Shown: piece by piece, positions 1-64,000 of the stretch | Layout of the letters: every line of letters starts with the position of its first letter | Position numbering within the stretch: position 1 is the first letter of the stretch | From: Bacillota bacterium | Lineage (GTDB): Bacteria > Actinomycetota > Aquicultoria > Aquicultorales > Aquicultoraceae | Assembly: GCA_023511485.1 (NCBI GenBank) | Contig: JAIMBH010000007.1 | Span: 1 to 64,000 of the forward strand | Direction: 5' to 3' | DNA length: 64,000 nt | The notes under the pieces: model-generated | The model's input: only the letters and a program-made list of their open reading frames with translations | Told to the model about the DNA's origin: nothing | Databases searched by the model: none | Made by a program: the position numbers and the translations under genes

Positions 1-97
1 AAAGCCCGCATATGGAATAATAACCCCAATACCTTGCATCGGAAACATCGCAATTGAATTTGACCGTTTCGGCGAGGTGCTTTAATGACTCATTCAT
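1..97 (-). CDS. Hypothetical protein, N-terminal fragment cut by window edge
   Basis: An ATG at 97 on the minus strand is preceded by a good ribosome binding site (GAAGGAG, 6 bases upstream). It opens a frame that stays open for 32 codons to the window edge. The visible residues begin MNESLKHLAETVKFNCDVSD and continue with a Tyr-rich stretch. There is no signal peptide. Only the N-terminus is visible, so I cannot assign a family. Confidence 0.55.
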   Translation of the reverse strand, partial: MNESLKHLAETVKFNCDVSDARYWGYYSICGL

Positions 98-278
98 TTT
101 TAGCTCCTTCGTAAATTCAGAGGAAAAGCGAAGCTTATTGTGTCCATCTTAAACATACCTGTTTAGTAGCCTATCTTTATTATCCCCGAAGTCATAGCGA
201 ATAGTAAAGACTATAAGGAATTGTTGCTGACAACAGTCAATTTTCAAAGAATACCAAGTAGCGCCCGACTCCCTACCT

Positions 279-1007
279 TTATTCTGATTCAGAATAAACA
301 TCAGGCCTCCAGATAAGTAAAATTCTTACATCCAAGAGCGCGTGGACAACCATCGATAGGATAAGGCTCCCAGTCAATACATACATAGCAGCAAGCCAGA
401 TACCAAGCAAAAATGTGATTATTATGCCTGTAATACCTTGATAGGTATGACCCAGAGCGAAAATGGCCGAGGAGATTAGTGCTGGCGTAATTATTGGGAT
501 TCCAGGAAGATATGTTAATAGATAAAACATAAGAAACCCACGGTAAATGATTTCCTCACTAATTCCGGCTGTGCTGGAAAGAGCAATCCAAATTCCTCGC
601 TCCACGCTTGTCTGAGGAAGCATCGGGGCAATAAGTTTTGCAGATTGCCGAACCCTTTCGCGATACCTCGGACCCATCGACCTCAGCGTGATAGCTGCTA
701 TAAAAACTAGACTCATAGCTAAGAGACCGATTGTTATCTCTGCCGACCTCCCAGATGGCAATCTAAGGCCGATACTATCCCTAACCGGTAGCGAACCTAT
801 ACTAAGAGATACAAGGATATAGATTACCATGACCCATTGCAGCATTATAGAGTTCAAATAGTAGCGGACGCGCGATATAGCGCCTGATTCGAATAATTTT
901 ATAAATCTTTGATAACCTAACTTGCTAATGACTGGCTGCGCAAAGACAAGATATGCGACCAACAGGCTCATCATAAAAAACGATATTAGATACGTTAGTT
1001 TTGGCAT
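279..1007 (-). CDS. CPBP-family intramembrane metalloprotease (Abi/CAAX-like)
   Basis: A 242-residue polytopic membrane protein with about six to seven hydrophobic segments. The conserved glutamate pair followed by Arg-Gly (EEIIYRGF, in the second half), a later FALGH motif, and a His-containing HALLD motif near the C-terminus are the diagnostic motifs of the CPBP glutamic protease family (Rce1/Abi type). These proteins cleave, or act on, membrane or prenylated substrates; the bacterial substrate is usually unknown. The start ATG has GGGAG about 10 bases upstream. It is transcribed alone and is separated from the two-CW gene by a strong stem-loop. Family assignment is firm; substrate unknown. 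Confidence 0.85.
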   Translation of the reverse strand: MPKLTYLISFFMMSLLVAYLVFAQPVISKLGYQRFIKLFESGAISRVRYYLNSIMLQWVMVIYILVSLSIGSLPVRDSIGLRLPSGRSAEITIGLLAMSLVFIAAITLRSMGPRYRERVRQSAKLIAPMLPQTSVERGIWIALSSTAGISEEIIYRGFLMFYLLTYLPGIPIITPALISSAIFALGHTYQGITGIIITFLLGIWLAAMYVLTGSLILSMVVHALLDVRILLIWRPDVYSESE

Positions 1008-1081
1008 AACCGTACTGCTCCCAGGTGTACAGTCAATCTTTTGATTTAGATTTTATCATTAAGGCAGGTACGTTAAACCGA

Positions 1082-1120
1082 ATAACAGATAACGCCGCAA
1101 CCAGCGGCGTTATCTGTTAT
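1082..1120 (-). terminator. 17-bp perfect stem-loop terminator
   Basis: Positions 1082-1098 pair perfectly with 1104-1120 around a 5-base loop. It lies downstream of the two-CW gene (minus strand) and upstream of the CPBP gene. It ends in a T-rich tract on the minus strand but has no long uniform T run, so it is a likely terminator rather than a textbook one. Confidence 0.6.
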
Positions 1121-1190
1121 ATTATCATTCGGGGGAACAATCTGCATCATTAAGCAATGATAGAATTTAATGGCAACAGCAATAGTTAAC

Positions 1191-1385
1191 TTAGCCAGAT
1201 ATGCCTTTTACAGTTTTGTAAAAATCGCACTCCATACAATTGGCCAACTTTTGGGCAAATGTACCTTGCACTACACCGCCGCACATAGTGCCGGAAACTT
1301 TCCAGCACGCCCTACCGTTGGCGGGATGGGCAGGGCAATCTCCGGTTAAATTTCTGCCGCATTTTTTAAATTCCCAGCAATTCAC
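1191..1385 (-). CDS. Two-CW domain protein (small Cys-rich)
   Basis: A protein of about 64 residues with a cysteine-rich layout: NCWEFKKCGR near the start, then CPAH, ACW, MCGG and a C-terminal CMECDFYK. This is the two-CW arrangement seen in small proteins and in sensory or chemotaxis proteins of anaerobes, and probably binds a metal or an Fe-S cluster. A GGAGGAG site fits a GTG at 1385 or TTG at 1388 better than the more upstream GTG at 1394, which abuts the Shine-Dalgarno sequence; I chose 1385. Function unknown. Confidence 0.75.
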   Translation of the reverse strand: MNCWEFKKCGRNLTGDCPAHPANGRACWKVSGTMCGGVVQGTFAQKLANCMECDFYKTVKGISG

Positions 1386-1522
1386 CAATATCACTCCTCC
1401 TATATCCTACTATACCGCGGGTTTATAGGGTTTATTATCGACACCAATCTTAGGTAACTTAACACCCATACGGGGGATTTTGTAATAAACTTCATCCCGT
1501 ACGGGCATACCAGAGTAGGCGG

Positions 1523-2656
1523 TTAAGCAGCCGGCCTACCGGTTTCTTCGATATGAAGCTTCCTTATTACAGCCCTCCTAACATCGGTGCTCGTCAATAT
1601 TCCCGCCAGCCTTCCGTCCTTTACTACGAGCATACGACCCTCCGCCTGGGTAACCAGTTTTGGTAAGATACTGAAGACGTCCGCTTCTGGAGCAATTATT
1701 ATTCTTGAAGATGCCGGGCGCATAACATCGCCTACACGAGTGCTTACCCAATCTTCACGCGGCAGGTTTTCAATACTGTGAATAGTTATCATGCCCATAA
1801 CCTGTTCATTTTTAACAACTGGATAAGCCACCCAGTTATGCCTTGCAAAGTGGTCTCTTACCATCTCCTCTATTGTGATTTCAGGGCTTACGGTTTCCGG
1901 ATTCTCGGTCATGATTTCCCCAACTTTTACACCTTCAAGAGCCTCGTGATAGACAACTTCCTGGTACTCTGCCTGCGCCGCACGCAGTAAATACCACCCA
2001 AGAAGCACAAACCATATTAGCGTAAAGACACCTATAAAGGGCCCAATAATGCCGATAAATATCATTGCATATGCGATACCTCGCCCTACGGCCGCAGCAA
2101 TACTCGTGGAGCGCACCAGGCTTCCTGTAAAATACCATATTGCCGACCGCAATACCCTTCCACCATCAAGCGGAAAACCGGGCAGTAGATTGAACACACC
2201 AAGAATAATGTTAACGTAACCGAGCCAGAATGCTGCTATGCCAACTGGGCCAACAACCTGACGTAACCCTAAGTAGATAGCGATAAAAATTACCCCAAGC
2301 CCTATGCTGCTTAGAGGCCCTGCAACCGCCATCTTAAATTCTATTCCTGGAGTTGGCGGTTCCTCTGTTATCCTTGATACGCCACCAAAGATCATAAGCC
2401 TTATGCCTTCTATCTTAATCCCGTTTCTTATCGCTATAACTGAATGCATCAGTTCATGAAAAAGAACCGATCCAAAGAAAAGAAGAGACGTGACTATGCC
2501 AATTGCTATATAAGCAACTGGAGTTAATCCCGGAATCAATTGCGGAAAGAGGGAGAAAGACAGGGCAAATGTTATTATCGCAAATATCAAGAACCAGCTG
2601 TAGTCCAGACTTATCTCGATACCATAAATCCTTCCGAGCCTTATGCCACCGTTCAT
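1523..2656 (-). CDS. Site-2 protease (M50) with C-terminal CBS pair
   Basis: An intramembrane zinc metalloprotease of about 377 residues. HELMH (around residues 67-71) is the HExxH zinc motif inside a membrane segment. NLLPGFPLDGGRVL further on supplies the third ligand (LDGGR), as in SpoIVFB/Rip-type S2Ps. After four to six membrane segments there are two cytosolic CBS domains (about 240-375) that probably bind adenine nucleotides and tune activity. ATG at 2656 was chosen because AAAGG lies 8 bases upstream; a GTG at 2665 overlaps this site. Likely role: cleavage of a membrane-bound regulator; substrate unknown. Confidence 0.9.
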   Translation of the reverse strand: MNGGIRLGRIYGIEISLDYSWFLIFAIITFALSFSLFPQLIPGLTPVAYIAIGIVTSLLFFGSVLFHELMHSVIAIRNGIKIEGIRLMIFGGVSRITEEPPTPGIEFKMAVAGPLSSIGLGVIFIAIYLGLRQVVGPVGIAAFWLGYVNIILGVFNLLPGFPLDGGRVLRSAIWYFTGSLVRSTSIAAAVGRGIAYAMIFIGIIGPFIGVFTLIWFVLLGWYLLRAAQAEYQEVVYHEALEGVKVGEIMTENPETVSPEITIEEMVRDHFARHNWVAYPVVKNEQVMGMITIHSIENLPREDWVSTRVGDVMRPASSRIIIAPEADVFSILPKLVTQAEGRMLVVKDGRLAGILTSTDVRRAVIRKLHIEETGRPAA

Positions 2657-2744
2657 GGTTAACACCTTTCATTTATTATAATAAATTACCTGATACAACT
2701 ACCTTTTCTTTACCCGCTGGGAGAAAAGCAAAACCGTGCGCTAG

Positions 2745-2940
2745 GTCAAGCACGCAAAAGTCTTAGCCGTAGAGAAACTAAAGAAAACCTATAGAAAGCT
2801 AAATGCCTTAAAAACATCAGTTTTGACGTTGAAGCGAATGAGATATTCGCCTAATAGGTCCTAACGGAGCTGGAAAGACCACCACCCTTCGTATCACCGC
2901 AACTATCCTCAAGTCTACCTCGGGAGCGGTAAATATGTAG
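2745..2940 (+). pseudogene. Relic of an ABC-transporter ATPase N-terminal half
   Basis: Translated across two frameshifts, this stretch reads like the start of an ABC ATPase: VLAVEKLKKTYRKLNALK, then ISFDVEANEIFA, then LIGPNGAGKTTTLRITATIL ending SGAVNM and a stop. The Walker A motif GPNGAGKTT is perfect. One frameshift is in the A-run near 2810, the other near 2851. No start codon, signature motif or Walker B remains. It is a decayed fragment on the plus strand just upstream of the PEPCK-like gene. A further hydrophobic open stretch at 3002-3076 could be the remains of a permease, but I cannot support that. Confidence 0.75.
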
Positions 2941-3080
2941 TTAACGCAATCCCGTTTACGCACTTATTTATGACTGCCCTAATCTGTTCTTAGGTAATTA
3001 TCCTGCCATCTTTTACAGCATTGCCTATGAAACGGTATTCTTTGCCGCATTTGCCGTCTCTACCCACCCTATTATATAAA

Positions 3081-3132
3081 TTGCTAAATTACCTGCGTGT
3101 AGGTATTCTATTATATATAAGGAAATACCTAC
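3081..3132 (+). promoter_or_regulatory. Promoter with repeated TACCT/AGGTA operator-like sites
   Basis: TTGCTA (3081-3086) and TATTCT (3104-3109), spaced by 17 bases, form a plausible promoter for the PEPCK-like gene. Overlapping it are TACCT (3090-3094), AGGTATT (3101-3107) and AATACCTAC (3124-3132). GTAGGTATT pairs with AATACCTAC across a 16-base AT-rich loop, and TACCT pairs with AGGTA across 6 bases. This looks like a repressor operator or a leader hairpin. Confidence 0.4.
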
Positions 3133-3148
3133 CAGGGAGAAGTGATCA

Positions 3149-4813
3149 ATGGTAAGCACTCAAATACCTCCACGCTCTGCTTGGAGAGCGATGATTGAAA
3201 GCCCATTTTACGCTAATTCTGTAAGAAAAACGACAATTCCAGAGCTTTATGAGCTGGCGAAGAAGCAGCCGGAAGTTATAGTGACGTCACACCCTTTCCA
3301 CAAGCCGGAGCAATTCGGCCTTCCCTCCGATGCAAAGGTACTTGTATCAAACGACGGGGGAATCGTAGGGCGTACAGCTAGAGCAAGGCGAATCATAAGG
3401 CAGATGAGTAAAAAGGAGAAGGGCGAGTTTCAGCGCATCCTTAGTGAAGCGATATATCAGCTCAACAAGCGTGAAGGATTGTGGCTTGAGGCGATTGTTG
3501 GTCTTCATCCAAACTTCTCAATAAAAGCCAACCTCTTAAGCCCTGCAACAGATGCGAAAAACATGTTTGACTGGGGAGTCAACTTTGCTCCCTGCATAGA
3601 ACCATGGATAAGTATTTATAACAATGCTAAAGAAATGGAAGAGCCAGACATCTTAGTGCTTGCCGACCCTGAGTGGCGGCATCCTGACTTTCCCGACAGC
3701 CTGGTCATCATCGACGAAGACGAGAACTGTGCTGCACTTCTTGGGCTTCGCTATTTCGGTGAGAGAAAGAAGGGGACTTTAACCATGGCCTGGACCATAG
3801 GAACTAGACAGAATATGGTCGCATGTCATGGTGGCATAAAAGCTATTGGGGATAAGCCGCCAATCGCGGTATTTGGGCTCTCCGGATCAGGTAAATCCTC
3901 TTTAACAAATAGTCTTGACCATGGCGGGACGCTAAATGAGAATGAGAAAGTAACGGTTGTTCACGATGATGCATTCTTAATCGATCTTGATGCGGATTTT
4001 ACAGTCGCACTTGAGCCAAGCCTTTTCGATAAAACCGACGCAGTTAAATTTAAAGACCCAATCATCAAATACTTCTACTCCGCGCAAAATGTCGGAGTCA
4101 CACAACTCAATGGTGAGCGGCTCATTATCGCTGAAGACATCAGGAACGACAATGGGCGCTGCATTAAATCGCGGGACATGTTTAATCACAGCAACTATTG
4201 CGGTCGGCCAGGAAGCGTTATTTGGCTTCAAAAAGACCCATCCCTCCCGCCAGTCAGCAAGGTCAATGACATCGACCTCGCAGTTGCCATGGGGGCATCG
4301 CTCAGTACTATGCGCGCCAGAGGAGTTGAAAACGTACCTCCCGAAGAACTTGAGAAATTGGTTATCGAGCCTTTTGCAAATCCGTTCAGAGTCCATCCAC
4401 TTATGGTTGATTGCCAGCAGTTTAGAAAGCTATTTAAGCTTGGCACTGATTGTTACGTTATGAACACACATGCCTTCGGTTTGCCCGGCAAGGAAATCGA
4501 CATTACTTTACAGCTGTCTCTTTCTATCTTAACGGCCATAGCAAGAGGGGCGATAGAGTGGACAGAATGGGAACATTTTCATGGGCTTTTAATACCGGCA
4601 AACGGAGCCGAGCTCTTTGGCGCAGATTATGACGATAAGTACAAGCCTCAGAGCGATATTGACTACATCAAATTCCTGAGAAGGAGAATGCAGGATCGAA
4701 TCACATACCTCTCCAACAAGCGAGACCTTGAGGGCGAAATGGAAAATATGTTTATCGACCCGCTTATAGCAGCAAGGGTACGTATTGACGATATGTTAAA
4801 GCCGCAGGTCTAA
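3149..4813 (+). CDS. Divergent ATP-type phosphoenolpyruvate carboxykinase
   Basis: A 554-residue protein resembling the ATP-utilising PEPCK family, which interconverts oxaloacetate plus ATP with PEP, CO2 and ADP. The P-loop is GLSGSGKSS (residues 243-251; the classical family has GLSGTGKTT). HDDAF at about 272-276 corresponds to the metal-binding kinase-2 region. The C-terminal third has a THAFGLPGKE stretch. It is somewhat longer than E. coli PckA (540) and its motifs are shifted, so it belongs to a divergent branch and the substrate is inferred. ATG has GGGAGAAG upstream. It stands alone behind a repeat-rich promoter. With the por operon it would link pyruvate, PEP and oxaloacetate. Confidence 0.7.
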   Translation: MVSTQIPPRSAWRAMIESPFYANSVRKTTIPELYELAKKQPEVIVTSHPFHKPEQFGLPSDAKVLVSNDGGIVGRTARARRIIRQMSKKEKGEFQRILSEAIYQLNKREGLWLEAIVGLHPNFSIKANLLSPATDAKNMFDWGVNFAPCIEPWISIYNNAKEMEEPDILVLADPEWRHPDFPDSLVIIDEDENCAALLGLRYFGERKKGTLTMAWTIGTRQNMVACHGGIKAIGDKPPIAVFGLSGSGKSSLTNSLDHGGTLNENEKVTVVHDDAFLIDLDADFTVALEPSLFDKTDAVKFKDPIIKYFYSAQNVGVTQLNGERLIIAEDIRNDNGRCIKSRDMFNHSNYCGRPGSVIWLQKDPSLPPVSKVNDIDLAVAMGASLSTMRARGVENVPPEELEKLVIEPFANPFRVHPLMVDCQQFRKLFKLGTDCYVMNTHAFGLPGKEIDITLQLSLSILTAIARGAIEWTEWEHFHGLLIPANGAELFGADYDDKYKPQSDIDYIKFLRRRMQDRITYLSNKRDLEGEMENMFIDPLIAARVRIDDMLKPQV

Positions 4814-4853
4814 AGATAGCAAGGTCTAAAGACGGCTAGATCTTAAGATAGTC
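4806..4853 (+). repeat. Three imperfect 16-bp tandem repeats at gene 3' end
   Basis: Units at 4806-4821, 4822-4837 and 4838-4853 share the pattern AGGTCTAAAGA and its variant AGATCTTAAGA. The stop codon of the PEPCK-like gene lies in the first unit. The remaining 4854-5029 shows no gene or clear terminator. Confidence 0.6.
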
Positions 4854-5029
4854 AACCTTTCAACAACCGGTGTGTATGTGGGCATCACATAATGCAAACC
4901 CAGAAAAACTACGCAGTCTGCAGGCTGCGGCCCCATTTTGAAGGTTTATTTTGCAACGTATTTGCGAATTCTGTGCTTACCTACCAGGCGTATGTTTTAG
5001 ACGTCTCATCGTTGGGTAAATAACGTTGC

Positions 5030-5788
5030 ATGGTTTCACGAGCACAAGCAGCAAGACAACCTAAGCATGTTGCTACCGAGAAACGTGTTTCTGTTGTTAT
5101 TCCCGCCTATAACGAGGAAAAGCATATTGTTTCCACGCTTAGAGATGTACACGAATACTTAACCCGTAAAAAGGAACCATTTGAGATTATTGTAGTCGAT
5201 GACGGGAGTTCCGACGGTACTGCCTTTCTCGTGCGCCGTATAGCCACAGAGCTGGGCTGCATCAAACTTATAACGTACTCCCCAAATCGAGGTAAAGGTT
5301 ACGCGGTCAAGCGCGGCGTGCTTTCAGCAAGCGGAAAATATATCTTAATTTCGGACGCCGATCTCTCCACACCTATTGATGAGTCGGATAAACTTATCGC
5401 CCTATGCAGGGAATCGGCGGATATTGTTTTCGGCTCCCGAGGTCTTGCAGATTCCAAAATCGAAACTCGGCAAACATTTTCCCGCTTTTTAATGGGTCGC
5501 ATATTTAACCTGATGGTAAGAGTGATTGCCCTACCAGGAGTTTACGATACACAATGCGGATTTAAGTGCCTGAAAAAGGATGCAGCGCACAGTCTTTTTG
5601 ATTCACTGGTTACTAATCGATTTGCTTTTGATGTAGAACTACTAATGAGAGCAAAAAGGGAAGGTTATGTTATAAAGGAAGTTCCGATACGTTGGAGGGA
5701 TATCCAACCATCCACGGTACGCCCGTTAAGCGATGCTATAGAAATGTTCATCCATCTCCTGAAAATACGCAGGCTTTTAAAAAAATAA
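5030..5788 (+). CDS. Family 2 glycosyltransferase, dolichyl-phosphate glucosyltransferase-like
   Basis: A 252-residue GT-A enzyme. VVIPAYNEEKHI near the N-terminus, VVDDGSSDGT and ISDADLSTPI (the metal-binding D-x-D region) are classical GT2 motifs. DTQCGFKCLKK and PIRWRDIQPSTV are typical of the ALG5/DPM branch that transfers glucose or mannose from a nucleotide sugar to a polyprenyl phosphate. There is no C-terminal membrane pair. It is followed after 14 bases by a GT-C membrane glycosyltransferase, which would use such a lipid-linked sugar. The start ATG lacks a strong Shine-Dalgarno, so the first few residues are uncertain. Confidence 0.85.
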   Translation: MVSRAQAARQPKHVATEKRVSVVIPAYNEEKHIVSTLRDVHEYLTRKKEPFEIIVVDDGSSDGTAFLVRRIATELGCIKLITYSPNRGKGYAVKRGVLSASGKYILISDADLSTPIDESDKLIALCRESADIVFGSRGLADSKIETRQTFSRFLMGRIFNLMVRVIALPGVYDTQCGFKCLKKDAAHSLFDSLVTNRFAFDVELLMRAKREGYVIKEVPIRWRDIQPSTVRPLSDAIEMFIHLLKIRRLLKK

Positions 5789-5802
5789 ATTAGGAGGGGA
5801 AC

Positions 5803-7503
5803 TTGAGCCGTAATATCGCTTATGTAGCAGCCGCTGTTTTGCTACTGACCATGCTTGGCATGCTTATATTAGATGCAAAAAGCGACTCCGCAACCATGGA
5901 CGAACCTACCCATATTGCAGCTGGTTATACTTACGTTAACGCCCTCGACTATCGGCTGAACCCAGAACATCCGCCTCTGGCAAAAGACTTGATGGGTTTG
6001 GCCGTTTCAACAATGCAGGTCAAATACCCGTTTGACTTTTTCTACCGCCACATATCGCTAGAATATGAAAATGGTTATAAGTTTCTTTTCCACAGCGGCA
6101 ACGACGCCGACGCAATTCTATTTCGTGGACGTCTTGCGATTATATCAGTCACAGTTATCCTTGCAATCTTCGTATTTCTCTGGTCAACCGAGCTCAATGG
6201 CACAATGGCAGGGCTCTTTTCTCTTTTACTTTTTGCATTTGATCCAAATATAATCGCACATGGTCATTTGGCAACTATGGATATGGCCATATCTGCGGCT
6301 TTCTTGATTAATTTATATTTCATCTGGAAATACTTAACAAAACGTTCAAAACCGCTGCTTATTGCCTCTGGTGTAACTGCAGGATTAGCATTACTCACGA
6401 AATTTTCGGCGCTTCTGCTGCTACCAGTCTATATAGCGCTCATTTTGTACATCGCTACTAAAGGACATGAAGGCGATGGGTGCCGTTTTGAACTTAAGCG
6501 ATTAAAAGACATTTTGGCTATATTCACCGTTATATGCCTGATCGGTTTTATCGTTTTTTTTCTTGGCTATACGATTAACATGCTTCATATGCCATCTTCC
6601 GTGCAAGCGGATATAATTAATTTAAAGCTTTCCGAGAGAACGCCCTTTTTGGCTTCGTTTCTCTCAAACATTGACTTAAGACCGATAACATATTACATAC
6701 TCGGCCTTACAATGGTTGGCAACCACGTCGCAGGGGGCCATTCCATATTTTTATTGGGCAGAGTCACTCAAGGTGTTCACTATTACTATCCGGTTGTTTT
6801 TGTTCTCAAGAGTACACTGCCCACGCTTATCCTATCTACCTTGATACTTGCGTTTGGAAGGCGAGTTAGATCACAAAGCCGGCTTGCTGAGGTAGCGCTA
6901 ATAAGCAGCATCCTCGTTTTTGGTGCGGCAGCCATTATGGGTAAACTCAACCTTGGACTCAGGTACGTGCTTCCTGTCTACCCTCTCCTTTATGTATATG
7001 CAGGCAAGCTTGTAAACCTATTTAAGTTTGATTCTCTCAAGCAAAACTCTGGTGAGTTACTCCACCGCTTCGGGTCTCCAAAAATTGTCCTTAATATATC
7101 GCTTATCATCCTAGGCATATGGCAGGTTATTACCTGTCTTGCCATATCCCCGTATCACCTCTCGTATTTTAACGAGATTATTGGCCCGACCCGTGGAAGT
7201 CAAGTGTTCTCTGATTCAAATGTAGATTGGGGTCAGGACCTTAGAAGGCTGCATAAGTATGTCGAGGACAATGAAATCGATCGCATATACATCGATTACT
7301 TTGGTGGCAGTATAATAGAATACTACTTTGGGAATAAGGCTGTTAAGTGGAGTGGAAAGAAAAGTTGTAGGCCCCATGGATGGTTTGCAATATCCGTAAC
7401 CAATTATAACCTCGAAACCGCCCAGGGAAAATACCGCTGGCTACGTAACTATAAACCGTACGCGCGTATAGGATATTCAATACTCGTCTACAAGCTTCCT
7501 TGA
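5803..7503 (+). CDS. GT39-like (PMT/ArnT-type) membrane glycosyltransferase
   Basis: A 566-residue protein with about ten to twelve membrane segments. The first extracytoplasmic loop carries DEPTHIAAGYTY and an NPEHPPLAKDL motif, typical of PMT/ArnT-like GT-C enzymes that transfer a sugar from a polyprenyl-phosphate donor to protein or lipid outside the membrane. The C-terminal soluble part contains SNVDWGQDLRRL, common in this bacterial subgroup. The start is TTG with an excellent TAGGAGGGG site. It forms a two-gene operon with the GT2 enzyme at 5030, which likely makes its donor. The acceptor is unknown. Confidence 0.85.
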   Translation: MSRNIAYVAAAVLLLTMLGMLILDAKSDSATMDEPTHIAAGYTYVNALDYRLNPEHPPLAKDLMGLAVSTMQVKYPFDFFYRHISLEYENGYKFLFHSGNDADAILFRGRLAIISVTVILAIFVFLWSTELNGTMAGLFSLLLFAFDPNIIAHGHLATMDMAISAAFLINLYFIWKYLTKRSKPLLIASGVTAGLALLTKFSALLLLPVYIALILYIATKGHEGDGCRFELKRLKDILAIFTVICLIGFIVFFLGYTINMLHMPSSVQADIINLKLSERTPFLASFLSNIDLRPITYYILGLTMVGNHVAGGHSIFLLGRVTQGVHYYYPVVFVLKSTLPTLILSTLILAFGRRVRSQSRLAEVALISSILVFGAAAIMGKLNLGLRYVLPVYPLLYVYAGKLVNLFKFDSLKQNSGELLHRFGSPKIVLNISLIILGIWQVITCLAISPYHLSYFNEIIGPTRGSQVFSDSNVDWGQDLRRLHKYVEDNEIDRIYIDYFGGSIIEYYFGNKAVKWSGKKSCRPHGWFAISVTNYNLETAQGKYRWLRNYKPYARIGYSILVYKLP

Positions 7504-7564
7504 TTGAGGCAATAGATGCTGAGTTTTACTGCTGCGGTTAATAAGTGTGCCGAGGTAATTTTGC

Positions 7565-7840
7565 CTAGGATACCTTCCACATACCATTCGGGTTTTTCTT
7601 TGCAAGTTCCAGTAAATTATTTAAAACGCCAGATATTCTTTCTCTTATAAGCCGTTCGTGTTCGTTATCGATATCCATCGATATACAGTCTATGGCTTCT
7701 TGAAGCATCTTCTCCGTTTCCTGGCCCAGTTTGCCATCCAAGTCCTTGAACTTAAAATACACGTCGTAATTCACGCCGATAGTCTCACCGATAACAATGC
7801 CGGACATCCTGCCGTCAGGTTCGTTTATCATTATACGCAT
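7565..7840 (-). CDS. Hypothetical 91-residue soluble protein
   Basis: Begins MRIMINEPDGRMSGIVIGET and continues as an alpha/beta, then mostly helical, charged protein with a single cysteine. No signal peptide or membrane segment. I do not recognise the family. It sits just downstream of the P-type ATPase (same strand, about 65 bases away from that gene's start side) and converges with the GT-C gene. The weak GGGG site 11 bases upstream leaves the start moderately certain. Confidence 0.6.
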   Translation of the reverse strand: MRIMINEPDGRMSGIVIGETIGVNYDVYFKFKDLDGKLGQETEKMLQEAIDCISMDIDNEHERLIRERISGVLNNLLELAKKNPNGMWKVS

Positions 7841-7907
7841 AATTTCTCTAACCCCATATACCTGCTAACATGCCTGCTAATTTGGATATATTATAACTTA
7901 ATATAAC

Positions 7908-10541
7908 TTAAGAGATCATTTTTCTCACTTCCATCCAGAAGGTAGAGATAAAGGCGGCGCCAATCGCAAGAATCCATTCACCTGCTGAAAGATAGGCAAG
8001 TTTAAGCGCAGGGTGAAGAAACGGCGTCAGCACTGCAAATACTACCAGACCGATTGCCGCCAATGCCCATATGACCATCGGCTTATTGCTAAAAAGGCCC
8101 AGCTTCATTAGCGGATCTGAATCCGACCTCATATTAAAGGCCAGAAAGATATGGGTAAAAATCCAGGTTGCAAAAGCCGAAGTCTGGGCCACAGTGCTAT
8201 TACCTGTACTGCTTTTAACGTACAAAAATACGCTTGTTACAGCAACAAATAGGACAAGCCCACCGGTTATGATGCCGCTGATCATCGCTCGGTTCATAAA
8301 TCGCTCTTTTGGGTCGCGCGGTGGCCTATCCATAATGTCTCGTGCCTCAGGCTCTGCGACGAATGCAGCCGATGCTCCAAGGTCCATAAATAACTCTAGA
8401 ACAATTATTTGTATCGGTGCGAAAGGCAAATCGACCCCAAGAATAATTGGCAGTAGAAATATTGTGATCAGGCCTGTCTTTACCGCAAGGTAGTAGCGAA
8501 CTCCTTTTCGCAGGTTATCAAATATTCTTCTTCCGCCGCGTACTGCAAATGCGATGGTAGCGAAATTATCATCGGTAAGAACCATATCCGCTGCTTCACG
8601 CGCAACGTCGGTGCCGGTCTCTCCCATCGCGATACCGATATTAGCCTGACTAAGTGCAGGGGCATCATTAATGCCATCACCAGTAACCGCAACTATCTCT
8701 CCATTTCTCTGTTCAGCCCGAATAATTCTGAGCTTATCAGCCGGCGTTATTCGGGCAAAAACAGATGTATTCTTTACTATCAGCCCAAGCTCCTCATCGC
8801 TCATGCGTTTTAAATCTTCGCTCGTTACCACCCTTGCATCAGTATCGATTCCCACCATTTTGGATATCGCTTCAGCGGTAACAGCATAATCGCCAGTAAT
8901 CATTATCACACGTATGCCTGCATGCTTGCTCTTAGCAATCGCCTGAGGCACATCCTGCCGTGGCGGGTCTAAAAGCCCGACAATACCAACAAAAGTAAGC
9001 CCGCTCTCCACCGCTTCTCTTGAAATGTACCTATCATGCGTGAGTTTCTTATATGCAAAAGCGATTACGCGCAAGCCATTTTGAGCCATTGCACTAACAT
9101 GCGAGAGCACCTCCCTTTTTCTATCGGGAGTCATTGGCTTTGTCTGGCCTTCAGAATCATATCTAACTGACCTATCAAGGATAGATTCGGGAGCGCCTTT
9201 TGCAAAAACATACAACCTGCCGCCTCTCTCAAATACCCCAGACATTAACTTGGTAACTTGGTCAAAGCTAAACTCGTTTACCAACCGATACCGGTGACGA
9301 ACTTCCTCTGGATTTTGGTTAGCCGCAGCCGATGCTTCGACCAATGCAACATCGGTTGGATCACCCATATAGCTCAAACCATCTTCTGATCGCTCTAAAA
9401 CCGCATCATTGATCAGTACGCCTATCTCAAGAAGCTTTGTATCCTCCTGGGTAAGCTGAGCAAGCGGTGATTTTGTAAATTCAGTAATCTTACTATCGGT
9501 CGAGATTAGGGATACCAGCATATGGTTCTCAGTAAGCGTACCGGTCTTATCCGTCGCAATTAGAGTAACGCTACCTAGCGTCTCAGCAGCCCTCAACCGT
9601 TTTACCAGGGCATGGCGCTGGGCGAGTTGAAGTGCTCCAAGTCCCAAGACCATGGTTATAATTATGGGCATTTCTTCAGGAACTGTTGCAAATGCAAGGC
9701 TCAGCCCGGTAAGCACCATGTCCCTGAGCGGACGTCCCTGAAGAATTCCGGCTACAGGAATAAACAAGCTAAAGCCGACCGCAACCCAAATAAGATAGCC
9801 GGAGAGTTCCCGCATGGCCAATTGCAAAGGCGTTTTTGGTTCTTTGGCTTCGCGAACAAGACCCGTGATACGACCAAGTTCTGTATTCATACCAGTTGCA
9901 ATTACTGCCGCTTTTCCCCGACCTCTTGTAATAACTGTGCCGGCAAATACCTTATTCTTTTGTTCAGCAAGCGGAGCTGTTCCCGGGACAAATCCAAGCG
10001 AATCCTTTATAACTGGAACGGACTCACCTGTAAGAGCTGACTCATCTACCTCAAGACCATAGGATTCGACAAGCCTTGCGTCTGCCTGGACACGCTCGCC
10101 AACTCTAAGCAAAAGGATATCTCCCGGTACCAGGTCTTCGGTTTTTATCTCTTGCGGGCGCCCATCTCGGATTACGAGCGCTAATGGGGCAGATAATTTC
10201 TGCAGCGCGGAAATTGATCTTTTTGCACGGTACTCGTTGTAGACCTCGGCAAAAACAAGAGCAGCGACGACAAAAACAATGGTTAAGAAATCTCCAAAAT
10301 TACCCCAAATACTATAGAGAACCGCTATGACCAGTAGTAACAATATCAGCGGCTCTCTAACTTCTTCCCAGAATATATCAATAAACGTAACCTGCTTGGG
10401 CTCAACCAGCCGATTCGGCCCGTATTGCGCAAGCCTTTTCCGCGCCTCATCCGTTGTAAGACCCCTATCCGGATCGGTCTTTAGCGATTGCAATAGTTGC
10501 GATATCGGTCCTTCTGATGAGATCTGCCACTGTGCAGCCAC
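7908..10541 (-). CDS. P2-type cation-transporting ATPase (Ca2+/Na+-pump-like)
   Basis: A pump of about 877 residues. In order: an N-terminal cation-ATPase domain with GLTTDEARKRLAQYGPNRL, an actuator domain with TGES, the phosphorylation motif DKTGTLT (Asp about residue 331), hinge motifs TGD and GDGINDAPAL, and six C-terminal membrane segments. The N-terminal domain, the PEEMPIIITM membrane motif and the lack of heavy-metal-binding domains place it in the P2 group (SERCA/PMR1/PMA1-like), probably exporting Ca2+ or a monovalent cation. I moved the start from GTG 10550 to GTG 10541 because GGAG lies 8 bases upstream of the latter and overlaps the former. It is a single-gene unit. Confidence 0.9.
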   Translation of the reverse strand: MAAQWQISSEGPISQLLQSLKTDPDRGLTTDEARKRLAQYGPNRLVEPKQVTFIDIFWEEVREPLILLLLVIAVLYSIWGNFGDFLTIVFVVAALVFAEVYNEYRAKRSISALQKLSAPLALVIRDGRPQEIKTEDLVPGDILLLRVGERVQADARLVESYGLEVDESALTGESVPVIKDSLGFVPGTAPLAEQKNKVFAGTVITRGRGKAAVIATGMNTELGRITGLVREAKEPKTPLQLAMRELSGYLIWVAVGFSLFIPVAGILQGRPLRDMVLTGLSLAFATVPEEMPIIITMVLGLGALQLAQRHALVKRLRAAETLGSVTLIATDKTGTLTENHMLVSLISTDSKITEFTKSPLAQLTQEDTKLLEIGVLINDAVLERSEDGLSYMGDPTDVALVEASAAANQNPEEVRHRYRLVNEFSFDQVTKLMSGVFERGGRLYVFAKGAPESILDRSVRYDSEGQTKPMTPDRKREVLSHVSAMAQNGLRVIAFAYKKLTHDRYISREAVESGLTFVGIVGLLDPPRQDVPQAIAKSKHAGIRVIMITGDYAVTAEAISKMVGIDTDARVVTSEDLKRMSDEELGLIVKNTSVFARITPADKLRIIRAEQRNGEIVAVTGDGINDAPALSQANIGIAMGETGTDVAREAADMVLTDDNFATIAFAVRGGRRIFDNLRKGVRYYLAVKTGLITIFLLPIILGVDLPFAPIQIIVLELFMDLGASAAFVAEPEARDIMDRPPRDPKERFMNRAMISGIITGGLVLFVAVTSVFLYVKSSTGNSTVAQTSAFATWIFTHIFLAFNMRSDSDPLMKLGLFSNKPMVIWALAAIGLVVFAVLTPFLHPALKLAYLSAGEWILAIGAAFISTFWMEVRKMIS

Positions 10542-10604
10542 TATCACCACTCCAATTCTTTTAGCGAAACTTGCTACTTGTATACCCCTTTTCGCTAATA
10601 TACA

Positions 10605-10650
10605 GGCAAGAGAAAAGCCGCAATACTACTGCTGCGGCTTTTCTCTTGCC
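10605..10650 (-). terminator. 18-bp perfect stem-loop
   Basis: 10605-10622 pairs perfectly with 10633-10650 around a 10-base loop. It lies between two minus-strand genes, downstream of 10693-11061. There is no T tail on the minus strand, but the stem itself carries TTTTCTCTT. Probably a transcription terminator. Confidence 0.6.
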
Positions 10651-10692
10651 CCTTTCGTATTTAAAATGGCAGTTGGCTTAAGCGATACTTAT

Positions 10693-11061
10693 TTAAGTTG
10701 CCAGGTACTCACTTGCCCACCGGTCTATCTCAGCTCTGATTTCTCTCTCAAGGTCAGCCAGACGTCCTGAATCAACAAATATCACGGGCTCCTCATCATG
10801 AAGTGCCAGTGCTACCTGGATTGGATACAGCTCCACAATATCCCCTTCATGGCGAAGAAGGACGTATACTTCTGATTCATAAGAGCTTTTTGCGTAGGAC
10901 CGTTCTATATCGGCCTCCAGCATGTACCCACCCTTTAAGAAAACCTCCCTGTTCTCTCTTATAATGGCAGTAATTATCTCGGTCAACTTATGCTCAGTGT
11001 GACTTACTAAATCCATGCTCTGTGCTGCAAGATTCTTTTCTGAGTTTCGACCGTATGTCAT
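10693..11061 (-). CDS. Hypothetical soluble protein, 122 residues
   Basis: Begins MTYGRNSEKNLAAQSMDLVS and is largely alpha-helical and acidic, with IVELYPIQVALALHDEEPVI in the middle and ADLEREIRAEIDRWASEYL at the end. An upstream in-frame GTG would give 149 residues, but the extra 27 are unlike a protein N-terminus, and AGG lies close to the ATG at 11061. No known family recognised. It is flanked by strong stem-loops on both sides, so it is a monocistronic unit. Confidence 0.6.
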   Translation of the reverse strand: MTYGRNSEKNLAAQSMDLVSHTEHKLTEIITAIIRENREVFLKGGYMLEADIERSYAKSSYESEVYVLLRHEGDIVELYPIQVALALHDEEPVIFVDSGRLADLEREIRAEIDRWASEYLAT

Positions 11062-11176
11062 GATATACCTAACCCCTTGTCTCAAAGTTTTGCTGTCACC
11101 ATCATTATACGATGAAGTTCGGCAAAGCGTAATGGCTGTCAATGGCTGGCTTCTGTGAAGCTACAGTAACTCCAGG

Positions 11177-11219
11177 AAAATAGCGCCCCTCATTTTTAGT
11201 ATTTGAGAGGCGCTATTTT
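11177..11219 (-). terminator. Bidirectional stem-loop with A/T-flanked 16-bp stem
   Basis: 11177-11192 pairs with 11204-11219 with one G-T pair. The stem is GC-rich in the middle and A/T at the base (AAAATAGCGCC...GGCGCTATTTT), a classic Rho-independent form. It ends the SHOCT gene on the minus strand. Confidence 0.75.
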
Positions 11220-11270
11220 ATTCAACTTCCCTATGTATTTCTGCAGTTGCGACTAAATTTCAAGTAAGCC

Positions 11271-11531
11271 TTAACTCATAAGGTCCTTCTTTTTGGTCTC
11301 GTATTCTTCTTTGTCTATTTCGCCTCTTGCATATCGCTCTTTAAGAATATCTAATGCGCTGTGTGTAGCACTAACTTGTGTCAACACATTGCGATTCTGC
11401 CCGCTTAAATACCTTATAGCAAGAACTATGCCGCCTATAACAAGAGCCCAAAAAACAAACATCATAAACATTGCTGCAAGCCCCCCAAAACCAAATCCAG
11501 GACCGTATGCATGACCCCAGCCCCACATCAA
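11271..11531 (-). CDS. SHOCT-domain small membrane protein
   Basis: 86 residues. A Gly/Trp-rich N-terminus (MMWGWGHAYGPGFGFGG) precedes one membrane helix (about residues 20-42). A short C-terminal SHOCT motif follows: LDILKERYARGEIDKEEYE and then KKKDLM. SHOCT domains are short C-terminal helices thought to mediate oligomerisation. The start ATG-ATG has AAGGAGAGG upstream. Exact role unknown. Monocistronic with its own terminator. Confidence 0.85.
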   Translation of the reverse strand: MMWGWGHAYGPGFGFGGLAAMFMMFVFWALVIGGIVLAIRYLSGQNRNVLTQVSATHSALDILKERYARGEIDKEEYETKKKDLMS

Positions 11532-11662
11532 AGATAACCTCTCCTTTCTTGACCGGATATAATGCTGATTATAATCTATAAAAATGGTATGAAAAAGAGA
11601 TGAAGGCCTTATGCAAAAGCTATGAATTTTAAACTTAGCCCCAGAACATCTTCAGACCAGCT

Positions 11663-12085
11663 TCAATCAAGCATTGATTGAAGCGCAGACTTAAGAACCA
11701 TATAGGCCACTATCGCTTCCAATGGAACCATGGCAAGCGATGTTAAAGCCGCAGCAAGACGCACGCCCCTACTCGATCCTTCCGGTCCTTCAACCCATAA
11801 AAAAATATTTTTTGTTGCCCCGTAGGTAAATGGAACCACTATCTGAAGCGATAGCCCGGTCAGGAAAATCGCACCCGCATGCACAGTATTTGCAAGATTA
11901 CTTTCGCTTATCATTACTGCAGTCGCCAGAATAGAAGTACCAATAAGCAGGAATACTTCAGCAAAATAACGCATTTGCTCCAAATCCCTGGCAGGCTTTG
12001 CTATACCGGCGCGAGGACTGCGGGAAAACGGAATGACTTTATCTGCGTTTTTTACTGTTGCAATGCTGTAAAACATTATAACCAC
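11663..12085 (-). CDS. Hypothetical membrane protein, about four TM segments
   Basis: 140 residues. A basic N-terminal part (RSPRAGIAKPARDLEQM) precedes hydrophobic helices beginning YFAEVFLLIGTSILATAVM, HAGAIFLTGLSLQIVVPF, and LAAALTSLAMVPLEAIVAY. No recognised family. GTG start at 12085 has a distant CGGAG; an ATG four codons in is possible. Translated in the same direction as its neighbours but separated by gaps of about 60-130 bases. Confidence 0.5.
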   Translation of the reverse strand: MVIMFYSIATVKNADKVIPFSRSPRAGIAKPARDLEQMRYFAEVFLLIGTSILATAVMISESNLANTVHAGAIFLTGLSLQIVVPFTYGATKNIFLWVEGPEGSSRGVRLAAALTSLAMVPLEAIVAYMVLKSALQSMLD

Positions 12086-12146
12086 TTATTGCTATTATCT
12101 CCGTGTTTTGCCAATTCAGTCAGTGATTTTTAAAGCCAAGATATTC

Positions 12147-13046
12147 TTAAAGTATCCTTAAACCTGCTTTTTTTGCATCAGACACAGCGTTTTCAAACTC
12201 ATCTTGCGTTATTCTTCTATCCATTGGCGGGTATTTCGAAGCTTTGTGGCTGGGATAATACTGATCCATTACATTCACGCAAGTTTGCCTCGATATTTTC
12301 TTGGCTAAGAATTCCATTGCATCTGCTGTACCGGCTAAGTTTTCGGGTAATACCAAATGACGCACTAGAAGGCCACGCACTGCAACTCCGTTATCGTCGA
12401 TAACCAGATCGCCTACCTGGCGATGCATCTCAGTTATTGCAGCCTTTACAACTTGAGGATATCCTTTCACTCCGGAGAGAAGTAAAGCCGTGGCAGCATC
12501 CATGTACTTGATATCTGGCATGTAGATATCGATAACGCCATCAAGAAGCCTTAGCGTAGGGATACTGTCGTAGCCGCCCGTGTTGTAGACCAGTGGAATG
12601 GTCAATCCCCGTTCTGCTGCAATTACGAGTGCCTCAAGGATTTGCGCAACCACATGACTTGGGGATACAAAGTTTATATTATGACACCCTACCTCTTGAA
12701 GTTTTAGCATAATCTCGGCGAGCTGCTCAGCATTTACCGTATGACCTTCACGAAGCTGGCTTATCTCGTAGTTTTGGCAGAATACACAGTGCATATTGCA
12801 TGAGCTAAAAAATATTGTGCCAGACCCACCCCATCCAACAAGTGAGCTTTCTTCTCCAAAATGCGAATTATAGCTTGCGATTTTTGCATATCGACCGGTT
12901 CTGCAGGTTCCATTTGCATCTGCACCGGTTCTATCGATCTTGCAAAGCCAGGGGCAAAGATTGCATGAACCAAGACGCTTAATCGCTTCTTGCGCTCTTT
13001 TCTCAAGCAATCCTTGTTTATGAAGCTCTAAATAGCTTGGAGTCAA
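12147..13046 (-). CDS. Radical SAM protein, PflA/PflX-type
   Basis: A 299-residue radical SAM enzyme. CNMHCVFCQNYEIS (about residue 83) is the CxxxCxxC motif binding the catalytic 4Fe-4S cluster and S-adenosylmethionine. An N-terminal CNLCPWLCKI with a later CRTG matches the putative pyruvate-formate-lyase-activating-enzyme-like group (PflX, also related to the AmmeMemoRadiSam radical SAM partner). Target unknown; no glycyl radical enzyme is next to it. Start is TTG at 13046 with GGTGA upstream. A palindrome lies immediately upstream of the start. Confidence 0.85.
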   Translation of the reverse strand: MTPSYLELHKQGLLEKRAQEAIKRLGSCNLCPWLCKIDRTGADANGTCRTGRYAKIASYNSHFGEESSLVGWGGSGTIFFSSCNMHCVFCQNYEISQLREGHTVNAEQLAEIMLKLQEVGCHNINFVSPSHVVAQILEALVIAAERGLTIPLVYNTGGYDSIPTLRLLDGVIDIYMPDIKYMDAATALLLSGVKGYPQVVKAAITEMHRQVGDLVIDDNGVAVRGLLVRHLVLPENLAGTADAMEFLAKKISRQTCVNVMDQYYPSHKASKYPPMDRRITQDEFENAVSDAKKAGLRIL

Positions 13047-13054
13047 ATTTTATC

Positions 13055-13073
13055 ACCGTATATATTATACGGT
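13055..13073 (-). promoter_or_regulatory. Palindromic operator-like site before radical SAM gene
   Basis: ACCGTATA-TAT-TATACGGT, a perfect 8-base inverted repeat with a 3-base spacer, centred about 18 bases upstream of the TTG start at 13046. A similar ACCGTATAAT half-site occurs upstream of argC near 29993. Possible repressor site overlapping the -10 region; inferred from symmetry only. Confidence 0.4.
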
Positions 13074-13206
13074 ATTTAGTCCATCAATTTCTCAACATAT
13101 AGGCTTCGTTGCCAATCTACCCTGGGATAAGGTCCTTAATCTTGCAGAAAGAGTGCCGTTGGAGCCCTTTTACTTTTCAGGTTAGCCATATAATTTTAGA
13201 AGCTTC

Positions 13207-13566
13207 TTATGCTGTCTTGTGCAACACATTAAATGCCTCTTCTAAATTTGTTACGTGCCGTAATTCGTGCGGCGTTAATAGAGCCTTAATCTCCTCAAGT
13301 CGTTCGGTCGAGCTAATTACAGCCAAGACAACTCTTCTTGCGTAATCCGGTATATTTGCCGGATACCGAAAACATCTTATTTCTTTTACGTCATCTGCGA
13401 TATGCAAATCGCCGCTTAAGTCGACAATAACCGGTACAGTCCCGAACTTCGTGGCGCCTTTAACCACCAAATGCAAGGCGGTAAAACTGTTTACCGTTAA
13501 ATCTCCTTCAAGTTTGATATATGGAAAACCCTTTACTTGGCTATATACCAATTTCAATTCGGCCAT
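13207..13566 (-). CDS. STAS-like domain protein
   Basis: 119 residues from ATG 13566 (AGAGGAG five to seven bases upstream; the open frame extends further but without this site). The pattern of a beta strand (FPYIKLEGDLTVNS), helix and VPVIVDLSGD with an ADDVKEIRCF helix resembles a STAS (anti-sigma antagonist) fold, but the canonical phosphorylatable Ser after DxSG is not clear. Hence only STAS-like. No partner kinase adjacent; a canonical STAS gene lies at 47575. Confidence 0.55.
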   Translation of the reverse strand: MAELKLVYSQVKGFPYIKLEGDLTVNSFTALHLVVKGATKFGTVPVIVDLSGDLHIADDVKEIRCFRYPANIPDYARRVVLAVISSTERLEEIKALLTPHELRHVTNLEEAFNVLHKTA

Positions 13567-14081
13567 AAGCACTCCTCTGTAAATGATTATCTCAAGCGTC
13601 CTTATATCCAAGAGTTGCATTTTATAACCCGTATCAAAACCCGAGTCAGTAATTTATCCCAAGGCTTGCATATAAGGGCCGTTTTTAAATCTAACTCTCA
13701 ATAAAGAACTTCCATTTGACGTTATTATCTTCTCCTTGCCGTAAAAACTACTGTTATTATAGCCTTAATTGTTCCATTAGTATAAAAAGTGTCCTTTGAC
13801 AAAACCCTGCGATCCCTTGCAAACAAATCCTGTGGGCACTAACACTATCAAATTCTCAACAAATATTGACAGCTGGGAATTATGCCAACATCCATCCAAT
13901 ACATCCGGATGAATGGCTCCCTTTAAATTTTAGAGAGCTTTATTATCATATCACCTCGACAGATCCCCATCCACCAGCTTTGTGTAAAAATAAAAATTCT
14001 GCAATTAGGGTATTTACGAAAAACAGGGTGTGATCTATAGCAAAAGTTACCCATAAGTACCCAATGAGCTGAAGGAGAGCA
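13567..14081 (+). promoter_or_regulatory. AT-rich intergenic region with probable por promoter
   Basis: Over 500 bases without a credible gene. TTTACG (14013-14018) and TATAGC (14036-14041) spaced by 17 bases form a plausible promoter about 40 bases before porG. Two TTGACA hexamers at about 13796 and 13866 are further candidates without good -10 partners. Nothing else supported. Confidence 0.35.
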
Positions 14082-14645
14082 ATGATAGAGATACGCTGGC
14101 ATGGCAGAGGCGGCCAGGGTGTGGTAACAGCTGCCAAAGTGCTTGCTGCTGCGGCGCTGGATCAGGGAAAACACATACAGGCATTCCCGGAATTTGGACC
14201 GGAACGTCGAGGTGCTCCAATTCAGGCATTTACGCGAATTGACAACAATCCGATTAAGCTGTTCTCACATGTAACCTCACCGCATATTATTGTAGTTCTC
14301 GACCGTACGCTTGTCGGCAAAATCCCTTTCACTGAGGGACTCGTCAAAGACGGTACGGTCATTGTCAATTGCCGGCATTCGGCCCAGCACCTTCGTGATG
14401 AAATTGGGCTTAGCTACGGCAAAGTATTTGCCGTTGATGCTACAACTATTGCCAATGAAACCATTGGTAGGCCCATTACTAACACGCCTATGCTCGGTGC
14501 GCTAATTAAGGCCACTGAAATACTGAATATTGATGCCGTCAAGCAAGAGCTTCGGGCTTTCTTTGGGGCAAAGTTAAGCCCTAAAGCAGTACAGGCAAAC
14601 ATAGATGCGCTGCAACGTGCTTATGAGGAGGTGCACGGTGAATGA
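14082..14645 (+). CDS. porG: 2-oxoacid:ferredoxin oxidoreductase, gamma subunit
   Basis: 187 residues. The opening MIEIRWHGRGGQGVVTAAKV, with the GRGGQG loop, and EFGPERRGAP are the hallmarks of the gamma subunit of pyruvate/2-ketoisovalerate ferredoxin oxidoreductases. The tetrameric enzyme converts a 2-oxoacid and CoA to acyl-CoA and CO2 while reducing ferredoxin, in the cytoplasm of anaerobes. Start has AAGGAG seven bases upstream. The stop overlaps the delta-subunit start (ATGA). Pyruvate versus branched-chain specificity cannot be decided from this subunit; the por name is provisional. Confidence 0.93.
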   Translation: MIEIRWHGRGGQGVVTAAKVLAAAALDQGKHIQAFPEFGPERRGAPIQAFTRIDNNPIKLFSHVTSPHIIVVLDRTLVGKIPFTEGLVKDGTVIVNCRHSAQHLRDEIGLSYGKVFAVDATTIANETIGRPITNTPMLGALIKATEILNIDAVKQELRAFFGAKLSPKAVQANIDALQRAYEEVHGE

Positions 14646-14995
14646 GCAATGAACAATCTTTCGAAAACAACCGCGAACATTTGCATATCTACGATGGCGA
14701 GCCTGTTGAAGAATTTAAGGGAAAGCCGGGCTGGCGTGATATTATCGAAGGCGCAGTTATTGTAGATGCCGGTAATGCCGAGCGCTATCATACCGGTGAC
14801 TGGCGCACTGAGAGGGCAATCTGGATAGAGCAAAGATGTATCCAGTGAATGATATGTTGGATGTACTGCCCGGATGGGGCGTACTTGGTAAAGGACGAAA
14901 AGGTTGCCGGTATAGATTATAACCGTTGTAAAGGATGCGGTGTTTGTGCCGAACAATGCCCGGTTGATGCGATCGCTATGACCGAAGAACTATAG
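14642..14995 (+). CDS. porD: 2-oxoacid:ferredoxin oxidoreductase delta subunit, UGA-containing (probable selenoprotein)
   Basis: 117 codons from an ATG overlapping the porG stop to TAG at 14993-14995, with an in-frame TGA at 14846-14848 (codon 69). Before it the sequence reads normally for a delta subunit (HTGDWRTERAIWIEQRCIQ). After it the frame continues MICWMYCPDGAYLVKDEK and ends with the second cluster motif CKGCGVCAEQCP. In the family the first cluster motif is CxxCxxCxxxCP; here it is C66-I-Q-UGA-M-I-C72-W-M-Y-C76-P, so UGA stands exactly for the second cysteine. A hairpin with bulged U and GG-starting loop follows (14863-14884). I interpret codon 69 as selenocysteine, a presumed cluster ligand. 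Sequencing error or a nonsense mutation is less likely given the second such gene at 49145. If UGA terminated, the operon would lose both clusters. Confidence 0.8.
14863..14884 (+). promoter_or_regulatory. Candidate bacterial SECIS hairpin in porD
   Basis: GTAC (14863-14866), bulged T (14867), GCCC (14868-14871), loop GGATG (14872-14876), GGGC (14877-14880), GTAC (14881-14884): eight base pairs with one bulged U. The loop starts 24 bases after the TGA. Known bacterial SECIS elements have the loop about 16-37 bases downstream with G in the first two loop positions, and the E. coli fdhF element also has a bulged U. Folding was done by eye. Confidence 0.6.
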
Positions 14996-15040
14996 CAAAT
15001 CTGAGTAAATTTAGGCCAAGGTAGATTGGGGGTTATAGTA

Positions 15041-15394
15041 GTGACATTTTCCAAAACCGAGGACGAAATACCCAACGAACCGGCAGACGAGGGAAAAACC
15101 GAGACTTATAATACAGATTATAAACGTAAAGGCGGAAAGCGAGCCAAGCATGAAGCAGAATACCAGTGTGAATGGCCATCCCAAGGTGAGGCAGCGCCTG
15201 AGAAGCATAAGCTTCACCACCATAGCGGGCGGGAGCAGGCGGCTTTGGTCGACGAGGAAGACCTGTCCCCCGAGCCTGGCAACCCTGATTTCTGGCCCTC
15301 GGCGGAGCTTGATCAAGACGAGACCTGGGAGCCGCCAGCACGAAATAAACCTGATAGTTCACCCTGGTGTGAGATTCAGGAAGGTGAAGAATAG
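15041..15394 (+). CDS. Unknown hydrophilic protein inside the por operon
   Basis: A 117-residue, very hydrophilic, Glu/Lys/Pro-rich protein (EDEIPNEPADEGKTETYNTD; later DLSPEPGNPDFWP and ELDQDETWEPP), with no membrane segment and likely disordered. GTG 15041 is preceded by GGGGG eight bases upstream; a TTG at 15026 is an alternative. Its TAG overlaps the GTG of porA by one base, which indicates translational coupling and argues that it is expressed as part of the operon. I do not recognise a homologue. It could be an assembly factor or a linker of the complex; that is inference from position. Confidence 0.6.
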   Translation: MTFSKTEDEIPNEPADEGKTETYNTDYKRKGGKRAKHEAEYQCEWPSQGEAAPEKHKLHHHSGREQAALVDEEDLSPEPGNPDFWPSAELDQDETWEPPARNKPDSSPWCEIQEGEE

Positions 15395-16575
15395 TGGCCA
15401 TCCGGGTTGCATATACTGGTAACGGGGCTTGCGCGCAGGCAATGCGCCAGATAGAGCCGCATATGGTTGCAGCATACCCCATTACCCCGCAAACCGAAGT
15501 AGTAGAAGAGTTCGCTCAATTTGTAGCAGATGGCAAGGTGAAGACAAAGTTTCTGCCTGTCGAGAGCGAACACAGCGCCATGAGCGCGTGCATTGGTGGA
15601 GCTGCAGCAGGAGGGCGCGTGATGACTGCAACCTCATCCCAAGGTCTTGCCTTCATGTGGGAAATGCTATATATTGCCTCAGGGCTTCGCCTACCAATCG
15701 TTATGGGTGTAGCTAACCGAGCGCTCTCAGCCCCTATCAACATCCATGGTGATCACTCCGATACCATGGGTGCGCGAGATAGCGGTTGGGTGCAGCTTTA
15801 CTGTAAGACAGTTCAGGAAATCTACGATACCATTATTCAGGCAGTACGCATCGCTGAGCACCATGAGGTACGGTTGCCTGTCATGGTGTGCTACGATGGA
15901 TTTTCGGTCTCGCATAGTTTGATGGATCTGGAGATGTTGACTGAAGAGCAAGTAAAGAACTTCATCGGTGCTTTTAAGCCTCGGTATCCGCTACTTAATG
16001 TCGCCAACCCTGTTACCTACGGACCGCTAGCCCTTTATGATTTCTACTTTGAGTTTCGGCGCCAGCAGGCTGAAGCAATGAAGAATGCGGAGCGCATCAT
16101 TGAAGAAGTAGCAGAAGAATATTCCGCTGTTTCCGGACGCCGCTACAGTACTATTGAGCCATACCTACTCGGCGATGCTGAAATCGCGTTGGTTAGCCTG
16201 GGCTCCACAGCAAGCACAATCGAGTATGCAGTTGACAGGCTTCGCGGCGAAGGGATCGCCGCAGGCGCGCTAAGAATTCGGACCTTCCGTCCCTTCCCGG
16301 TAGATGCTATCCGCGAGGCTTTAGCGCCGGTTAAAGCAATTGCTGTAATGGATCGGGCAGAGAGCCTATCCGGTTGGGGTGGTCCGGTCGGAATTGAGGT
16401 CAAAGCAGCTTTTTACGAGGCCAAATCCCGGCCACTACTTATCAATGTAATCTACGGGTTAGGTGGCCGCGATGTAGGCGTCGATGATATATATGGCGTT
16501 TTTCGACAGCTGATGCAGGCTGTAGACGCAGGTAAAGTATCGCAGCCTGTGTATTACTTGGGGCTGCGTGAGTAG
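15394..16575 (+). CDS. porA: 2-oxoacid:ferredoxin oxidoreductase, alpha subunit
   Basis: 393 residues. The N-terminus has GNGACAQAMRQIEPHMVAAY followed by PITPQTEVVEEFA, and then SEHSAMSACIGGAAAGGRV. These are the pyrimidine-binding and substrate-domain motifs of PorA/VorB. Domain II with NVIYGLGGRDVG occurs near the end. GTG start with AAGGTGA upstream, coupled to the preceding unknown gene. Together with porG, porD and porB it makes a four-subunit enzyme. Confidence 0.94.
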   Translation: MAIRVAYTGNGACAQAMRQIEPHMVAAYPITPQTEVVEEFAQFVADGKVKTKFLPVESEHSAMSACIGGAAAGGRVMTATSSQGLAFMWEMLYIASGLRLPIVMGVANRALSAPINIHGDHSDTMGARDSGWVQLYCKTVQEIYDTIIQAVRIAEHHEVRLPVMVCYDGFSVSHSLMDLEMLTEEQVKNFIGAFKPRYPLLNVANPVTYGPLALYDFYFEFRRQQAEAMKNAERIIEEVAEEYSAVSGRRYSTIEPYLLGDAEIALVSLGSTASTIEYAVDRLRGEGIAAGALRIRTFRPFPVDAIREALAPVKAIAVMDRAESLSGWGGPVGIEVKAAFYEAKSRPLLINVIYGLGGRDVGVDDIYGVFRQLMQAVDAGKVSQPVYYLGLRE

Positions 16576-16645
16576 GCGCGAGCTCCTTAAGCTGATTTTA
16601 TCAGCTGGTATATGTGTTAGTAAAAACAGCTATGAGGTGGTCGAT

Positions 16646-17593
16646 GTGGTTGTAAATTTAAAAAGATTCTCGCGCAAACCCGAGTTATTTACCGGCGGGC
16701 ACCGTCTCTGTGCAGGCTGCGGCATTGCAACTATAGTCCGCCAGGTACTTATGGCGGTCGAAAACCCTGTCGTTGTCTCAAACGCAACCGGTTGTCTTGA
16801 AGTCGGCTCCACTATCTATCCATACACGAGTTGGAAGGTGCCCTGGATTCATAGCGCTTTCGAAAACAGCGCGGCAACAATCTCCGGTGTGGAAACTGTC
16901 TACCGGGCGCTTAGGGAAGAGGGTGCAATAACCGAAGATATCCGCTTTATTGCCATCGGTGGTGACGGCGGCACTTATGATATCGGCCTGCAGGCACTCT
17001 CAGGGGCACTCGAGCGCGGGCACGACTTCACCTATATTTGCTATGACAACGAGGCCTATATGAACACCGGCATGCAGCGCTCCAGCTCAAGTGCCTATGG
17101 TTCCTGGACCACGACTACTCCGGTTGGCAAAATTGGTAAGGGTAAGATGGTTAAGAAAAAGCCGCTCACCGATATTGTTGTCGCCCACCATATCCCTTAT
17201 GCAGCTCAGGCCGCCCCGGGTCACTGGCGCGACCTCATGACTAAAGTGCAGAAGGCACTTGCAACCAGAGGGCCATCCTTTCTAAACATCTTGCAGCCGT
17301 GCGTGCCCGGCTGGCGCATTGAGCCTTTTGAAAGCATGAAAGCGGCGAAACTCGCAGTTGAGACCTGTTACTGGCCGCTCTACGAAGTTGTAGACGGTTC
17401 CTACCGAGTCACAGTAAAGCCGAAGGAGAAAAAACCGCTTGTCGAGTATCTTAAGCTGCAGGGACGCTTCCGGCATCTTCTTTCTGAAGAAAACCGACCA
17501 CTGCTTGATGAGCTGCAGGCAGAGGTAGATGCAGCATGGGAGGAACTTCTGCAAAAGAGCGAACCGTCAGAGGCGAATCCGGAAACGAATTAG
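16646..17593 (+). CDS. porB: 2-oxoacid:ferredoxin oxidoreductase, beta subunit (TPP-binding)
   Basis: The thiamine-diphosphate subunit. FTGGHRLCAGCGIATIVRQV gives the CxGC cluster ligands, GDGGTYDIGLQ is the GDG metal/TPP motif, and the tail contains CVPGWR. About 315 residues from GTG 16646, which has GAGGTGG five bases upstream. The frame is open back to a GTG at 16568, overlapping porA by 8 bases with GGGG upstream, but the extra 26 residues look unlike the family N-terminus (normally short before the CAGC motif). Start therefore uncertain between these two. Confidence 0.92.
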   Translation: MVVNLKRFSRKPELFTGGHRLCAGCGIATIVRQVLMAVENPVVVSNATGCLEVGSTIYPYTSWKVPWIHSAFENSAATISGVETVYRALREEGAITEDIRFIAIGGDGGTYDIGLQALSGALERGHDFTYICYDNEAYMNTGMQRSSSSAYGSWTTTTPVGKIGKGKMVKKKPLTDIVVAHHIPYAAQAAPGHWRDLMTKVQKALATRGPSFLNILQPCVPGWRIEPFESMKAAKLAVETCYWPLYEVVDGSYRVTVKPKEKKPLVEYLKLQGRFRHLLSEENRPLLDELQAEVDAAWEELLQKSEPSEANPETN

Positions 17594-17714
17594 ACCAGCA
17601 ACGCTCGCTTCAGTGCAAACAACTGTTAGACTTTTACTATCAACAGGCCGGGTAATTATCAATTAGCTCTTTTAATAGTCTTACCGGACTGCGCCTAACC
17701 AATGCCTCCACTCA

Positions 17715-18131
17715 TTAGGCGACCCGGATCAGTTTATCTTGAGGTACCCAAATAGCATCGGCTGAAATGCACAATTCCCTCAGGCGAAACCTGACTAATG
17801 CCCTGCCAGATTTGCAGCCACAGGACGTTGGAACCGCTATATAAAACTGGCCTCCTACGCTATTCACATACTCATAAAAGGCCATCCATTGCTCGGCTGT
17901 GTAATCGTTGGATATTGCGTCACATGTCCCAGCCGCCAAAACAATAAATGTTTTCTCTTTATTCGCCTGCCTGCATGTTAAATCAGGAATATGCCTGCCG
18001 ATTTTAAACGGTTTTGGAAACCCGGGTAAATTCACCAGCATATCTGTATAATGCTGCTGCCTAAAATAGCTGACCATCATAGCAATTAAGCCCTTATGCA
18101 CAACGCTTTGGCTTCCTGCTTGCATTGCCAT
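17715..18131 (-). CDS. Hypothetical protein resembling a degenerate PD-(D/E)XK nuclease fold
   Basis: 138 residues from ATG with GGAGAG upstream. RHIPDLTC followed by a hydrophobic strand TFIVLAAGTCDAI, then TAEQWMAFYEYVNSVGGQFY and IAVP, follows the strand-helix pattern of restriction-endonuclease-like proteins (PD ... xExK ... Q-W helix). The usual E/K pair is replaced by LAAGT, so if related it is probably inactive. There are four cysteines including CGC. Function unknown; stands alone. Confidence 0.5.
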   Translation of the reverse strand: MAMQAGSQSVVHKGLIAMMVSYFRQQHYTDMLVNLPGFPKPFKIGRHIPDLTCRQANKEKTFIVLAAGTCDAISNDYTAEQWMAFYEYVNSVGGQFYIAVPTSCGCKSGRALVRFRLRELCISADAIWVPQDKLIRVA

Positions 18132-18314
18132 AGTAGCTCTCCTTCCAGCACAAGACAGCTACATACTGGTGGTATATTGTTGAGTATTTTCCCTAATTAA
18201 TGGTTTTACAACACTTAAATTGGCTGACAATGTGAGATAAACACCGGATGCGGTATTCTCTGTGGCTCTAACGGCTTACTTTTATACAAATACTAAAACT
18301 CGGTGAGCTAGTGC

Positions 18315-20093
18315 TTAATTTGTAGAGAGTTGCTTAATCACATTAAATAGTTCTAGAGAAGCAACCCGTGGCCCTTCTTGTTCATATCCATCAATACCAA
18401 GTCTTGTCCTTATCTGGCCTACCTTTACTCCCAACTCAAACATTTTTTCGAAATAGAGTTTTGCGCAGGCTTCATGCTCCTGCCTGCGTTGTGGAGCACC
18501 AAATGGGTTGGCGAAATATGTATGGACAAGCCCCTTTTCGTCGGTCGTACCTTTGGCCAGCCGCGCCCCGCTTTTAAAAACAGCTAACGCATCGTCAGGT
18601 GTCGAGAAAAATTCCAGCGCCCGGTTCTCCTCATTTACTTGGTCATAGTTATTGGCATATAAAAGAATATCCACAGGATATCCCTTAATTATGTGGGAGT
18701 ACCGGGTTATGGGCATTATTAGTCTCGCATTAGTTTTGTCAGGATTCATAAATATGCTTCTATCTATTTCTTCATACGCATAACCAGGTTGCAAGTCATC
18801 AAGCCTTACAAATGCGCCTATCTCCGTACCGTATCCAACTACATTGCCACCCGCATCAATTCCTAGCGAGCCCATATCATCAAACACGATTATCATCTCG
18901 CAAATATATTCATCTGCTAATACACGTAAGGCCTCAATAGTCTCAGATTTACCGGCACCACTATCGCCTATTATTACAACATTGGCAGTGCCGCCTTCCT
19001 TTAACTTGAGATAGACCATAGCTCCATGGACAGGCAGACGTTTTCTTTTAAGCATTGCGATGTTGTGTAAGGTAAGGGTCATTTTTTTAAAATAACCGAA
19101 ATAGTCTACATCCTCAGAGTGTTGAATCAGGCCAACCAATATGTCATTATCTAGGTCTTCATAGAAGACTGTTTTGCTGGGTAGATTTCCGTTATCAAGC
19201 CCAAACACGAGCATGATGTTAGGTTTGTTAGCTTCAATTTCTTCGTAATCTGCGATTTCAAAAAGATTGCATAAAGAAAGGCCGAGAGACATAAAGTCAT
19301 GGTGGAAGTAGATAAAAGCGATCAGATCGCCAACCTTCGCAGGATAACAAAACCATTCCTCAGGGTTCAAATCAAGCATTTCTTTTTCAAGCCCGCCGAT
19401 TTCCTCAAACCTGCCTTTTCTTTTATTCGCTCTCGGGTAAAAAATAACAGGCGGCTCTAATAGCGTTAGGCGGATGAATGGAATCTCCTGTAAATTGCTG
19501 TATGTCTTAGGACAATCCCAATCTATTTTCTCACAGAGTAACCCCATATTTGCGCCAGCTGGTAGCTGCCTATATACACGCGGGTTCTCGCCGATTAGAT
19601 TCTCGCCGATTCGTCGGTAGACAGAAAGGATAAGATTCTTAAATTCTTCGTTTGATTTTATAAACTGAGCGTGATGGAGGCTATTTTTTGTGTATTGCGA
19701 CCTTTTGGGAGCCTCCATATATATAAACCTCTCAAACCCTCTCCAGTAATTATACAGACCCTCAATAAACTCAAGTACCCTTTCTTTGTCGGATAAGATT
19801 GCATTATATTCACTGTTCATAGAAAGAATCTCTTCTGTCGTATGGCTAGATAGCAATCTTAAGAGGTTAATCATATATCCTGCTAGTTCATCTTTCTTTA
19901 AATATGGTAGTGATTCGCTTAGAAAGGCAAAAGTGGAACTCCCCTTTGATGCAATTTTTGCAACAAATCTTTCGGTTATTTCTTTAAAAAGCCCGCTCCT
20001 TAGAAGTTCCTCCGGCGTAGCACAATATAGGGTTGAATAGTCAAATATAACCTTTCCCCTTGATAAGAGGTATTGTTCTCTAGTCGTTTTCAC
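18315..20093 (-). CDS. PEPCK-fold nucleotide-binding protein of unknown function
   Basis: 592 residues. The C-terminal half contains a P-loop, IIGDSGAGKSETIEAL (G at about residue 376), followed 20-25 residues later by MIIVFDDMGSLG, an Asp pair typical of the PEPCK/HPr-kinase fold. Downstream are MPITRYSHIIKGYPVDILLY and FANPFGAPQRR. The N-terminal 300 residues are mostly helical and not recognised. Annotations of PEPCK exist for related proteins, but the catalytic context differs from the gene at 3149, so enzymatic PEPCK activity is doubtful; a kinase-like or sensory role is possible. GTG start without a clear Shine-Dalgarno. Confidence 0.65.
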   Translation of the reverse strand: MKTTREQYLLSRGKVIFDYSTLYCATPEELLRSGLFKEITERFVAKIASKGSSTFAFLSESLPYLKKDELAGYMINLLRLLSSHTTEEILSMNSEYNAILSDKERVLEFIEGLYNYWRGFERFIYMEAPKRSQYTKNSLHHAQFIKSNEEFKNLILSVYRRIGENLIGENPRVYRQLPAGANMGLLCEKIDWDCPKTYSNLQEIPFIRLTLLEPPVIFYPRANKRKGRFEEIGGLEKEMLDLNPEEWFCYPAKVGDLIAFIYFHHDFMSLGLSLCNLFEIADYEEIEANKPNIMLVFGLDNGNLPSKTVFYEDLDNDILVGLIQHSEDVDYFGYFKKMTLTLHNIAMLKRKRLPVHGAMVYLKLKEGGTANVVIIGDSGAGKSETIEALRVLADEYICEMIIVFDDMGSLGIDAGGNVVGYGTEIGAFVRLDDLQPGYAYEEIDRSIFMNPDKTNARLIMPITRYSHIIKGYPVDILLYANNYDQVNEENRALEFFSTPDDALAVFKSGARLAKGTTDEKGLVHTYFANPFGAPQRRQEHEACAKLYFEKMFELGVKVGQIRTRLGIDGYEQEGPRVASLELFNVIKQLSTN

Positions 20094-20218
20094 ACATATA
20101 TCATAGCATACGCTATTTCCTTTTACTAGTATGAGTAAAGATGCGCCGATAATTGGTAATACTAAATTTTATACATAATCATCAGACCCTAAACCAGAGC
20201 TTGAATTGCCGCATAAAT

Positions 20219-21619
20219 CTAGGCTCTTTCCTCAAGCCAGACTTGCTCTTTCTCAAGAAGCTTAATCGCTTTCTCGATTTGTTCTTGGACACGCTCGGTT
20301 GCGGTGCCACCACGGTTGTTGCGACGCTCTACCGCTACTTCAATGTCAAGGGCTTCAAAGATATCGTCTTCGATCATTGGGTTTATTTCTTGCAGTTCTT
20401 CGAGGGAGAAATCGGAGAGCCAACAGCCTTCTTCAACTGCTTTGCGCACGATTGTGCCTGCAACATGGTGGGCTTCTCTAAAGGGAACGCCTTTGCCAAC
20501 CAGGTAATCCGCTAGCTCAGTTGCATTGGTGTAGCCACCTTCAGCTGCCTGACGCATGACCTCAGAATTTATCTTCATGGTTGAGATCATGTTCTTCATG
20601 CCTATGATGGAGTTCTTAACGGTGTATATTGTATCGAGAAGGGATTCTTTGTCCTCCTGCATATCCTTGTTATATGCAAGAGGGAGCCCTTTCATGGTGG
20701 TTAACATTTGCATCAGATTGCCGTAGACCCGGCCGGTCTTGCCCCGTATTAGCTCTGCGACATCCGGGTTTTTCTTCTGCGGCATGATACTGCTTCCCGT
20801 CGTATAGGCTTCGTCGAGTTCTATAAAGCTGAATTCGGTTGTCGACCAAATAATTAGCTCCTCAGCAAGCCGGCTTAAGTGCATCATCAGCATCGACGCC
20901 GCAGCTTGAAACTCGACTATATAGTCGCGATCGGATACCGCATCAAGGCTGTTATTGCTTATCTTTGCAAAACCAAGATCTTTAGCAACCTGCTTCATGT
21001 CTATAGGATAAGTTGTTCCTGCAAGCGCAGCCGAGCCAAGAGGCATAACATCTGCGCGTTTGAATGCGCCTTTTAAACGCGTAAAATCACGGCGCAGCAT
21101 CCAGAAATAAGCCATCATATGGTGCGAAAACAGGATAGGTTGAGCCCTCTGCATATGAGTGTAACCGGGCATAATCGTGCGGATTTCTCTTTGGGATATA
21201 TTGACCAGCTCTAGTTGGAGCGCCATTATCTCAATGCCGATATCAATTATTGCATCTTTTATGAACATGCGGGTGTCAAGTGCTACCTGGTCATTGCGGC
21301 TGCGTGCAGTATGGAGTTTCCCTCCTATGGCACCAATCCTATCTGTGAGCGCCCGCTCAATTGCCATATGGATATCTTCATCCCCAATATCAAAGTTGAA
21401 GGTTCCCTCTTCGATTTCTTGTTTGATCAGTTTTAGACCTTCAATAATGCGGTCGGCTTCCTCACCTGTGATGATTCCGCAAGCCGCAAGCATGTGGGCA
21501 TGGGCTATGCTTCCCTTTATATCTTGCTCGTAGAGGTGTTTATCAACAGGAAGGGACGCGTTGAATTCATCAACAAAGCTATCTGTGCTTTTCGTGAACC
21601 TCCCAGACCACAATTTCAT
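20219..21619 (-). CDS. argH: Argininosuccinate lyase
   Basis: 466 residues from ATG 21619 (AAGGAG eight bases upstream; the frame extends 12 codons further). MKLWSGRFTKSTDSFVDEFN at the start and the fumarase/ASL signature GSSIMPQKKNPD are diagnostic. It splits argininosuccinate into arginine and fumarate, the last step of arginine synthesis. It follows argG by about 130 bases on the same strand. Confidence 0.97.
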   Translation of the reverse strand: MKLWSGRFTKSTDSFVDEFNASLPVDKHLYEQDIKGSIAHAHMLAACGIITGEEADRIIEGLKLIKQEIEEGTFNFDIGDEDIHMAIERALTDRIGAIGGKLHTARSRNDQVALDTRMFIKDAIIDIGIEIMALQLELVNISQREIRTIMPGYTHMQRAQPILFSHHMMAYFWMLRRDFTRLKGAFKRADVMPLGSAALAGTTYPIDMKQVAKDLGFAKISNNSLDAVSDRDYIVEFQAAASMLMMHLSRLAEELIIWSTTEFSFIELDEAYTTGSSIMPQKKNPDVAELIRGKTGRVYGNLMQMLTTMKGLPLAYNKDMQEDKESLLDTIYTVKNSIIGMKNMISTMKINSEVMRQAAEGGYTNATELADYLVGKGVPFREAHHVAGTIVRKAVEEGCWLSDFSLEELQEINPMIEDDIFEALDIEVAVERRNNRGGTATERVQEQIEKAIKLLEKEQVWLEERA

Positions 21620-21748
21620 AGCAATGACTCCTTCTGCAGATGCTGGTTCATGCAATTAGCGTATCGTCCATAGAGATTGTGCCCAACTACCAATCCCTAT
21701 TATACCCACCAATTGATTATTTTTGCGATAGATGAAATCAAAGAAATT

Positions 21749-22969
21749 TTACTTCCTATATTTCCTTCCCCACGTTTCTAACCCAAGGCCCCAGATCCTG
21801 TTAAATCCGGCGGCAGCCTGGTGTGCAAAAGTGTCGCCGGCCTCGTATGTTGCAAGCGCTCTATCATATAGAGAATTCGGCGAACGACGACCGACTACCT
21901 TGCACGAACCCTTATAAAATTTCAGGCGCACAGTTCCGTTAACAACCCGCTGAGTTTCGTTTATGAAGGCATCAAGTGCCTCACGAAGCGGTGAGAACCA
22001 AAGACCGTAATAGATCATCTCAGCGTATTTTTCTTCGATACCGTATTTATAGTGAGCAAGGTCGCGCTCAAGAGTTAGGTCTTCTAAATCCCGGTGAGCC
22101 TTAATAAGAGCAAGCGCTCCCGGCGCCTCATATATTTCGCGCGACTTTATGCCGACCAACCTGTTTTCTATCTTATCCAGGCGACCAAAGCCATTGCTTC
22201 CAGCAATCTGGTTCATTTTTTGTATAAGCATTAGAAGGTCCATCTTCTCGTCATCCAATGAGACAGGAACACCCTGTTCAAAAGTTACTTCAACGTAAGT
22301 CGGCTCATCCGGAGCTTTCGCCGGGTCAACTGTCATGGCATATGCATCTTCCGGCGGCTCGATCCATGGATCTTCTAAGATACCGCATTCAACCGAGCGA
22401 CCCCATAGATTTTCATCAATACTATATGGACTTTTCTTGGTAACAGGAATTGGGATGTTGTGCTCTTTGGCATACTCAATTGCCGTCTCACGTGTAAAGT
22501 CCCACTCCCTGGCTGGTGCGATTATCGTTATGTCGGGGTTTAAAGCCCGCATCGTTACCTCGAAGCGCACCTGGTCGTTGCCTTTGCCAGTACATCCATG
22601 CGCCGCGTAGACTGCACCAGTTCCCTGTGCGACTTCGATTAATATCTTAGCAATTAGCGGGCGTGATAGAGCAGTTGCAAGCGGATACTGTCTCTCGTAA
22701 AGCGCGTTTGCTTTAAGCGCCGGTACGATAAATTTTTCGGCAAAGGCCTTTTTCGCATCTACAACCTCGGCATGTACAGCACCGATTTTTAAGGCCTTCT
22801 CCCTAATCGGTTCAAGGTCTTCCCCTTGGCCGATATCGACAGCCACGGCAACCACCTCTAAGTCATAATTTTCTTGAAGCCATTTTATGGCGACTGAGGT
22901 GTCAAGACCGCCAGAGTAAGCCAGTACTACTCTATCTTTAGGTTCCCTTACACTTCCAACCTGTCCCAC
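21749..22969 (-). CDS. argG: Argininosuccinate synthase
   Basis: 406 residues. AYSGGLDTSVAIKWL is the ATP pyrophosphatase (SGGxDS-like) motif; GCTGKGNDQVRFE and the SVECGILEDP stretch are typical. Joins citrulline and aspartate with ATP. Start ATG at 22969 directly precedes MGQVGSVREPKDRVVLAYSG. Upstream of argH, forming an argGH unit separated from the argCJBDFR block by a lipoprotein gene. Confidence 0.97.
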   Translation of the reverse strand: MGQVGSVREPKDRVVLAYSGGLDTSVAIKWLQENYDLEVVAVAVDIGQGEDLEPIREKALKIGAVHAEVVDAKKAFAEKFIVPALKANALYERQYPLATALSRPLIAKILIEVAQGTGAVYAAHGCTGKGNDQVRFEVTMRALNPDITIIAPAREWDFTRETAIEYAKEHNIPIPVTKKSPYSIDENLWGRSVECGILEDPWIEPPEDAYAMTVDPAKAPDEPTYVEVTFEQGVPVSLDDEKMDLLMLIQKMNQIAGSNGFGRLDKIENRLVGIKSREIYEAPGALALIKAHRDLEDLTLERDLAHYKYGIEEKYAEMIYYGLWFSPLREALDAFINETQRVVNGTVRLKFYKGSCKVVGRRSPNSLYDRALATYEAGDTFAHQAAAGFNRIWGLGLETWGRKYRK

Positions 22970-23089
22970 TTAATAAACCTCCGGTTCGTTAATCATTCAT
23001 CAATCATTTTGCCCTAACCCTAATATATCTGTGCGCCAAAGCGTCGAATTCAGATGAGAGCAAGTAACGGAAATTGCGCCCCTCGCGCA

Positions 23090-23788
23090 TTAATTTTTCT
23101 CATCGTAAAACATAATATCGCTTAGCATCTTATCAACACGTGGTTTGAATTCGTTTTCTCTGTCAAGTGGGTATTGAATAATGATGCGGTAGATATAACC
23201 CCCGCGCTCAAAAACTATACCCGTTCCGGTTATTTCTGCTCTAAACGCGTTTTGCTTCTTAATGGCAAACTCTACTTTCGATCTTGCGCCAGGGATATTA
23301 TACTGCTCGGGAGTCCCGGCTCGGTGCTCTATAACTTTAAACCCGTGCGTCTGAACTAGCTCTTTAACAGCCTTCACAGAATAATCAACTGTGTTTTTTG
23401 CATCTTTTTTCTTTACTGTAATCTCAATGCTTGAGTTAATATCTTTTTTATCTTTATCTTTTGCAAAGACAAATATCCGGCCACCGTTCTCTGCCATCCC
23501 CCGCTCGCCAATCATATCCTCCGCGATATAGGTAGAAAACCTCACCGTTTCGTCATCAAACAGAGCAAACTCAAACTTTTTGTCCTCGCCGTTGATTAGT
23601 ATGGTATCCGTCTTTGTTTTTGGGCGATTCTTAGCGGGAATATCCTTATCGGCTCTAGATTTGACCGCACCTTTATTTCCTTTAACCACCCCCTGGTCTA
23701 CTTTAGACCCGCCGCAGCCTAACGCAACCAACAAAACCACTATTACCAACATAATTCCCAGGGGTTTCTTTGTCACAGCTTTCTCCAT
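23090..23788 (-). CDS. Hypothetical lipoprotein
   Basis: 232 residues. A basic start (MEKAVTKKPLG), hydrophobic stretch IMLVIVVLLVALG and Cys-Gly-Gly at about residue 25 form a lipoprotein signal peptide (lipobox ALGC, slightly off consensus). The mature part is Lys-rich, then a mixed beta domain ending IYRIIIQYPLDRENEFKPRV. No enzyme motif; it resembles PsbP/DUF-type extracytoplasmic lipoproteins but I cannot name a family. It sits between argR and argG without obvious link to arginine. Confidence 0.7.
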   Translation of the reverse strand: MEKAVTKKPLGIMLVIVVLLVALGCGGSKVDQGVVKGNKGAVKSRADKDIPAKNRPKTKTDTILINGEDKKFEFALFDDETVRFSTYIAEDMIGERGMAENGGRIFVFAKDKDKKDINSSIEITVKKKDAKNTVDYSVKAVKELVQTHGFKVIEHRAGTPEQYNIPGARSKVEFAIKKQNAFRAEITGTGIVFERGGYIYRIIIQYPLDRENEFKPRVDKMLSDIMFYDEKN

Positions 23789-23870
23789 TCACAAAATTGC
23801 TTTGTCAGATCTTAAGGCCTTTGCTTGATGGCACTACTATCGCTACTGTCAAACCATACCGTTGTAAAGT

Positions 23871-23935
23871 AAGCCTAAAGCCCTGAACTATATCTATTTA
23901 AGCTGCTGCCTGGCAGAGCTTTAGCCCTGCACTAT
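23871..23935. repeat. Pair of REP-like palindromic motifs
   Basis: AAGCCTAAAGCCCTGAAC (23871-23888) and CAGAGCTTTAGCCCTGCACTA (23914-23934) in the argR/lipoprotein gap. Both are versions of a GCAGGGCTTTAGCCCTGC-type palindrome found between genes several times in this window. Confidence 0.5.
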
Positions 23936-23970
23936 GTTAATACGGTGATTGCTATTTAAAAACTTTAAAT

Positions 23971-24432
23971 TTAAACGATTCTTTCTTCCTTAAGCCTTGT
24001 AAGCCTCTCGACAATATAGTCGGCTACATCCCTGCTGCGCGTGATAACCAGAATTGTATCGTCTCCTCCAACCGTTCCCAGGACATCCGGCCACTTTACT
24101 GAGTCCATGGCTGATGCAACAGCCTGCGCTGTACCGGGAGTGGTCTTTACCACTACCAGGTTCTCGGCTTTATCTATCGAGACCATAAACTCGTTCAGCA
24201 TCGAACGCAGCCTCTCTGTCTGGGGGAGCGAATATATTTGTTTGCTTCCTGCCTTGTTGACCGCAATTCTTACCTTAAGAAGCCCTAGATCGCTTATGTC
24301 CCTTGAGATCGTTGCCTGGGTCACATCATATCCAAGCGTCTCGAGCTCGGATATCAATTCCTCCTGCGTTGAGATATCTTTTGTCTCGATTACCCTTTTG
24401 ATAACATCTAATCTATCTTGCCTTGTTCTCAT
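23971..24432 (-). CDS. argR: Arginine repressor
   Basis: 153 residues. The N-terminal winged-helix domain reads RQDRLDVIKRVIETKDISTQ, with the recognition helix DVTQATISRDISDLGLLKV. The C-terminal arginine-binding domain contains the GTVGGDDTILVI motif. It binds ARG boxes as an arginine-dependent hexamer and represses biosynthesis. It follows argF by 9 bases, in the operon it would control. Confidence 0.96.
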   Translation of the reverse strand: MRTRQDRLDVIKRVIETKDISTQEELISELETLGYDVTQATISRDISDLGLLKVRIAVNKAGSKQIYSLPQTERLRSMLNEFMVSIDKAENLVVVKTTPGTAQAVASAMDSVKWPDVLGTVGGDDTILVITRSRDVADYIVERLTRLKEERIV

Positions 24433-24441
24433 AGCTATCCA

Positions 24442-25374
24442 CTACTTTAGCAGCGATACCAGCACCGCTTTTGCCGTATGCAAACGGTTTTCCGATTGCT
24501 GAAACACCACCGATTGCTTACTCTCCATTATCTCATCGGTTACCTCTTCGCCTCGGTGAGCGGGAAGACAGTGCATAAACAGTGCAGTCGGTTTTGCCGC
24601 ATCCATAAGGTCTCTGTTCACCTGATAGGACTTAAATACCTTGATACGTTCATCATGCTCATCTTCTTGACCCATACTTGCCCAAACATCAGTGTAGACA
24701 ACATCGGCATTTTTTACGGCTTCTTGCGGGTCATTGGTCACATCTATTTTATGGTTTATATTTCTTATGCAGCTTTGCGCAAAATCAACTATGTCTTTAG
24801 CTGGTTCATAACCCTTTGGACAACCCACAGACATATTTATACCGAGCTTTCCTGCAACAATTAAAAGGGAGTGGGCAACGTTGTTCCCATCTCCAATGTA
24901 CGCAATTTTCAGACCAGCTAACCTATCTTTTATCTCAAGTATGGTCATGAGGTCTGCAAGTGACTGCATTGGGTGATAATCATCTGTTAGCGCATTTATT
25001 ACCGGGATGGATGAATATTCTGCTAACTCTTCAACGTCGCTGTGCTTAAATGTCCTTATCACTATTGCATCGGCATAACCAGATAGCACCCTTGCGATAT
25101 CCTTGATTGGTTCCCTCGTGCCAAGCTGTATCTCATCAGGTTTTAAAAATATCGGATGTATACCCAGATGTGAGCATGCAACTTCAAAAGACATCCTCGT
25201 ACGGCTTGATGGCTTCGAGAAGATCATTGCCACCGTTTTCCCCTCAAGAAAACGGTGCGCCTTCCCGTTTCTCTGCTGCCTCTTCAATTCAATCGCTTTA
25301 GCTAACAGCTGGTATATCTCATCCTGGCTGTAATTTTTAAGCGATAATATATCCCTGCCTTTTAAACTCGCCAT
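24442..25374 (-). CDS. argF: Ornithine carbamoyltransferase
   Basis: 310 residues. SKPSSRTRMSFEVAC contains the carbamoyl-phosphate-binding SxRTR motif, and FMHCLPAHRGEEV contains the HCLP ornithine-site motif. Makes citrulline from ornithine and carbamoyl phosphate. Two bases after argD. Confidence 0.97.
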   Translation of the reverse strand: MASLKGRDILSLKNYSQDEIYQLLAKAIELKRQQRNGKAHRFLEGKTVAMIFSKPSSRTRMSFEVACSHLGIHPIFLKPDEIQLGTREPIKDIARVLSGYADAIVIRTFKHSDVEELAEYSSIPVINALTDDYHPMQSLADLMTILEIKDRLAGLKIAYIGDGNNVAHSLLIVAGKLGINMSVGCPKGYEPAKDIVDFAQSCIRNINHKIDVTNDPQEAVKNADVVYTDVWASMGQEDEHDERIKVFKSYQVNRDLMDAAKPTALFMHCLPAHRGEEVTDEIMESKQSVVFQQSENRLHTAKAVLVSLLK

Positions 25375-25376
25375 AT

Positions 25377-26576
25377 TTACTCCTGCACTAACAGTCGTGC
25401 CAAAATCGAAACAGCTATGTCAATGTCTTCTTCGGTAATACAGAGGGGCGGCAAGAACCGCAGTATGTTTCCCCCTATATTATTGGCCACTATGCCTTCT
25501 TTGAGTAGAGCTAATACGATATTTTTTGCATTATCTTTAGCCAATTCGATAGCTAACATCAGGCCACGCCCTCTGACCTCATTGATCTTGCCAGTGTTTG
25601 TTTTCAGGTCTTCGAGCTTTTGCGCAAAATATGCGCCGACTTCGCGACTATTTTCAACAAGTCCTTCCTGCTCGATAACCTTGATAGTTGCAAGCGCGCC
25701 CGCACAAGCCACCGGGCCGCCGCCAAATGTAGAACCATGTTCGCCAGGATTAAATACCGAAGCTTTGTCACTAGCAATTAGAACGCCGATCGGAAGACCG
25801 CTTCCTAAGCCTTTTGCAAGGGTCATAACGTCTGGCGTGATGCCGTAGCCTTCATAGGCAAACATATGCCCCGTTCTTCCCATTCCAGTTTGCACTTCGT
25901 CAAGTATTAATAGGATACCATGCTTGTCGCAAAGCGCACGGACCTGCTTTAGATATGCCTCGTCACAGGGATAAACGCCGCCTTCGCCCTGGATGGGCTC
26001 AAGCATAACGGCACATGTCTTTTCGTTTATCTCATTTTCCAGCGCATCAATATCGTTTAATGGAACGTGTTTGAAACCTGGCGGCATTGGCTCAAAGGGC
26101 TTCTGTTTATCGGGCTGGCCTGTTGCCGCAAGCGTTTTCATAGTGCGCCCATGAAACGATCTTAGCGCAGTGATAATCTCATATGCATTGTCTTTGCCTT
26201 TTGCTTTTGCATAGCGGCGGGCAAGCTTAATCGCGGCCTCATTGGCCTCGGCGCCACTGTTTGAAAAAAAACACTTATCGCCAAAAGATATTTCGACTAA
26301 CTTTTTTGCAAGTTCAAGCTGGGGCTGAGTGTAGTAAAGATTTGACACATGCATCAGTGATTCAACCTGGTTTTTGATCGCCTCAACGACCGCCGGATGG
26401 CAATGCCCAGCGTTTGCAACCCCTATACCGCTTAGAAAGTCAATGTACTCCTTGCCTGTATCATCCCACAGCCGAGTCCCTTTTCCTTTAACAAAGGTCA
26501 CAGGCAGGCGCGCATATGTGTTCATATGATAATTGTCGTTTAGTCGTATTAAATTCTCCAAATTTGGCATAGTCAT
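25377..26576 (-). CDS. argD: Acetylornithine aminotransferase
   Basis: 399 residues from ATG 26576, chosen because GAGG lies eight bases upstream; an ATG at 26594 is in frame but lacks a site. Class III PLP aminotransferase motifs: SNSGAEANEAAIKLARRYAK, DEVQTGMGRTG, and the PLP-lysine region TLAKGLGSGLPIG. Converts N-acetylglutamate semialdehyde to N-acetylornithine. Confidence 0.95.
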   Translation of the reverse strand: MTMPNLENLIRLNDNYHMNTYARLPVTFVKGKGTRLWDDTGKEYIDFLSGIGVANAGHCHPAVVEAIKNQVESLMHVSNLYYTQPQLELAKKLVEISFGDKCFFSNSGAEANEAAIKLARRYAKAKGKDNAYEIITALRSFHGRTMKTLAATGQPDKQKPFEPMPPGFKHVPLNDIDALENEINEKTCAVMLEPIQGEGGVYPCDEAYLKQVRALCDKHGILLILDEVQTGMGRTGHMFAYEGYGITPDVMTLAKGLGSGLPIGVLIASDKASVFNPGEHGSTFGGGPVACAGALATIKVIEQEGLVENSREVGAYFAQKLEDLKTNTGKINEVRGRGLMLAIELAKDNAKNIVLALLKEGIVANNIGGNILRFLPPLCITEEDIDIAVSILARLLVQE

Positions 26577-26632
26577 CGTTCTATCCTCATTCATCGGAAC
26601 GGTTAGCTAGTACTGCTACCAACGCTGCAGCG

Positions 26633-27511
26633 CTATTTTGTAATCATTGTCCCGACGCCTTTGTCGGTAAATATCTCAAGCAACAGCGCATGCGGTATGG
26701 TTCCGTTTAAAATGTGCGCTCTTTTTACACCCGCCCTGAGCGCAGTAACACAACCTTCTACTTTGGGAATCATCCCTGATTTTATGCTTTTGCTGGAAAG
26801 CTTTTCTTCGCAATCGGCCAATTTAAGCTCTGAAATCAATGTATCTTTGTTCTCAAAATCTTCATACAAACCATCAACATCGGTTAAGAATATTATCTTG
26901 TCTGCCTTAAGTGCGGCCGCTATCTCGCCGGCAACTTTATCGGCATTTATGTTATAACTTGCACCATCCTCACCTACACCGACTGTTGCCACTACAGGTA
27001 TAAAATCATCTTTTATCAGGTTATTGAGAACTTGGGTGTTGATATTAACAACCTCGCCAACAAAACCAAGGTCTATCCCATCTTCCATTTTCTTTTTCCT
27101 GGCAGTAATAAGATTTCCATCGTCTCCACTCAAGCCAACTGCCAGCTTCCCATGACGGTTGATAAGCGATACAACCTCCTTGTTGATTTTACCAACAAGA
27201 ACCATTTTTACTATGTCGATCGTATCTTCATCGGTCACACGCAGGCCATTTACAAACTTGACCTCTTTACCCATCGCTTTCATCTGTCTTGAAACCTCAG
27301 CTCCCCCGCCATGGACGATGACCGGATTAAGGCCAACATACTTCATTAACACGATATCGGTTGCAACGACTTGCTTTAGGTCCTCCTGCTCCATGGCCGC
27401 ACCACCGTATTTTATCACAACCGTCTTGCCGTGATACTCTTTTATATATGGCAAAGCCTCGGTAAGTATTTGCGCTTTTTCCATTACAGTCTGCATATCA
27501 ACAACCATCAT
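26633..27511 (-). CDS. argB: Acetylglutamate kinase
   Basis: 292 residues. VVIKYGGAAM and VIVHGGGAEVSRQM are the amino-acid-kinase phosphate and acetylglutamate sites; FLTDVDGLY is typical. Phosphorylates N-acetylglutamate. Double ATG start with AAAGGA. The presence of an extended N-terminal helix (TEALPYIKEYHG) is typical of arginine-feedback-inhibited hexameric enzymes; this is inference. Confidence 0.96.
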   Translation of the reverse strand: MMVVDMQTVMEKAQILTEALPYIKEYHGKTVVIKYGGAAMEQEDLKQVVATDIVLMKYVGLNPVIVHGGGAEVSRQMKAMGKEVKFVNGLRVTDEDTIDIVKMVLVGKINKEVVSLINRHGKLAVGLSGDDGNLITARKKKMEDGIDLGFVGEVVNINTQVLNNLIKDDFIPVVATVGVGEDGASYNINADKVAGEIAAALKADKIIFLTDVDGLYEDFENKDTLISELKLADCEEKLSSKSIKSGMIPKVEGCVTALRAGVKRAHILNGTIPHALLLEIFTDKGVGTMITK

Positions 27512-27586
27512 AAAATCCTTTCGATCAAGAGCTACCGGCTTTCAGCTATCAGCATATAAGAAAACAACTGCTGAAGGTTAAATGTT

Positions 27587-28810
27587 CTAAGTATGATATT
27601 CTGCGTTTATCTTTACGTAGTCATAACTAAAATCACATGTCCAAACGCGGGTAGAGCCATCTCCGAGGTTGAGATTAACCGTGACCTTTATATCCTTCTC
27701 TTTAAGAATAAAATCTACCCTATCGGGGTCATACGCCGCTATGCTTCCATTTTCTATCAATCTCTCATCACCATATAGAATATCTATTCTTTCTGGGTCA
27801 ACATCTGCCCCTGAATAACCAACCGCCGCCACTATTCTGCCCCAATTAGCATCCTCACCAAAAAACGCCGTCTTAACAAGATTAGAGTTGGCAATAGCCA
27901 TAGCTGCCTTCCTTGCATCAGCGTTATTCCGAGCACCTAAAACATTTATCTCTATAAACTTGGTTGCACCTTCCCCGTCCCGCACAATAAGTTTGGCCAG
28001 CTCTATACAAACCAAGTCCAGCGCCTCCTGGAACACTAAAGCGCTATCTTTAGTTATCTGAACCCCCGATTCACCATTAGCAAGGAGTACTACCATATCA
28101 TTGGTGCTGGTATCACCATCTACGGTAATCGAATTAAACGATTTTTCAACAGAAGATTTCAAGAAAGCATCCAGCATATCGGGTGAGACCGCTGCATCTG
28201 TTGTAATAAATCCCAGCATGGTAGCCATATTGGGAGCTATCATGCCCGAACCTTTAGCAGTACCGCCGATTATAACTTCTTTGCCATCAATCTCAAAAGA
28301 TACAGCATATTCCTTCAGGAAGGTATCCGTTGTCATTATTGCCTCGGCCGCATCTGAGCCTGCGCCTGTAGATAGCTTACTTACGGCTTCCTTTATGCCT
28401 CTTTCAATATTTTGCATCGGAAGCGGGCTGCCGATCACCCCGGTTGAGGCTACAATAACATCATTCGGGTCGATTCCTGCTTCGATTGCCGTTATCTCCG
28501 CCATCCGCGCGGCATCGGTATCACCCTGTCTTCCGGTATATGCATTTGCCACACCGCTGTTTACCACAATGGCTTGTGCCCTACCATTTGCTAGGTGCGC
28601 CTTGCTTAAATGGACCGGCGCAGCAGCCACCTTGTTGGTAGTAAAGACCGCTGCGGCTGAACAAATTTTATCCGAAACGAGAACCGCTATATCCTTGCGA
28701 CCGCTCGCCTTTATACCGCAGGCAAGACCCGCGGCCTTAAACCCCTTTGGGCTGGTCACACCACCATCTATTTGTTTTATGTTCACCCTATTTGCGTTAC
28801 TTATAGTCAT
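27587..28810 (-). CDS. argJ: Glutamate N-acetyltransferase/amino-acid acetyltransferase ArgJ
   Basis: 407 residues. The self-cleavage site KGSGMIAPNMATMLGFITTD gives the Ala-Thr-Met-Leu nucleophile threonine. Transfers the acetyl group from N-acetylornithine to glutamate, closing the acetyl cycle, so a separate argA/argE may not be needed. AGAGGAAGAGGA lies directly before the ATG. Confidence 0.96.
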   Translation of the reverse strand: MTISNANRVNIKQIDGGVTSPKGFKAAGLACGIKASGRKDIAVLVSDKICSAAAVFTTNKVAAAPVHLSKAHLANGRAQAIVVNSGVANAYTGRQGDTDAARMAEITAIEAGIDPNDVIVASTGVIGSPLPMQNIERGIKEAVSKLSTGAGSDAAEAIMTTDTFLKEYAVSFEIDGKEVIIGGTAKGSGMIAPNMATMLGFITTDAAVSPDMLDAFLKSSVEKSFNSITVDGDTSTNDMVVLLANGESGVQITKDSALVFQEALDLVCIELAKLIVRDGEGATKFIEINVLGARNNADARKAAMAIANSNLVKTAFFGEDANWGRIVAAVGYSGADVDPERIDILYGDERLIENGSIAAYDPDRVDFILKEKDIKVTVNLNLGDGSTRVWTCDFSYDYVKINAEYHT

Positions 28811-28853
28811 TCCTCTTCCTCTAGCTTTAACTTTATTATCGGGCGACTACCTA

Positions 28854-28870
28854 GCAGAGCTAAAGCCCGC
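28854..28870. repeat. REP-like motif between argC and argJ
   Basis: GCAGAGCTAAAGCCCGC, an imperfect copy of the GCAGGGCTAAAGCCCTGC-type palindrome. Confidence 0.4.
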
Positions 28871-28911
28871 ATATATTTTCTAACCCTAGGCCTCGGCCAA
28901 GAACCGTTGCC

Positions 28912-29958
28912 TTAGGGTGCCAAGCCAACAACCTTCAATCCCATATCCTGCGGTAAGCCCAGCATTATGTTCATATTCTGGATCGCCTGCCCAGACGCAC
29001 CTTTAACCAGATTATCAATAGCAGAAATTACTATAATCCTATTCGTCCTCTTATCATAGGCAAGGCCTATATGGCAGTAGTTCGAGCCCATGACATTCTT
29101 AGTTTCTGGATACTGACCCTGAGGCAAGATGCAAACAAACGGTTTGTTTCTATAATATTCCTGGTAAAGAACTATAAGTTCGGCTAATTCAACTTTTTCG
29201 GCTGCCTCAATATAAGCTGTGGTTAGAATCCCCCTGGTTATTGGAACAAGGTGGGGCGTAAAAGATACTTTTACTTTCTCGCCTGCAATATCGGACAGGT
29301 ACTGTTCAATTTCGGGGGTATGTTGGTGTATGCCACCGACTTTATATGCCGTCAAGCTCTCATCTACTTTGCAGAAATGGGTCGCCGGCTTCGGGTCGCG
29401 TCCGGCACCGGATACGCCACTTAAAGAATCTATAATAATACTATCTGGTTTCACTAGCTTTGCAGAGAACAATGGGGCTAGAGCAAGAATCGCGCCTGTC
29501 GGGTAGCAGCCCGGATTTGATACAAAGGTCGATTCTTTGATCTTTTGCTCATAAAGCTCAGGAAGGCCATATGTCGCCCTTAGCATGAGCTGGGGATTTA
29601 TATGTGCGGTCTTATACCACTCTTCATAAGTCGCTGCATCGTTTAACCGGAAATCGCCACTTAGGTCTACAACCCTGCAGCCAGCATCCAAAAGCGCGGT
29701 TGTAATCTTCATTCCCTGGCCATGCGGAAGCGCCAAAAAGAATAAATCTGCCTTACCAAGCGCATTTTCGAAGTCATAAGGCTCAAAAACAAGGCTGGTT
29801 ACGCCGTTTAAATGCGGGTATAATTCAGCCACCGCTATATTTTGATATTGGTTTGCGGTAGCATACACAACTTCCATCTCAGGGTGTGCCGCAGCCAGCC
29901 GGATAAGTTCGGCTCCGGTATACCCAGATGCTCCGATAATGCCCACTTTTACAGCCAT
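28912..29958 (-). CDS. argC: N-acetyl-gamma-glutamyl-phosphate reductase
   Basis: 348 residues. GASGYTGAELIRL is the NADPH-binding loop, and SNPGCYPTGAILAL contains the catalytic cysteine. TAAGGAGAGACC precedes the ATG. First gene of argCJBDFR; probable ArgR sites lie upstream. Confidence 0.97.
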   Translation of the reverse strand: MAVKVGIIGASGYTGAELIRLAAAHPEMEVVYATANQYQNIAVAELYPHLNGVTSLVFEPYDFENALGKADLFFLALPHGQGMKITTALLDAGCRVVDLSGDFRLNDAATYEEWYKTAHINPQLMLRATYGLPELYEQKIKESTFVSNPGCYPTGAILALAPLFSAKLVKPDSIIIDSLSGVSGAGRDPKPATHFCKVDESLTAYKVGGIHQHTPEIEQYLSDIAGEKVKVSFTPHLVPITRGILTTAYIEAAEKVELAELIVLYQEYYRNKPFVCILPQGQYPETKNVMGSNYCHIGLAYDKRTNRIIVISAIDNLVKGASGQAIQNMNIMLGLPQDMGLKVVGLAP

Positions 29959-30011
29959 GGTCTCTCCTTAAGCCGCTTGCTATGATAATATACCGTATAA
30001 TAGCATATTCG

Positions 30012-30045
30012 GCATTATTTATGCAATATTTTGCAATCATAAATG
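30012..30045 (-). promoter_or_regulatory. Candidate ArgR operator upstream of argC
   Basis: Three adjoining AT-rich palindromes: GCATTATTTATGC (30012-30024), TGCAATATTTTGCA (30022-30035, 5-base arms) and CATAAATG (30038-30045). They lie 50-90 bases upstream of the first gene of the operon carrying argR. ARG boxes are AT-rich 18-bp palindromes with a TGAAT/ATTCA-like core, often in tandem. The match to consensus is loose. Confidence 0.4.
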
Positions 30046-30158
30046 TACCGATTTTTGCCAATAATTTTATATAAAAGCCATTCTATGCATTATTGCCGTT
30101 TTACAAAAGCATTATTATAAATTTAGCTTGCATATTTCATCAATAGCGGCCTAAAACA

Positions 30159-30208
30159 AATAATCCGGCGACAAGGCCATATAAACTATGCCCAACAGCC
30201 GGATTATT
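30159..30208 (-). terminator. Terminator after the nucleotidyltransferase gene
   Basis: 30159-30169 pairs with 30198-30208 (11 bp, AATAATCCGGC type) around a 28-base loop, followed on the minus strand by TTTGTTTTAGG. Ends the gene starting at 31306. Confidence 0.65.
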
Positions 30209-30268
30209 GCCTGCACCGTCTTTGCGGCTCCATATGTGCAATAAAAATTCTGCGCGTGTAATAAAGAA

Positions 30269-31306
30269 CTATATATTAAAAACTGGCTCGGCAATTCCGC
30301 CTTGAACAACCGTTCTTTTTAGCCTTTGACCGGGCACTATTTGCTGGCCATCGGCAATAACACAACTATCGATCAGTGATGAGGAGCCAATGCGACACCC
30401 ATCCCACACCACACTGTTTGATATCTTAACGTTTGGTCCTATATAGCAGCCATTTCCAATAACAGTATTGGGACCGATTAAGGCCCCCCGCTCAATGCTA
30501 ACTCCCCTGCCAATTAAGGCGGGCTCTTCAATGCGAACGGTCAGATCTATTTCAGATGTTTCACTAATCCAGATATTTTCTCCAACAAGGCGACCATCTA
30601 TAGTGGATTTCACTTTGCCATTAATCAAGTCCTTGTTTACCTGTAGGTACCTCTCCACAGTACCTATATCTGACCAGTAACCATCCTGAAAATACGCGTA
30701 AAGGCCACCCTCTTCGGCAAGGGGGATAAATACAGAGTTAAGAAGGCTTGAAGGTTCTTGGGGTATGATGTCTAAAACCGTTGGTTCGAAAATCGCCATT
30801 CCGGTGTAGATCCCGTTTTCCACCACATCGTTTGGGTCCTTATTGATTAAAATTCTGCCGCCAGGACTTACACCAATATGTTCATAACCGGAGCCTGGCC
30901 TCGCCCGGGTCATGATAAGGGTGACTTCCGCACCCCTTGTCTCATGAAACTCGAGAGGCTCGATAAGATCTATATCGGTTGCAATATCGGTGTTTACGAC
31001 GATAAATTTATCGTCACCGATAAATTTATCGAGTTTCTTTATTGCGCCCGCCGTTCCCAAGAGTTCCGGCTCGTACGAGTAATGAACTCTCGTATTCCAC
31101 CACGTTCCAGCCCCAACTACATCCTTAATATCTTCTGGGAGGTAATGGAGATTTATATACATTTCTTTGATTTCGTAGGGTCTCAAATACTCCAGCAGCC
31201 TGACAATTGACGGCCGGTTTGCAAGGGGAACAATAGCTTTCGGTTTTGTGAGAGTCAGTGGCCTGAGTCGCAAACCCTGGCCCGCAGCAAGCAGAACAGC
31301 ACGCAT
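30269..31306 (-). CDS. Sugar nucleotidyltransferase with hexapeptide repeats (mannose-1-P guanylyltransferase-like)
   Basis: 345 residues from ATG 31306, directly at MRAVLLAAGQGLRLRPLTLT, the pyrophosphorylase signature. The frame is open back to 31381, but that part lies inside the stem-loop ending pheT and is unlikely to be translated. KPKAIVPLANRPSI completes the nucleotide site. The C-terminal 100 residues form left-handed beta-helix repeats (LIGRGVSIERGALIGPNTVI). Activates a sugar phosphate to an NDP sugar, probably GDP-mannose or dTDP/UDP-glucose; the base cannot be read from motifs. It could feed the glycosyltransferases at 5030-7503. Confidence 0.88.
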   Translation of the reverse strand: MRAVLLAAGQGLRLRPLTLTKPKAIVPLANRPSIVRLLEYLRPYEIKEMYINLHYLPEDIKDVVGAGTWWNTRVHYSYEPELLGTAGAIKKLDKFIGDDKFIVVNTDIATDIDLIEPLEFHETRGAEVTLIMTRARPGSGYEHIGVSPGGRILINKDPNDVVENGIYTGMAIFEPTVLDIIPQEPSSLLNSVFIPLAEEGGLYAYFQDGYWSDIGTVERYLQVNKDLINGKVKSTIDGRLVGENIWISETSEIDLTVRIEEPALIGRGVSIERGALIGPNTVIGNGCYIGPNVKISNSVVWDGCRIGSSSLIDSCVIADGQQIVPGQRLKRTVVQGGIAEPVFNI

Positions 31307-31329
31307 AGCGTTTTTTAGTATACTACGAA

Positions 31330-31379
31330 GCGCCGGGAATAAAAACAATTTAAAGTAAAATTGTTTTGATTCCCGGCGC
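31330..31379 (-). terminator. 21-bp stem-loop after pheT
   Basis: 31330-31350 pairs with 31359-31379 with one mismatch around an 8-base loop. GC-rich base (GCGCCGGGAAT) with A/T-rich upper stem. About 95 bases past the pheT stop; a terminator or RNA-stabilising hairpin. Confidence 0.6.
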
Positions 31380-31454
31380 AAAGACTTTCCTTCAGTTCGC
31401 TCTATCTCCCCAAGAACGATAATTCTATATCCAGCAAGATTGTTCAGCTGCCCA

Positions 31455-31476
31455 CAGGGCTAAAGCCCTGCGCTAC
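31455..31476. repeat. REP-like palindrome overlapping the pheT stop
   Basis: CAGGGCTAAAGCCCTGCGCTA; the core CAGGGCT/AGCCCTG is a perfect palindrome. Its right edge covers the pheT stop codon at 31473-31475. Confidence 0.55.
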
Positions 31477-33881
31477 GCCCTTATCTCGGCTTTAAGCTCT
31501 CTGCTCAATCTCTCAACTATACTCTCACGGACATCTAACGCTTCCTGATCTGTAAGCGTCCTATCTGGTGCGCGGAAAACCATCGAGTATGCCATACTTT
31601 TTTTGCCTTCCGGTATGCCTGCGCCTTTATATAAGTCAAACAATCTTACGTTCTCAAGTAGCGGCTTGCCTGCAGTCCTGATAACATCCATTACTTGCTC
31701 ATTTTCAATAGAATCATCAACAAGAATAGCAATATCAAGAGAGATTGCCGGATGCCTAGGTATCTCAGCAAACTCCTTCTGGGTTACGGCTTTATCTATT
31801 AGCTTGGTAAAGTTAAGCTCCGCTACATATGTTCTCGGCAGATCGAAATCAGATTGAGCGTTAGGGTGTAATTCCCCAAAATAGCCAACCGACTCATTCC
31901 CTATGAGCAGCTCTGCGCTTCTTCCGGGATGAATTGCCGGGTGTGTAAAGTGCCTCACTGACCAGTTCTTAATATTAAGCTCACTAAGAACTGCCTCAAT
32001 AATCCCCTTAAGATCAAAAAAGTCTACACTTCTTGCCTTATCATACCATTCGTCTGGCTCCCAGGCACCTGTTATGGCAATACCGAGCATAACCTCTTCG
32101 TCTGGAATATCTTTGCCCTGCTCCTGCCAGAAAACATGGCCAACTTCAAATATCTGCACATCATACTGCTCGCGGTTTATGTTATATTTAATAACTTTGA
32201 GCAGATTTGCCATAAGAGTCGTTCTTAAAACCGACAACTCTTCATTAAGCGGATTAAGCAACCTCACAAACCAGCGTAGAGGATCTCCCTGTGGGATTTG
32301 AAGCTTGTCAATATCATTTGGGTCCATGAAACTGTAGGTAATTGCTTCTGAGAGTCCAGTTGCGATAAGTCGATCTTTGATTGATTCCGCGACTTTCTGG
32401 CGCTCGCTTAACCCTCCCTGCTTATATCCGCTCTCCGGCAAGGTAGATTCTATATTGTTGTATCCATAAATTCTTGCTATTTCCTCTATTAAATCTATTT
32501 CACGCTCTAAATCAGGCCTGAACGACGGTGCGATAACCCGCATCTCGGTCGTTTCACCAACTACTTCAGCCGATATCTCAAGCCCGGTAAGGATTTTCTT
32601 TATCTCATCAGGCTTAAGTTTGGTACCTAATATAGCATTTACCTTATCGGTTCTTAACGGCAACCTCCTTGGCTCTATCATTTTTGGATAAACATCGATT
32701 AATCCCTGGGTCACTGTGCCATCTGCATATGCAGCCATGAGCTGAGCTGCCCTGTCAGCCGCAACCGCCGTGCCGTTTGGATCGGTGCCTTTTTCAAAGC
32801 GAGACGAAGATTCAGACAGCAGCCCAAGGTTTCTTGAGGTCCTCATTATCGACGTCGGCTCAAAGTACGCCGACTCGAGCAATATATCAACAGTCTTATC
32901 GGAAACCTCGGTATTTGCACCTCCCATAACACCTGCAAGCGCAATTGCCCTTTCCGTATCCGCAATTACGAGCATGCTATCGTCAAGCTCGCGTACGACG
33001 CCGTCAAGTGTTTCTATATGCTCACCGTTCTTCGCCCTACGAACTATTATTTTACGGTCACGGATGGTGTTAAGGTCGAAAGCATGAAGCGGTTGACCCA
33101 TCTCAAGCATTACATAATTTGTAATATCGACTATATTATTAATCGGGCGCATCCCAGCCTTTTCTAGACGGGACTGCATCCATGTCGGGCTTGGCCCTAT
33201 TTTCACACCCCTAATTACCCTTGCGGTATACCGCGGACAGAGGTCAGGGTCCAGTATCTGAACCGATGCAATATCTGTTGTTTTTTCAGCTGATTCGACC
33301 AGGTCTATGGACGGCTTATGAATCGTACGCCCTGTTATAGCCCCTACTTCCCTAGCCATCCCAATCATTGATAGACAATCGGGGCGATTAGGCGTAATTT
33401 CAAGTTCAAGAATGGTATCGTCCAATCCAAGAGCCTCGGTCAGGGGAGCTCCAACTTCGACATCCTCAGGCAGAATATAAATGCCTGCATGGTCTGTACC
33501 TAGCCCAAGCTCAGCTTTAGAGCAAAGCATACCGTAGGAAGTTACGCCTCTTAACTTTACTGGCTTGATCTCTATGCCGCTAGGAAGAGTAGCCCCAACC
33601 AAAGCAACGGGAACTTTGTCTCCCACTTTAATATTCTTGGCACCGCAAACTATCTCAAGAGTCTCAGGGCGCCCGATATTTACCGTGGTCACGCTTAGCT
33701 TATCTGCGTTTGGATGTGGTTTAACCTCAAGAAGCAAACCTACTCTGACGTTTCCAAGACCTTCCCCAAGATGCTTTACGCTTTCCACAGCCGTACCCGT
33801 CAGGTTGAGCTTGTCGGCAAGCTCATCTGCTGATAAATCGAAATCTATATAATCCTTTAACCAGTTAAGAGAAACCAGCAT
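31473..33881 (-). CDS. pheT: Phenylalanyl-tRNA synthetase, beta subunit
   Basis: 802 residues. N-terminal tRNA-binding (EMAP-like) domain with [19 protein letters not shown]3/B4 editing region, B5 domain, catalytic-like core ([20 protein letters not shown]), and the C-terminal ferredoxin-fold anticodon-binding domain ([15 protein letters not shown]). Forms an alpha2-beta2 enzyme with pheS immediately upstream. Length is normal. Confidence 0.97.
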
Positions 33882-33908
33882 TATATTATCCTCCTTTTGT
33901 AGCTGTTA

Positions 33909-33987
33909 ACTCTCAGCAATCAGCAATAATCTTTTGTTTCTGCGCTTTGTCTGACTTTTAACTGGTTGCTGATTGACCGCTGAGAGC
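33909..33987 (-). other. Interrupted inverted repeat between pheS and pheT
   Basis: CTCAGCAATCAGCAA (near 33912-33926) pairs with TTGCTGATTG (33966-33975) and CTGAGAG (33980-33986), leaving a 4-base bulge and a loop of about 40 bases. It fills the 107-base gap inside the operon. Could be a processing or attenuation hairpin, or an old mobile repeat. Confidence 0.4.
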
Positions 33988-33988
33988 T

Positions 33989-35092
33989 TTAAAATTGTTT
34001 CACAAACCTGATATCGTTCTCGAAGAACGTCCTGATGTCGGATACGCCGTAGATCAACATGGCAATCCTTTCAACGCCCATTCCAAAAGCGAATCCGCTT
34101 ACCTCTTCAGGGTCGTAACCGACCTCTATCAAGACATTAGGATCCACCATCCCCGCACCAAGTATCTCAAGCCAGCCGCTTCCACAAATCCTACAGCCTA
34201 CACCGCCACAGGCGAAACAGCGCACATCTACCTCTGCGCTCGGCTCTGTAAACGGAAAGAAATGTGGACGCAGTCTAGTATATGCTCCATCTTCGGTCAG
34301 TTCCTCATGGAACCCCTCACGTGCAACTACCCTAAACTGGCTCTGTTTGCCAAACATCTGTCTGGAGAACTCCTCAAGAGTCCCCTTTAGATCACCAAAA
34401 GTAATTCCTTTATCAACAGCTAAACCCTCTATTTGATGGAACATTGGAGAATGGCTCGGGTCGGGAACATCTCTTCTGAAAACTTTACCCGGAGCTATTA
34501 CGTAAACCGGCGGCTGCTGCGATTTCATCACCCTAATTTGCACCGGTGATGTATGTGTTCTAAGCAAGATATCGTTGTCTTGCGGCTGAACGCTTTCTTT
34601 CTTGATGTAAAATGTATCCTGAAGACTCCTTGCAGGATGATCAGCCGGGGTATTGAGGGCCTTGAAGTTATAATAATCAAGCTCAACTTCAGGGCCTTCG
34701 GCTACTTTATAACCAAGGCCGATAAAAATATCAGTTACCTCCCTGATAATTTTTGAGATAAGGTGCCTGTGCCCGTGTGGGTGCACCCTCCCCGGCAGTG
34801 TTATATCTACTGTTTCTGCAGCAAGACGAGCCTCTATTTCTGCTCTTGAAAGCTCATCCTGTTTCGCGTTAATATCGGCCTCCAGGCTTTGCCTTACCCT
34901 GTTTGCTACCTGACCGATTTCTTTTCTTTCCTCCGGGGATAGCCGCCCCAGAGTTTTCAGAACCCCGGTTATTTTACCTTTTTTACCAAGGTATTCCACC
35001 CTTACCCGGTCCAGTTCCCGCAAATCTTTCGCCTTAGCGACATCTGCCCTGGCCGTTTCATATATTTTCTCCAGATCCGTCCGCGATACCAT
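33989..35092 (-). CDS. pheS: Phenylalanyl-tRNA synthetase, alpha subunit
   Basis: 367 residues. N-terminal coiled coil (ELDRVRVEYLGKKGKITGVL), then the class II core with motif 2 (APGKVFRRDVPDPSHSPMFH) and motif 3 (GFAFGMGVERIAMLIYG). A Cys-rich insert (CFACGGVGCRICG) in the FTEPSAEVDV region is seen in many bacterial PheS proteins. Start ATG has GAGGTGAT upstream. Expression is controlled by the T-box leader at 35190-35480. Confidence 0.97.
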   Translation of the reverse strand: MVSRTDLEKIYETARADVAKAKDLRELDRVRVEYLGKKGKITGVLKTLGRLSPEERKEIGQVANRVRQSLEADINAKQDELSRAEIEARLAAETVDITLPGRVHPHGHRHLISKIIREVTDIFIGLGYKVAEGPEVELDYYNFKALNTPADHPARSLQDTFYIKKESVQPQDNDILLRTHTSPVQIRVMKSQQPPVYVIAPGKVFRRDVPDPSHSPMFHQIEGLAVDKGITFGDLKGTLEEFSRQMFGKQSQFRVVAREGFHEELTEDGAYTRLRPHFFPFTEPSAEVDVRCFACGGVGCRICGSGWLEILGAGMVDPNVLIEVGYDPEEVSGFAFGMGVERIAMLIYGVSDIRTFFENDIRFVKQF

Positions 35093-35189
35093 TTTGATTT
35101 ATCACCTCATTAGCTTTCGGTCACAGCTTTTTATTATAAACATTAGCTTTTATTTACTAATCTATTGATTCGCTACCATAAATATAAAA

Positions 35190-35480
35190 ATCCTCTCTCG
35201 CACACAAGGACGAGAGAGGACCCGCGGTACCACCTTAATTCAGGTCATTAAGTATCTGCAAAATCATAAGAGCTACGATCTATGAATCAGATACCGAATA
35301 ACCTGCTCTTTGTTCCCAGTAACGGGGGATACCGAATTGCCTACTTACGCAACTTAAGGGTTGCCTTTCAACTCTTGGCTCCGAAGTGAACTTCACCGCA
35401 CTCTCCATAGCGATTCTCAGCCTCGCTCGCTTCTCTGTAACGGAAAAGAGCGGTTACTCTCTTCTTCAACGCCTTTACAA
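35190..35480 (-). promoter_or_regulatory. T-box leader (Phe specifier) of pheST
   Basis: On the minus strand the T-box core GGTGGTACCGCGG (near 35226) is followed by a terminator hairpin CCTCTCTCG...CGAGAGAGG and a T run (about 35187-35222). Upstream is a long stem I region. TTC at 35388-35390 (complement) within GTGAAGTTCACTTCGG fits as the Phe specifier codon. Uncharged tRNA-Phe would pair with specifier and T-box and prevent termination. Confidence 0.9.
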
Positions 35481-35528
35481 TATAATTTTTCTGATAACTT
35501 AAACTGTTCTAAAAACTTAAACTATCAA

Positions 35529-35552
35529 GCAGGACTAAAACCCTGCGCCTGC
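35529..35552. repeat. REP-like motif upstream of T-box
   Basis: GCAGGACTAAAACCCTGCGC, another degenerate copy of the GCAGGGCTAAAGCCCTGC palindrome, between rplT and the pheS leader. Confidence 0.4.
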
Positions 35553-35628
35553 ACTTTATTAACCCGGCCCCTTGACTCTAGCCCTTGGCCGTAAGCCAAC
35601 CGTTTGCCTGCTACTCCATGCCATCACT

Positions 35629-35988
35629 CTATGCCATGACTTTCTCTTTAGCTATAGCAGCAAGTTCTGCAAAAGCTTCCGGGTCGTTAAGCGCCATATC
35701 GGCAAGAACTTTTCTATCGAGATCAATATCGGCAAGTTTAAGTCCGTTTATAAATCGGCTATAAGATATACCGTTTGCCCTTGCCCCGGCGTTGATCCTT
35801 GCGATCCAGAGTTGCCTAAAATCGCGCTTTTTTGCTTTTCTATCTCTGTACGCGTAAGACAGCGAGTGCATTACCTGTTCTTTAGCAGCCTTGTACTGCT
35901 TGCTCTTCGCACCACGATATCCTTTTGCCAAATTTAATATCTTTTTATGCCTTCTCTTAGTACTAGTGGCATGTCTTGTTCTTGGCAT
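35629..35988 (-). CDS. rplT: 50S ribosomal protein L20
   Basis: 119 residues. Starts [18 protein letters not shown] and has the conserved [20 protein letters not shown] and [16 protein letters not shown] segments. Normal length. Forms the usual infC-rpmI-rplT block. Confidence 0.98.
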
Positions 35989-36036
35989 CTACCGTCAACT
36001 CCTTCAATAGAATTACACTTTGGGCAGTTTGACTGC

Positions 36037-36231
36037 CTACATGCCCAACATACGCTTCAGGCTTTTCTTGTTAGCTGATTCTACAATACCATCTTTACGC
36101 AGCCGTCTTTTGCGCTTTGCAGTCTTCTTAGTAAGAATATGGCTTGTAAAAGCATGTTTATAAGACAACTTGCCTGAACCTGTAACCTTGAAGCGTTTTG
36201 CCGCTCCACGATGGGTCTTCATCTTCGGCAT
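36037..36231 (-). CDS. rpmI: 50S ribosomal protein L35
   Basis: 64 residues, strongly basic: [20 protein letters not shown] and a C-terminal [10 protein letters not shown]. Normal L35 length. GGAGCAAGTAAGTT upstream supplies the site. About 200 bases separate it from infC without another gene. Confidence 0.97.
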
Positions 36232-36432
36232 AACTTACTTGCTCCTTTCTATCTTCAACATAAACCGTTACGTCTAATAACGTTTTGCTCTTCGCACTAA
36301 CTATATATAAACCACTTAACCATAAACCACCATTTCTTGCGAAAATAAATACCCTGCCTCGAGCACTATCACTGCTTGAGTTAATATCTATAGCGGTTAT
36401 AGCATTTATATAACATGCGAAACTTCAGGCTT

Positions 36433-36963
36433 TTACGACTCGGCTGCCGTAGCTTTTACCACTGGGGCTAAAACCATAACCATGTTTCTCCCGTCAAGTT
36501 TAGGCTGAGCTTCGACCTTGCCCAGATTGCTTACCTCCTCGGCTATACGGTCGAGAAGCTTTTTGCCAAGGTCGGTATGAGCCAGTTCGCGACCCCTAAA
36601 CATAATTGTAACCTTAACTTTCGCACCGTCTTCAAGGAAACGAATTATGTGTTTTTTCTTCACCTCAAAGTCATGATTATCAATCTTTGGGCGAAGCTTC
36701 ATTTCCTTCACGACCAGAGTCGCGGCATGTTTCTTGGCCCTTTTCGCCTTCTGAGTCTGCTCATATTTATATTTGCCGTAATCCATTATCCTGCAGACTG
36801 GCGGATCGGCCTGCGGGGCAACTTCCACCAAATCCAATCCGGCATCATAGGCAATCCTTAGAGCTTCATCAATCGGCTTAATACCGAGCTGAGTTCCGTC
36901 ATGCGAAATAAGCCGAACCCGTGGGGAACGAATTCTCTCATTAATTCGAGCATCAGTTGCGAT
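36433..36963 (-). CDS. infC: Translation initiation factor IF-3, ATC start
   Basis: 176 residues when begun at ATC 36963. Reading back in frame from [20 protein letters not shown] gives [20 protein letters not shown] and then [20 protein letters not shown], the normal IF-3 N-terminus. The only codon placed correctly behind the perfect GGGAGGTGAT is ATC (9 bases). infC in E. coli starts at AUU and is autoregulated through that rare start; ATC here fits the same mechanism. Starting at the first ATG/GTG-like codon inside would delete the N-terminal domain. Confidence 0.92.
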
Positions 36964-37034
36964 ACTTTATCACCTCCCTCGCGTTATTTAGATTTAAATT
37001 GTTATGCCAGTAGCGCTAAGGCGCTTTTTAGCCT

Positions 37035-37062
37035 AAATAAAAATGGACGGCAGCTGCCGCCC
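37035..37062 (-). terminator. Terminator or attenuator between thrS and infC
   Basis: GGGCGGC-AGCT-GCCGTCC (37045-37062, with one G-U pair) followed on the minus strand by ATTTTTATTTA. About 180 bases past the thrS stop and 70 before infC. Acts as thrS terminator or as an infC leader attenuator. Confidence 0.7.
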
Positions 37063-37240
37063 AACTTTGGCTTAAATCAAACCCTTTCGATTGCATATAG
37101 CATCTCGGGGTGAGAAGCAACTGACTTCTTCTTTCCTATATTTAGTTTGTTCCTATTTTTGGTTTGCTGCAAAAATTCGAAGCATTTCAATATTCAAGTA
37201 TACTATGGAGCCGCCAGCTTTGTCTAGCATGTTCTTTTGC

Positions 37241-39208
37241 TTACGTTTGCATGGCCCCACCATCAGCGGCTCCACCATCAGCGGCTTCGGAAGGCCAGAT
37301 GATTTCCGGCGGCCGCATCGACTTTTCGAGTTCTGCTGCAAAAATATCGATTGACATGGGACCGCGGTTGCCAGTTCGATCGCGCACTGCAACCTGGTTA
37401 TTCTCTATCTCTTTATCACCAACTACAAGCATATAGGGAATTTTCATAAGCTGGGCATCTCTTATCTTTTTGTTTACAGATTCAGTGCGCACGTCAGCCC
37501 TGGCACGCGCCCCAAGACCTTTCAACCTATCCGCCACCGCAAGCGCGTAATCGTTATGGCGATCTGCGATCGGCAAAACCACTACCTGCTCAGGCGATAG
37601 CCATACCGGAAATGCCCCCGCATAATTTTCTATCAATACACCGATAAACCTTTCAAGCGAACCAAAGATTGCCCGGTGGATCATGATCGTTCTATGCTCC
37701 CTGTTATCGGAGCCAATGAAGTTTACATCAAACCGCTCCGGCAGGTTAAAATCGACCTGGATTGTAGTGCACTGCCATGACCTTCCGAGCGCATCCCGTA
37801 TTTTCACATCAATCTTCGGTCCATAAAATACACCTTCGCCTGGGTCGATTTGGTATTCTAACCCCGCTTTTTCAAGCGCCACCTTCAATGCATTAGTTGC
37901 TCTATCCCAATTCTCCTGCGTTCCTACGAATTTGTCCGGCTGGGTCGAAAGGTAAACATCATACTTATCGAAACCAAATTTCTTAAAGATATAAAGCATT
38001 AGATCTATTACCCCGAGGATCTCATCTTCGATCTGCTCTGGTGTGCAAAATATATGCGCGTCGTCCTGAGTAAACCCGCGCACCCTTAGAAGGCCGTGAA
38101 GAACACCTGACCTTTCAAAACGGTAGACGGTTCCAAGCTCTGCCCAGCGTAACGGCAAATCACGGTAGCTCCTGGTATGGTTCTTATAGATCTTGATATG
38201 TCCGGGACAGTTCATCGGCTTTACAACATAATCGGTTCCCTCAACCTCCATTGGCGAGAACATGCTCTCACGGTAAAAGTCCCAGTGGCCGCTTGTTTTC
38301 CAGAGGTCTACTTTGGCAATGTGCGGTGTCATAATTAATTCATAGCCACGCTTTAAGTGTTCGTTTTTCCAAAAATCTTCAATTACTTTTCTTAAGATGG
38401 CGCCCTTTGGATGCCAAAGCGGAAGCCCCGCGCCAAATTCATCGTCTATAGTGAAGAGGTCGAGCTCTCTGCCAAGTTTTCTATGGTCCCGCCGCTCGGC
38501 CTCCGCCAATGTCTCAAGGTGCTCTTTGAGTGCTTCTTTAGACGGAAACGCCGTGCCGTAGATTCTCTGTAGCATAGGCCTCTTTTCATCGCCTCTCCAA
38601 TATGCCCCCGCAACACTTAGTAACTTAAACGCTTTCACTTTACCTGTGCTTGGTACCTGTGGACCTCGGCAGAGATCGATAAACTCGCCCTGACTATATA
38701 CGCTTACTGTGTCATCCTCAAGCTCATCAATCAGCTCCAATTTATACGGTTGGTCCTTGAAAATCTTTTTTGCCTCTTCTTTGCCGATAACCCGCCTCTC
38801 AAATGGATAGTTCTCAGTAATGATCTTTCTCATTTCTTCTTCTATAGCGGGGAAATCCTCGGATGAAATTCGTTTATTTATGTCGAAATCGTAATAGAAA
38901 CCACCCTCAATAGTCGGACCTATTCCAAGTTTAGTTCCAGGAAAAAGACGCATAACAGCTTGAGCCATAATATGCGCGGTGCTGTGTCGAATAATATCTA
39001 TGCCGCTTCCCATATGATCGGTTACAATCGAAACAATATCGCCGTCGTTTAATACCATACTCAGGTCTGCGAGGTTATCGTTGATCAGGGCAGCTATCGC
39101 CGCTTTCTGAAGACGTGGGCCAATCTTTCCGGCAAGGTCGTAAGCTGTACTTCCTGCATCAAGCTCAATTCTAACCCCATCTGGCAGAGTTATGCTTATC
39201 TTCTCCAT
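37241..39208 (-). CDS. thrS: Threonyl-tRNA synthetase
   Basis: 655 residues from ATG 39208 with GGAGG five bases upstream. In order: TGS domain (MEKISITLPDGVRIELDAGS), editing domain (HSTAHIMAQAVMRLFPG), class II core (PMNCPGHIKIYKNHTRSYRD; motif 2 GTVYRFERSGVLHGLLRVRG) and anticodon domain. The C-terminus ends in an unusual duplication, AADGGAADGGAM, encoded by a perfect 15-bp tandem repeat at 37257-37286. Controlled by a T-box. Confidence 0.97.
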   Translation of the reverse strand: MEKISITLPDGVRIELDAGSTAYDLAGKIGPRLQKAAIAALINDNLADLSMVLNDGDIVSIVTDHMGSGIDIIRHSTAHIMAQAVMRLFPGTKLGIGPTIEGGFYYDFDINKRISSEDFPAIEEEMRKIITENYPFERRVIGKEEAKKIFKDQPYKLELIDELEDDTVSVYSQGEFIDLCRGPQVPSTGKVKAFKLLSVAGAYWRGDEKRPMLQRIYGTAFPSKEALKEHLETLAEAERRDHRKLGRELDLFTIDDEFGAGLPLWHPKGAILRKVIEDFWKNEHLKRGYELIMTPHIAKVDLWKTSGHWDFYRESMFSPMEVEGTDYVVKPMNCPGHIKIYKNHTRSYRDLPLRWAELGTVYRFERSGVLHGLLRVRGFTQDDAHIFCTPEQIEDEILGVIDLMLYIFKKFGFDKYDVYLSTQPDKFVGTQENWDRATNALKVALEKAGLEYQIDPGEGVFYGPKIDVKIRDALGRSWQCTTIQVDFNLPERFDVNFIGSDNREHRTIMIHRAIFGSLERFIGVLIENYAGAFPVWLSPEQVVVLPIADRHNDYALAVADRLKGLGARARADVRTESVNKKIRDAQLMKIPYMLVVGDKEIENNQVAVRDRTGNRGPMSIDIFAAELEKSMRPPEIIWPSEAADGGAADGGAMQT

Positions 39209-39231
39209 CGATACCTCCATCTAACAATTAA

Positions 39232-39480
39232 AATAAAAAAAGCCTCTCCGCAAGGGACGAAGGCTTCCGTGGTTCCACCCTATTTGCGCCCGATTTGAAG
39301 ACCAGACGCCGCTTTTTGCCCCAATATCGGTGGGCTTCCGGGTGACTTATCTCCATATGCCCGTCGGATTTTCGTCGCCTGCTCTGGAGTGGTACCATCT
39401 GCATTAGCTTAAGCGAGCTCTCAGCCATGGCCCGCCTCTCTTTATAAGCTACAAGCAGACTCTTCTCCGTCAATGCATTT
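39232..39480 (-). promoter_or_regulatory. T-box leader (Thr specifier) of thrS
   Basis: On the minus strand, AGGGTGGAACCACGG (T-box core, near 39277) is followed by GAAGCCTTCGTCCCTTGCGGA and a GGCTTTTTTTATT terminator tail (39232-39250). ACC at 39391-39393 (complement) inside CAGATGGTACCACTCC is a good Thr specifier codon in the stem I region. A spurious open frame covers this leader and is not a gene. Confidence 0.9.
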
Positions 39481-39751
39481 TCATTCTTTGCTTTTGCCCA
39501 ATAAAATTATTACTAGCGAAATTCTATCCCAATCGGAGTGTGCTGTAAACATGGATGCGCAAAAGCTGGTTTTAAAAATCCGGACAATTGAATTTTCCGT
39601 GGGGAATCGTTATACTTAGCGGTCAATAAATATGCTTCAACGCTTTAGTCAATCATTGTATTATTAAGCTAGCCGAATTAAGCTGGCCAGTCATGGCCGC
39701 AGCAAGATCGGAAAAACTATTCGCAGCGTTCACAGAGGCAGGAACTATAAA

Positions 39752-40906
39752 TTGTCGAAGGCTATTGTATCTATTGCCAAGTGTAGCCATTACAAATTAC
39801 AAGAGATAGCAGAAGCCCTCAAAGCCCTGCTTGAGCCCTTCGGCGGCTTAGAATACTTTGTCAGACCACAAGACAAAGTCCTAATAAAAATCAACCTTCT
39901 CAGGAGCGCTACGCCAGATAAAGCGGTTACTACCCATCCCGTGGTCGCAGAGGCTGTTATCTCGGCAGTTAAAGATCTCGGCGCCACGCCGATAATTGGG
40001 GATAGTCCAGGCGGCACAAACACACCAAGACAAATCAAAAATATTGTTGAAGCAACCGGAATAGCTGATGTCTGCAGGCGCACTGAAACTGAGCTAGTAA
40101 TTTTTGATCGCGACCCGGTAAGAATCAAAAGCCCTGAAGGCAAACTCTATACAAGCTTTACAGTAGGTAGAATTGTTCGTGATGCAGATGTTATAATAAC
40201 GCTTCCCAAACTAAAGACCCATGGATTCATGAAATTTACCGGAGCTGTTAAAATTCTCTTCGGCGTAATCCCAGGGATGGAGAAGGCGCAATATCATTTA
40301 AAAGTCCCCGATAGAATGGATTTTGCCGATATGCTTCTAGATATTTACCTTGCGGTAAAACCGACTCTTTCCATTATGGATGCAGTCGTTGGGATGGAAG
40401 GCGAAGGCCCATCCGGTGGCGAACCCAGGCATATCGGCGTGCTCTTAGCGGCAACAAACGCAATAGCTATGGATTTTGTGGCGTCTAAAATCATCGGCTT
40501 TGACCCGCTTGATGTGTATACAAATCGTGCCGCTGTTTACAGGGGCCTAATTGCAGGACTGGACGAGATTAGCATCAGGGGATTGCAAATCCAAGATATT
40601 ATACTAAATGATTTCAAAGCTCCCTCTTCTGACCTTGCGGATAAAATACCGCCAAGACTGGTAAAGTTCATGAAGAACCTTGTTACCGCAAAACCGTTTT
40701 TAGCAGCCCCGGAAGCCTGTACAGGATGCGGCATTTGCAAACAGAACTGCCCAAGCAAAGCTATCACAATTAGCAATAAGCGGCCGCACTTTGATTTTGA
40801 TAAATGCATCAGATGCTACTGCTGTGAGGAGCTCTGCGCCGAGCTTGCAATCAAGAGAAAAAACCACTGGCTTGCAAGCCTACTCGCTAATTACCTTAGT
40901 AACTAA
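39752..40906 (+). CDS. DUF362 protein with C-terminal 2x[4Fe-4S] ferredoxin domain
   Basis: 384 residues. The DUF362 part (about 1-310) has VLIKINLLRSATPDKAVTTH, ADVIITLPKLKTHGFMKFTG and DAVVGMEGEGPSGGEPR. The end carries CTGCGICKQNCPSKAI and CIRCYCCEELCAELAI, two clusters. DUF362 proteins are iron-sulfur proteins of anaerobes of unclear enzymatic function. TTG start at 39752, AGGA eight bases upstream. Monocistronic. Confidence 0.88.
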   Translation: MSKAIVSIAKCSHYKLQEIAEALKALLEPFGGLEYFVRPQDKVLIKINLLRSATPDKAVTTHPVVAEAVISAVKDLGATPIIGDSPGGTNTPRQIKNIVEATGIADVCRRTETELVIFDRDPVRIKSPEGKLYTSFTVGRIVRDADVIITLPKLKTHGFMKFTGAVKILFGVIPGMEKAQYHLKVPDRMDFADMLLDIYLAVKPTLSIMDAVVGMEGEGPSGGEPRHIGVLLAATNAIAMDFVASKIIGFDPLDVYTNRAAVYRGLIAGLDEISIRGLQIQDIILNDFKAPSSDLADKIPPRLVKFMKNLVTAKPFLAAPEACTGCGICKQNCPSKAITISNKRPHFDFDKCIRCYCCEELCAELAIKRKNHWLASLLANYLSN

Positions 40907-41055
40907 TATTATTTAAATGTTTGAGTGGCTTAAATGCCACTTATCAACACTGCAGTTAAAGTTCCTATTGACATGCCGGAAGACTATTAACTGCAGCACT
41001 ATAGTCACTCTATAGCCCCACATATACAGATAGACATATCAAGGCATCGCTTTTA

Positions 41056-41331
41056 TCATGCCGCTTTTCGATTGACCATGATGCTCAATTGTCCAGCTGC
41101 TGCTTTTAAAATCCCCATCTGAGTCTCCGCCTCAATCTCAGGTTCGTTTGAACCAACCTTTCTCGGCCTTGGGATTATGCCAAGCCGGCCAATATTCGGC
41201 CATTTTGCTTTTGCTTCTTTTAAAAGCCCCTCGAAGCGGTCGATATACTTATTAACCTTGCTTGCATCATGTTCGTTTCTTAACTCTTCATTCAACTTAT
41301 TGACCTCATCGATTAACTGCTCATTTTCCAA
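41056..41331 (-). CDS. Hypothetical coiled-coil protein
   Basis: 91 residues from TTG 41331, eight bases after a perfect GGAGG; the frame extends 11 codons further upstream but without a site. The first half (ENEQLIDEVNKLNEELRNEH) is a strong coiled coil; the second contains GRLGIIPRPRKVGSNEPEIE. Unknown function. Divergent from the TIM-barrel gene at 41460, sharing an inverted repeat. Confidence 0.6.
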   Translation of the reverse strand: MENEQLIDEVNKLNEELRNEHDASKVNKYIDRFEGLLKEAKAKWPNIGRLGIIPRPRKVGSNEPEIEAETQMGILKAAAGQLSIMVNRKAA

Positions 41332-41353
41332 CTTTGACACCTCCAATGAAAGC

Positions 41354-41435
41354 TGCATTCGCATATATATTCCCTGCGAATTAATTTGGATATTGCAAGC
41401 CCCTAAACGTAAAAAGTTTTATATATGCGAATGCA
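41354..41435. promoter_or_regulatory. 16-bp inverted repeat in a divergent promoter region
   Basis: TGCATTCGCATATATA (41354-41369) is repeated in inverted orientation at 41420-41435. The two copies lie symmetrically in the leaders of the two divergent genes (41331 minus, 41460 plus), with a 50-base spacer that must hold both promoters. Looks like a shared operator or paired start-site elements. Confidence 0.5.
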
Positions 41436-41459
41436 TTCTAAACTGGGTAAGAATATTTC

Positions 41460-42341
41460 ATGAATACTGTAGATAGGATCACGCTTGCATGTAGCTCTAG
41501 CGCATTTTTGGATATCCCTATAACCGAAGCCATTAAGACATTGGCTGATATCGGATATCGGGCAATCGAAATCAGAGCGGGACATGAGAAGATCTGCTCT
41601 AACAACGAGAACCCATCCCAATTAATTGCATCTATTAAAGAATGCCTCAGCAAACACAAGATGGCGGTTTCCAATATATCGGTGGCAAACGGTGGTCTCT
41701 GTTCAGATATAAGGCAAAACGGTGTACAAAAGCCCATCTTAAACGGAGATATCCAATTAAATGAGAGCTATATTGAGCAAATTAAATACTACGCCAGCCT
41801 GGCAAGAGAGCTCCGTTGCGAATCGCTGACAATAAGCCCCGGAAGGGCGATTAAAGGGCGCGGAGAGAATACAGTACGATCCTGCTTAATTACGGGGCTC
41901 AATAATGTCACCAAATTTGCACGCGGGGTTGGAGTATCAGTTGGCGTAACATATGGGCAGGGTTTAATCCTACAAACTGCATCCGACGTGCAAGCACTTT
42001 TTCCTAAGGTAAGAGGCTTGAAACTTGCGTTTCACACCGGAAATGCGCACCTTGCATGCGAAACACCGTGCGTAGTGGTAACCGAACTAAAGAACTATAT
42101 AAAACACATCCATATCGCAGATGTCGGCAATGGCGGCCGTGTCTTTGTTTTGCCCAACGAAGGCGAAATAGAGTGGATATCGTTTTTTAGGACCCTGAAC
42201 TGGATTGGATATCGGGGATTTGTAACAGTAGATTTGTCATCATACCGAGACATGCCCGACCTTGCTGCTAAGCGTGCCTGCTATTACCTATCAAATTTGC
42301 TAAATGCGTTCGGCCAATCCAGAAAACAGGGCGCTGCCTAA
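41460..42341 (+). CDS. Sugar phosphate isomerase/epimerase-like TIM barrel
   Basis: 293 residues of the xylose-isomerase-like TIM-barrel superfamily (AP endonuclease 2/IolE-like). Characteristic pieces: IGYRAIEIRAGHEKIC near the start, LKLAFHTGNAHLACE (metal-ligand region), YIKHIHIADVGNGGRVF and GEIEWISFFRTLNWIGYRGF. Substrate unknown. Weak ribosome site upstream of ATG. Confidence 0.8.
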   Translation: MNTVDRITLACSSSAFLDIPITEAIKTLADIGYRAIEIRAGHEKICSNNENPSQLIASIKECLSKHKMAVSNISVANGGLCSDIRQNGVQKPILNGDIQLNESYIEQIKYYASLARELRCESLTISPGRAIKGRGENTVRSCLITGLNNVTKFARGVGVSVGVTYGQGLILQTASDVQALFPKVRGLKLAFHTGNAHLACETPCVVVTELKNYIKHIHIADVGNGGRVFVLPNEGEIEWISFFRTLNWIGYRGFVTVDLSSYRDMPDLAAKRACYYLSNLLNAFGQSRKQGAA

Positions 42342-42354
42342 AATAAATGCGAAT

Positions 42355-42573
42355 TTAGCTAACCCGCAGGTCTTCTCGCCAGCTTAGCCCCTCCCTGCCG
42401 ATTCTTCTTACCGAGCTATTGTTCTGCACCTTGCCAATATGGGATATGCTCGGGTTTACATAATCGATCATAAAGATCTTACTGCCACCGCGCCTGTTTA
42501 TTTGAAAACGAGGGCCGTTGTCATCTATGTACTTGTAGTAATCTTTAGAAAAAAGAGATCTTAAAACTCCCAT
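42355..42573 (-). CDS. Hypothetical basic small protein
   Basis: 72 residues from ATG 42573, preceded by GGGAGG eight bases upstream. Begins MGVLRSLFSKDYYKYIDDNG and is basic, with SVRRIGREGLSWREDLR at the end. No family recognised. Opposes the TIM-barrel gene tail to tail. Confidence 0.55.
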   Translation of the reverse strand: MGVLRSLFSKDYYKYIDDNGPRFQINRRGGSKIFMIDYVNPSISHIGKVQNNSSVRRIGREGLSWREDLRVS

Positions 42574-42706
42574 TGCAGACACCTCCCATATCGACGACTG
42601 GCCGCTTATTTTACAAGATACTGTATACCCAAATAACGGTAAGCTTAATCATTAATTGGGTGGTGACTATCGTCCATCGATTAAGGGGGAAGCTCACAGC
42701 CGGTAA

Positions 42707-43888
42707 CTATAGCTTAAGCTCACGGTGTCTTTCTGCAATCTGGTCAGCCAGACGGTCAAGCAATTCAAAATCTCCCTGCTTCGGAAACCCCTTGGTTATT
42801 ACAGGCTCCAGCACCTCTGCTTTAACGCTTGATATAATCCCGCCGATCTGTTCGACTGCTTTTGTCGCCCAACCGTGCGAACCTACAACTGAGATGAACT
42901 TTGCCTTGGGGCGTAATGAATTCACTAGATGCGCCGCATAAAGTGCAAGCGGATGGGCACCTGTTAAAACGGTAGGAGCTCCCAAAACTATCGTTGCGGC
43001 ATCAACAAGGGCAGAGCCAAGCTCGCCAAGGTCAACGGCCGTCAGGTCGAACCGCTTGACCTCGACACCACGGTCGATTAATGCCCCGACGAAGTGGTTC
43101 ACCATGGCTTTGGTACTGCCATGCATCGAAACATAGGGTAAAACTACAAGATTCTTTGGGCTTCCGTATACCCAATCTCGATAAGCTTCTATAATAAATT
43201 CTGGCTCGGCATATACCTGGCCGTGGCTTGGCGCAACCATAGCAAACTCAATATCCCTTAGTTTTTCTATATTCTTTTGTATCGGTGCGTTAAAAGGCAT
43301 CATTATCTCGGCAAAATACCGCTTTGCCGCTGCGTAAACCTCCGCCTTGTCTTTGACAAACAACTCGCTCGAAGCAAGGTGTGCCCCAAAAAAATCGCAA
43401 GAGAATAGGATTTTGTCCTCTTGAAGATAGGTAACCATGGTCTCAGGCCAATGCACCCAAGGAGTGTAGATAAATTGCAGGCTCTTATTGCCAAGTGTCA
43501 GTACCTGCCGATCCTCTATTGCTTGAAAGCGCTCCTCAGAGATACCAAGTAAGTCAATAAGCAACGGTTTACATTTAGTAGTGCAGACGACTTTCGCCTC
43601 GGGATATAACTCTAACACCTCAGGTAAGCTGCCTGAGTGGTCCTGCTCAGCATGATTGGCAACTATATAGTCTATCTTTGGATTACCGAGCTGTGCTAAA
43701 TGTCCAAGCAAGACATCCGCCATTGAAGGATCAACGGTGTCGATCAAAGCGATTTTATCGCTGCCCCTAACTAAATAGGAATTGTAGCTTGTGCCTTGAG
43801 GAAGAGGTATCAACGCATCAAATAAGCGACGATCCCAGTCAACCGCGCCAACCCAATAAACATCCTCTATAATCTCTCTCGGCTTCAT
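42707..43888 (-). CDS. Flavodiiron protein (FprA/ROO family)
   Basis: 393 residues. The metallo-beta-lactamase part carries the diiron ligand set HAEQDHSGSLPEV (H-x-E-x-D-H), later HWPETMVTY and APSHGQVYAEPE. The C-terminal flavodoxin domain contains VLPYVSMHGSTKAMVNH (FMN site). Reduces O2 or NO to water or N2O, taking electrons from rubredoxin. Its ATG overlaps the rubredoxin stop by one base (TAATG), so the two are translationally coupled. An oxygen or NO detoxification unit in a strict or microaerophilic anaerobe. Confidence 0.95.
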   Translation of the reverse strand: MKPREIIEDVYWVGAVDWDRRLFDALIPLPQGTSYNSYLVRGSDKIALIDTVDPSMADVLLGHLAQLGNPKIDYIVANHAEQDHSGSLPEVLELYPEAKVVCTTKCKPLLIDLLGISEERFQAIEDRQVLTLGNKSLQFIYTPWVHWPETMVTYLQEDKILFSCDFFGAHLASSELFVKDKAEVYAAAKRYFAEIMMPFNAPIQKNIEKLRDIEFAMVAPSHGQVYAEPEFIIEAYRDWVYGSPKNLVVLPYVSMHGSTKAMVNHFVGALIDRGVEVKRFDLTAVDLGELGSALVDAATIVLGAPTVLTGAHPLALYAAHLVNSLRPKAKFISVVGSHGWATKAVEQIGGIISSVKAEVLEPVITKGFPKQGDFELLDRLADQIAERHRELKL

Positions 43889-44052
43889 TATGACCCCATC
43901 TTCTTAAAGCTGCTCTTATCAGCCCCGCACTCTGGACAATACCAACTATCTGGCAATTTTTCAAACGGAGTCCCCGGCTCTATACCGGAATCCGGATCGC
44001 CCTTTGCAGGGTCATAAATGTAACCGCATGCCATGCATATGTATTTTTGCAT
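43888..44052 (-). CDS. Rubredoxin
   Basis: 54 residues, [20 protein letters not shown], then [20 protein letters not shown] and a short Lys-rich tail. The two CxxC pairs (CMAC and CPEC), PxxG and WxCPxC context are diagnostic of a one-iron rubredoxin. Electron donor to the flavodiiron protein encoded directly behind it with a 1-base overlap. Confidence 0.95.
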
Positions 44053-44161
44053 TAAACAATCATCCTTTCTCGGTTGTTAAAGTAGCAATAATGCAATCTG
44101 TTAGTTAATATATCCTTAAAAGCGGTTGTTTAAACTATAAGAGATAAATTGGTTAGTCGAC

Positions 44162-46804
44162 TTACTTACCTCCTCTCGAAGTGGGATCGAGCGCATCCCC
44201 ACTTTCTGTCAAACCTACCGCAAGAATTGCCACATCGTCCTGTAATTTACCGCCCGCATAATCAACGATATTTTCAAAAATTAGTTGGGGCATATCACAT
44301 ATTTTCTCATTCTTCAGCCCCTCAACAAGCTTAGCAAGCCTATCCTCCCCGAACAGCCCGCCATCTGCAGAACGCGCTTCAATAGCTCCATCGGTATATA
44401 GAACCAGAACATCACCTTTCTCAATCATCACCTCACGATTATCGTAATTAAGCCCGGCAAATACTCCCACTAGAGGTGATCTTGAAGTAAGTAGAATCGT
44501 ACCATCAGTTTTTTTAGATAATATAGCCGGGGGATGGCCAGCGCTACAATAGACAAAGCGACCTGTCCCGACTTCAAGTATGCCAAACAGTAAAGTAATA
44601 AAGTTAGACGGTGGTGAAGATTTTGCTGCAAGGTCGTTGGTTTTGGCCACAGCTAAAGCAGGGGAATCCTCATCATGCGCATAAGCTTTAATCGTATTTT
44701 TAATAAACGAAGTCATGGCCGATGCCTCTAAGCCTTTACCGGAAACATCTCCGACAATGATACCAATCTTACCGGGCTTGATTTCAAACAGATCGTAGAA
44801 ATCCCCGCCGACTTTTGCTACTTCGGTCGCTGAGCGGTAAAGGGAACCAAAATCAATTCCCTCTATGCTTCTTGGAAGCGTTAGGATTGCCTCCTGTAAG
44901 GTATCGGCAATACTCCTCTCGGCGGCATAAAGTTTTGCGCTATCAAGCGCAAACGAAACCGATGCAGCAAGCTTCCTAGCAAAATCGATTTTGTCGTCAG
45001 TAAAGGCAACCGGCGCTGATGTATAAACAAAACTGATTATACCAATTGGTTCATCTTTAACCACTAAAGGCACGAGCAGGGCTGAGCGAACACTGCTTAG
45101 CCCGGTAAACCGGAAGTTTGCCCACTTTCCGCTTGAAGTATCGCTAATAACAACCGGTTCCTTAGTTTTCTTCGTGAGCATTATAGCGCAAGCCTCTTTA
45201 CCGAGAAAAGATTTATTAGCTGGTTCTTCCGCTAAGCCATATGTGCACCGTACCGCCCAGGCACCATCCTCGCACAGGCCGATAATCGAACCCTCACAGC
45301 CTATTGCAATGGTAGACTCAGCCGCTACTATCCGTAATATCTCATCCATGTTAAATGTAGAACTTATTGCGGCGTTAATGTCATTTAAAGAATCGCTTAG
45401 CTTCTTGGCTCTTGTAATTTCTGTCACATCAACCAATGAAAGCACAAGGCCAGCGACCTTCCCCGTTCTGTCCTTTACTGGGGTCAGAGTCCAGTCCCAG
45501 TAAGTTACTCCTCTCCAAGGCTGATCAACATATTCAAAAGGCTTTGCCTTATATTCAACAGGTACTCCGGTATCCCGTACCTTCTTGAAAATCTCCTCAT
45601 TTTCCTCATTTGGAAACAAATCGAAGTGATTTCGGCCAATGAGCTCTTCCTCGGTATGGCCTGAAGCTCTTACATAGGTGGAATTCACTAAAACAAAATT
45701 GAACTCATGATCAAGGTAGGCGATATGAGCGTTAGTGCTCTCCATGATTGTTTGAAGCCGGTTTCGCTCTACACTTAGCCTATTTAAAAGATGCTCCTTC
45801 TCTCTTTCGCTCTGCTTTTGTTCAGTAATATCACTAAATATCACTGCAAGCTCCCCATTATGCAGAGCAAAAACTGCTACATTGAAGTACTTATCCGTAG
45901 GGGAAAAGTAGGTCTCAAACGAGACCGTCTTTCCGGTCTCTGCCGCTTGCAAAAAGGCATTAAGGTAGGATTTCAGTTCGGTGCCGTAGAGCAGAGTTGC
46001 CCTCTGTCCTAGAGTCTTTTCTCGCCCTATGCCAAGCATTATTTCGTACTGGGGATTAACATCAGTTATTATAAAATCTACAGGCCTTCTATTGCTATCA
46101 TAGACAATTTTATAGAGCGCTACGCCATCATCCATACCATTAAATAATGCCCGGTATTTCTGCTCGCTTGCCCTTAGCGCTTCCTCGCTTTGCTTTAAAG
46201 CCTCCCTCACCTGCTTTAGCTCTACGCTTTCAACAACCTCCCATTTACCCTCGTATTTAATTATGGCAAACTCATGGTTGCGGATGACATCTATTACTTC
46301 GGATGCGGCACACCTTTCAAGCGAATACGTGCATATGGCAATCATGCGATGACTGCCGATTACACTATCTACCTCTGCTTCATAATTAACAAAGTCCCTC
46401 CAATCGGTTTCTTCAAGCCAGAATGTATTGCCGGCAAGCCTTAAGCCATCATATCCCTTTGCCAACGCCTGGTTAAGCTTATCAACCCATCCGTTAAGAA
46501 CCCGTTTAGAATCAAAAACGCCTTCTTTAAGATACCAATCTACATAAGGAATGATCTCGATCTGGCCATTATCTAGATAACGGTCGAAGTCGGGGACAGT
46601 GTCTCTCAGTGCATATTCGGCTTCCTTCTCGTTAAGAGGCGCGGAAGTTACCCACATGCAAAATTCGTTATTCTCCAAACCAGCCTTAAAGTAGGGTATC
46701 AGGATATCAACAAGATCTTTCTTTGTCTTGTAAAATTGGCAAAAATGAGTCCCCCAGTGAACATCCCCTAAAATATCAAGACCGGTTTTTCGCAAAGTCA
46801 ACAC
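44162..46804 (-). CDS. MEDS-PAS-PAS-GAF-SpoIIE sensor phosphatase
   Basis: 880 residues. N-terminal MEDS domain (GDVHWGTHFCQFYKTKKDLV, about 10-190), two PAS domains (about 210-330 and 345-465, the second with RATL/YDHEFNFVLV context), GAF (about 480-625, CEGSIIGLCED) and a PP2C-type SpoIIE/RsbU phosphatase (about 645-865; GGDFYDLF, VGDVSGKGLEASAM and a late DDVAILAV motif with metal-binding Asp residues). Such proteins dephosphorylate STAS anti-anti-sigma factors in partner-switching. A STAS protein lies 3 kb away at 47575. Start GTG with weak site. Confidence 0.88.
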   Translation of the reverse strand: MLTLRKTGLDILGDVHWGTHFCQFYKTKKDLVDILIPYFKAGLENNEFCMWVTSAPLNEKEAEYALRDTVPDFDRYLDNGQIEIIPYVDWYLKEGVFDSKRVLNGWVDKLNQALAKGYDGLRLAGNTFWLEETDWRDFVNYEAEVDSVIGSHRMIAICTYSLERCAASEVIDVIRNHEFAIIKYEGKWEVVESVELKQVREALKQSEEALRASEQKYRALFNGMDDGVALYKIVYDSNRRPVDFIITDVNPQYEIMLGIGREKTLGQRATLLYGTELKSYLNAFLQAAETGKTVSFETYFSPTDKYFNVAVFALHNGELAVIFSDITEQKQSEREKEHLLNRLSVERNRLQTIMESTNAHIAYLDHEFNFVLVNSTYVRASGHTEEELIGRNHFDLFPNEENEEIFKKVRDTGVPVEYKAKPFEYVDQPWRGVTYWDWTLTPVKDRTGKVAGLVLSLVDVTEITRAKKLSDSLNDINAAISSTFNMDEILRIVAAESTIAIGCEGSIIGLCEDGAWAVRCTYGLAEEPANKSFLGKEACAIMLTKKTKEPVVISDTSSGKWANFRFTGLSSVRSALLVPLVVKDEPIGIISFVYTSAPVAFTDDKIDFARKLAASVSFALDSAKLYAAERSIADTLQEAILTLPRSIEGIDFGSLYRSATEVAKVGGDFYDLFEIKPGKIGIIVGDVSGKGLEASAMTSFIKNTIKAYAHDEDSPALAVAKTNDLAAKSSPPSNFITLLFGILEVGTGRFVYCSAGHPPAILSKKTDGTILLTSRSPLVGVFAGLNYDNREVMIEKGDVLVLYTDGAIEARSADGGLFGEDRLAKLVEGLKNEKICDMPQLIFENIVDYAGGKLQDDVAILAVGLTESGDALDPTSRGGK

Positions 46805-47146
46805 GCTTTCTTAAGCCGCTAATGCTTTCAGCTATACTTGGTAGCTATAATTTTCGATGGTGCTAATTAAAAACTATCTTATATTGTAACTTATTTTTTT
46901 ACAAGCTAACCTTCGCAAAAAATAAGTCATTTCGCACTTTTATGCCCAAAATATCGCTCCATGGCTTCACTTACAGCTGCAGACAGCCTTTACTTGCTAT
47001 AGGATAAAATGCTTAGGAATCCCCGGGGTTTCCCAGATGATAAGAAGTTGCAGTGCAGGGCCACGTTGCTTCTCGCTTGAGGATGGACTACTATTTCATT
47101 ATCGCCCATTTATGCTTTAGATCTGGGCACATGCTGGGAGGGTTTT
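46805..47146 (+). other. Intergenic region with a near-palindrome
   Basis: 342 bases between divergent genes. GGAATCCCCGGGGTTTCC (47016-47033) is a near-perfect 18-base palindrome, about 115 bases before the MmpS-like gene. No other gene or RNA recognised. Confidence 0.35.
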
Positions 47147-47572
47147 GTGAATAGCGTTTGGAGGCGGCTAAAATATTCCAGTAGATTATCTAAGATAATA
47201 ATGTTGCTGGCCGGCTTGGTTATATTATCGCTTGTTTGGGAATTAATTCTCGGTCTCGGTTTGATTGGGAGCAGGTCATCCGAAGGCCATTCGATAGAGT
47301 ATATCGTAACCAGTACCGCAAACAAGGTATCGGTTACATATACCAACGAGAAAGGTTGGACCTATCAGAAAGAAAACGTCACTCTTCCGTGGAGATGGAA
47401 ATCTCCTGCAAAAGCTCAAGATGGGACCACCCTCTATATCTCAGCCGAAATCAACCAACCCGAGGGATTGATTGAAGTTGAGATAAGGCAAGATGGCAAA
47501 ACATTCAAGAAAGACAGGCGGTTTGGTCCTTTCGTTGTGGCAACAGCGCGGGGTTATGCTGGAGACAAGTGA
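47147..47572 (+). CDS. MmpS-like membrane-anchored protein
   Basis: 141 residues: one N-terminal membrane helix (about 18-40), then an extracytoplasmic beta domain with IEYIVTSTANKVSVTYTNEK, LPWRWKSPAKAQDGTTLYIS and a late IEVEIRQDGKTFKKD. The VTYTN...LPW...I-DGK order matches the MmpS/transport-accessory fold known from actinobacteria. No MmpL partner adjacent. GTG start with GGAGGG four bases upstream. Confidence 0.65.
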   Translation: MNSVWRRLKYSSRLSKIIMLLAGLVILSLVWELILGLGLIGSRSSEGHSIEYIVTSTANKVSVTYTNEKGWTYQKENVTLPWRWKSPAKAQDGTTLYISAEINQPEGLIEVEIRQDGKTFKKDRRFGPFVVATARGYAGDK

Positions 47573-47574
47573 TT

Positions 47575-47949
47575 CTATTTTCCAGATAGCGAAGATTCAG
47601 CCTCCTGCAGAGTTTTAAAGATTTCGATGCCCGCATAGTTAAAAACCCCAAGGTTGCTAAGCTTCCTTACAAGATAATTGCTAACACCGGTAACTACGGC
47701 CATACGCGCATCTGGCACTTTGTCTCTGAGCTTATTATGGTAAGCGATCAATGTTCCAATTGCCGAGCTGTCCAGAAGCGAGCACCCCGAAAAATCAACG
47801 ATCAAGTGTTTTGGGGTTTTTTCAAGGGTTTTTGCTAGAAGATCATCAACCCGCTTAGGCCTATCGGCGAATATACATTCACCGGAGAAAGTCAGTATTT
47901 GTATACCGTAGTTTCCGTATTTAATATCTAAATCGAAGATCCGAATCAC
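47575..47949 (-). CDS. STAS-domain anti-sigma factor antagonist
   Basis: 124 residues, full STAS fold. HLIVDFSGCSLLDSSAIGTL contains the DSSAIG motif with the phosphorylatable serine. Likely target of an SpoIIE-type phosphatase; one is encoded at 44162-46804. Converges with the MmpS-like gene with a 2-base gap. Start GTG with AGGA upstream. Confidence 0.85.
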   Translation of the reverse strand: MIRIFDLDIKYGNYGIQILTFSGECIFADRPKRVDDLLAKTLEKTPKHLIVDFSGCSLLDSSAIGTLIAYHNKLRDKVPDARMAVVTGVSNYLVRKLSNLGVFNYAGIEIFKTLQEAESSLSGK

Positions 47950-48299
47950 CTCAGATCCTGTAGTGAAACTATCCGTTAACTAATACCCATAAATAACAAG
48001 TTAAGACTCCAGCAAAGCTGGTTGCCGCAATTCAAATCTTGGGATATCTTTATTTATCTAGCAAGTAACTGTTGCAGTAGTATCTTGTGGTTGTCAGCAA
48101 GCTCCCGATAACTACAATTATACGCCTAAAGCGATCAAGAATCGACAGGCAAACAGATTTTAAATAAAAACTTGAAGAAAAACATCCATATTGCTAGAAT
48201 AACAACGCCAAATAAGAATTCGTAGGGACCACAGCATTTAATGGCAATCTGTATCTCGATAATTCAATCGGTTTTTATATTTTTATTTTCGAGCTTTAG
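47950..48299. other. Intergenic region without recognisable gene
   Basis: About 350 bases between the STAS gene and the tRNA terminators; AT-rich, contains no supported ORF, RNA or repeat. Likely holds the STAS promoter. Confidence 0.4.
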
Positions 48300-48339
48300 A
48301 AAACTAAAGAGCCAGCTAAATGGCTGGCTCTTTAGTTTT
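48300..48339 (-). terminator. Terminator following tRNA-Val
   Basis: 48300-48316 pairs perfectly with 48323-48339 (17 bp) around a 6-base loop; the base of the stem is AAAACTAAAG/CTTTAGTTTT. It directly follows the tRNA-Val 3' end (2 bases). Confidence 0.8.
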
Positions 48340-48340
48340 G

Positions 48341-48412
48341 TGGGCGCTAGAGGATTTGAACCTCTGGCCCCTTCCGCGTCAAGGAAGTGCTCTCCCCCTG
48401 AGCTAAGCGCCC
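48341..48412 (-). tRNA. tRNA-Val (GAC)
   Basis: Complement begins GGGCGCTTAGCTCAGGGGGA. Cloverleaf: acceptor GGGCGCT/AGCGCCC, anticodon arm CTTCC-TTGACGC-GGAAG with anticodon GAC, T arm GAGGTTCAAATCCTC. CCA is not encoded. Confidence 0.95.
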
Positions 48413-48439
48413 AATTTGAAATGGCTTCATCAAATTTGG

Positions 48440-48511
48440 AGGCGACGACCGGAGTCGAACCGGTGTACATGGTTTTGCAGACCATTGCCTAAGCCACTCG
48501 GCCACGTCGCC
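48440..48511 (-). tRNA. tRNA-Cys (GCA)
   Basis: Complement begins GGCGACGTGGCCGAGTGGCT. Anticodon arm ATGGT-CTGCAAA-ACCAT with anticodon GCA; acceptor GGCGACG/CGTCGCC with U discriminator, typical of tRNA-Cys. CCA is encoded (48437-48439). This is an ordinary Cys tRNA; it does not read UGA. Confidence 0.95.
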
Positions 48512-48604
48512 ATAATCGTGTAAATTGTATCAGGTCTTTGGAGGTAATTCAACACGTTGTTGTGTTTGGCGATAGTTCTGGTAGCTAGTGTGGTAGTTGA
48601 TTCT

Positions 48605-48662
48605 CCGCTCAAATCAAATAAAATAGCCCCTGAATAGGGGCTATTTTATTTGATTTGAGCGG
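48605..48662 (-). terminator. 26-bp perfect stem-loop running into tRNA-Gly 3' end
   Basis: 48605-48630 pairs with 48637-48662 without mismatch around a 6-base loop. The inner part (AAATAGCCCC/GGGGCTATTT) is a normal terminator; the outer 4-5 bases include the CCGC of the tRNA acceptor end. Confidence 0.8.
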
Positions 48663-48730
48663 ATGACGAGACTCGAACTCGCGACCCCAACCTTGGCAAG
48701 GTTGTGCTCTACCAACTGAGCTACATCCGC
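48658..48730 (-). tRNA. tRNA-Gly (GCC)
   Basis: Complement begins GCGGATGTAGCTCAGTTGGT. Anticodon arm CAACC-TTGCCAA-GGTTG with anticodon GCC; acceptor GCGGATG/CATCCGC, U discriminator. CCA not encoded. Confidence 0.95.
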
Positions 48731-48826
48731 ACTGCGACAAAAATTTTACCATGTCCTTTTAATTTCTGCAAATAGCGCCGGCTTTATATGTAGGAAGAAT
48801 TTATCTCCTCCCCTATAGTTTCTGGT

Positions 48827-49108
48827 TTACTGTAAATGTCTCACATACTGCTCAAAGAGCGCGATGGCTGATTCAATACTTTCATTGGGCGATTTCGTAT
48901 CGGACTCTTTGTGGACGCAATCGCGTATTACACTTGCCAGAATTATCTCTCCGACACGCTGGAAAGCCCCTTTTGCCGCTGCAAATTGCGTAAGTACGCT
49001 CTCACAGTCCTCACCGATTTCAACCAACCGCTGGAGACCTCTTAGCTGTCCTTCGAGCCTTTTAAGCCGCGTTATAATTCGCTTGGCCTCTTCCTCGCGA
49101 TCGTACAT
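48827..49108 (-). CDS. CsoR/CstR-family repressor, probable persulfide sensor
   Basis: 93 residues, the all-helical CsoR/RcnR/FrmR/CstR fold (RIITRLKRLEGQLRGLQRLV). C35 and C64 match the two conserved cysteines, but the copper-binding His of CsoR (four residues before the second Cys) is Val60. A Cys pair without His is the pattern of CstR, which senses persulfides by forming di- or polysulfide bridges. It precedes nothing but follows the thioredoxin-like selenoprotein gene, and CstR-type operator sequences occur at its own start and before trxA. ATG with GGGGG upstream. Confidence 0.85.
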   Translation of the reverse strand: MYDREEEAKRIITRLKRLEGQLRGLQRLVEIGEDCESVLTQFAAAKGAFQRVGEIILASVIRDCVHKESDTKSPNESIESAIALFEQYVRHLQ

Positions 49109-49110
49109 TG

Positions 49111-49125
49111 CTATACCCCCATAAC
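49111..49125 (-). promoter_or_regulatory. CstR-type half-site at the repressor's own leader
   Basis: CTATACCCCCATAAC on the plus strand. It shares TATACCCC with the full palindrome at 50443-50465 and overlaps the ribosome binding site of the repressor gene. Suggests autoregulation; only one half is good. Confidence 0.45.
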
Positions 49126-49144
49126 TATTTTTAGCAGTAGTATA

Positions 49145-49540
49145 TCAATTAATAATGTTTTTTACATTCTGCTCTATGCTGGCTTTATCGGCAACACCCA
49201 CTATTTTATTAACAACAGAGCCGTCCTTGCCGATAAAGATCAGCGTGGGGATATAGAGAATGCCATATTTATTGGCGATTTCTCCATTTGAAGCATTGCC
49301 TAAATTATAGAATTCAAACGGCAATTTACTTTCATATTCACTCCTAACCTGTTCAACTACAGGCTTTATCTGTCTGCAGGATGGTCAGGTATCCGAGTGA
49401 AAAAATAAAACTTTCGGCCCGATGGATGAATTCGCTTGCTTAGCTCCCTGACCGCCGGAACAGCCGGCAACAATGGCAAATATAAGGCCTATTGCGACAA
49501 TAAGGCCAAGAACCTTTAGCGTAGTTTTTCTCTCAGACAA
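49145..49540 (-). CDS. Thioredoxin-like lipoprotein with U-P-S-C active site (probable selenoprotein)
   Basis: 131 codons from TTG 49540 (AAAGGAG six bases upstream) to TGA 49145. A lipoprotein signal (LIVAIGLIFAIVAGC, lipobox VAGC at about residue 27) places it outside the membrane. The thioredoxin fold follows: KVLFFHSDT, in-frame TGA at 49385-49387 (codon 52), then PSCRQIKPVVEQVRSEYESK, and YGILYIPTLIFIGKDGSVVN with the conserved cis-Pro (IPT). TGA occupies the first cysteine of CxxC, giving U52-P-S-C55. A hairpin with G at loop position 2 lies 20-39 bases after the TGA. The same codon TGA also ends the gene, so decoding must be context dependent. Without readthrough the protein would stop just before its active site. 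Probable extracytoplasmic thiol reductase or peroxidase partner. Confidence 0.85.
49346..49365 (-). promoter_or_regulatory. Candidate bacterial SECIS hairpin in thioredoxin-like gene
   Basis: On the minus strand AGCCTGT-AGTTGA-ACAGGTT: seven base pairs including one G-U, loop of six with G second. Loop begins 27 bases after the TGA, inside the 16-37 base window described for bacterial SECIS elements. Folding done by eye. Confidence 0.55.
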
Positions 49541-49710
49541 TGCAATCTCCTTTCGCCAGATTACATCTAGAAGCAACTTTATTACTATATTGTTTATTAC
49601 TATACTGCATAGTATAACATGCCATAAATTAAAGCAAAAATACTGGTCAAAAAGTAGCGCAGCCCTCTTTGAAGGAGTTTCCCTGAGCGAAGCAAAAAAC
49701 CCAGGCAAGC

Positions 49711-49749
49711 TCTTTAGGGCTGCTAAGAAGGGCTAAAGCCCTGCACTGC
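49711..49749. repeat. REP-like palindrome
   Basis: AGGGCTAAAGCCCTGCACTGC (49729-49749) next to a partial inverted copy CTCTTTAGGGCTGC (49710-49723). Lies in the gap between the thioredoxin-like gene and the FmdB gene. Confidence 0.5.
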
Positions 49750-49811
49750 TTTTCAATTCTCAATCTTTCAGATAATATTCGAGCCTCCGGCCCGATTAAT
49801 GCTTAGAATCC

Positions 49812-50039
49812 TCAGCCGGTGCTGGTACAGCTACTCCCTCCAGAATAGCCGCCTGAATATCCACCGGAAGAACCTCCGGAGCTGCGACCAAGCGTATAAC
49901 CATAAAAGTCACGGTAAACCTGCCTTACATCTTCACTGCCACAGCTTGGGCATTGCTTATCTGTATCGCGAATCATTCTCATTAAAAAGAACTCAAAGTC
50001 TTTACCGCAACTATCACAAACAAACTGGTAAGTTGGCAT
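49812..50039 (-). CDS. FmdB-family zinc ribbon protein
   Basis: 75 residues. MPTYQFVCDSCGKDFEFFLM with two CxxC knuckles (CDSC, CPSC) forming a zinc ribbon, then a Gly/Ser/Tyr-rich tail with SSGGYSGGYSGGSS repeats. FmdB-type proteins are putative regulators of unknown target. AAGGAGG precedes the ATG. 54 bases downstream of trxA, likely cotranscribed. Confidence 0.85.
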   Translation of the reverse strand: MPTYQFVCDSCGKDFEFFLMRMIRDTDKQCPSCGSEDVRQVYRDFYGYTLGRSSGGSSGGYSGGYSGGSSCTSTG

Positions 50040-50093
50040 ACTAACCTCCTTTACACCGGCTTAAAGTCGGATGAAATCTTTAAGATTTCGCTA

Positions 50094-50417
50094 TTATGAT
50101 AGGCCAAACTGGCGAACAATCTCGTCTTTAGGTACAGCGCCAATAATTTGACCTGCAACCTGACCATCCTTGAAGAACAGGAGTGTCGGGATGCTCATCA
50201 CACCGAATTTACCTGCCCATTCGCGATGATCGTCTACATTGATCTTGGCTATTTTTACTTTGCCGTTGTATTCAGCAGCTATTTCCTCAAGCCTTGGGGC
50301 TATCAGTTTGCAGGGACCACACCATGGGGCCCAAAAATCGACTATTACCGGCTTATCAGATTTTAAAACCTCGGCATCAAACTGAGCGTCACTTATACTA
50401 ACGATATTCTCTGCCAT
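50094..50417 (-). CDS. trxA: Thioredoxin
   Basis: 107 residues. VDFWAPWCGPCKLIAPRLEE contains the classical WCGPC active site; cis-Pro in MSIPTLLFFKDG. Cytosolic disulfide reductase. GGAG upstream fits ATG 50417 (a TTG at 50420 is an alternative). A CstR-type operator lies 26 bases before the start, so expression probably responds to sulfane sulfur. Confidence 0.96.
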   Translation of the reverse strand: MAENIVSISDAQFDAEVLKSDKPVIVDFWAPWCGPCKLIAPRLEEIAAEYNGKVKIAKINVDDHREWAGKFGVMSIPTLLFFKDGQVAGQIIGAVPKDEIVRQFGLS

Positions 50418-50442
50418 CAACCAATCACTCCTTTTTTAAATA

Positions 50443-50465
50443 TTTATACCCCCCAGGGGTATAAA
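50443..50465 (-). promoter_or_regulatory. CsoR/CstR-type operator before trxA
   Basis: TTTATACCCC-CCA-GGGGTATAAA: perfect 10-base inverted repeat with a 3-base spacer. This is the known consensus type for CsoR/CstR repressors (ATACCC...GGGTAT). A gene for a CstR-like repressor lies 1.3 kb downstream on the same strand. Confidence 0.75.
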
Positions 50466-50585
50466 TGTCAATAGCAACCTGAATATTTTTACACGGTTAG
50501 ATAAAAATCGAACTAAGTTTAGCAGAATTTAATGGTTGTTATCCAGTATTTAGAAGCTGAAAGCTTGAATTATCACCACTATACC

Positions 50586-51143
50586 CTACTCGGGCATAAC
50601 GCGACCTACGCTACCGATCTTTCTGCCGATAGACCAATATGAGTCCACGGCATAGGCAACCGGTCTCAACGCCTCCACATTTATCTTTCCTGCGTGTAAA
50701 ACAGATTCCTCGACATACGTAATAAGAGCACGCCCAACATAAAAATCATGGGTGCCCAGACGCAAAACCTCCTGAACCCTGCATTCGATGCTCACGGAGG
50801 CCTCAAGAATTGTTGGCGCCTTTACCTCCTTCGAGGGGTGTGCAGTTAACCTAGCCTCTTCAAATTTATCAACGTCTCTGCCAGATATCCTACCCAAAAG
50901 ATCCATTTCTTTGATAAAGCCCTCTGGCATGACATTTACGGTAAATTCGCCATTGTCTTCGATCAGCTCATGCGCATAGTTTGCGGCATCGATCCCAACA
51001 CCGATATAAAGTGGATCCGGACAGAGAACTCCGATCCAGGAAGCAGTAAAAACATCGGGGACTTCATTTTTGTTTGCCACCGTTATCAGAGCTAACGGTA
51101 ACGGCAATAACCCAATCAAACCTGTTACGACCTTCTTAGCCAT
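50586..51143 (-). CDS. Flavin reductase-like FMN-binding protein
   Basis: 185 residues, FMN-binding split barrel (flavoredoxin/DIM6-NTAB type). PLPLALITVANKNEVPDVFT, ASWIGVLCPDPLYIGVGI and HDFYVGRALITYVEE are typical. Two-component flavin reductases use NAD(P)H; flavoredoxin members carry electrons. ATG preceded by GGCGATG..., weak site. Same strand as trxA, about 165 bases upstream of it. Confidence 0.85.
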   Translation of the reverse strand: MAKKVVTGLIGLLPLPLALITVANKNEVPDVFTASWIGVLCPDPLYIGVGIDAANYAHELIEDNGEFTVNVMPEGFIKEMDLLGRISGRDVDKFEEARLTAHPSKEVKAPTILEASVSIECRVQEVLRLGTHDFYVGRALITYVEESVLHAGKINVEALRPVAYAVDSYWSIGRKIGSVGRVMPE

Positions 51144-51469
51144 GTCATCGCCTCCACACCGGACTGCAAAAACCAGCCGCTATAGCTTTGCCCATATTAT
51201 TCCCACAAATTAATTATTAGATGCCCATCTATGACCTTAACCTGACTTCGCCCTGCCAGCCGTTGCTTTTTCTTTGTTTCCTTGCCAATAAAAAAGTGGC
51301 GATTGATATAGTAGATAGATGCAGTAAGATGTGAGATACTTTTTTATTTAGCCCTGGAACCAGCAGGTGAAAGCAATCAATGATGGTATTATAATGGTAT
51401 TTCTTCTCAGGATAGAGGAACTAACAATCTAGGGCTTGTAATTCGAAATTGTTCTTTACTGGGTCCACG
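51144..51469. other. Intergenic region without recognisable gene
   Basis: 326 bases between a flavin reductase and a PIN gene. I see no ORF with a ribosome site and no clear RNA fold. Confidence 0.4.
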
Positions 51470-51880
51470 TTACAAAAGCCATGTCCTCGTATACTCTTTT
51501 GCGACTTTATGCAGTAGATGATCTGCAGTAATCAGGGTTGTACCGTTCTTCATAGTCGATGCTATCAGAACCGCATCATGTGTCCCAACTTTTTTTGCAA
51601 AGCCTATTTTTATCGCATCGATTAGCATATGTTGATCATCCTCTATAAGCCGAAGACCATCGTTAAACATTTTGGAAATTGCTTCTGCGATTTCTTGCGC
51701 ACTCAACTTTCCCTTGCTATGAAGAACATTTGCCACTTCATGTATGACCGAGCTATCCGTACTGAGTAATATTGCACCCGATTGCATTAAAACATATAGC
51801 TCGTTTGCCTCTAACGCCCCTTCTTCATCTGGGAAAAACCATTTTAGAATAACTGACGAGTCTACCAGATACACCCGCAT
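51470..51880 (-). CDS. PIN-domain protein (VapC-like), no antitoxin seen
   Basis: 136 residues. Acidic PIN-domain residues are visible: VDSSVILKWFFPDEE (first Asp), SVIHEVANVLH (Glu), and GTHDAVLIASTM plus TLITADHLLH (C-terminal Asp pair). Normally a VapC toxin ribonuclease. GGAG stands right before the ATG. No antitoxin gene precedes it: the 100 bases upstream hold only stubs of 11-13 codons, after the cytochrome gene's terminator. Orphan or lost partner. Confidence 0.85.
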   Translation of the reverse strand: MRVYLVDSSVILKWFFPDEEGALEANELYVLMQSGAILLSTDSSVIHEVANVLHSKGKLSAQEIAEAISKMFNDGLRLIEDDQHMLIDAIKIGFAKKVGTHDAVLIASTMKNGTTLITADHLLHKVAKEYTRTWLL

Positions 51881-51982
51881 CTCCGTTAATTAACCGCGCT
51901 CGAACAAGATTTTCCCTTTTTTAAGGCTCATATAACTTAACTATTTCTTCAAACATAGCTTATAGATTGATTCTATAAAACA

Positions 51983-52010
51983 ACAACCCAACCAGGTTCG
52001 GTTGGGTTGT
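51983..52010 (-). terminator. Terminator after cytochrome c gene
   Basis: 51983-51993 pairs with 52000-52010 (ACAACCCAACC/GGTTGGGTTGT) around a 6-base loop, followed on the minus strand by TGTTTTATAG. Confidence 0.75.
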
Positions 52011-52047
52011 ACTATTTAATTTAATTTTCTAAATACTGGCTGTAAGC

Positions 52048-52497
52048 CTACTTCAATTTTTTCTTTACGTAATTAGCTATGGCCTTGATCTGCTCATCTG
52101 AGAGCTCTCCGCCCTTAAATGCAGGCATCACTACGTTGCCATCTCTTGTTGTGCCATTCTCGATTTGCTTTTGAATTTGTTCGACGGTCAGCGACGTACC
52201 CTTAATTGCTGGGCCAACTATTCCACCACCGTCACCGCCGTGGCACGGCCCACAGTTGTTCGTATAAAGAACAGCCGGATTAGTCTCATCTTTTACTCGC
52301 CCTTCCTGGGCTTTCTCTTGCGGAGTTAGCTGGCGCCCTTCCTCCGCTTCTCCTCCCGTCTGCTCTGTCTGTTCAGATGAGCTCTTCTCAGTGCTGCTTC
52401 CCGAGCATCCAGCAACTACGAACCCCGTGAGCGCAAGTAAGAGTAGGAGAACCAATACGCTTGCCCATTTTTGGTGTTTGCCTTTAATTTGCCTCAA
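52048..52497 (-). CDS. Lipid-anchored monohaem cytochrome c
   Basis: 149 residues. Signal ASVLVLLLLLALTGFVVAGC gives a lipobox VAGC (about residue 31). A Ser/Glu/Gln-rich linker precedes the haem site NCGPCHGGDGGGIVGPAI (CxxCH), with Met ligand in NVVMPAFKGGELSD. A periplasm-side electron carrier that could donate to the cbb3 oxidase encoded upstream. TTG start with GGAGGAGGG. Confidence 0.9.
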   Translation of the reverse strand: MRQIKGKHQKWASVLVLLLLLALTGFVVAGCSGSSTEKSSSEQTEQTGGEAEEGRQLTPQEKAQEGRVKDETNPAVLYTNNCGPCHGGDGGGIVGPAIKGTSLTVEQIQKQIENGTTRDGNVVMPAFKGGELSDEQIKAIANYVKKKLK

Positions 52498-52737
52498 GAG
52501 ATTCCCTCCTCCATTAACAAGACCGTTACTAAATTTGAAAACCTTACATATAAATTACCCTATTATGCCTATTATTACTAGTAATCGATAATAATTTATC
52601 AAAAGTATGGTTGTTGTAGCCTCTACACTTAACTCTATAGATAACTAAATGATAGATTATTTGGTTAACAATTTAAAGATACCTTTTGTGTCAAGTGCCC
52701 TATTGCCTAAAAAATCTCTAATGCAATAGTATTCTGC

Positions 52738-55191
52738 TTATGGTCGCACCCTTAAGGAGTTAGTAACTACAGCCAGTGATGACCCAGCCATTGCTATTGC
52801 GGCCCATATAGGGGAGAGCATACCATTTACCGCAAGCGCTAATGCCACAATATTATACACAAGCGCCCAACCAAGATTCTGAATGATGATCGCACGTGCT
52901 CTGCGGGCAATACGAATAATATTCGGTAGGGCTGCAAGGGGGTTCTCTGCATCCCGGGATATGACAATATCCGAGGCTTCAACCGCCATTTCAGATCCAG
53001 AAGCTAAAGCAATGGCGAGGTCGGATGAAGCCATTGCCGGCGCATCGTTCATGCCATCCCCAATAAAAGCAACGCTCGCTTGCGACCTGCGAAGCTCCCG
53101 CACAACTTGATCCTTTTCATGCGGCAATATTCCAGCCCAAACCTCTTTAATACCTACTTGTAAGGCTATCATCCTGCAAGGCCCTGGAGCATCGCCGGAT
53201 ACCATAACTACTCTTATGCCTTCTGATTCTAAACGCTCAATAATATTTCGGGCTTCCGCCCGAAGCCCATCATTTAGAATAATAATGCCAGTCGCTATAT
53301 TATCTACCGCCACCCAAACTACAGTATCGCCTGCATCCTCAAACGACTTCGCCTGCTTTATTAGGCTTTCTGGCAAAATAACTTTGTTCTCTTTAAGTAA
53401 TCTGGTATTTCCAACCATGGCCTTAAGCCCAAATCCAACGGTTCCGATGACGCCGAAACCCGGTATAACTTTAACTTCTCTTGCGGTTAGCTTTTTCAGA
53501 CCGCGCTTGGCCGCCTCGTATACTATGTTCTCTGCCAGCGGATGTATGGCCTCTGATTCCAGGGTTGCTGCCACTTGCAATGGGTTAAGCACGGCAAAGT
53601 ATTGCTTATCACCATTTTCTCTTGCCATCTTTATATCTTCATTACAGATAACCTTTTTTACGCGAACTTTACCCTGGGTAAGGGTTCCTGTTTTATCCAT
53701 ACATACTGTAGCTATCGAACCCGCACGCTCAAGTACATCCGCACTTCTTACTAATACATTCATGGATGCAAGTTTGCCAATCGCATTGACTGCCACAAGC
53801 GGTGTTGCAAGCGCAACCGCACATGGGCAAGCCGCAACGAGAGTAGAGATTACTCTCTCGCTTAGTTGGGTAAGCGAGAGGTCAGAAAATAACCCAAAGA
53901 TAGCAGCTGCTGCTGCAACCGCTAGCACAGTCGGCCCGAATATGGCTGAGACTAGATCGGCCCATCTCTGCAGATTAGTTTTGGCAAAAAGAGCATCTTC
54001 AACAAGACCCGACATCCTAGAGAGAAGTGTATCATCAACCAGCCTTGACACTTCAACGGTAAAGTTGCCGGATGATACAATGGTGCCCGCCCAAACCTCG
54101 TCCCCTTCCGATTTTTCAACAGGCAAGGGCTCACCAGTTAACATCGACTGGTCAACAACCGCAAAACCGTGTTTTACAACACCGTCTACCGGGATTCGCT
54201 CCCCGGAGCGCACTAACACCTTATCTCCAACGCTTACTGTTTCTAATGGCTTTTGCTCAACTTCACCCTCAGGTGTTAAAACCCACGCGGAGATATCCGC
54301 AGCACCAATTAAGGGAGCTAGCAAACTAGAAGAACGCTGCCTGGCAAGGGCCTCCAACCATCGGCCTAGAAGAACAACGACGGTTATCATCGCGGCAGAA
54401 TCAAAATAACCTGCACCATGACCAGTCGCAAGTGACCATATCCCGACAAAATAAGAAGCCCAGGTGCCGACTACAACTAATGTGTCCATTGTAACGCGCC
54501 TGGCTCGCGCCGCTTGCCAAGCGCCTTTTATAAATACAAAGCCTGGGTATAGCAAGACAAATGTGGTAAGCAGGCCGGTTAAAAAGGCAGGACCGCGGAT
54601 GGCCGCATAATCGTTGTTTAAATACGCAGGATAGAGCAGAAATATCGAAAACCACATCACCCACATTGATACAACTGCGCCGGTAAATAACCGTATAAAT
54701 AAAGCCGACGCTTCCACTCCATCTGCCCGAAACATATCGGCAGATTTAGTGGGCCGGTATCCAAGAATCGAAACTCTATCCCATATGATATTGGTATTAG
54801 CTTTGTTTGGGTCGTAGGTCACCCGGGCAAGACCAGAGGCAAAACTTACTTCGGCATCAAGCACCCCGTCGATTCCAAGGATTGCGCGCTCAAGGATTAA
54901 CGAACAACTAGAGCACCACATGCCATCGACTCGAAAGACAGTTCGTCTTGATCCTGCAGCTTGTGCGATCGCCGACTTACGCAAAGAAGGGCGCCCGGCA
55001 GTGGGTGCCATAAGCAATTCCGAGAGACCAGCTTCTGTTGCCACGCCCCAAACACGCGCACATCCCTCACAACAAAATACATGTTCATTGTCTCTTTGAA
55101 CCGGGCGGGCGATAATTGGGAGTCCACAAAGCTCACAAGCTTTCTTGCTCTTAGCTGGTTTATCAAGTGTGCAAGCATGGGCTTTTCTCAT
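52738..55191 (-). CDS. ccoI: Copper-transporting P1B ATPase, CcoI/FixI type
   Basis: 817 residues. N-terminal metal-binding region CELCGLPI ... [13 protein letters not shown], then a heavy-metal-associated domain with GMWCSSC, eight membrane helices with the CPC transport motif ([17 protein letters not shown]), DKTGTLTQG and [10 protein letters not shown]. The N-terminal CxxCG/CCxGC plus HMA layout is that of CcoI, which delivers copper for the CuB centre of cbb3 oxidase. Six bases after the SafE-like gene; part of the oxidase cluster. Confidence 0.92.
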
Positions 55192-55196
55192 ATGTA

Positions 55197-55883
55197 TTAC
55201 ACCTTAAACCCACCCAAATAAGTAGTCCCTCGCATAACAGTCAGCAATCCAATAATAATCACCACAAAAGCCCCGGCTTTTAAGATGTTGCCACGGGCTC
55301 GTGAGCCTAAAATACCGCTTACAAGTCCAAATCCAGCAATCCCCGGTATCGTTCCAAGTCCAAAAAACAGCATTGCAGCAGCACCGGATATTGCCGAACC
55401 ACTTGCTAACGCCCGAAGCTCAATAACGGCAAGTAATCCGCAAGGCAAGAATCCCATAAATAAACCCAGGGGAAGTGCGGCAAATATCCCACGGTCTGCA
55501 AGCTTAGAAGCAGCCCGCGCAAATAAACTAGATCGACTGCCATCCTTTATTACTACGCCTTTACTACCCCATCCAAACGCCATTGCAATGCCGATGGCGA
55601 CCATAAACAAGCCCGCCACAATAGGAACCCACTGCTGGTAGGGACGTGTAAACTGTATGAGTGAGGGAATTGCACCCAGCGATCCAAATATCGCCCCTAT
55701 CAAGCTGTAAGTAGTAAGACGTCCGCCATGATAAAACAACTGGTACAGGAATGTGTTTTTAATTTTAGGTTTTCCCGCACACCCGGCAAACGAGCACGCA
55801 GCGACAACCCCACCACACATCCCTATACAGTGCCCGAAGCCTCCTGCAATCCCTGCCAGAAATACCATCCAAAGAAACTGCAT
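55197..55883 (-). CDS. SafE/TauE-like membrane protein of cbb3 assembly locus
   Basis: 228 residues, about six membrane helices. [16 protein letters not shown] near the N-terminus and [20 protein letters not shown] are the conserved Cys/His-containing motifs of the sulfite exporter TauE/SafE (DsbD-like, PF13386) family often found next to ccoI. Probably handles copper or thiol transfer in oxidase maturation. Three bases after the CcoP-N-like gene. Confidence 0.88.
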
Positions 55884-55886
55884 ATT

Positions 55887-56177
55887 CTAGCCCTGTCTCA
55901 CATAATATATAACGATATATCCTATCATCCAGGCGATGAATAGGCCTATGAACAGCTTCAGAGCCAGGGGAGGGTCTCCATGAGCTTCCTCTAAGCCCCC
56001 TTCGTATTCATCAACGATCCCGATTGGTGCCGGCTTTATATCGACCTCAGGCAAGTCATCCCCACTCGCCGATTTACGCCACCAGATATTGTTAACTACC
56101 AGGTAAATACCTACTGCCCAGAAAATGAAGATAGCAACCGCTTCGAGGGCACTCCACCATTGTTCGCTAGCCGGCAT
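55887..56177 (-). CDS. Haem-free CcoP N-terminal-like membrane protein
   Basis: 96 residues with two membrane helices (about 12-30 and 70-92) and an acidic loop DEYEGGLEEAHGDPPLALKL. The last part resembles the N-terminal domain of CcoP (DEYxGI...NPxP then a TM helix) but there is no CxxCH. The haem domains missing here appear fused to CcoO. Overlaps the CcoS start gene by 11 bases. Assignment is by motif resemblance and position. Confidence 0.65.
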   Translation of the reverse strand: MPASEQWWSALEAVAIFIFWAVGIYLVVNNIWWRKSASGDDLPEVDIKPAPIGIVDEYEGGLEEAHGDPPLALKLFIGLFIAWMIGYIVIYYVRQG

Positions 56178-56370
56178 CTCTAGCCCTCCTTAATTTTTTT
56201 TCCTCATTTATATCTTCCCACCCAATAAGTTCTTGGTCATCGATAACTATACTTGCAGCAGCCGTTAAGTCACTCAATTGGCCGCTTGAATGCGCCCAAA
56301 GCAGCGCCAATACAGCCCCAAGCGCAAAAACTACCGCCATAACAACAACCATAAATTCTGCTAACCCCAT
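56167..56370 (-). CDS. ccoS: cbb3 oxidase maturation protein CcoS-like
   Basis: 67 residues: one N-terminal helix and the motif LLWAHSSGQLSDLTAAASIVIDD, matching the WAxxSGQFDDL...DD core of CcoS. CcoS is needed to insert haem and copper into cbb3 oxidase. AAGGAGAAGG precedes the ATG. Confidence 0.75.
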   Translation of the reverse strand: MGLAEFMVVVMAVVFALGAVLALLWAHSSGQLSDLTAAASIVIDDQELIGWEDINEEKKLRRARDAG

Positions 56371-56387
56371 ATATATCCTTCTCCTTC

Positions 56388-58319
56388 CTAGCGTACTGAA
56401 CTTCCAGATGCTGCTGGCTTAGTCAGAGGAGGCGACAGCGTCTTTACATAATTGACCAAATCCCATATCTCACTATCAGATAGGATAAGGTCAAACGGCA
56501 GCATCGCTGTATGATCTAATCCCCGGCTGATAGTATGGTAGATAAAATCATCGCCGCCGCTTGAGATCCTTGGGTTGTTGATTAATGAACCTGGCTTTGT
56601 GCCTAACCCCTTCGAGAATTCGCCAAATCCTTCACCCTTAGCGCCATGGCACTCTGCACAGTGCTTTTGGTATAGATCTGACCCCTTTTTAACTGAGTGT
56701 TGAAGACCTTCTGGGTCGCTACCATTAAGCGGGTTAGTGAGTTCCTTAAACTCCTCCGGCACCGAGTAATCTATCTTAGATGTCGGCTTGGGGAAGGTGT
56801 ATGTATCCTGCACATACTTGATAATGTCCCAGCGTTCCTGCTCAGATAAAAGCAGCCCCCAGATCGGCATAGCCGAGTTACCAACCCCCTCTTTGAGGAT
56901 AAAAAACCAGCGCCCATCGACAAACTCCTCTTTGTTTTTGATGTCTCCTTCAGTAAAGTTTGCCGGCGGTGGTATAAGATTATTACCATCTATGCCTTCA
57001 CCTTGACCCCCATACCCGTGACATAGCGCGCACCGCAGCATGTAGGATTCACGCCCGCGCTCGTAGCTCGTACCCTTAGGGAAGGTCAGCTTTTCATACT
57101 TTTTTGGAGTAGGCACGTCTGCAGGCTTTCTACCATCTGCGGGAAGTGCGAGAATATCTCGCACGTAACTTACCAGTTCCCAACGCTCCTGTTCATTAAA
57201 GACAGCTTTCCATTGCGGCATCGACCGGAAAACTAAGCCCTCAGATATGCGCCAGAACCAATCACCATCTTTAAATGTAGAAAAGCGCTTTCGGTCGCGC
57301 AGATCTGGCGGCTCTGGCAAAAGCCTTGGCTCGGTATTTGCATCCGGGCCCCGGCCTGCACCTGAGTAACCATGGCACGGCGTACAATTCAGTGTATATA
57401 GGCGCTTGCCATTGTTTATCAAGTTGAGGGTAGCAGGCTTATCGTTAACCGGGATAGTTCCAAACGGATTTTTAACATCATATTCCTTCGGCAACTCTCC
57501 CTCGTCCGTGTAGTGTGGTTTAGGTCGCATGAACGAGTGCCTAACATAGAGCGCAACCAGTTCACGCTCCTTCTCTGAAAGCGAGTTCTCCCACTGCGGC
57601 ATCGCCGTGCCCTGCACGCCTTTGCTAATGCGCCACATAATAAATCCTTCAGTATAGCGTGCATACTTAGCCTGACGTAAGTCAGCCGGACGTTGATAAA
57701 GCTTGTGGCTATATGGTCCTAAGCCATTGCCCGCATATCCATGGCATGTCGCACAATGCGTAATGAACAACTCCTTCCCTTTATTCCAGTTTCCTGCATT
57801 GACCACCTGTGGATTTTTCCAGTCTTCCCACTTCTCGGGAACCATTGCATCTATTTGCGCAGACCTCTCGTTGCCAAGACGATTCAAATAAGCTACAAGC
57901 GCCTTTAGCTGATGCTGTGACAAAAATGAGAAGCTTGGCATAATCGAGTTTGGTGTAAAGCTGCGGGGATTTATCAAATGGTCTATCTCCCACTTATCTC
58001 CCCGTTTATACGATATATTTGCAAGGTCCGGGCCCGTCCTCACCGTACCTAGCTGATGCGGGGCATCATAATTAAAATCACCGGCCTTGCTAGGTGGATC
58101 AGTTACCGTATCAAGAGGCCTTGTAAATTGACTGTGACAATACATGCATCCATTGGCCATATAAAGACGACGTCCCTCGGCCTCGAGCTTAGTATACGGG
58201 CGTGCATTAAGTGAATCTTGCGGGCTAAATATTAAATACGGAAGGAGAACTACGACCGCAATAACTGAAAGGACAACGGCCAGCCCACCAACCACTATAA
58301 CTTGTGGAGTCATCTTCAT
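56388..58319 (-). CDS. ccoO: CcoO fused to four additional cytochrome c domains
   Basis: 643 residues, one N-terminal membrane helix (about 8-32). The first 160 residues are CcoO: PYTKLEAEGRRLYMANGCMY then CHSQFTRPLD (C58-x2-C61-H62). Four cytochrome c domains follow, with haem sites CATCH (189), CTPCH (312), CALCH (430) and CAECH (554) and axial Met in GTAMPQW (240), RSMPQW (367) and NSAMPIW (484). Five haems in one chain, where the usual CcoO is about 200 residues with one haem. It lies between ccoN and ccoS. It probably replaces the diheme part of CcoP. GGGGGAAGGA upstream of ATG. Confidence 0.9.
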   Translation of the reverse strand: MKMTPQVIVVGGLAVVLSVIAVVVLLPYLIFSPQDSLNARPYTKLEAEGRRLYMANGCMYCHSQFTRPLDTVTDPPSKAGDFNYDAPHQLGTVRTGPDLANISYKRGDKWEIDHLINPRSFTPNSIMPSFSFLSQHQLKALVAYLNRLGNERSAQIDAMVPEKWEDWKNPQVVNAGNWNKGKELFITHCATCHGYAGNGLGPYSHKLYQRPADLRQAKYARYTEGFIMWRISKGVQGTAMPQWENSLSEKERELVALYVRHSFMRPKPHYTDEGELPKEYDVKNPFGTIPVNDKPATLNLINNGKRLYTLNCTPCHGYSGAGRGPDANTEPRLLPEPPDLRDRKRFSTFKDGDWFWRISEGLVFRSMPQWKAVFNEQERWELVSYVRDILALPADGRKPADVPTPKKYEKLTFPKGTSYERGRESYMLRCALCHGYGGQGEGIDGNNLIPPPANFTEGDIKNKEEFVDGRWFFILKEGVGNSAMPIWGLLLSEQERWDIIKYVQDTYTFPKPTSKIDYSVPEEFKELTNPLNGSDPEGLQHSVKKGSDLYQKHCAECHGAKGEGFGEFSKGLGTKPGSLINNPRISSGGDDFIYHTISRGLDHTAMLPFDLILSDSEIWDLVNYVKTLSPPLTKPAASGSSVR

Positions 58320-58335
58320 GGTCTATTCCTTCCCC

Positions 58336-59739
58336 CTAAGCTCCAACTACATCTGCCGGTACCTTATCTTGCGAAAATAGCACTGCTTCCCTTTTGGAAT
58401 GGTGGTCTAGCATAGTGCGCGCAATGTTGTACACGAATATAAGTTGTCCTGTGATGATTACAGCCCCTGAGGCTGCTCTTGCTATATAGTAAGGGCGAAG
58501 GCTGGCCACCACTTCACTCGTCGGTATTCCCCTAGCCCACTCGCTTGCTTGTGTTAGGCCGGCGGCAGCAAGCACAGAAAAGAACCCTACAAATCCAAGC
58601 ACAGTCATCCACCAGTGGGCAGATGCAAGACGGTCGCTGTAGAGGTGGTTACCACACATGCGAGGTATCATATAGTAAATACCCGCCATCACACCAAACG
58701 ACGCAAACCCAAGCAGGGCTAAGTGCGCATGCGCAATCGTCCAGTTAGTAAAGTGAATCCATTGATTGACTTCACGAAGAGCCTGCGTTGAACCCTGTAG
58801 GCTCACAAGCAAGTACCAGACCACGCTCATGACAGCAAAGCGCAACGGAAATGAATACTGAAGCACCCTCCACGAGCCCCGCATAGTCATAAAGATATTT
58901 GTAGTAAACGCAGCGACTGAGATAAATAACCCGACAGATGATATAACTGCAACCGACTTCAGCCATTCGGGAACAGGTGATTGAAGGATATGGTGAGTGC
59001 CAACCCCTGTATAAAAGAATGCCAGCAGCCAAAATGCCATTAGCGCCAGTGAATACCCATAAAGAGGTTGTTTAATCTCCCTGGGGATTACATAGTAAAG
59101 GATTCCTATAACGCCTGTGGTAAACCATAACCCCAGAACATTGTGACCGTAAAACCACCCCCATATCGCATCGTTTAGTCCGGTTAGCGAACCCGTAGAC
59201 GGATTCCAGATGACATTTCCAATGGCGTATACTATGGGAAACCATAGCAGACTTCCCATTATATACCAGTTGCTTACATATAATAATTTCTGATTCCTCG
59301 CAGAGATCGTTTTGAAGATGTTATAAGCGGTTAGGATTAATCCCACCATGATAGCAATATCAATTGGCCATGCAAGCTCTGCGTACTCACGGGCTTGCGT
59401 CCAACCAAAGAAAACAATACCAACTACCCCAATGAATAGTGAAGCATTCCAAAGAAGCATTACAACATTTCCAATTACCTCGGAATAGATCTTTCTCCCA
59501 GTTAGAAGAGGTACTATATAATACCAGCATGCGATCATACCCATTGATATCCAGCCAAAAAGAAGCCCATTAACGTGAGCTTGGCGTATTCTCGAAAATA
59601 CTAACCAATGGATACCTTTTGCAAAATCGGGTGCAACAAATTCAATGGCCTGGACAAAGCCTAAACTTATTGCTATAGCCATCCAGGCCATCGCGGAGAT
59701 AACCATCCATCTGGCAGTGCTCCCTTCCTCACTAAACAT
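58336..59739 (-). CDS. ccoN: cbb3-type cytochrome oxidase subunit I
   Basis: 467 residues, twelve membrane helices. Haem and CuB ligands: RQAHVNGLLFGW, GHNVLGLWFTTGVIGILYYV, THHILQSPVPEW and TIAHAHLALLGF. These match the C-family haem-copper oxidases rather than NorB. Catalytic subunit reducing O2 with high affinity. AAAGGAG before the ATG. First gene of an eight-gene cluster running to 52048. Confidence 0.92.
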   Translation of the reverse strand: MFSEEGSTARWMVISAMAWMAIAISLGFVQAIEFVAPDFAKGIHWLVFSRIRQAHVNGLLFGWISMGMIACWYYIVPLLTGRKIYSEVIGNVVMLLWNASLFIGVVGIVFFGWTQAREYAELAWPIDIAIMVGLILTAYNIFKTISARNQKLLYVSNWYIMGSLLWFPIVYAIGNVIWNPSTGSLTGLNDAIWGWFYGHNVLGLWFTTGVIGILYYVIPREIKQPLYGYSLALMAFWLLAFFYTGVGTHHILQSPVPEWLKSVAVISSVGLFISVAAFTTNIFMTMRGSWRVLQYSFPLRFAVMSVVWYLLVSLQGSTQALREVNQWIHFTNWTIAHAHLALLGFASFGVMAGIYYMIPRMCGNHLYSDRLASAHWWMTVLGFVGFFSVLAAAGLTQASEWARGIPTSEVVASLRPYYIARAASGAVIITGQLIFVYNIARTMLDHHSKREAVLFSQDKVPADVVGA

Positions 59740-60008
59740 TCAAACTCCTTTCTGTATTAACGATGAACCTTTTTTGCATATTTTATTTATGGCTAGTCGT
59801 AAATTTTTATAGGCTGCCTGCAGAACAGTCTGGTACCTGAATATAAGTTAATCTAAAATATGCCCAGTTCTAGCAAGGCTAAACCTTAGTTAAATATTTG
59901 ACGTGCACCTATAGAAATACAAAGCCTTGGCAGTACTTTGTTAGCCCTGTAAATAGTTCGGTGTAAACTAGTTAATCAAATTTCTCTCGGGTATATTCGT
60001 ATCAAACC

Positions 60009-60488
60009 ATGAATAAGACAGTTCATTACTTTAAAACCTATGATTGGGCCAAAGAGGTAGGCTTCTCAGACGAGGATGCAAAGAAAATCGCCTTTTCGAA
60101 CTGGCAAATCGATATAAGAAAGCCAGGCAAACGATATGAAAGAGGCAGGCACCTCAACACTAATTTACTCTCGTTGCTTAACGGAAAGCCAACGCAGCTC
60201 TGGTATATGACCTATGAGCTCAGTAAAGCTATTAGAGAGAGCAATCTAGAATGTCTTGGGAGAAGCATTCACAGCCTACAGGATTGGATAGGACATGGCA
60301 ACTGGCCCATGTATGGTTTTCACTGGAAAGGACCATGGAGATTCAAGATATTCGGACAAAAGATTGCTCTTCGCAAATATGACCCGGATAGTGATTTCTC
60401 AGAAGGCAGACTTGAAAAACTTGAGTTGCTAACTAAGGATCTTTTAAATATTTACCTAGAGGCAACTAGAAACCAATCAAAGACGTAA
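60009..60488 (+). CDS. Small zinc-dependent phospholipase C-fold protein
   Basis: 159 residues. Conserved Zn-ligand-like motif LGRSIHSLQDWIGHGNW (H88, D92, H96, then N-W), with an early His (H6) and Asp (D35), resembles the phospholipase C/S1-P1 nuclease superfamily core H...D...HxxxDxxxHxN. Only about half the normal length and no signal peptide, so it may be a minimal cytosolic member. Function inferred from motif only. Confidence 0.6.
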   Translation: MNKTVHYFKTYDWAKEVGFSDEDAKKIAFSNWQIDIRKPGKRYERGRHLNTNLLSLLNGKPTQLWYMTYELSKAIRESNLECLGRSIHSLQDWIGHGNWPMYGFHWKGPWRFKIFGQKIALRKYDPDSDFSEGRLEKLELLTKDLLNIYLEATRNQSKT

Positions 60489-60517
60489 TATAAATGCTTA
60501 GATGTGCGCAAGGTATC

Positions 60518-61450
60518 TTAGAATGATTTTAGAATCGATTCATATATCTGAATTATGGCCGGGCCCATGATGACAACAAGCACCGCTGGGAAAATACAGG
60601 TGATCAATGGAAACAGTATTTTAACTGGAGCCTTCTGAGCCATTTCTTCTGCCCTTTGCCTGCGCTTTATTCTTAGCTCTTTAGCCTGAACCCGTAAAAC
60701 CTTTCCAATGCTTATGCCAAATACTTCTGCCTGAAGCATCGCAAGTATAAAAGAGCCCAACTCATCGACCTGCGTCCTCTCACCAAAGTTCCTAAAAGCC
60801 TCATCCCTTGCAGTTCCTAGCTGGATCTCCTGAAGTAGCCTGTAAAACTCCTCAGAGAGAGGTCCGATTGTGTTGTTTACAACTTTATGCAAAGCGGCAT
60901 CAAAACCCAGCCCAGCCTCAACGCTAATTGTCAATAAATCAAGCGTATCTGGAAGCGCAAGCCTTATCGCCTTTTGGCGTGCCGCTATCTTTCTGCTCAG
61001 CCATAGATCGGGCAGAAAAAAACATCCCCCGGCAAATATAGCGCCAAGGACTGCCTGTGCGGCGCTTTGCCCGGCAACCACTATGAAAAGCACGGCAAGC
61101 GTGCTCCCGCCTATGAGTGAGAAACCTTTGTATGACAAAAATCTATCCGCATCAAAATCTTTCGAAAGGCCCGCTACAACCAGTCGGCTTCGGATAGCAT
61201 CTAAATACCCGGCCGGCGTAAGCTTTCTGCCAACATGGGTAAATACCTTAGCAAGAGGCAATATAACCCTATTTAGAAACGGCTCGGAGAGCTCATCCTG
61301 AATGGTAGATACTTCTCCATAAATATCAAGTTTCTTCAACGATTTTTTAATGTGCATGCGGTTGCTAGCAGCCATACTTGTCGACATGCTAAGCAAAAAA
61401 GCCGACATAAAAAGCGATATGAGCGACAAGAGCAACATACTATCCGACAT
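60518..61450 (-). CDS. tadC: Tad pilus membrane platform protein TadC
   Basis: 310 residues from ATG 61450, preceded by AGGAGG six bases upstream (the frame extends 32 codons further). T2SS F-domain: LPDTLDLLTISVEAGLGFDA, SIGKVLRVQAKELRIKRRQR. Two platform proteins, TadB and TadC, assemble Flp pili in the inner membrane. Ten bases after tadB. Confidence 0.88.
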   Translation of the reverse strand: MSDSMLLLSLISLFMSAFLLSMSTSMAASNRMHIKKSLKKLDIYGEVSTIQDELSEPFLNRVILPLAKVFTHVGRKLTPAGYLDAIRSRLVVAGLSKDFDADRFLSYKGFSLIGGSTLAVLFIVVAGQSAAQAVLGAIFAGGCFFLPDLWLSRKIAARQKAIRLALPDTLDLLTISVEAGLGFDAALHKVVNNTIGPLSEEFYRLLQEIQLGTARDEAFRNFGERTQVDELGSFILAMLQAEVFGISIGKVLRVQAKELRIKRRQRAEEMAQKAPVKILFPLITCIFPAVLVVIMGPAIIQIYESILKSF

Positions 61451-61460
61451 GCATATCCTC

Positions 61461-62414
61461 CTAAACCTCGATGCTGACAACTTTCTTAAGCCAAAAACCG
61501 CCAAACGATAAAAGCATCGCAGCCAGCGCCAGCATGGCAATTCCAAGCGGATGTTTTATTAACATGGACAGATATTCTGGATTGATTACCATAAGCAAAA
61601 GACCTACTGCAAACGGCAGCAAGAATAATATAAGTGCAGATAACCTTCCCTCTGCAGTAAGAACCATTATCTGCCTCGATACCCTATCACGCTCACGTAT
61701 TGTATCTGCTAAGATTTCAAGTATTTCGGCCAAGTTGCCGCCAACTTCTCTTTGTATTTTGACCGCCATTACCGTCCAGTCAAAGCTATCACTCCCCACG
61801 CGCTTTGCCATATTATCAAGAGCCTGCTCAAGCGGCAAACCTAATCTGGCTTCGGTCAATACTCTTTTAAACTCAACTGACATTGGGGGAGATGTCTCCT
61901 TTACTGTCATATCGACTGCCTGGAGAAAGCTATACCCGGCCTTCAGTGCACCGGCTATTAAGGATAGCGTATCCGGAAGTTGCTCGTGGAACTTGTTCTC
62001 TCTCTTTCTAATTAACCGCTTAAGCACAAAAACAGGAAGTACACCGGCAATTACTGATAGCAGAATTATACCTATCGGCCCAGCGATTACGTAGCCAACT
62101 AAAATAGCGACCACAAACCCAGCTCCGTGAAAGAAAATGAACTCTGAGGCCCGAAGCGGAACACCGGCACGCTCAAGCTGATTCTGCAGATTTGCAGCAA
62201 AAGACCTCTTGGCCAGTAACGGAGATAGGATATTTATAAACTGCGCAAGTATCTCTCGTAAAGAGAACGATTCTTTCTCTTCAGGCTTTGTAAAATTTAT
62301 ATATTTTTCCACCTGCCTGCCAAAGAATTTTCTTATTGGCGAGCGCATAAGCAATATGCCGAATGCCAGAAGAAAGAAGGAGGCAAAATAGAGCCCGATC
62401 ACCCAGAGCATCAT
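61461..62414 (-). CDS. tadB: Tad pilus membrane platform protein TadB
   Basis: 317 residues with N-terminal and C-terminal membrane helices and a T2SS F-domain: LPDTLSLIAGALKAGYSFLQ, EILADTIRERDRVSRQIMVL. Overlaps the cpaF stop by 4 bases (ATGA), so translation is coupled. Confidence 0.9.
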   Translation of the reverse strand: MMLWVIGLYFASFFLLAFGILLMRSPIRKFFGRQVEKYINFTKPEEKESFSLREILAQFINILSPLLAKRSFAANLQNQLERAGVPLRASEFIFFHGAGFVVAILVGYVIAGPIGIILLSVIAGVLPVFVLKRLIRKRENKFHEQLPDTLSLIAGALKAGYSFLQAVDMTVKETSPPMSVEFKRVLTEARLGLPLEQALDNMAKRVGSDSFDWTVMAVKIQREVGGNLAEILEILADTIRERDRVSRQIMVLTAEGRLSALILFLLPFAVGLLLMVINPEYLSMLIKHPLGIAMLALAAMLLSFGGFWLKKVVSIEV

Positions 62415-63772
62415 GATGCCATCCCCCTGTCAATATACTCAAACTGGAATATTTCCTGTGGAAGCGATATTCCAAGGTCTTGCAACTTCTGGGAAAATTT
62501 TGGACGGATACCGGTTGACTTCATCTTGCCCTTAAACCTTCCGTTTTCATCAAGGCCGGCTGAAAAATCGAACAAGAAGAGGTCCTGAAGTGTGATTATA
62601 TCCCCTTCCATGCCCTGCACTTCTGTTATGTGAGTGATACGCCTTGTGCCGTCACGAAGTCTGGTTTGGTGAACAATAAGGTCGATTGCTGAAGAGACCT
62701 GCTCCCTAATCGCCCTGATCGGAAGCTCCATTCCGCTCATCAAAACCATTGTCTCAAGCCTGGATAAAACGTCTCGCGGAGAGTTAGCGTGAACCGTTGA
62801 GATAGAACCGTCGTGCCCCGTATTCATGGCCTGGAGCATATCAAGCGCCTCTCCACCCCTTACCTCACCAACCACTATTCTATCCGGCCGCATACGCAGC
62901 GCATTTCTTACCAGGTCTCTAATTGCAACTTCACCTTTTCCTTCGATATTTGCTGGACGAGACTCAAGTTGGATTACGTGTTCCTGGTGAAGCTGTAGTT
63001 CTACCGCATCCTCAATTGTAACTATCCTCTCATCCTGAGGAATAAAGGATGAGAGTACGTTCAGGGTGGTCGTCTTACCGGATCCAGTACCGCCTGACAC
63101 TATTATGTTGAGCCGCCCGCGTACGCAGGCCTCAAGAAACATGGCTACCTTGGGGGTCATCGTGCCAAAGCTTATCAAATCCTCAACCTTAAATGGATCT
63201 GCCGCAAATTTCCTAATCGTAAGCTTAGGCCCACCTATTGCAATAGGCGGAATTATCGCATTCACGCGTGAGCCGTCTTGAAGCCTTGCGTCGACCATCG
63301 GCACGCTCTCGTCAATTCGTCTGCCCACCTGCGCAACGATCTTATCAATAATCCTGCGCAGGTGATCCTCATCTAAAAACTTCTCAGTGGTAAGCTCAAG
63401 TTTACCGAATCGCTCAACATATATGACGTCTGCAGCATTTACCATAATCTCGGTTATCTCCGGATTTCTTAAGAATTGATCGAGCGGACCGTAGCCGAGT
63501 ACATCGTTTGATATCTCATCTACCAACCTACTTTTCTCTGCTGGAGATAGCTGTGTCTGTTCCCTTGCAATTAACTCTTTTAATTTTTGCTCAACTTTTG
63601 CTTTTAGCTCATCGCTGCTTGTTGATCTATCATACAGCTCAGGCCCAAGAGATTCGATTAGTTTCTGGTGTATCCTCCTGTTTATGTCATCAAGGATCGA
63701 GCGACGCGATATTTCTGGAGTTTCCTCCGCTGCCACCGCCCTCGCCTCGTTAAGTCTCTGTTGAAGTGACAT
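62411..63772 (-). CDS. cpaF: Tad secretion ATPase CpaF/TadA
   Basis: 453 residues from ATG 63772 (start at MSLQQRLNEARAVAAEE; a longer frame begins at 63844). Walker A VSGGTGSGKTTTLNVL, Walker B/Asp box MRPDRIVVGEVRGGEALDML and the His box region are typical of the CpaF family of type IV/II secretion ATPases. Powers Flp pilus assembly. Confidence 0.93.
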   Translation of the reverse strand: MSLQQRLNEARAVAAEETPEISRRSILDDINRRIHQKLIESLGPELYDRSTSSDELKAKVEQKLKELIAREQTQLSPAEKSRLVDEISNDVLGYGPLDQFLRNPEITEIMVNAADVIYVERFGKLELTTEKFLDEDHLRRIIDKIVAQVGRRIDESVPMVDARLQDGSRVNAIIPPIAIGGPKLTIRKFAADPFKVEDLISFGTMTPKVAMFLEACVRGRLNIIVSGGTGSGKTTTLNVLSSFIPQDERIVTIEDAVELQLHQEHVIQLESRPANIEGKGEVAIRDLVRNALRMRPDRIVVGEVRGGEALDMLQAMNTGHDGSISTVHANSPRDVLSRLETMVLMSGMELPIRAIREQVSSAIDLIVHQTRLRDGTRRITHITEVQGMEGDIITLQDLFLFDFSAGLDENGRFKGKMKSTGIRPKFSQKLQDLGISLPQEIFQFEYIDRGMAS

Positions 63773-63809
63773 GCCTCTTTTCCCCTTTCTGACTACTATG
63801 CAATTCCGA

Positions 63810-64000
63810 TTAACCCGCAACTGCAAAATCGGCCTCGACTGCATCGGGTTGATACTTACTCACATAATGAAGCGCAAGATCGTTAATTTCTCTGGATATA
63901 GCAAGTTTCGGTGCGTCGATGACTATCGGGACCCCTTTATTAATAGACAAAGATACGGCTTTATCGGACTGGATTTGTGCTATTGCACCCATACCAAGCG
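63810..64000 (-). CDS. CpaE/TadZ-like MinD-family ATPase, C-terminal fragment
   Basis: The open frame runs out of the window. The visible 60+ residues include KAVSLSINKGVPIVIDAPKL and end YVSKYQPDAVEADFAVAG, like the tail of CpaE/MinD-type ATPases that localise the Tad machine. Upstream of cpaF by about 40 bases, in the expected order. Confidence 0.75.
   Translation of the reverse strand, partial: LGMGAIAQIQSDKAVSLSINKGVPIVIDAPKLAISREINDLALHYVSKYQPDAVEADFAVAG

Follow-up and report, generated by a model that had tools for sequence, protein, structure and literature searches.

Selenocysteine appears to replace a cluster cysteine in the ferredoxin subunit of a POR-type oxidoreductase of the Aquicultor lineage

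In dicluster ferredoxin domains, cluster I is held by the first three cysteines of motif I together with the last cysteine of motif II. The ferredoxin domain of POR-type enzymes contains a medial and a distal cluster, which are positioned on the way from the proximal cluster to the surface; cluster I is the one that adjoins the proximal cluster in a modelled complex (PMC5020499). Several Fe-S proteins have been reported or predicted to contain selenocysteine (Sec). An inventory from 2026, which covers 119 prokaryotic selenoprotein families, lists, as cases of the same kind, HdrA (CxxU), an RnfB-like Fe-S domain protein (UxxC), HgcB and others, and it includes neither PorD nor any 2-oxoacid oxidoreductase (PMC13188914). 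In addition, the beta subunit of FDH3 is a predicted selenoprotein (PMC12013277). A literature search did not retrieve a PorD selenoprotein either, and the statement in an earlier sequence-only reading of the DNA studied here, that Sec had not been described for this subunit, therefore holds for both the inventory and the search. Because Sec is already known or predicted in Fe-S proteins, a PorD containing Sec would be a new selenoprotein family and not a new mechanism. Here, we describe uncultivated underground Actinomycetota (the Aquicultor lineage) in which Sec appears to replace one Fe-S cluster cysteine in the ferredoxin subunit of a POR-type enzyme.

The window, by which we mean the whole stretch of 64,000 nucleotides that was analysed, belongs to a draft genome (G000; 2.37 Mb, 58 contigs, listed completeness 100%), for which our analyses cover only the gene families and stretches that were searched. 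It contains an operon at positions 14082-17593 with the gene order porG - porD - small gene - porA - porB, the features of which are given in Table 1. The porD frame contains a single in-frame TGA, and its read-through translation is ...RCIQ-U-MICWMYCPDGA...CKGCGVCAEQCP.... Translation places the TGA at codon 69, the second position of a CxxCxxCxxxCP motif, as the sequence-only reading had claimed. The same reading had described a frame that stays open, resembles PorD and keeps a second, intact motif. This was confirmed: C96..C106-P is present, and with Cys standing for Sec the protein scores 98.7 bits on the PorD/KorD model TIGR02179, for which the cut-off is 60.05. PorD falls short of having four cysteines in both motifs, as Sec takes the place of the second Cys of motif I. 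Since the family model does not require Cys, and the score and the operon suffice, membership of the PorD/KorD family stands; the gene context of this family is fulfilled by the neighbours PorG/C, PorA and PorB. Directly after the UGA, an in-frame AUG (14849-14851) is present in all four genomes that are compared below.

Table 1. Positions in the window of the por operon and of the elements within porD
Feature	Position	Strand	Basis
porG/porC, gamma subunit of 2-oxoacid:acceptor oxidoreductase	14082..14645	+	TIGR02175 (PorC/KorC model), 214 bits against a cut-off of 81; Pfam POR
porD, delta subunit, 2x[4Fe-4S] ferredoxin-like, 117 aa, proposed Sec69	14642..14995	+	TIGR02179; Fer4 domains; read-through orthologues in G004, G006 and G010
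First cluster motif, C66-IQ-U69-MI-C72-WMY-C76-P	14837..14872	+	Translation; alignment with solved delta subunits
UGA within the frame, codon 69, proposed to encode Sec at the second ligand site of motif I	14846..14848	+	Shared by four genomes as TGA; the G011 orthologue has TGC; the other aligned PorDs have Cys
Bacterial-SECIS-like hairpin, GUAC-U-GCCC-GGAUG-GGGC-GUAC	14863..14884	+	Fold of -12.2 kcal/mol
Second cluster motif, intact, C96-KG-C99-GV-C102-AEQ-C106-P	14927..14962	+	Translation; Pfam Fer4
Small accessory protein gene, 122 aa, start codon uncertain	15026..15394	+	Between porD and porA
porA, alpha subunit	15394..16575	+	Best model pyruvate synthase PorA; Pfam POR_N, PFOR_II
porB, beta subunit, start uncertain	16646..17593	+	Best model PorB; TPP; proximal cluster by homology

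A search of 60 relatives resulted in three further genomes, G010, G006 and G004, in which the same frame contains exactly one TGA, at codon 69. The PorD proteins of these genomes are 82%, 80% and 79% identical, respectively, to that of the window. As these three genomes belong to two further genera of the family, the four Sec genomes represent three genera. The por gene order is identical in G004 and G006, in both of which PorB is 88% identical to that of the window. Between genera, dS is near saturation (about 0.7 to over 2), and the dN/dS values of between-genus pairs are 0.05-0.13 before the TGA and 0.035-0.084 after it; the near-identical pair G010/G006 is uninformative, and one upstream ratio is undefined because dS is saturated. 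As the genome of the window is a draft of 58 contigs, a sequencing or assembly error, or a decaying pseudogene, had to be considered. However, the same TGA is found in four separate assemblies of three genera, dN/dS downstream of it is at most 0.09 between genera, and porG, porA and porB are intact and 83-88% identical. A TGA that is kept across near-saturated dS, with purifying selection behind it, is neither a sequencing error nor the mark of a pseudogene, and its conservation in independent genomes refutes this explanation, to which we assign next to no probability. Decay of the gene in relatives, which would have spoken against the sequence-only reading, is not what we observed: the frame is conserved and under purifying selection.

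The UGA might instead be a real stop, with the consequence that PorD is truncated or that a restart at the adjoining AUG yields two short polypeptides. Reinitiation is formally possible with an in-frame AUG at this position in all four genomes, but Met is common at that place in the Cys homologues, and the AUG therefore has another reason to be there. Moreover, a split would break the cluster motif and cost one ligand, both halves are strongly purified as one protein, the homologues are uninterrupted and have Cys exactly at the UGA site, and a complete Sec system is present in the genome (see below). A stop at codon 69, with or without restart, is in our opinion very unlikely.

Cys occupies the codon 69 site in all other PorDs aligned (n = 25-26). 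The closest Cys case is G011, a genome of the sister family, which contains the only true orthologous operon without TGA. The site is TGC in this genome, so that inspection of codon 69 in close relatives, as suggested earlier, gave TGA in G004, G006 and G010 and TGC in G011. Identities between the operons of G011 and the window are 65% for PorG, 52-54% for PorD, 67% for PorA and 71% for PorB; the small gene of G011 is partial and lies at a contig end. A tree built from 25 PorDs unites the four Sec sequences in a single group (support 82/87, recovered in 90% of the bootstrap trees), to which the Cys row of G011 is sister (support 84/92). Most simply, Sec would have arisen once from an ancestral Cys by a single base change (TGC or TGT to TGA), as judged from this tree, although a loss of Sec in G011 is not excluded.

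We scanned about 85,000 species genomes for the pattern CxxUxxC[WF]xxCP[DE]; Sec at other ligand positions or outside this pattern is missed by such a scan, and records very near the genome of the window may have been left out. Only two of the 32 matches lie in PorD frames, and both belong to the Aquicultor lineage: 'Candidatus Aquicultor primus' and an Actinomycetota genome from Yes70-03, which are among the four Sec-PorD genomes. The remaining 30 matches lack a ferredoxin-like frame and were rejected as chance occurrences. Within the genome of the window, neither another CxxUxxC ferredoxin motif nor a UxxCxxCxxxCP motif was found. Sec-PorD is present in only 4 of the 36 genomes examined of the class, and the porD of this operon is absent from two genomes that belong to the same genus as the window.

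Several features of the operon bear on the type of enzyme. The small 122-aa protein, for which no Pfam or NCBIfam family was matched, has conserved CEWPS and SSPWCE ends. Outside the four genomes with Sec-POR, its gene was found only in the orthologous Cys operon of G011, and its presence there means that it goes with this type of POR and not with Sec. PorA scores 498 bits on its best model and PorB 366 bits, which is under the equivalog cut-offs of 550 and 405, respectively (pyruvate-specific POR equivalogs NF040682 and NF008819). The genome also encodes a second, all-Cys POR operon with the order porG-D-A-B on another contig (L095 3661-6704, G000:C3). The subunits of this paralogue are 55% (PorA), 55% (PorB), 51% (PorG) and 47% (PorD) identical to those of the window complex, and they too remain under the pyruvate cut-offs (PorA 518, PorB 395). 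As neither complex exceeds these cut-offs, the 2-oxoacid of the Sec complex is not established. The description of the protein as part of a central-carbon enzyme, given in the sequence-only reading, consequently calls for caution, as the substrate is missing and the window complex is the second, paralogous POR of the genome.

The G+C content of the por operon (14001-18000) is 0.50-0.51, that of its flanks 0.41-0.42 and that of the rest of the window mostly 0.42-0.49. This contrast and the scattered distribution within the family are a hint of horizontal transfer or of a different expression class. Upstream of the operon, at 12147-13046 on the minus strand, lies a 299-aa gene with cysteine motifs like those of a radical SAM activating enzyme.

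The genome contains selC-selB-selA-selD in one compact cluster on contig C47 (L094 323-5348). The tRNA-Sec, which has anticodon UCA, scores 76.2 bits and is also called by ARAGORN; selB scores 415 bits against a cut-off of 242, selA 639 bits against a cut-off of 268, and selD, which is of the Sec type, 368 bits. SelD is itself a selenoprotein (SHKSGUAAK), and two fdhA genes have UGA at the Sec place (ARLUHSPTV and ARIUHSATV; C3:76501 and C13:33213). A tRNA-Sec was also found in G004 and G006 in a search that did not include G010. The full machinery and the other Sec genes imply that the organism makes selenoproteins; the lack of selA, selB, selC and selD, an outcome that would have disproved the sequence-only reading, does not apply, as all four are present.

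Some bacteria decode UGA as residues other than Sec. The porD UGA could accordingly be read as Cys, Trp or another residue by a suppressor tRNA or by near-cognate read-through. Against this, the one UCA tRNA that was examined is a convincing tRNA-Sec beside selA, selB and selD (no genome-wide search for UCA tRNAs was made), the SelD and FdhA Sec proteins use UGA in the same genome, and the UGA replaces Cys, which is the usual Sec/Cys exchange. Decoding as a residue other than Sec is therefore hardly plausible.

The 8-bp hairpin with a bulged U and a GG loop, 15 bases past the UGA, on which the sequence-only reading had relied in part, is present. It starts on the 15th base after the TGA and consists of 4 bp, the bulged U, 4 bp and the loop GGAUG. 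According to the SECIS criterion used, the loop lies 16-37 nt after the UGA and has a G in its first two positions; in G000, G006 and G010 the loop is GGAUG or GGACG and lies 23 nt after the UGA. G006 and G010 keep the hairpin with one compensatory pair change (C-G to U-A). The top of the porD hairpin shares its anatomy with the fdhA element (U-GGCC-GGUCU-GGCC), namely a bulged U, four pairs and a loop starting with GG, and the loop distances of 18 nt for fdhA and 17 nt for selD in the same genome compare with the 23 nt of porD. G004 has only a weak apical helix (-4.5 kcal/mol), and its minimum-energy fold has no SECIS-like loop. The shuffle z of the hairpin is -1.35, an equally stable SECIS-like loop is formed by 5.6% (G000) and 8.1% (G006) of synonymous recodings, and a comparison of the region with Rfam yielded nothing meaningful. 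The hairpin is consistent with Sec insertion without proving it and is only modest evidence. As it is not significant alone, it is conservation, the Cys/Sec exchange and the machinery that carry the case.

At the level of sequence, the analyses show that the UGA is conserved and has coding sequence under purifying selection on either side, that the orthologue and the paralogues have Cys at this site, and that the Sec machinery is complete. The selenocysteine reading of the porD UGA, as originally proposed for codon 69, is strongly supported by the TGA in four genomes, the Cys in homologues and the Sec machinery. We consider it very probable that porD is a true selenoprotein gene in which SelB and the hairpin deliver Sec to residue 69, for which no protein, selenium or read data are available. 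The hairpin just past the UGA would guide SelB, which would bring Sec-tRNA(UCA) to this codon. Residue 69 aligns with a motif-I Cys of solved delta subunits (the first motif aligns with CTKCGICQIVCPD of PDB 9bt4_G and CTECYTCWIYCPD of 5c4i_B). Given this alignment and the cluster arrangement, Sec69 should be a ligand of the medial cluster, with the Se-Fe bond being inferred from the alignment only. By homology with dicluster ferredoxin domains, Sec69 would hold cluster I together with C66, C72 and C106, and this cluster, as the putative medial one, may pass electrons along the path PorB proximal, medial, distal and ferredoxin.

The benefit of Sec is unclear. In a synthetic [4Fe4S] peptide with one Sec ligand, Ep,c was -476 mV, versus -471 mV for the Cys version, and the authors of that study state that there is little effect (PMC10946529). 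With the potential of the peptide almost unchanged, a large shift in potential is not the most likely effect, and the earlier suggestion of an altered potential or of reversible redox chemistry remains unsupported beyond inference. Protection from irreversible oxidation has been proposed for [NiFeSe] hydrogenases and formate dehydrogenases (PMC13188914). By analogy, such protection seems more likely for Sec-PorD than a large potential shift: the cluster may resist oxidative loss or be more easily repaired or rebuilt, which is a guess. POR chemistry as such does not require Sec, since the other POR encoded in the genome is all-Cys. Whether three Cys and one Sec hold the ferredoxin-type [4Fe-4S] cluster of a Sec-POR that is specific to this lineage and operates alongside an all-Cys POR, with selenium altering its working range, oxygen tolerance or direction, is a proposal that we judge evenly balanced.

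Sec might also be inserted mainly as a regulator that ties the output of the POR operon to the selenium supply, with the all-Cys POR used when selenium is short. The genome does encode such a second POR, and Treponema primitia switches between fdhFcys and fdhFsec transcripts with selenium (PMC6288185). However, expression data are lacking, and the Cys POR is a distant paralogue (47-55%) and no near-identical twin. We regard a mainly regulatory role as unlikely, although it is compatible with Sec being delivered to residue 69, and the two are not exclusive.

Sec-PorD would add a 2-oxoacid oxidoreductase to the list of selenoproteins. The four Sec genomes, the Cys orthologue operon of G011 and the all-Cys paralogue of the same genome form a natural test set for selenium as an Fe-S ligand, and the Sec/Cys pair makes it testable why the cost of Sec is borne at an electron-transfer cluster, where Sec does not act as a catalytic thiol. 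Gene-prediction programs that treat UGA as a stop would break up the porD of these genomes.

The window PorD shares the fold family, the two CxxCxxCxxxCP motifs and the operon order porG-D-(x)-A-B with other PorD/KorD proteins (TIGR02179; PDB 9bt4_G and the Moorella oxalate oxidoreductase delta subunit 5c4i_B). It differs from them in having Sec where motif I otherwise has its second Cys and in an N-terminus that is longer by about 40 residues, and its operon contains an extra small gene between porD and porA. For the heterodisulfide reductase subunit HdrA, Sec has been reported from structures as a cluster ligand. HdrA is likewise a selenoprotein with several Fe-S clusters (CxxU; PMC13188914), but it is an unrelated flavoprotein, archaeal and in part deltaproteobacterial, with a different cluster domain. 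The Fe-S cluster domain-containing selenoprotein NF005503 (RnfB-like, UxxC; PMC13188914) also has a predicted Sec in a ferredoxin-like CxxC motif, yet belongs to a different protein family and electron-transfer system (the Sec positions were not compared residue by residue). The FDH3 beta subunit of formate dehydrogenase (PMC12013277) has a predicted Sec in a ferredoxin-like electron-transfer subunit too, although of a different enzyme, and it is confined to a single organism, without TGA-containing homologues. Finally, the mercury methylation ferredoxin HgcB (PMC13188914) is, like PorD, a dicluster ferredoxin with Sec; its Sec is located in a GVGU motif, whereas that of PorD is proposed to lie within the CxxUxxC cluster motif itself.
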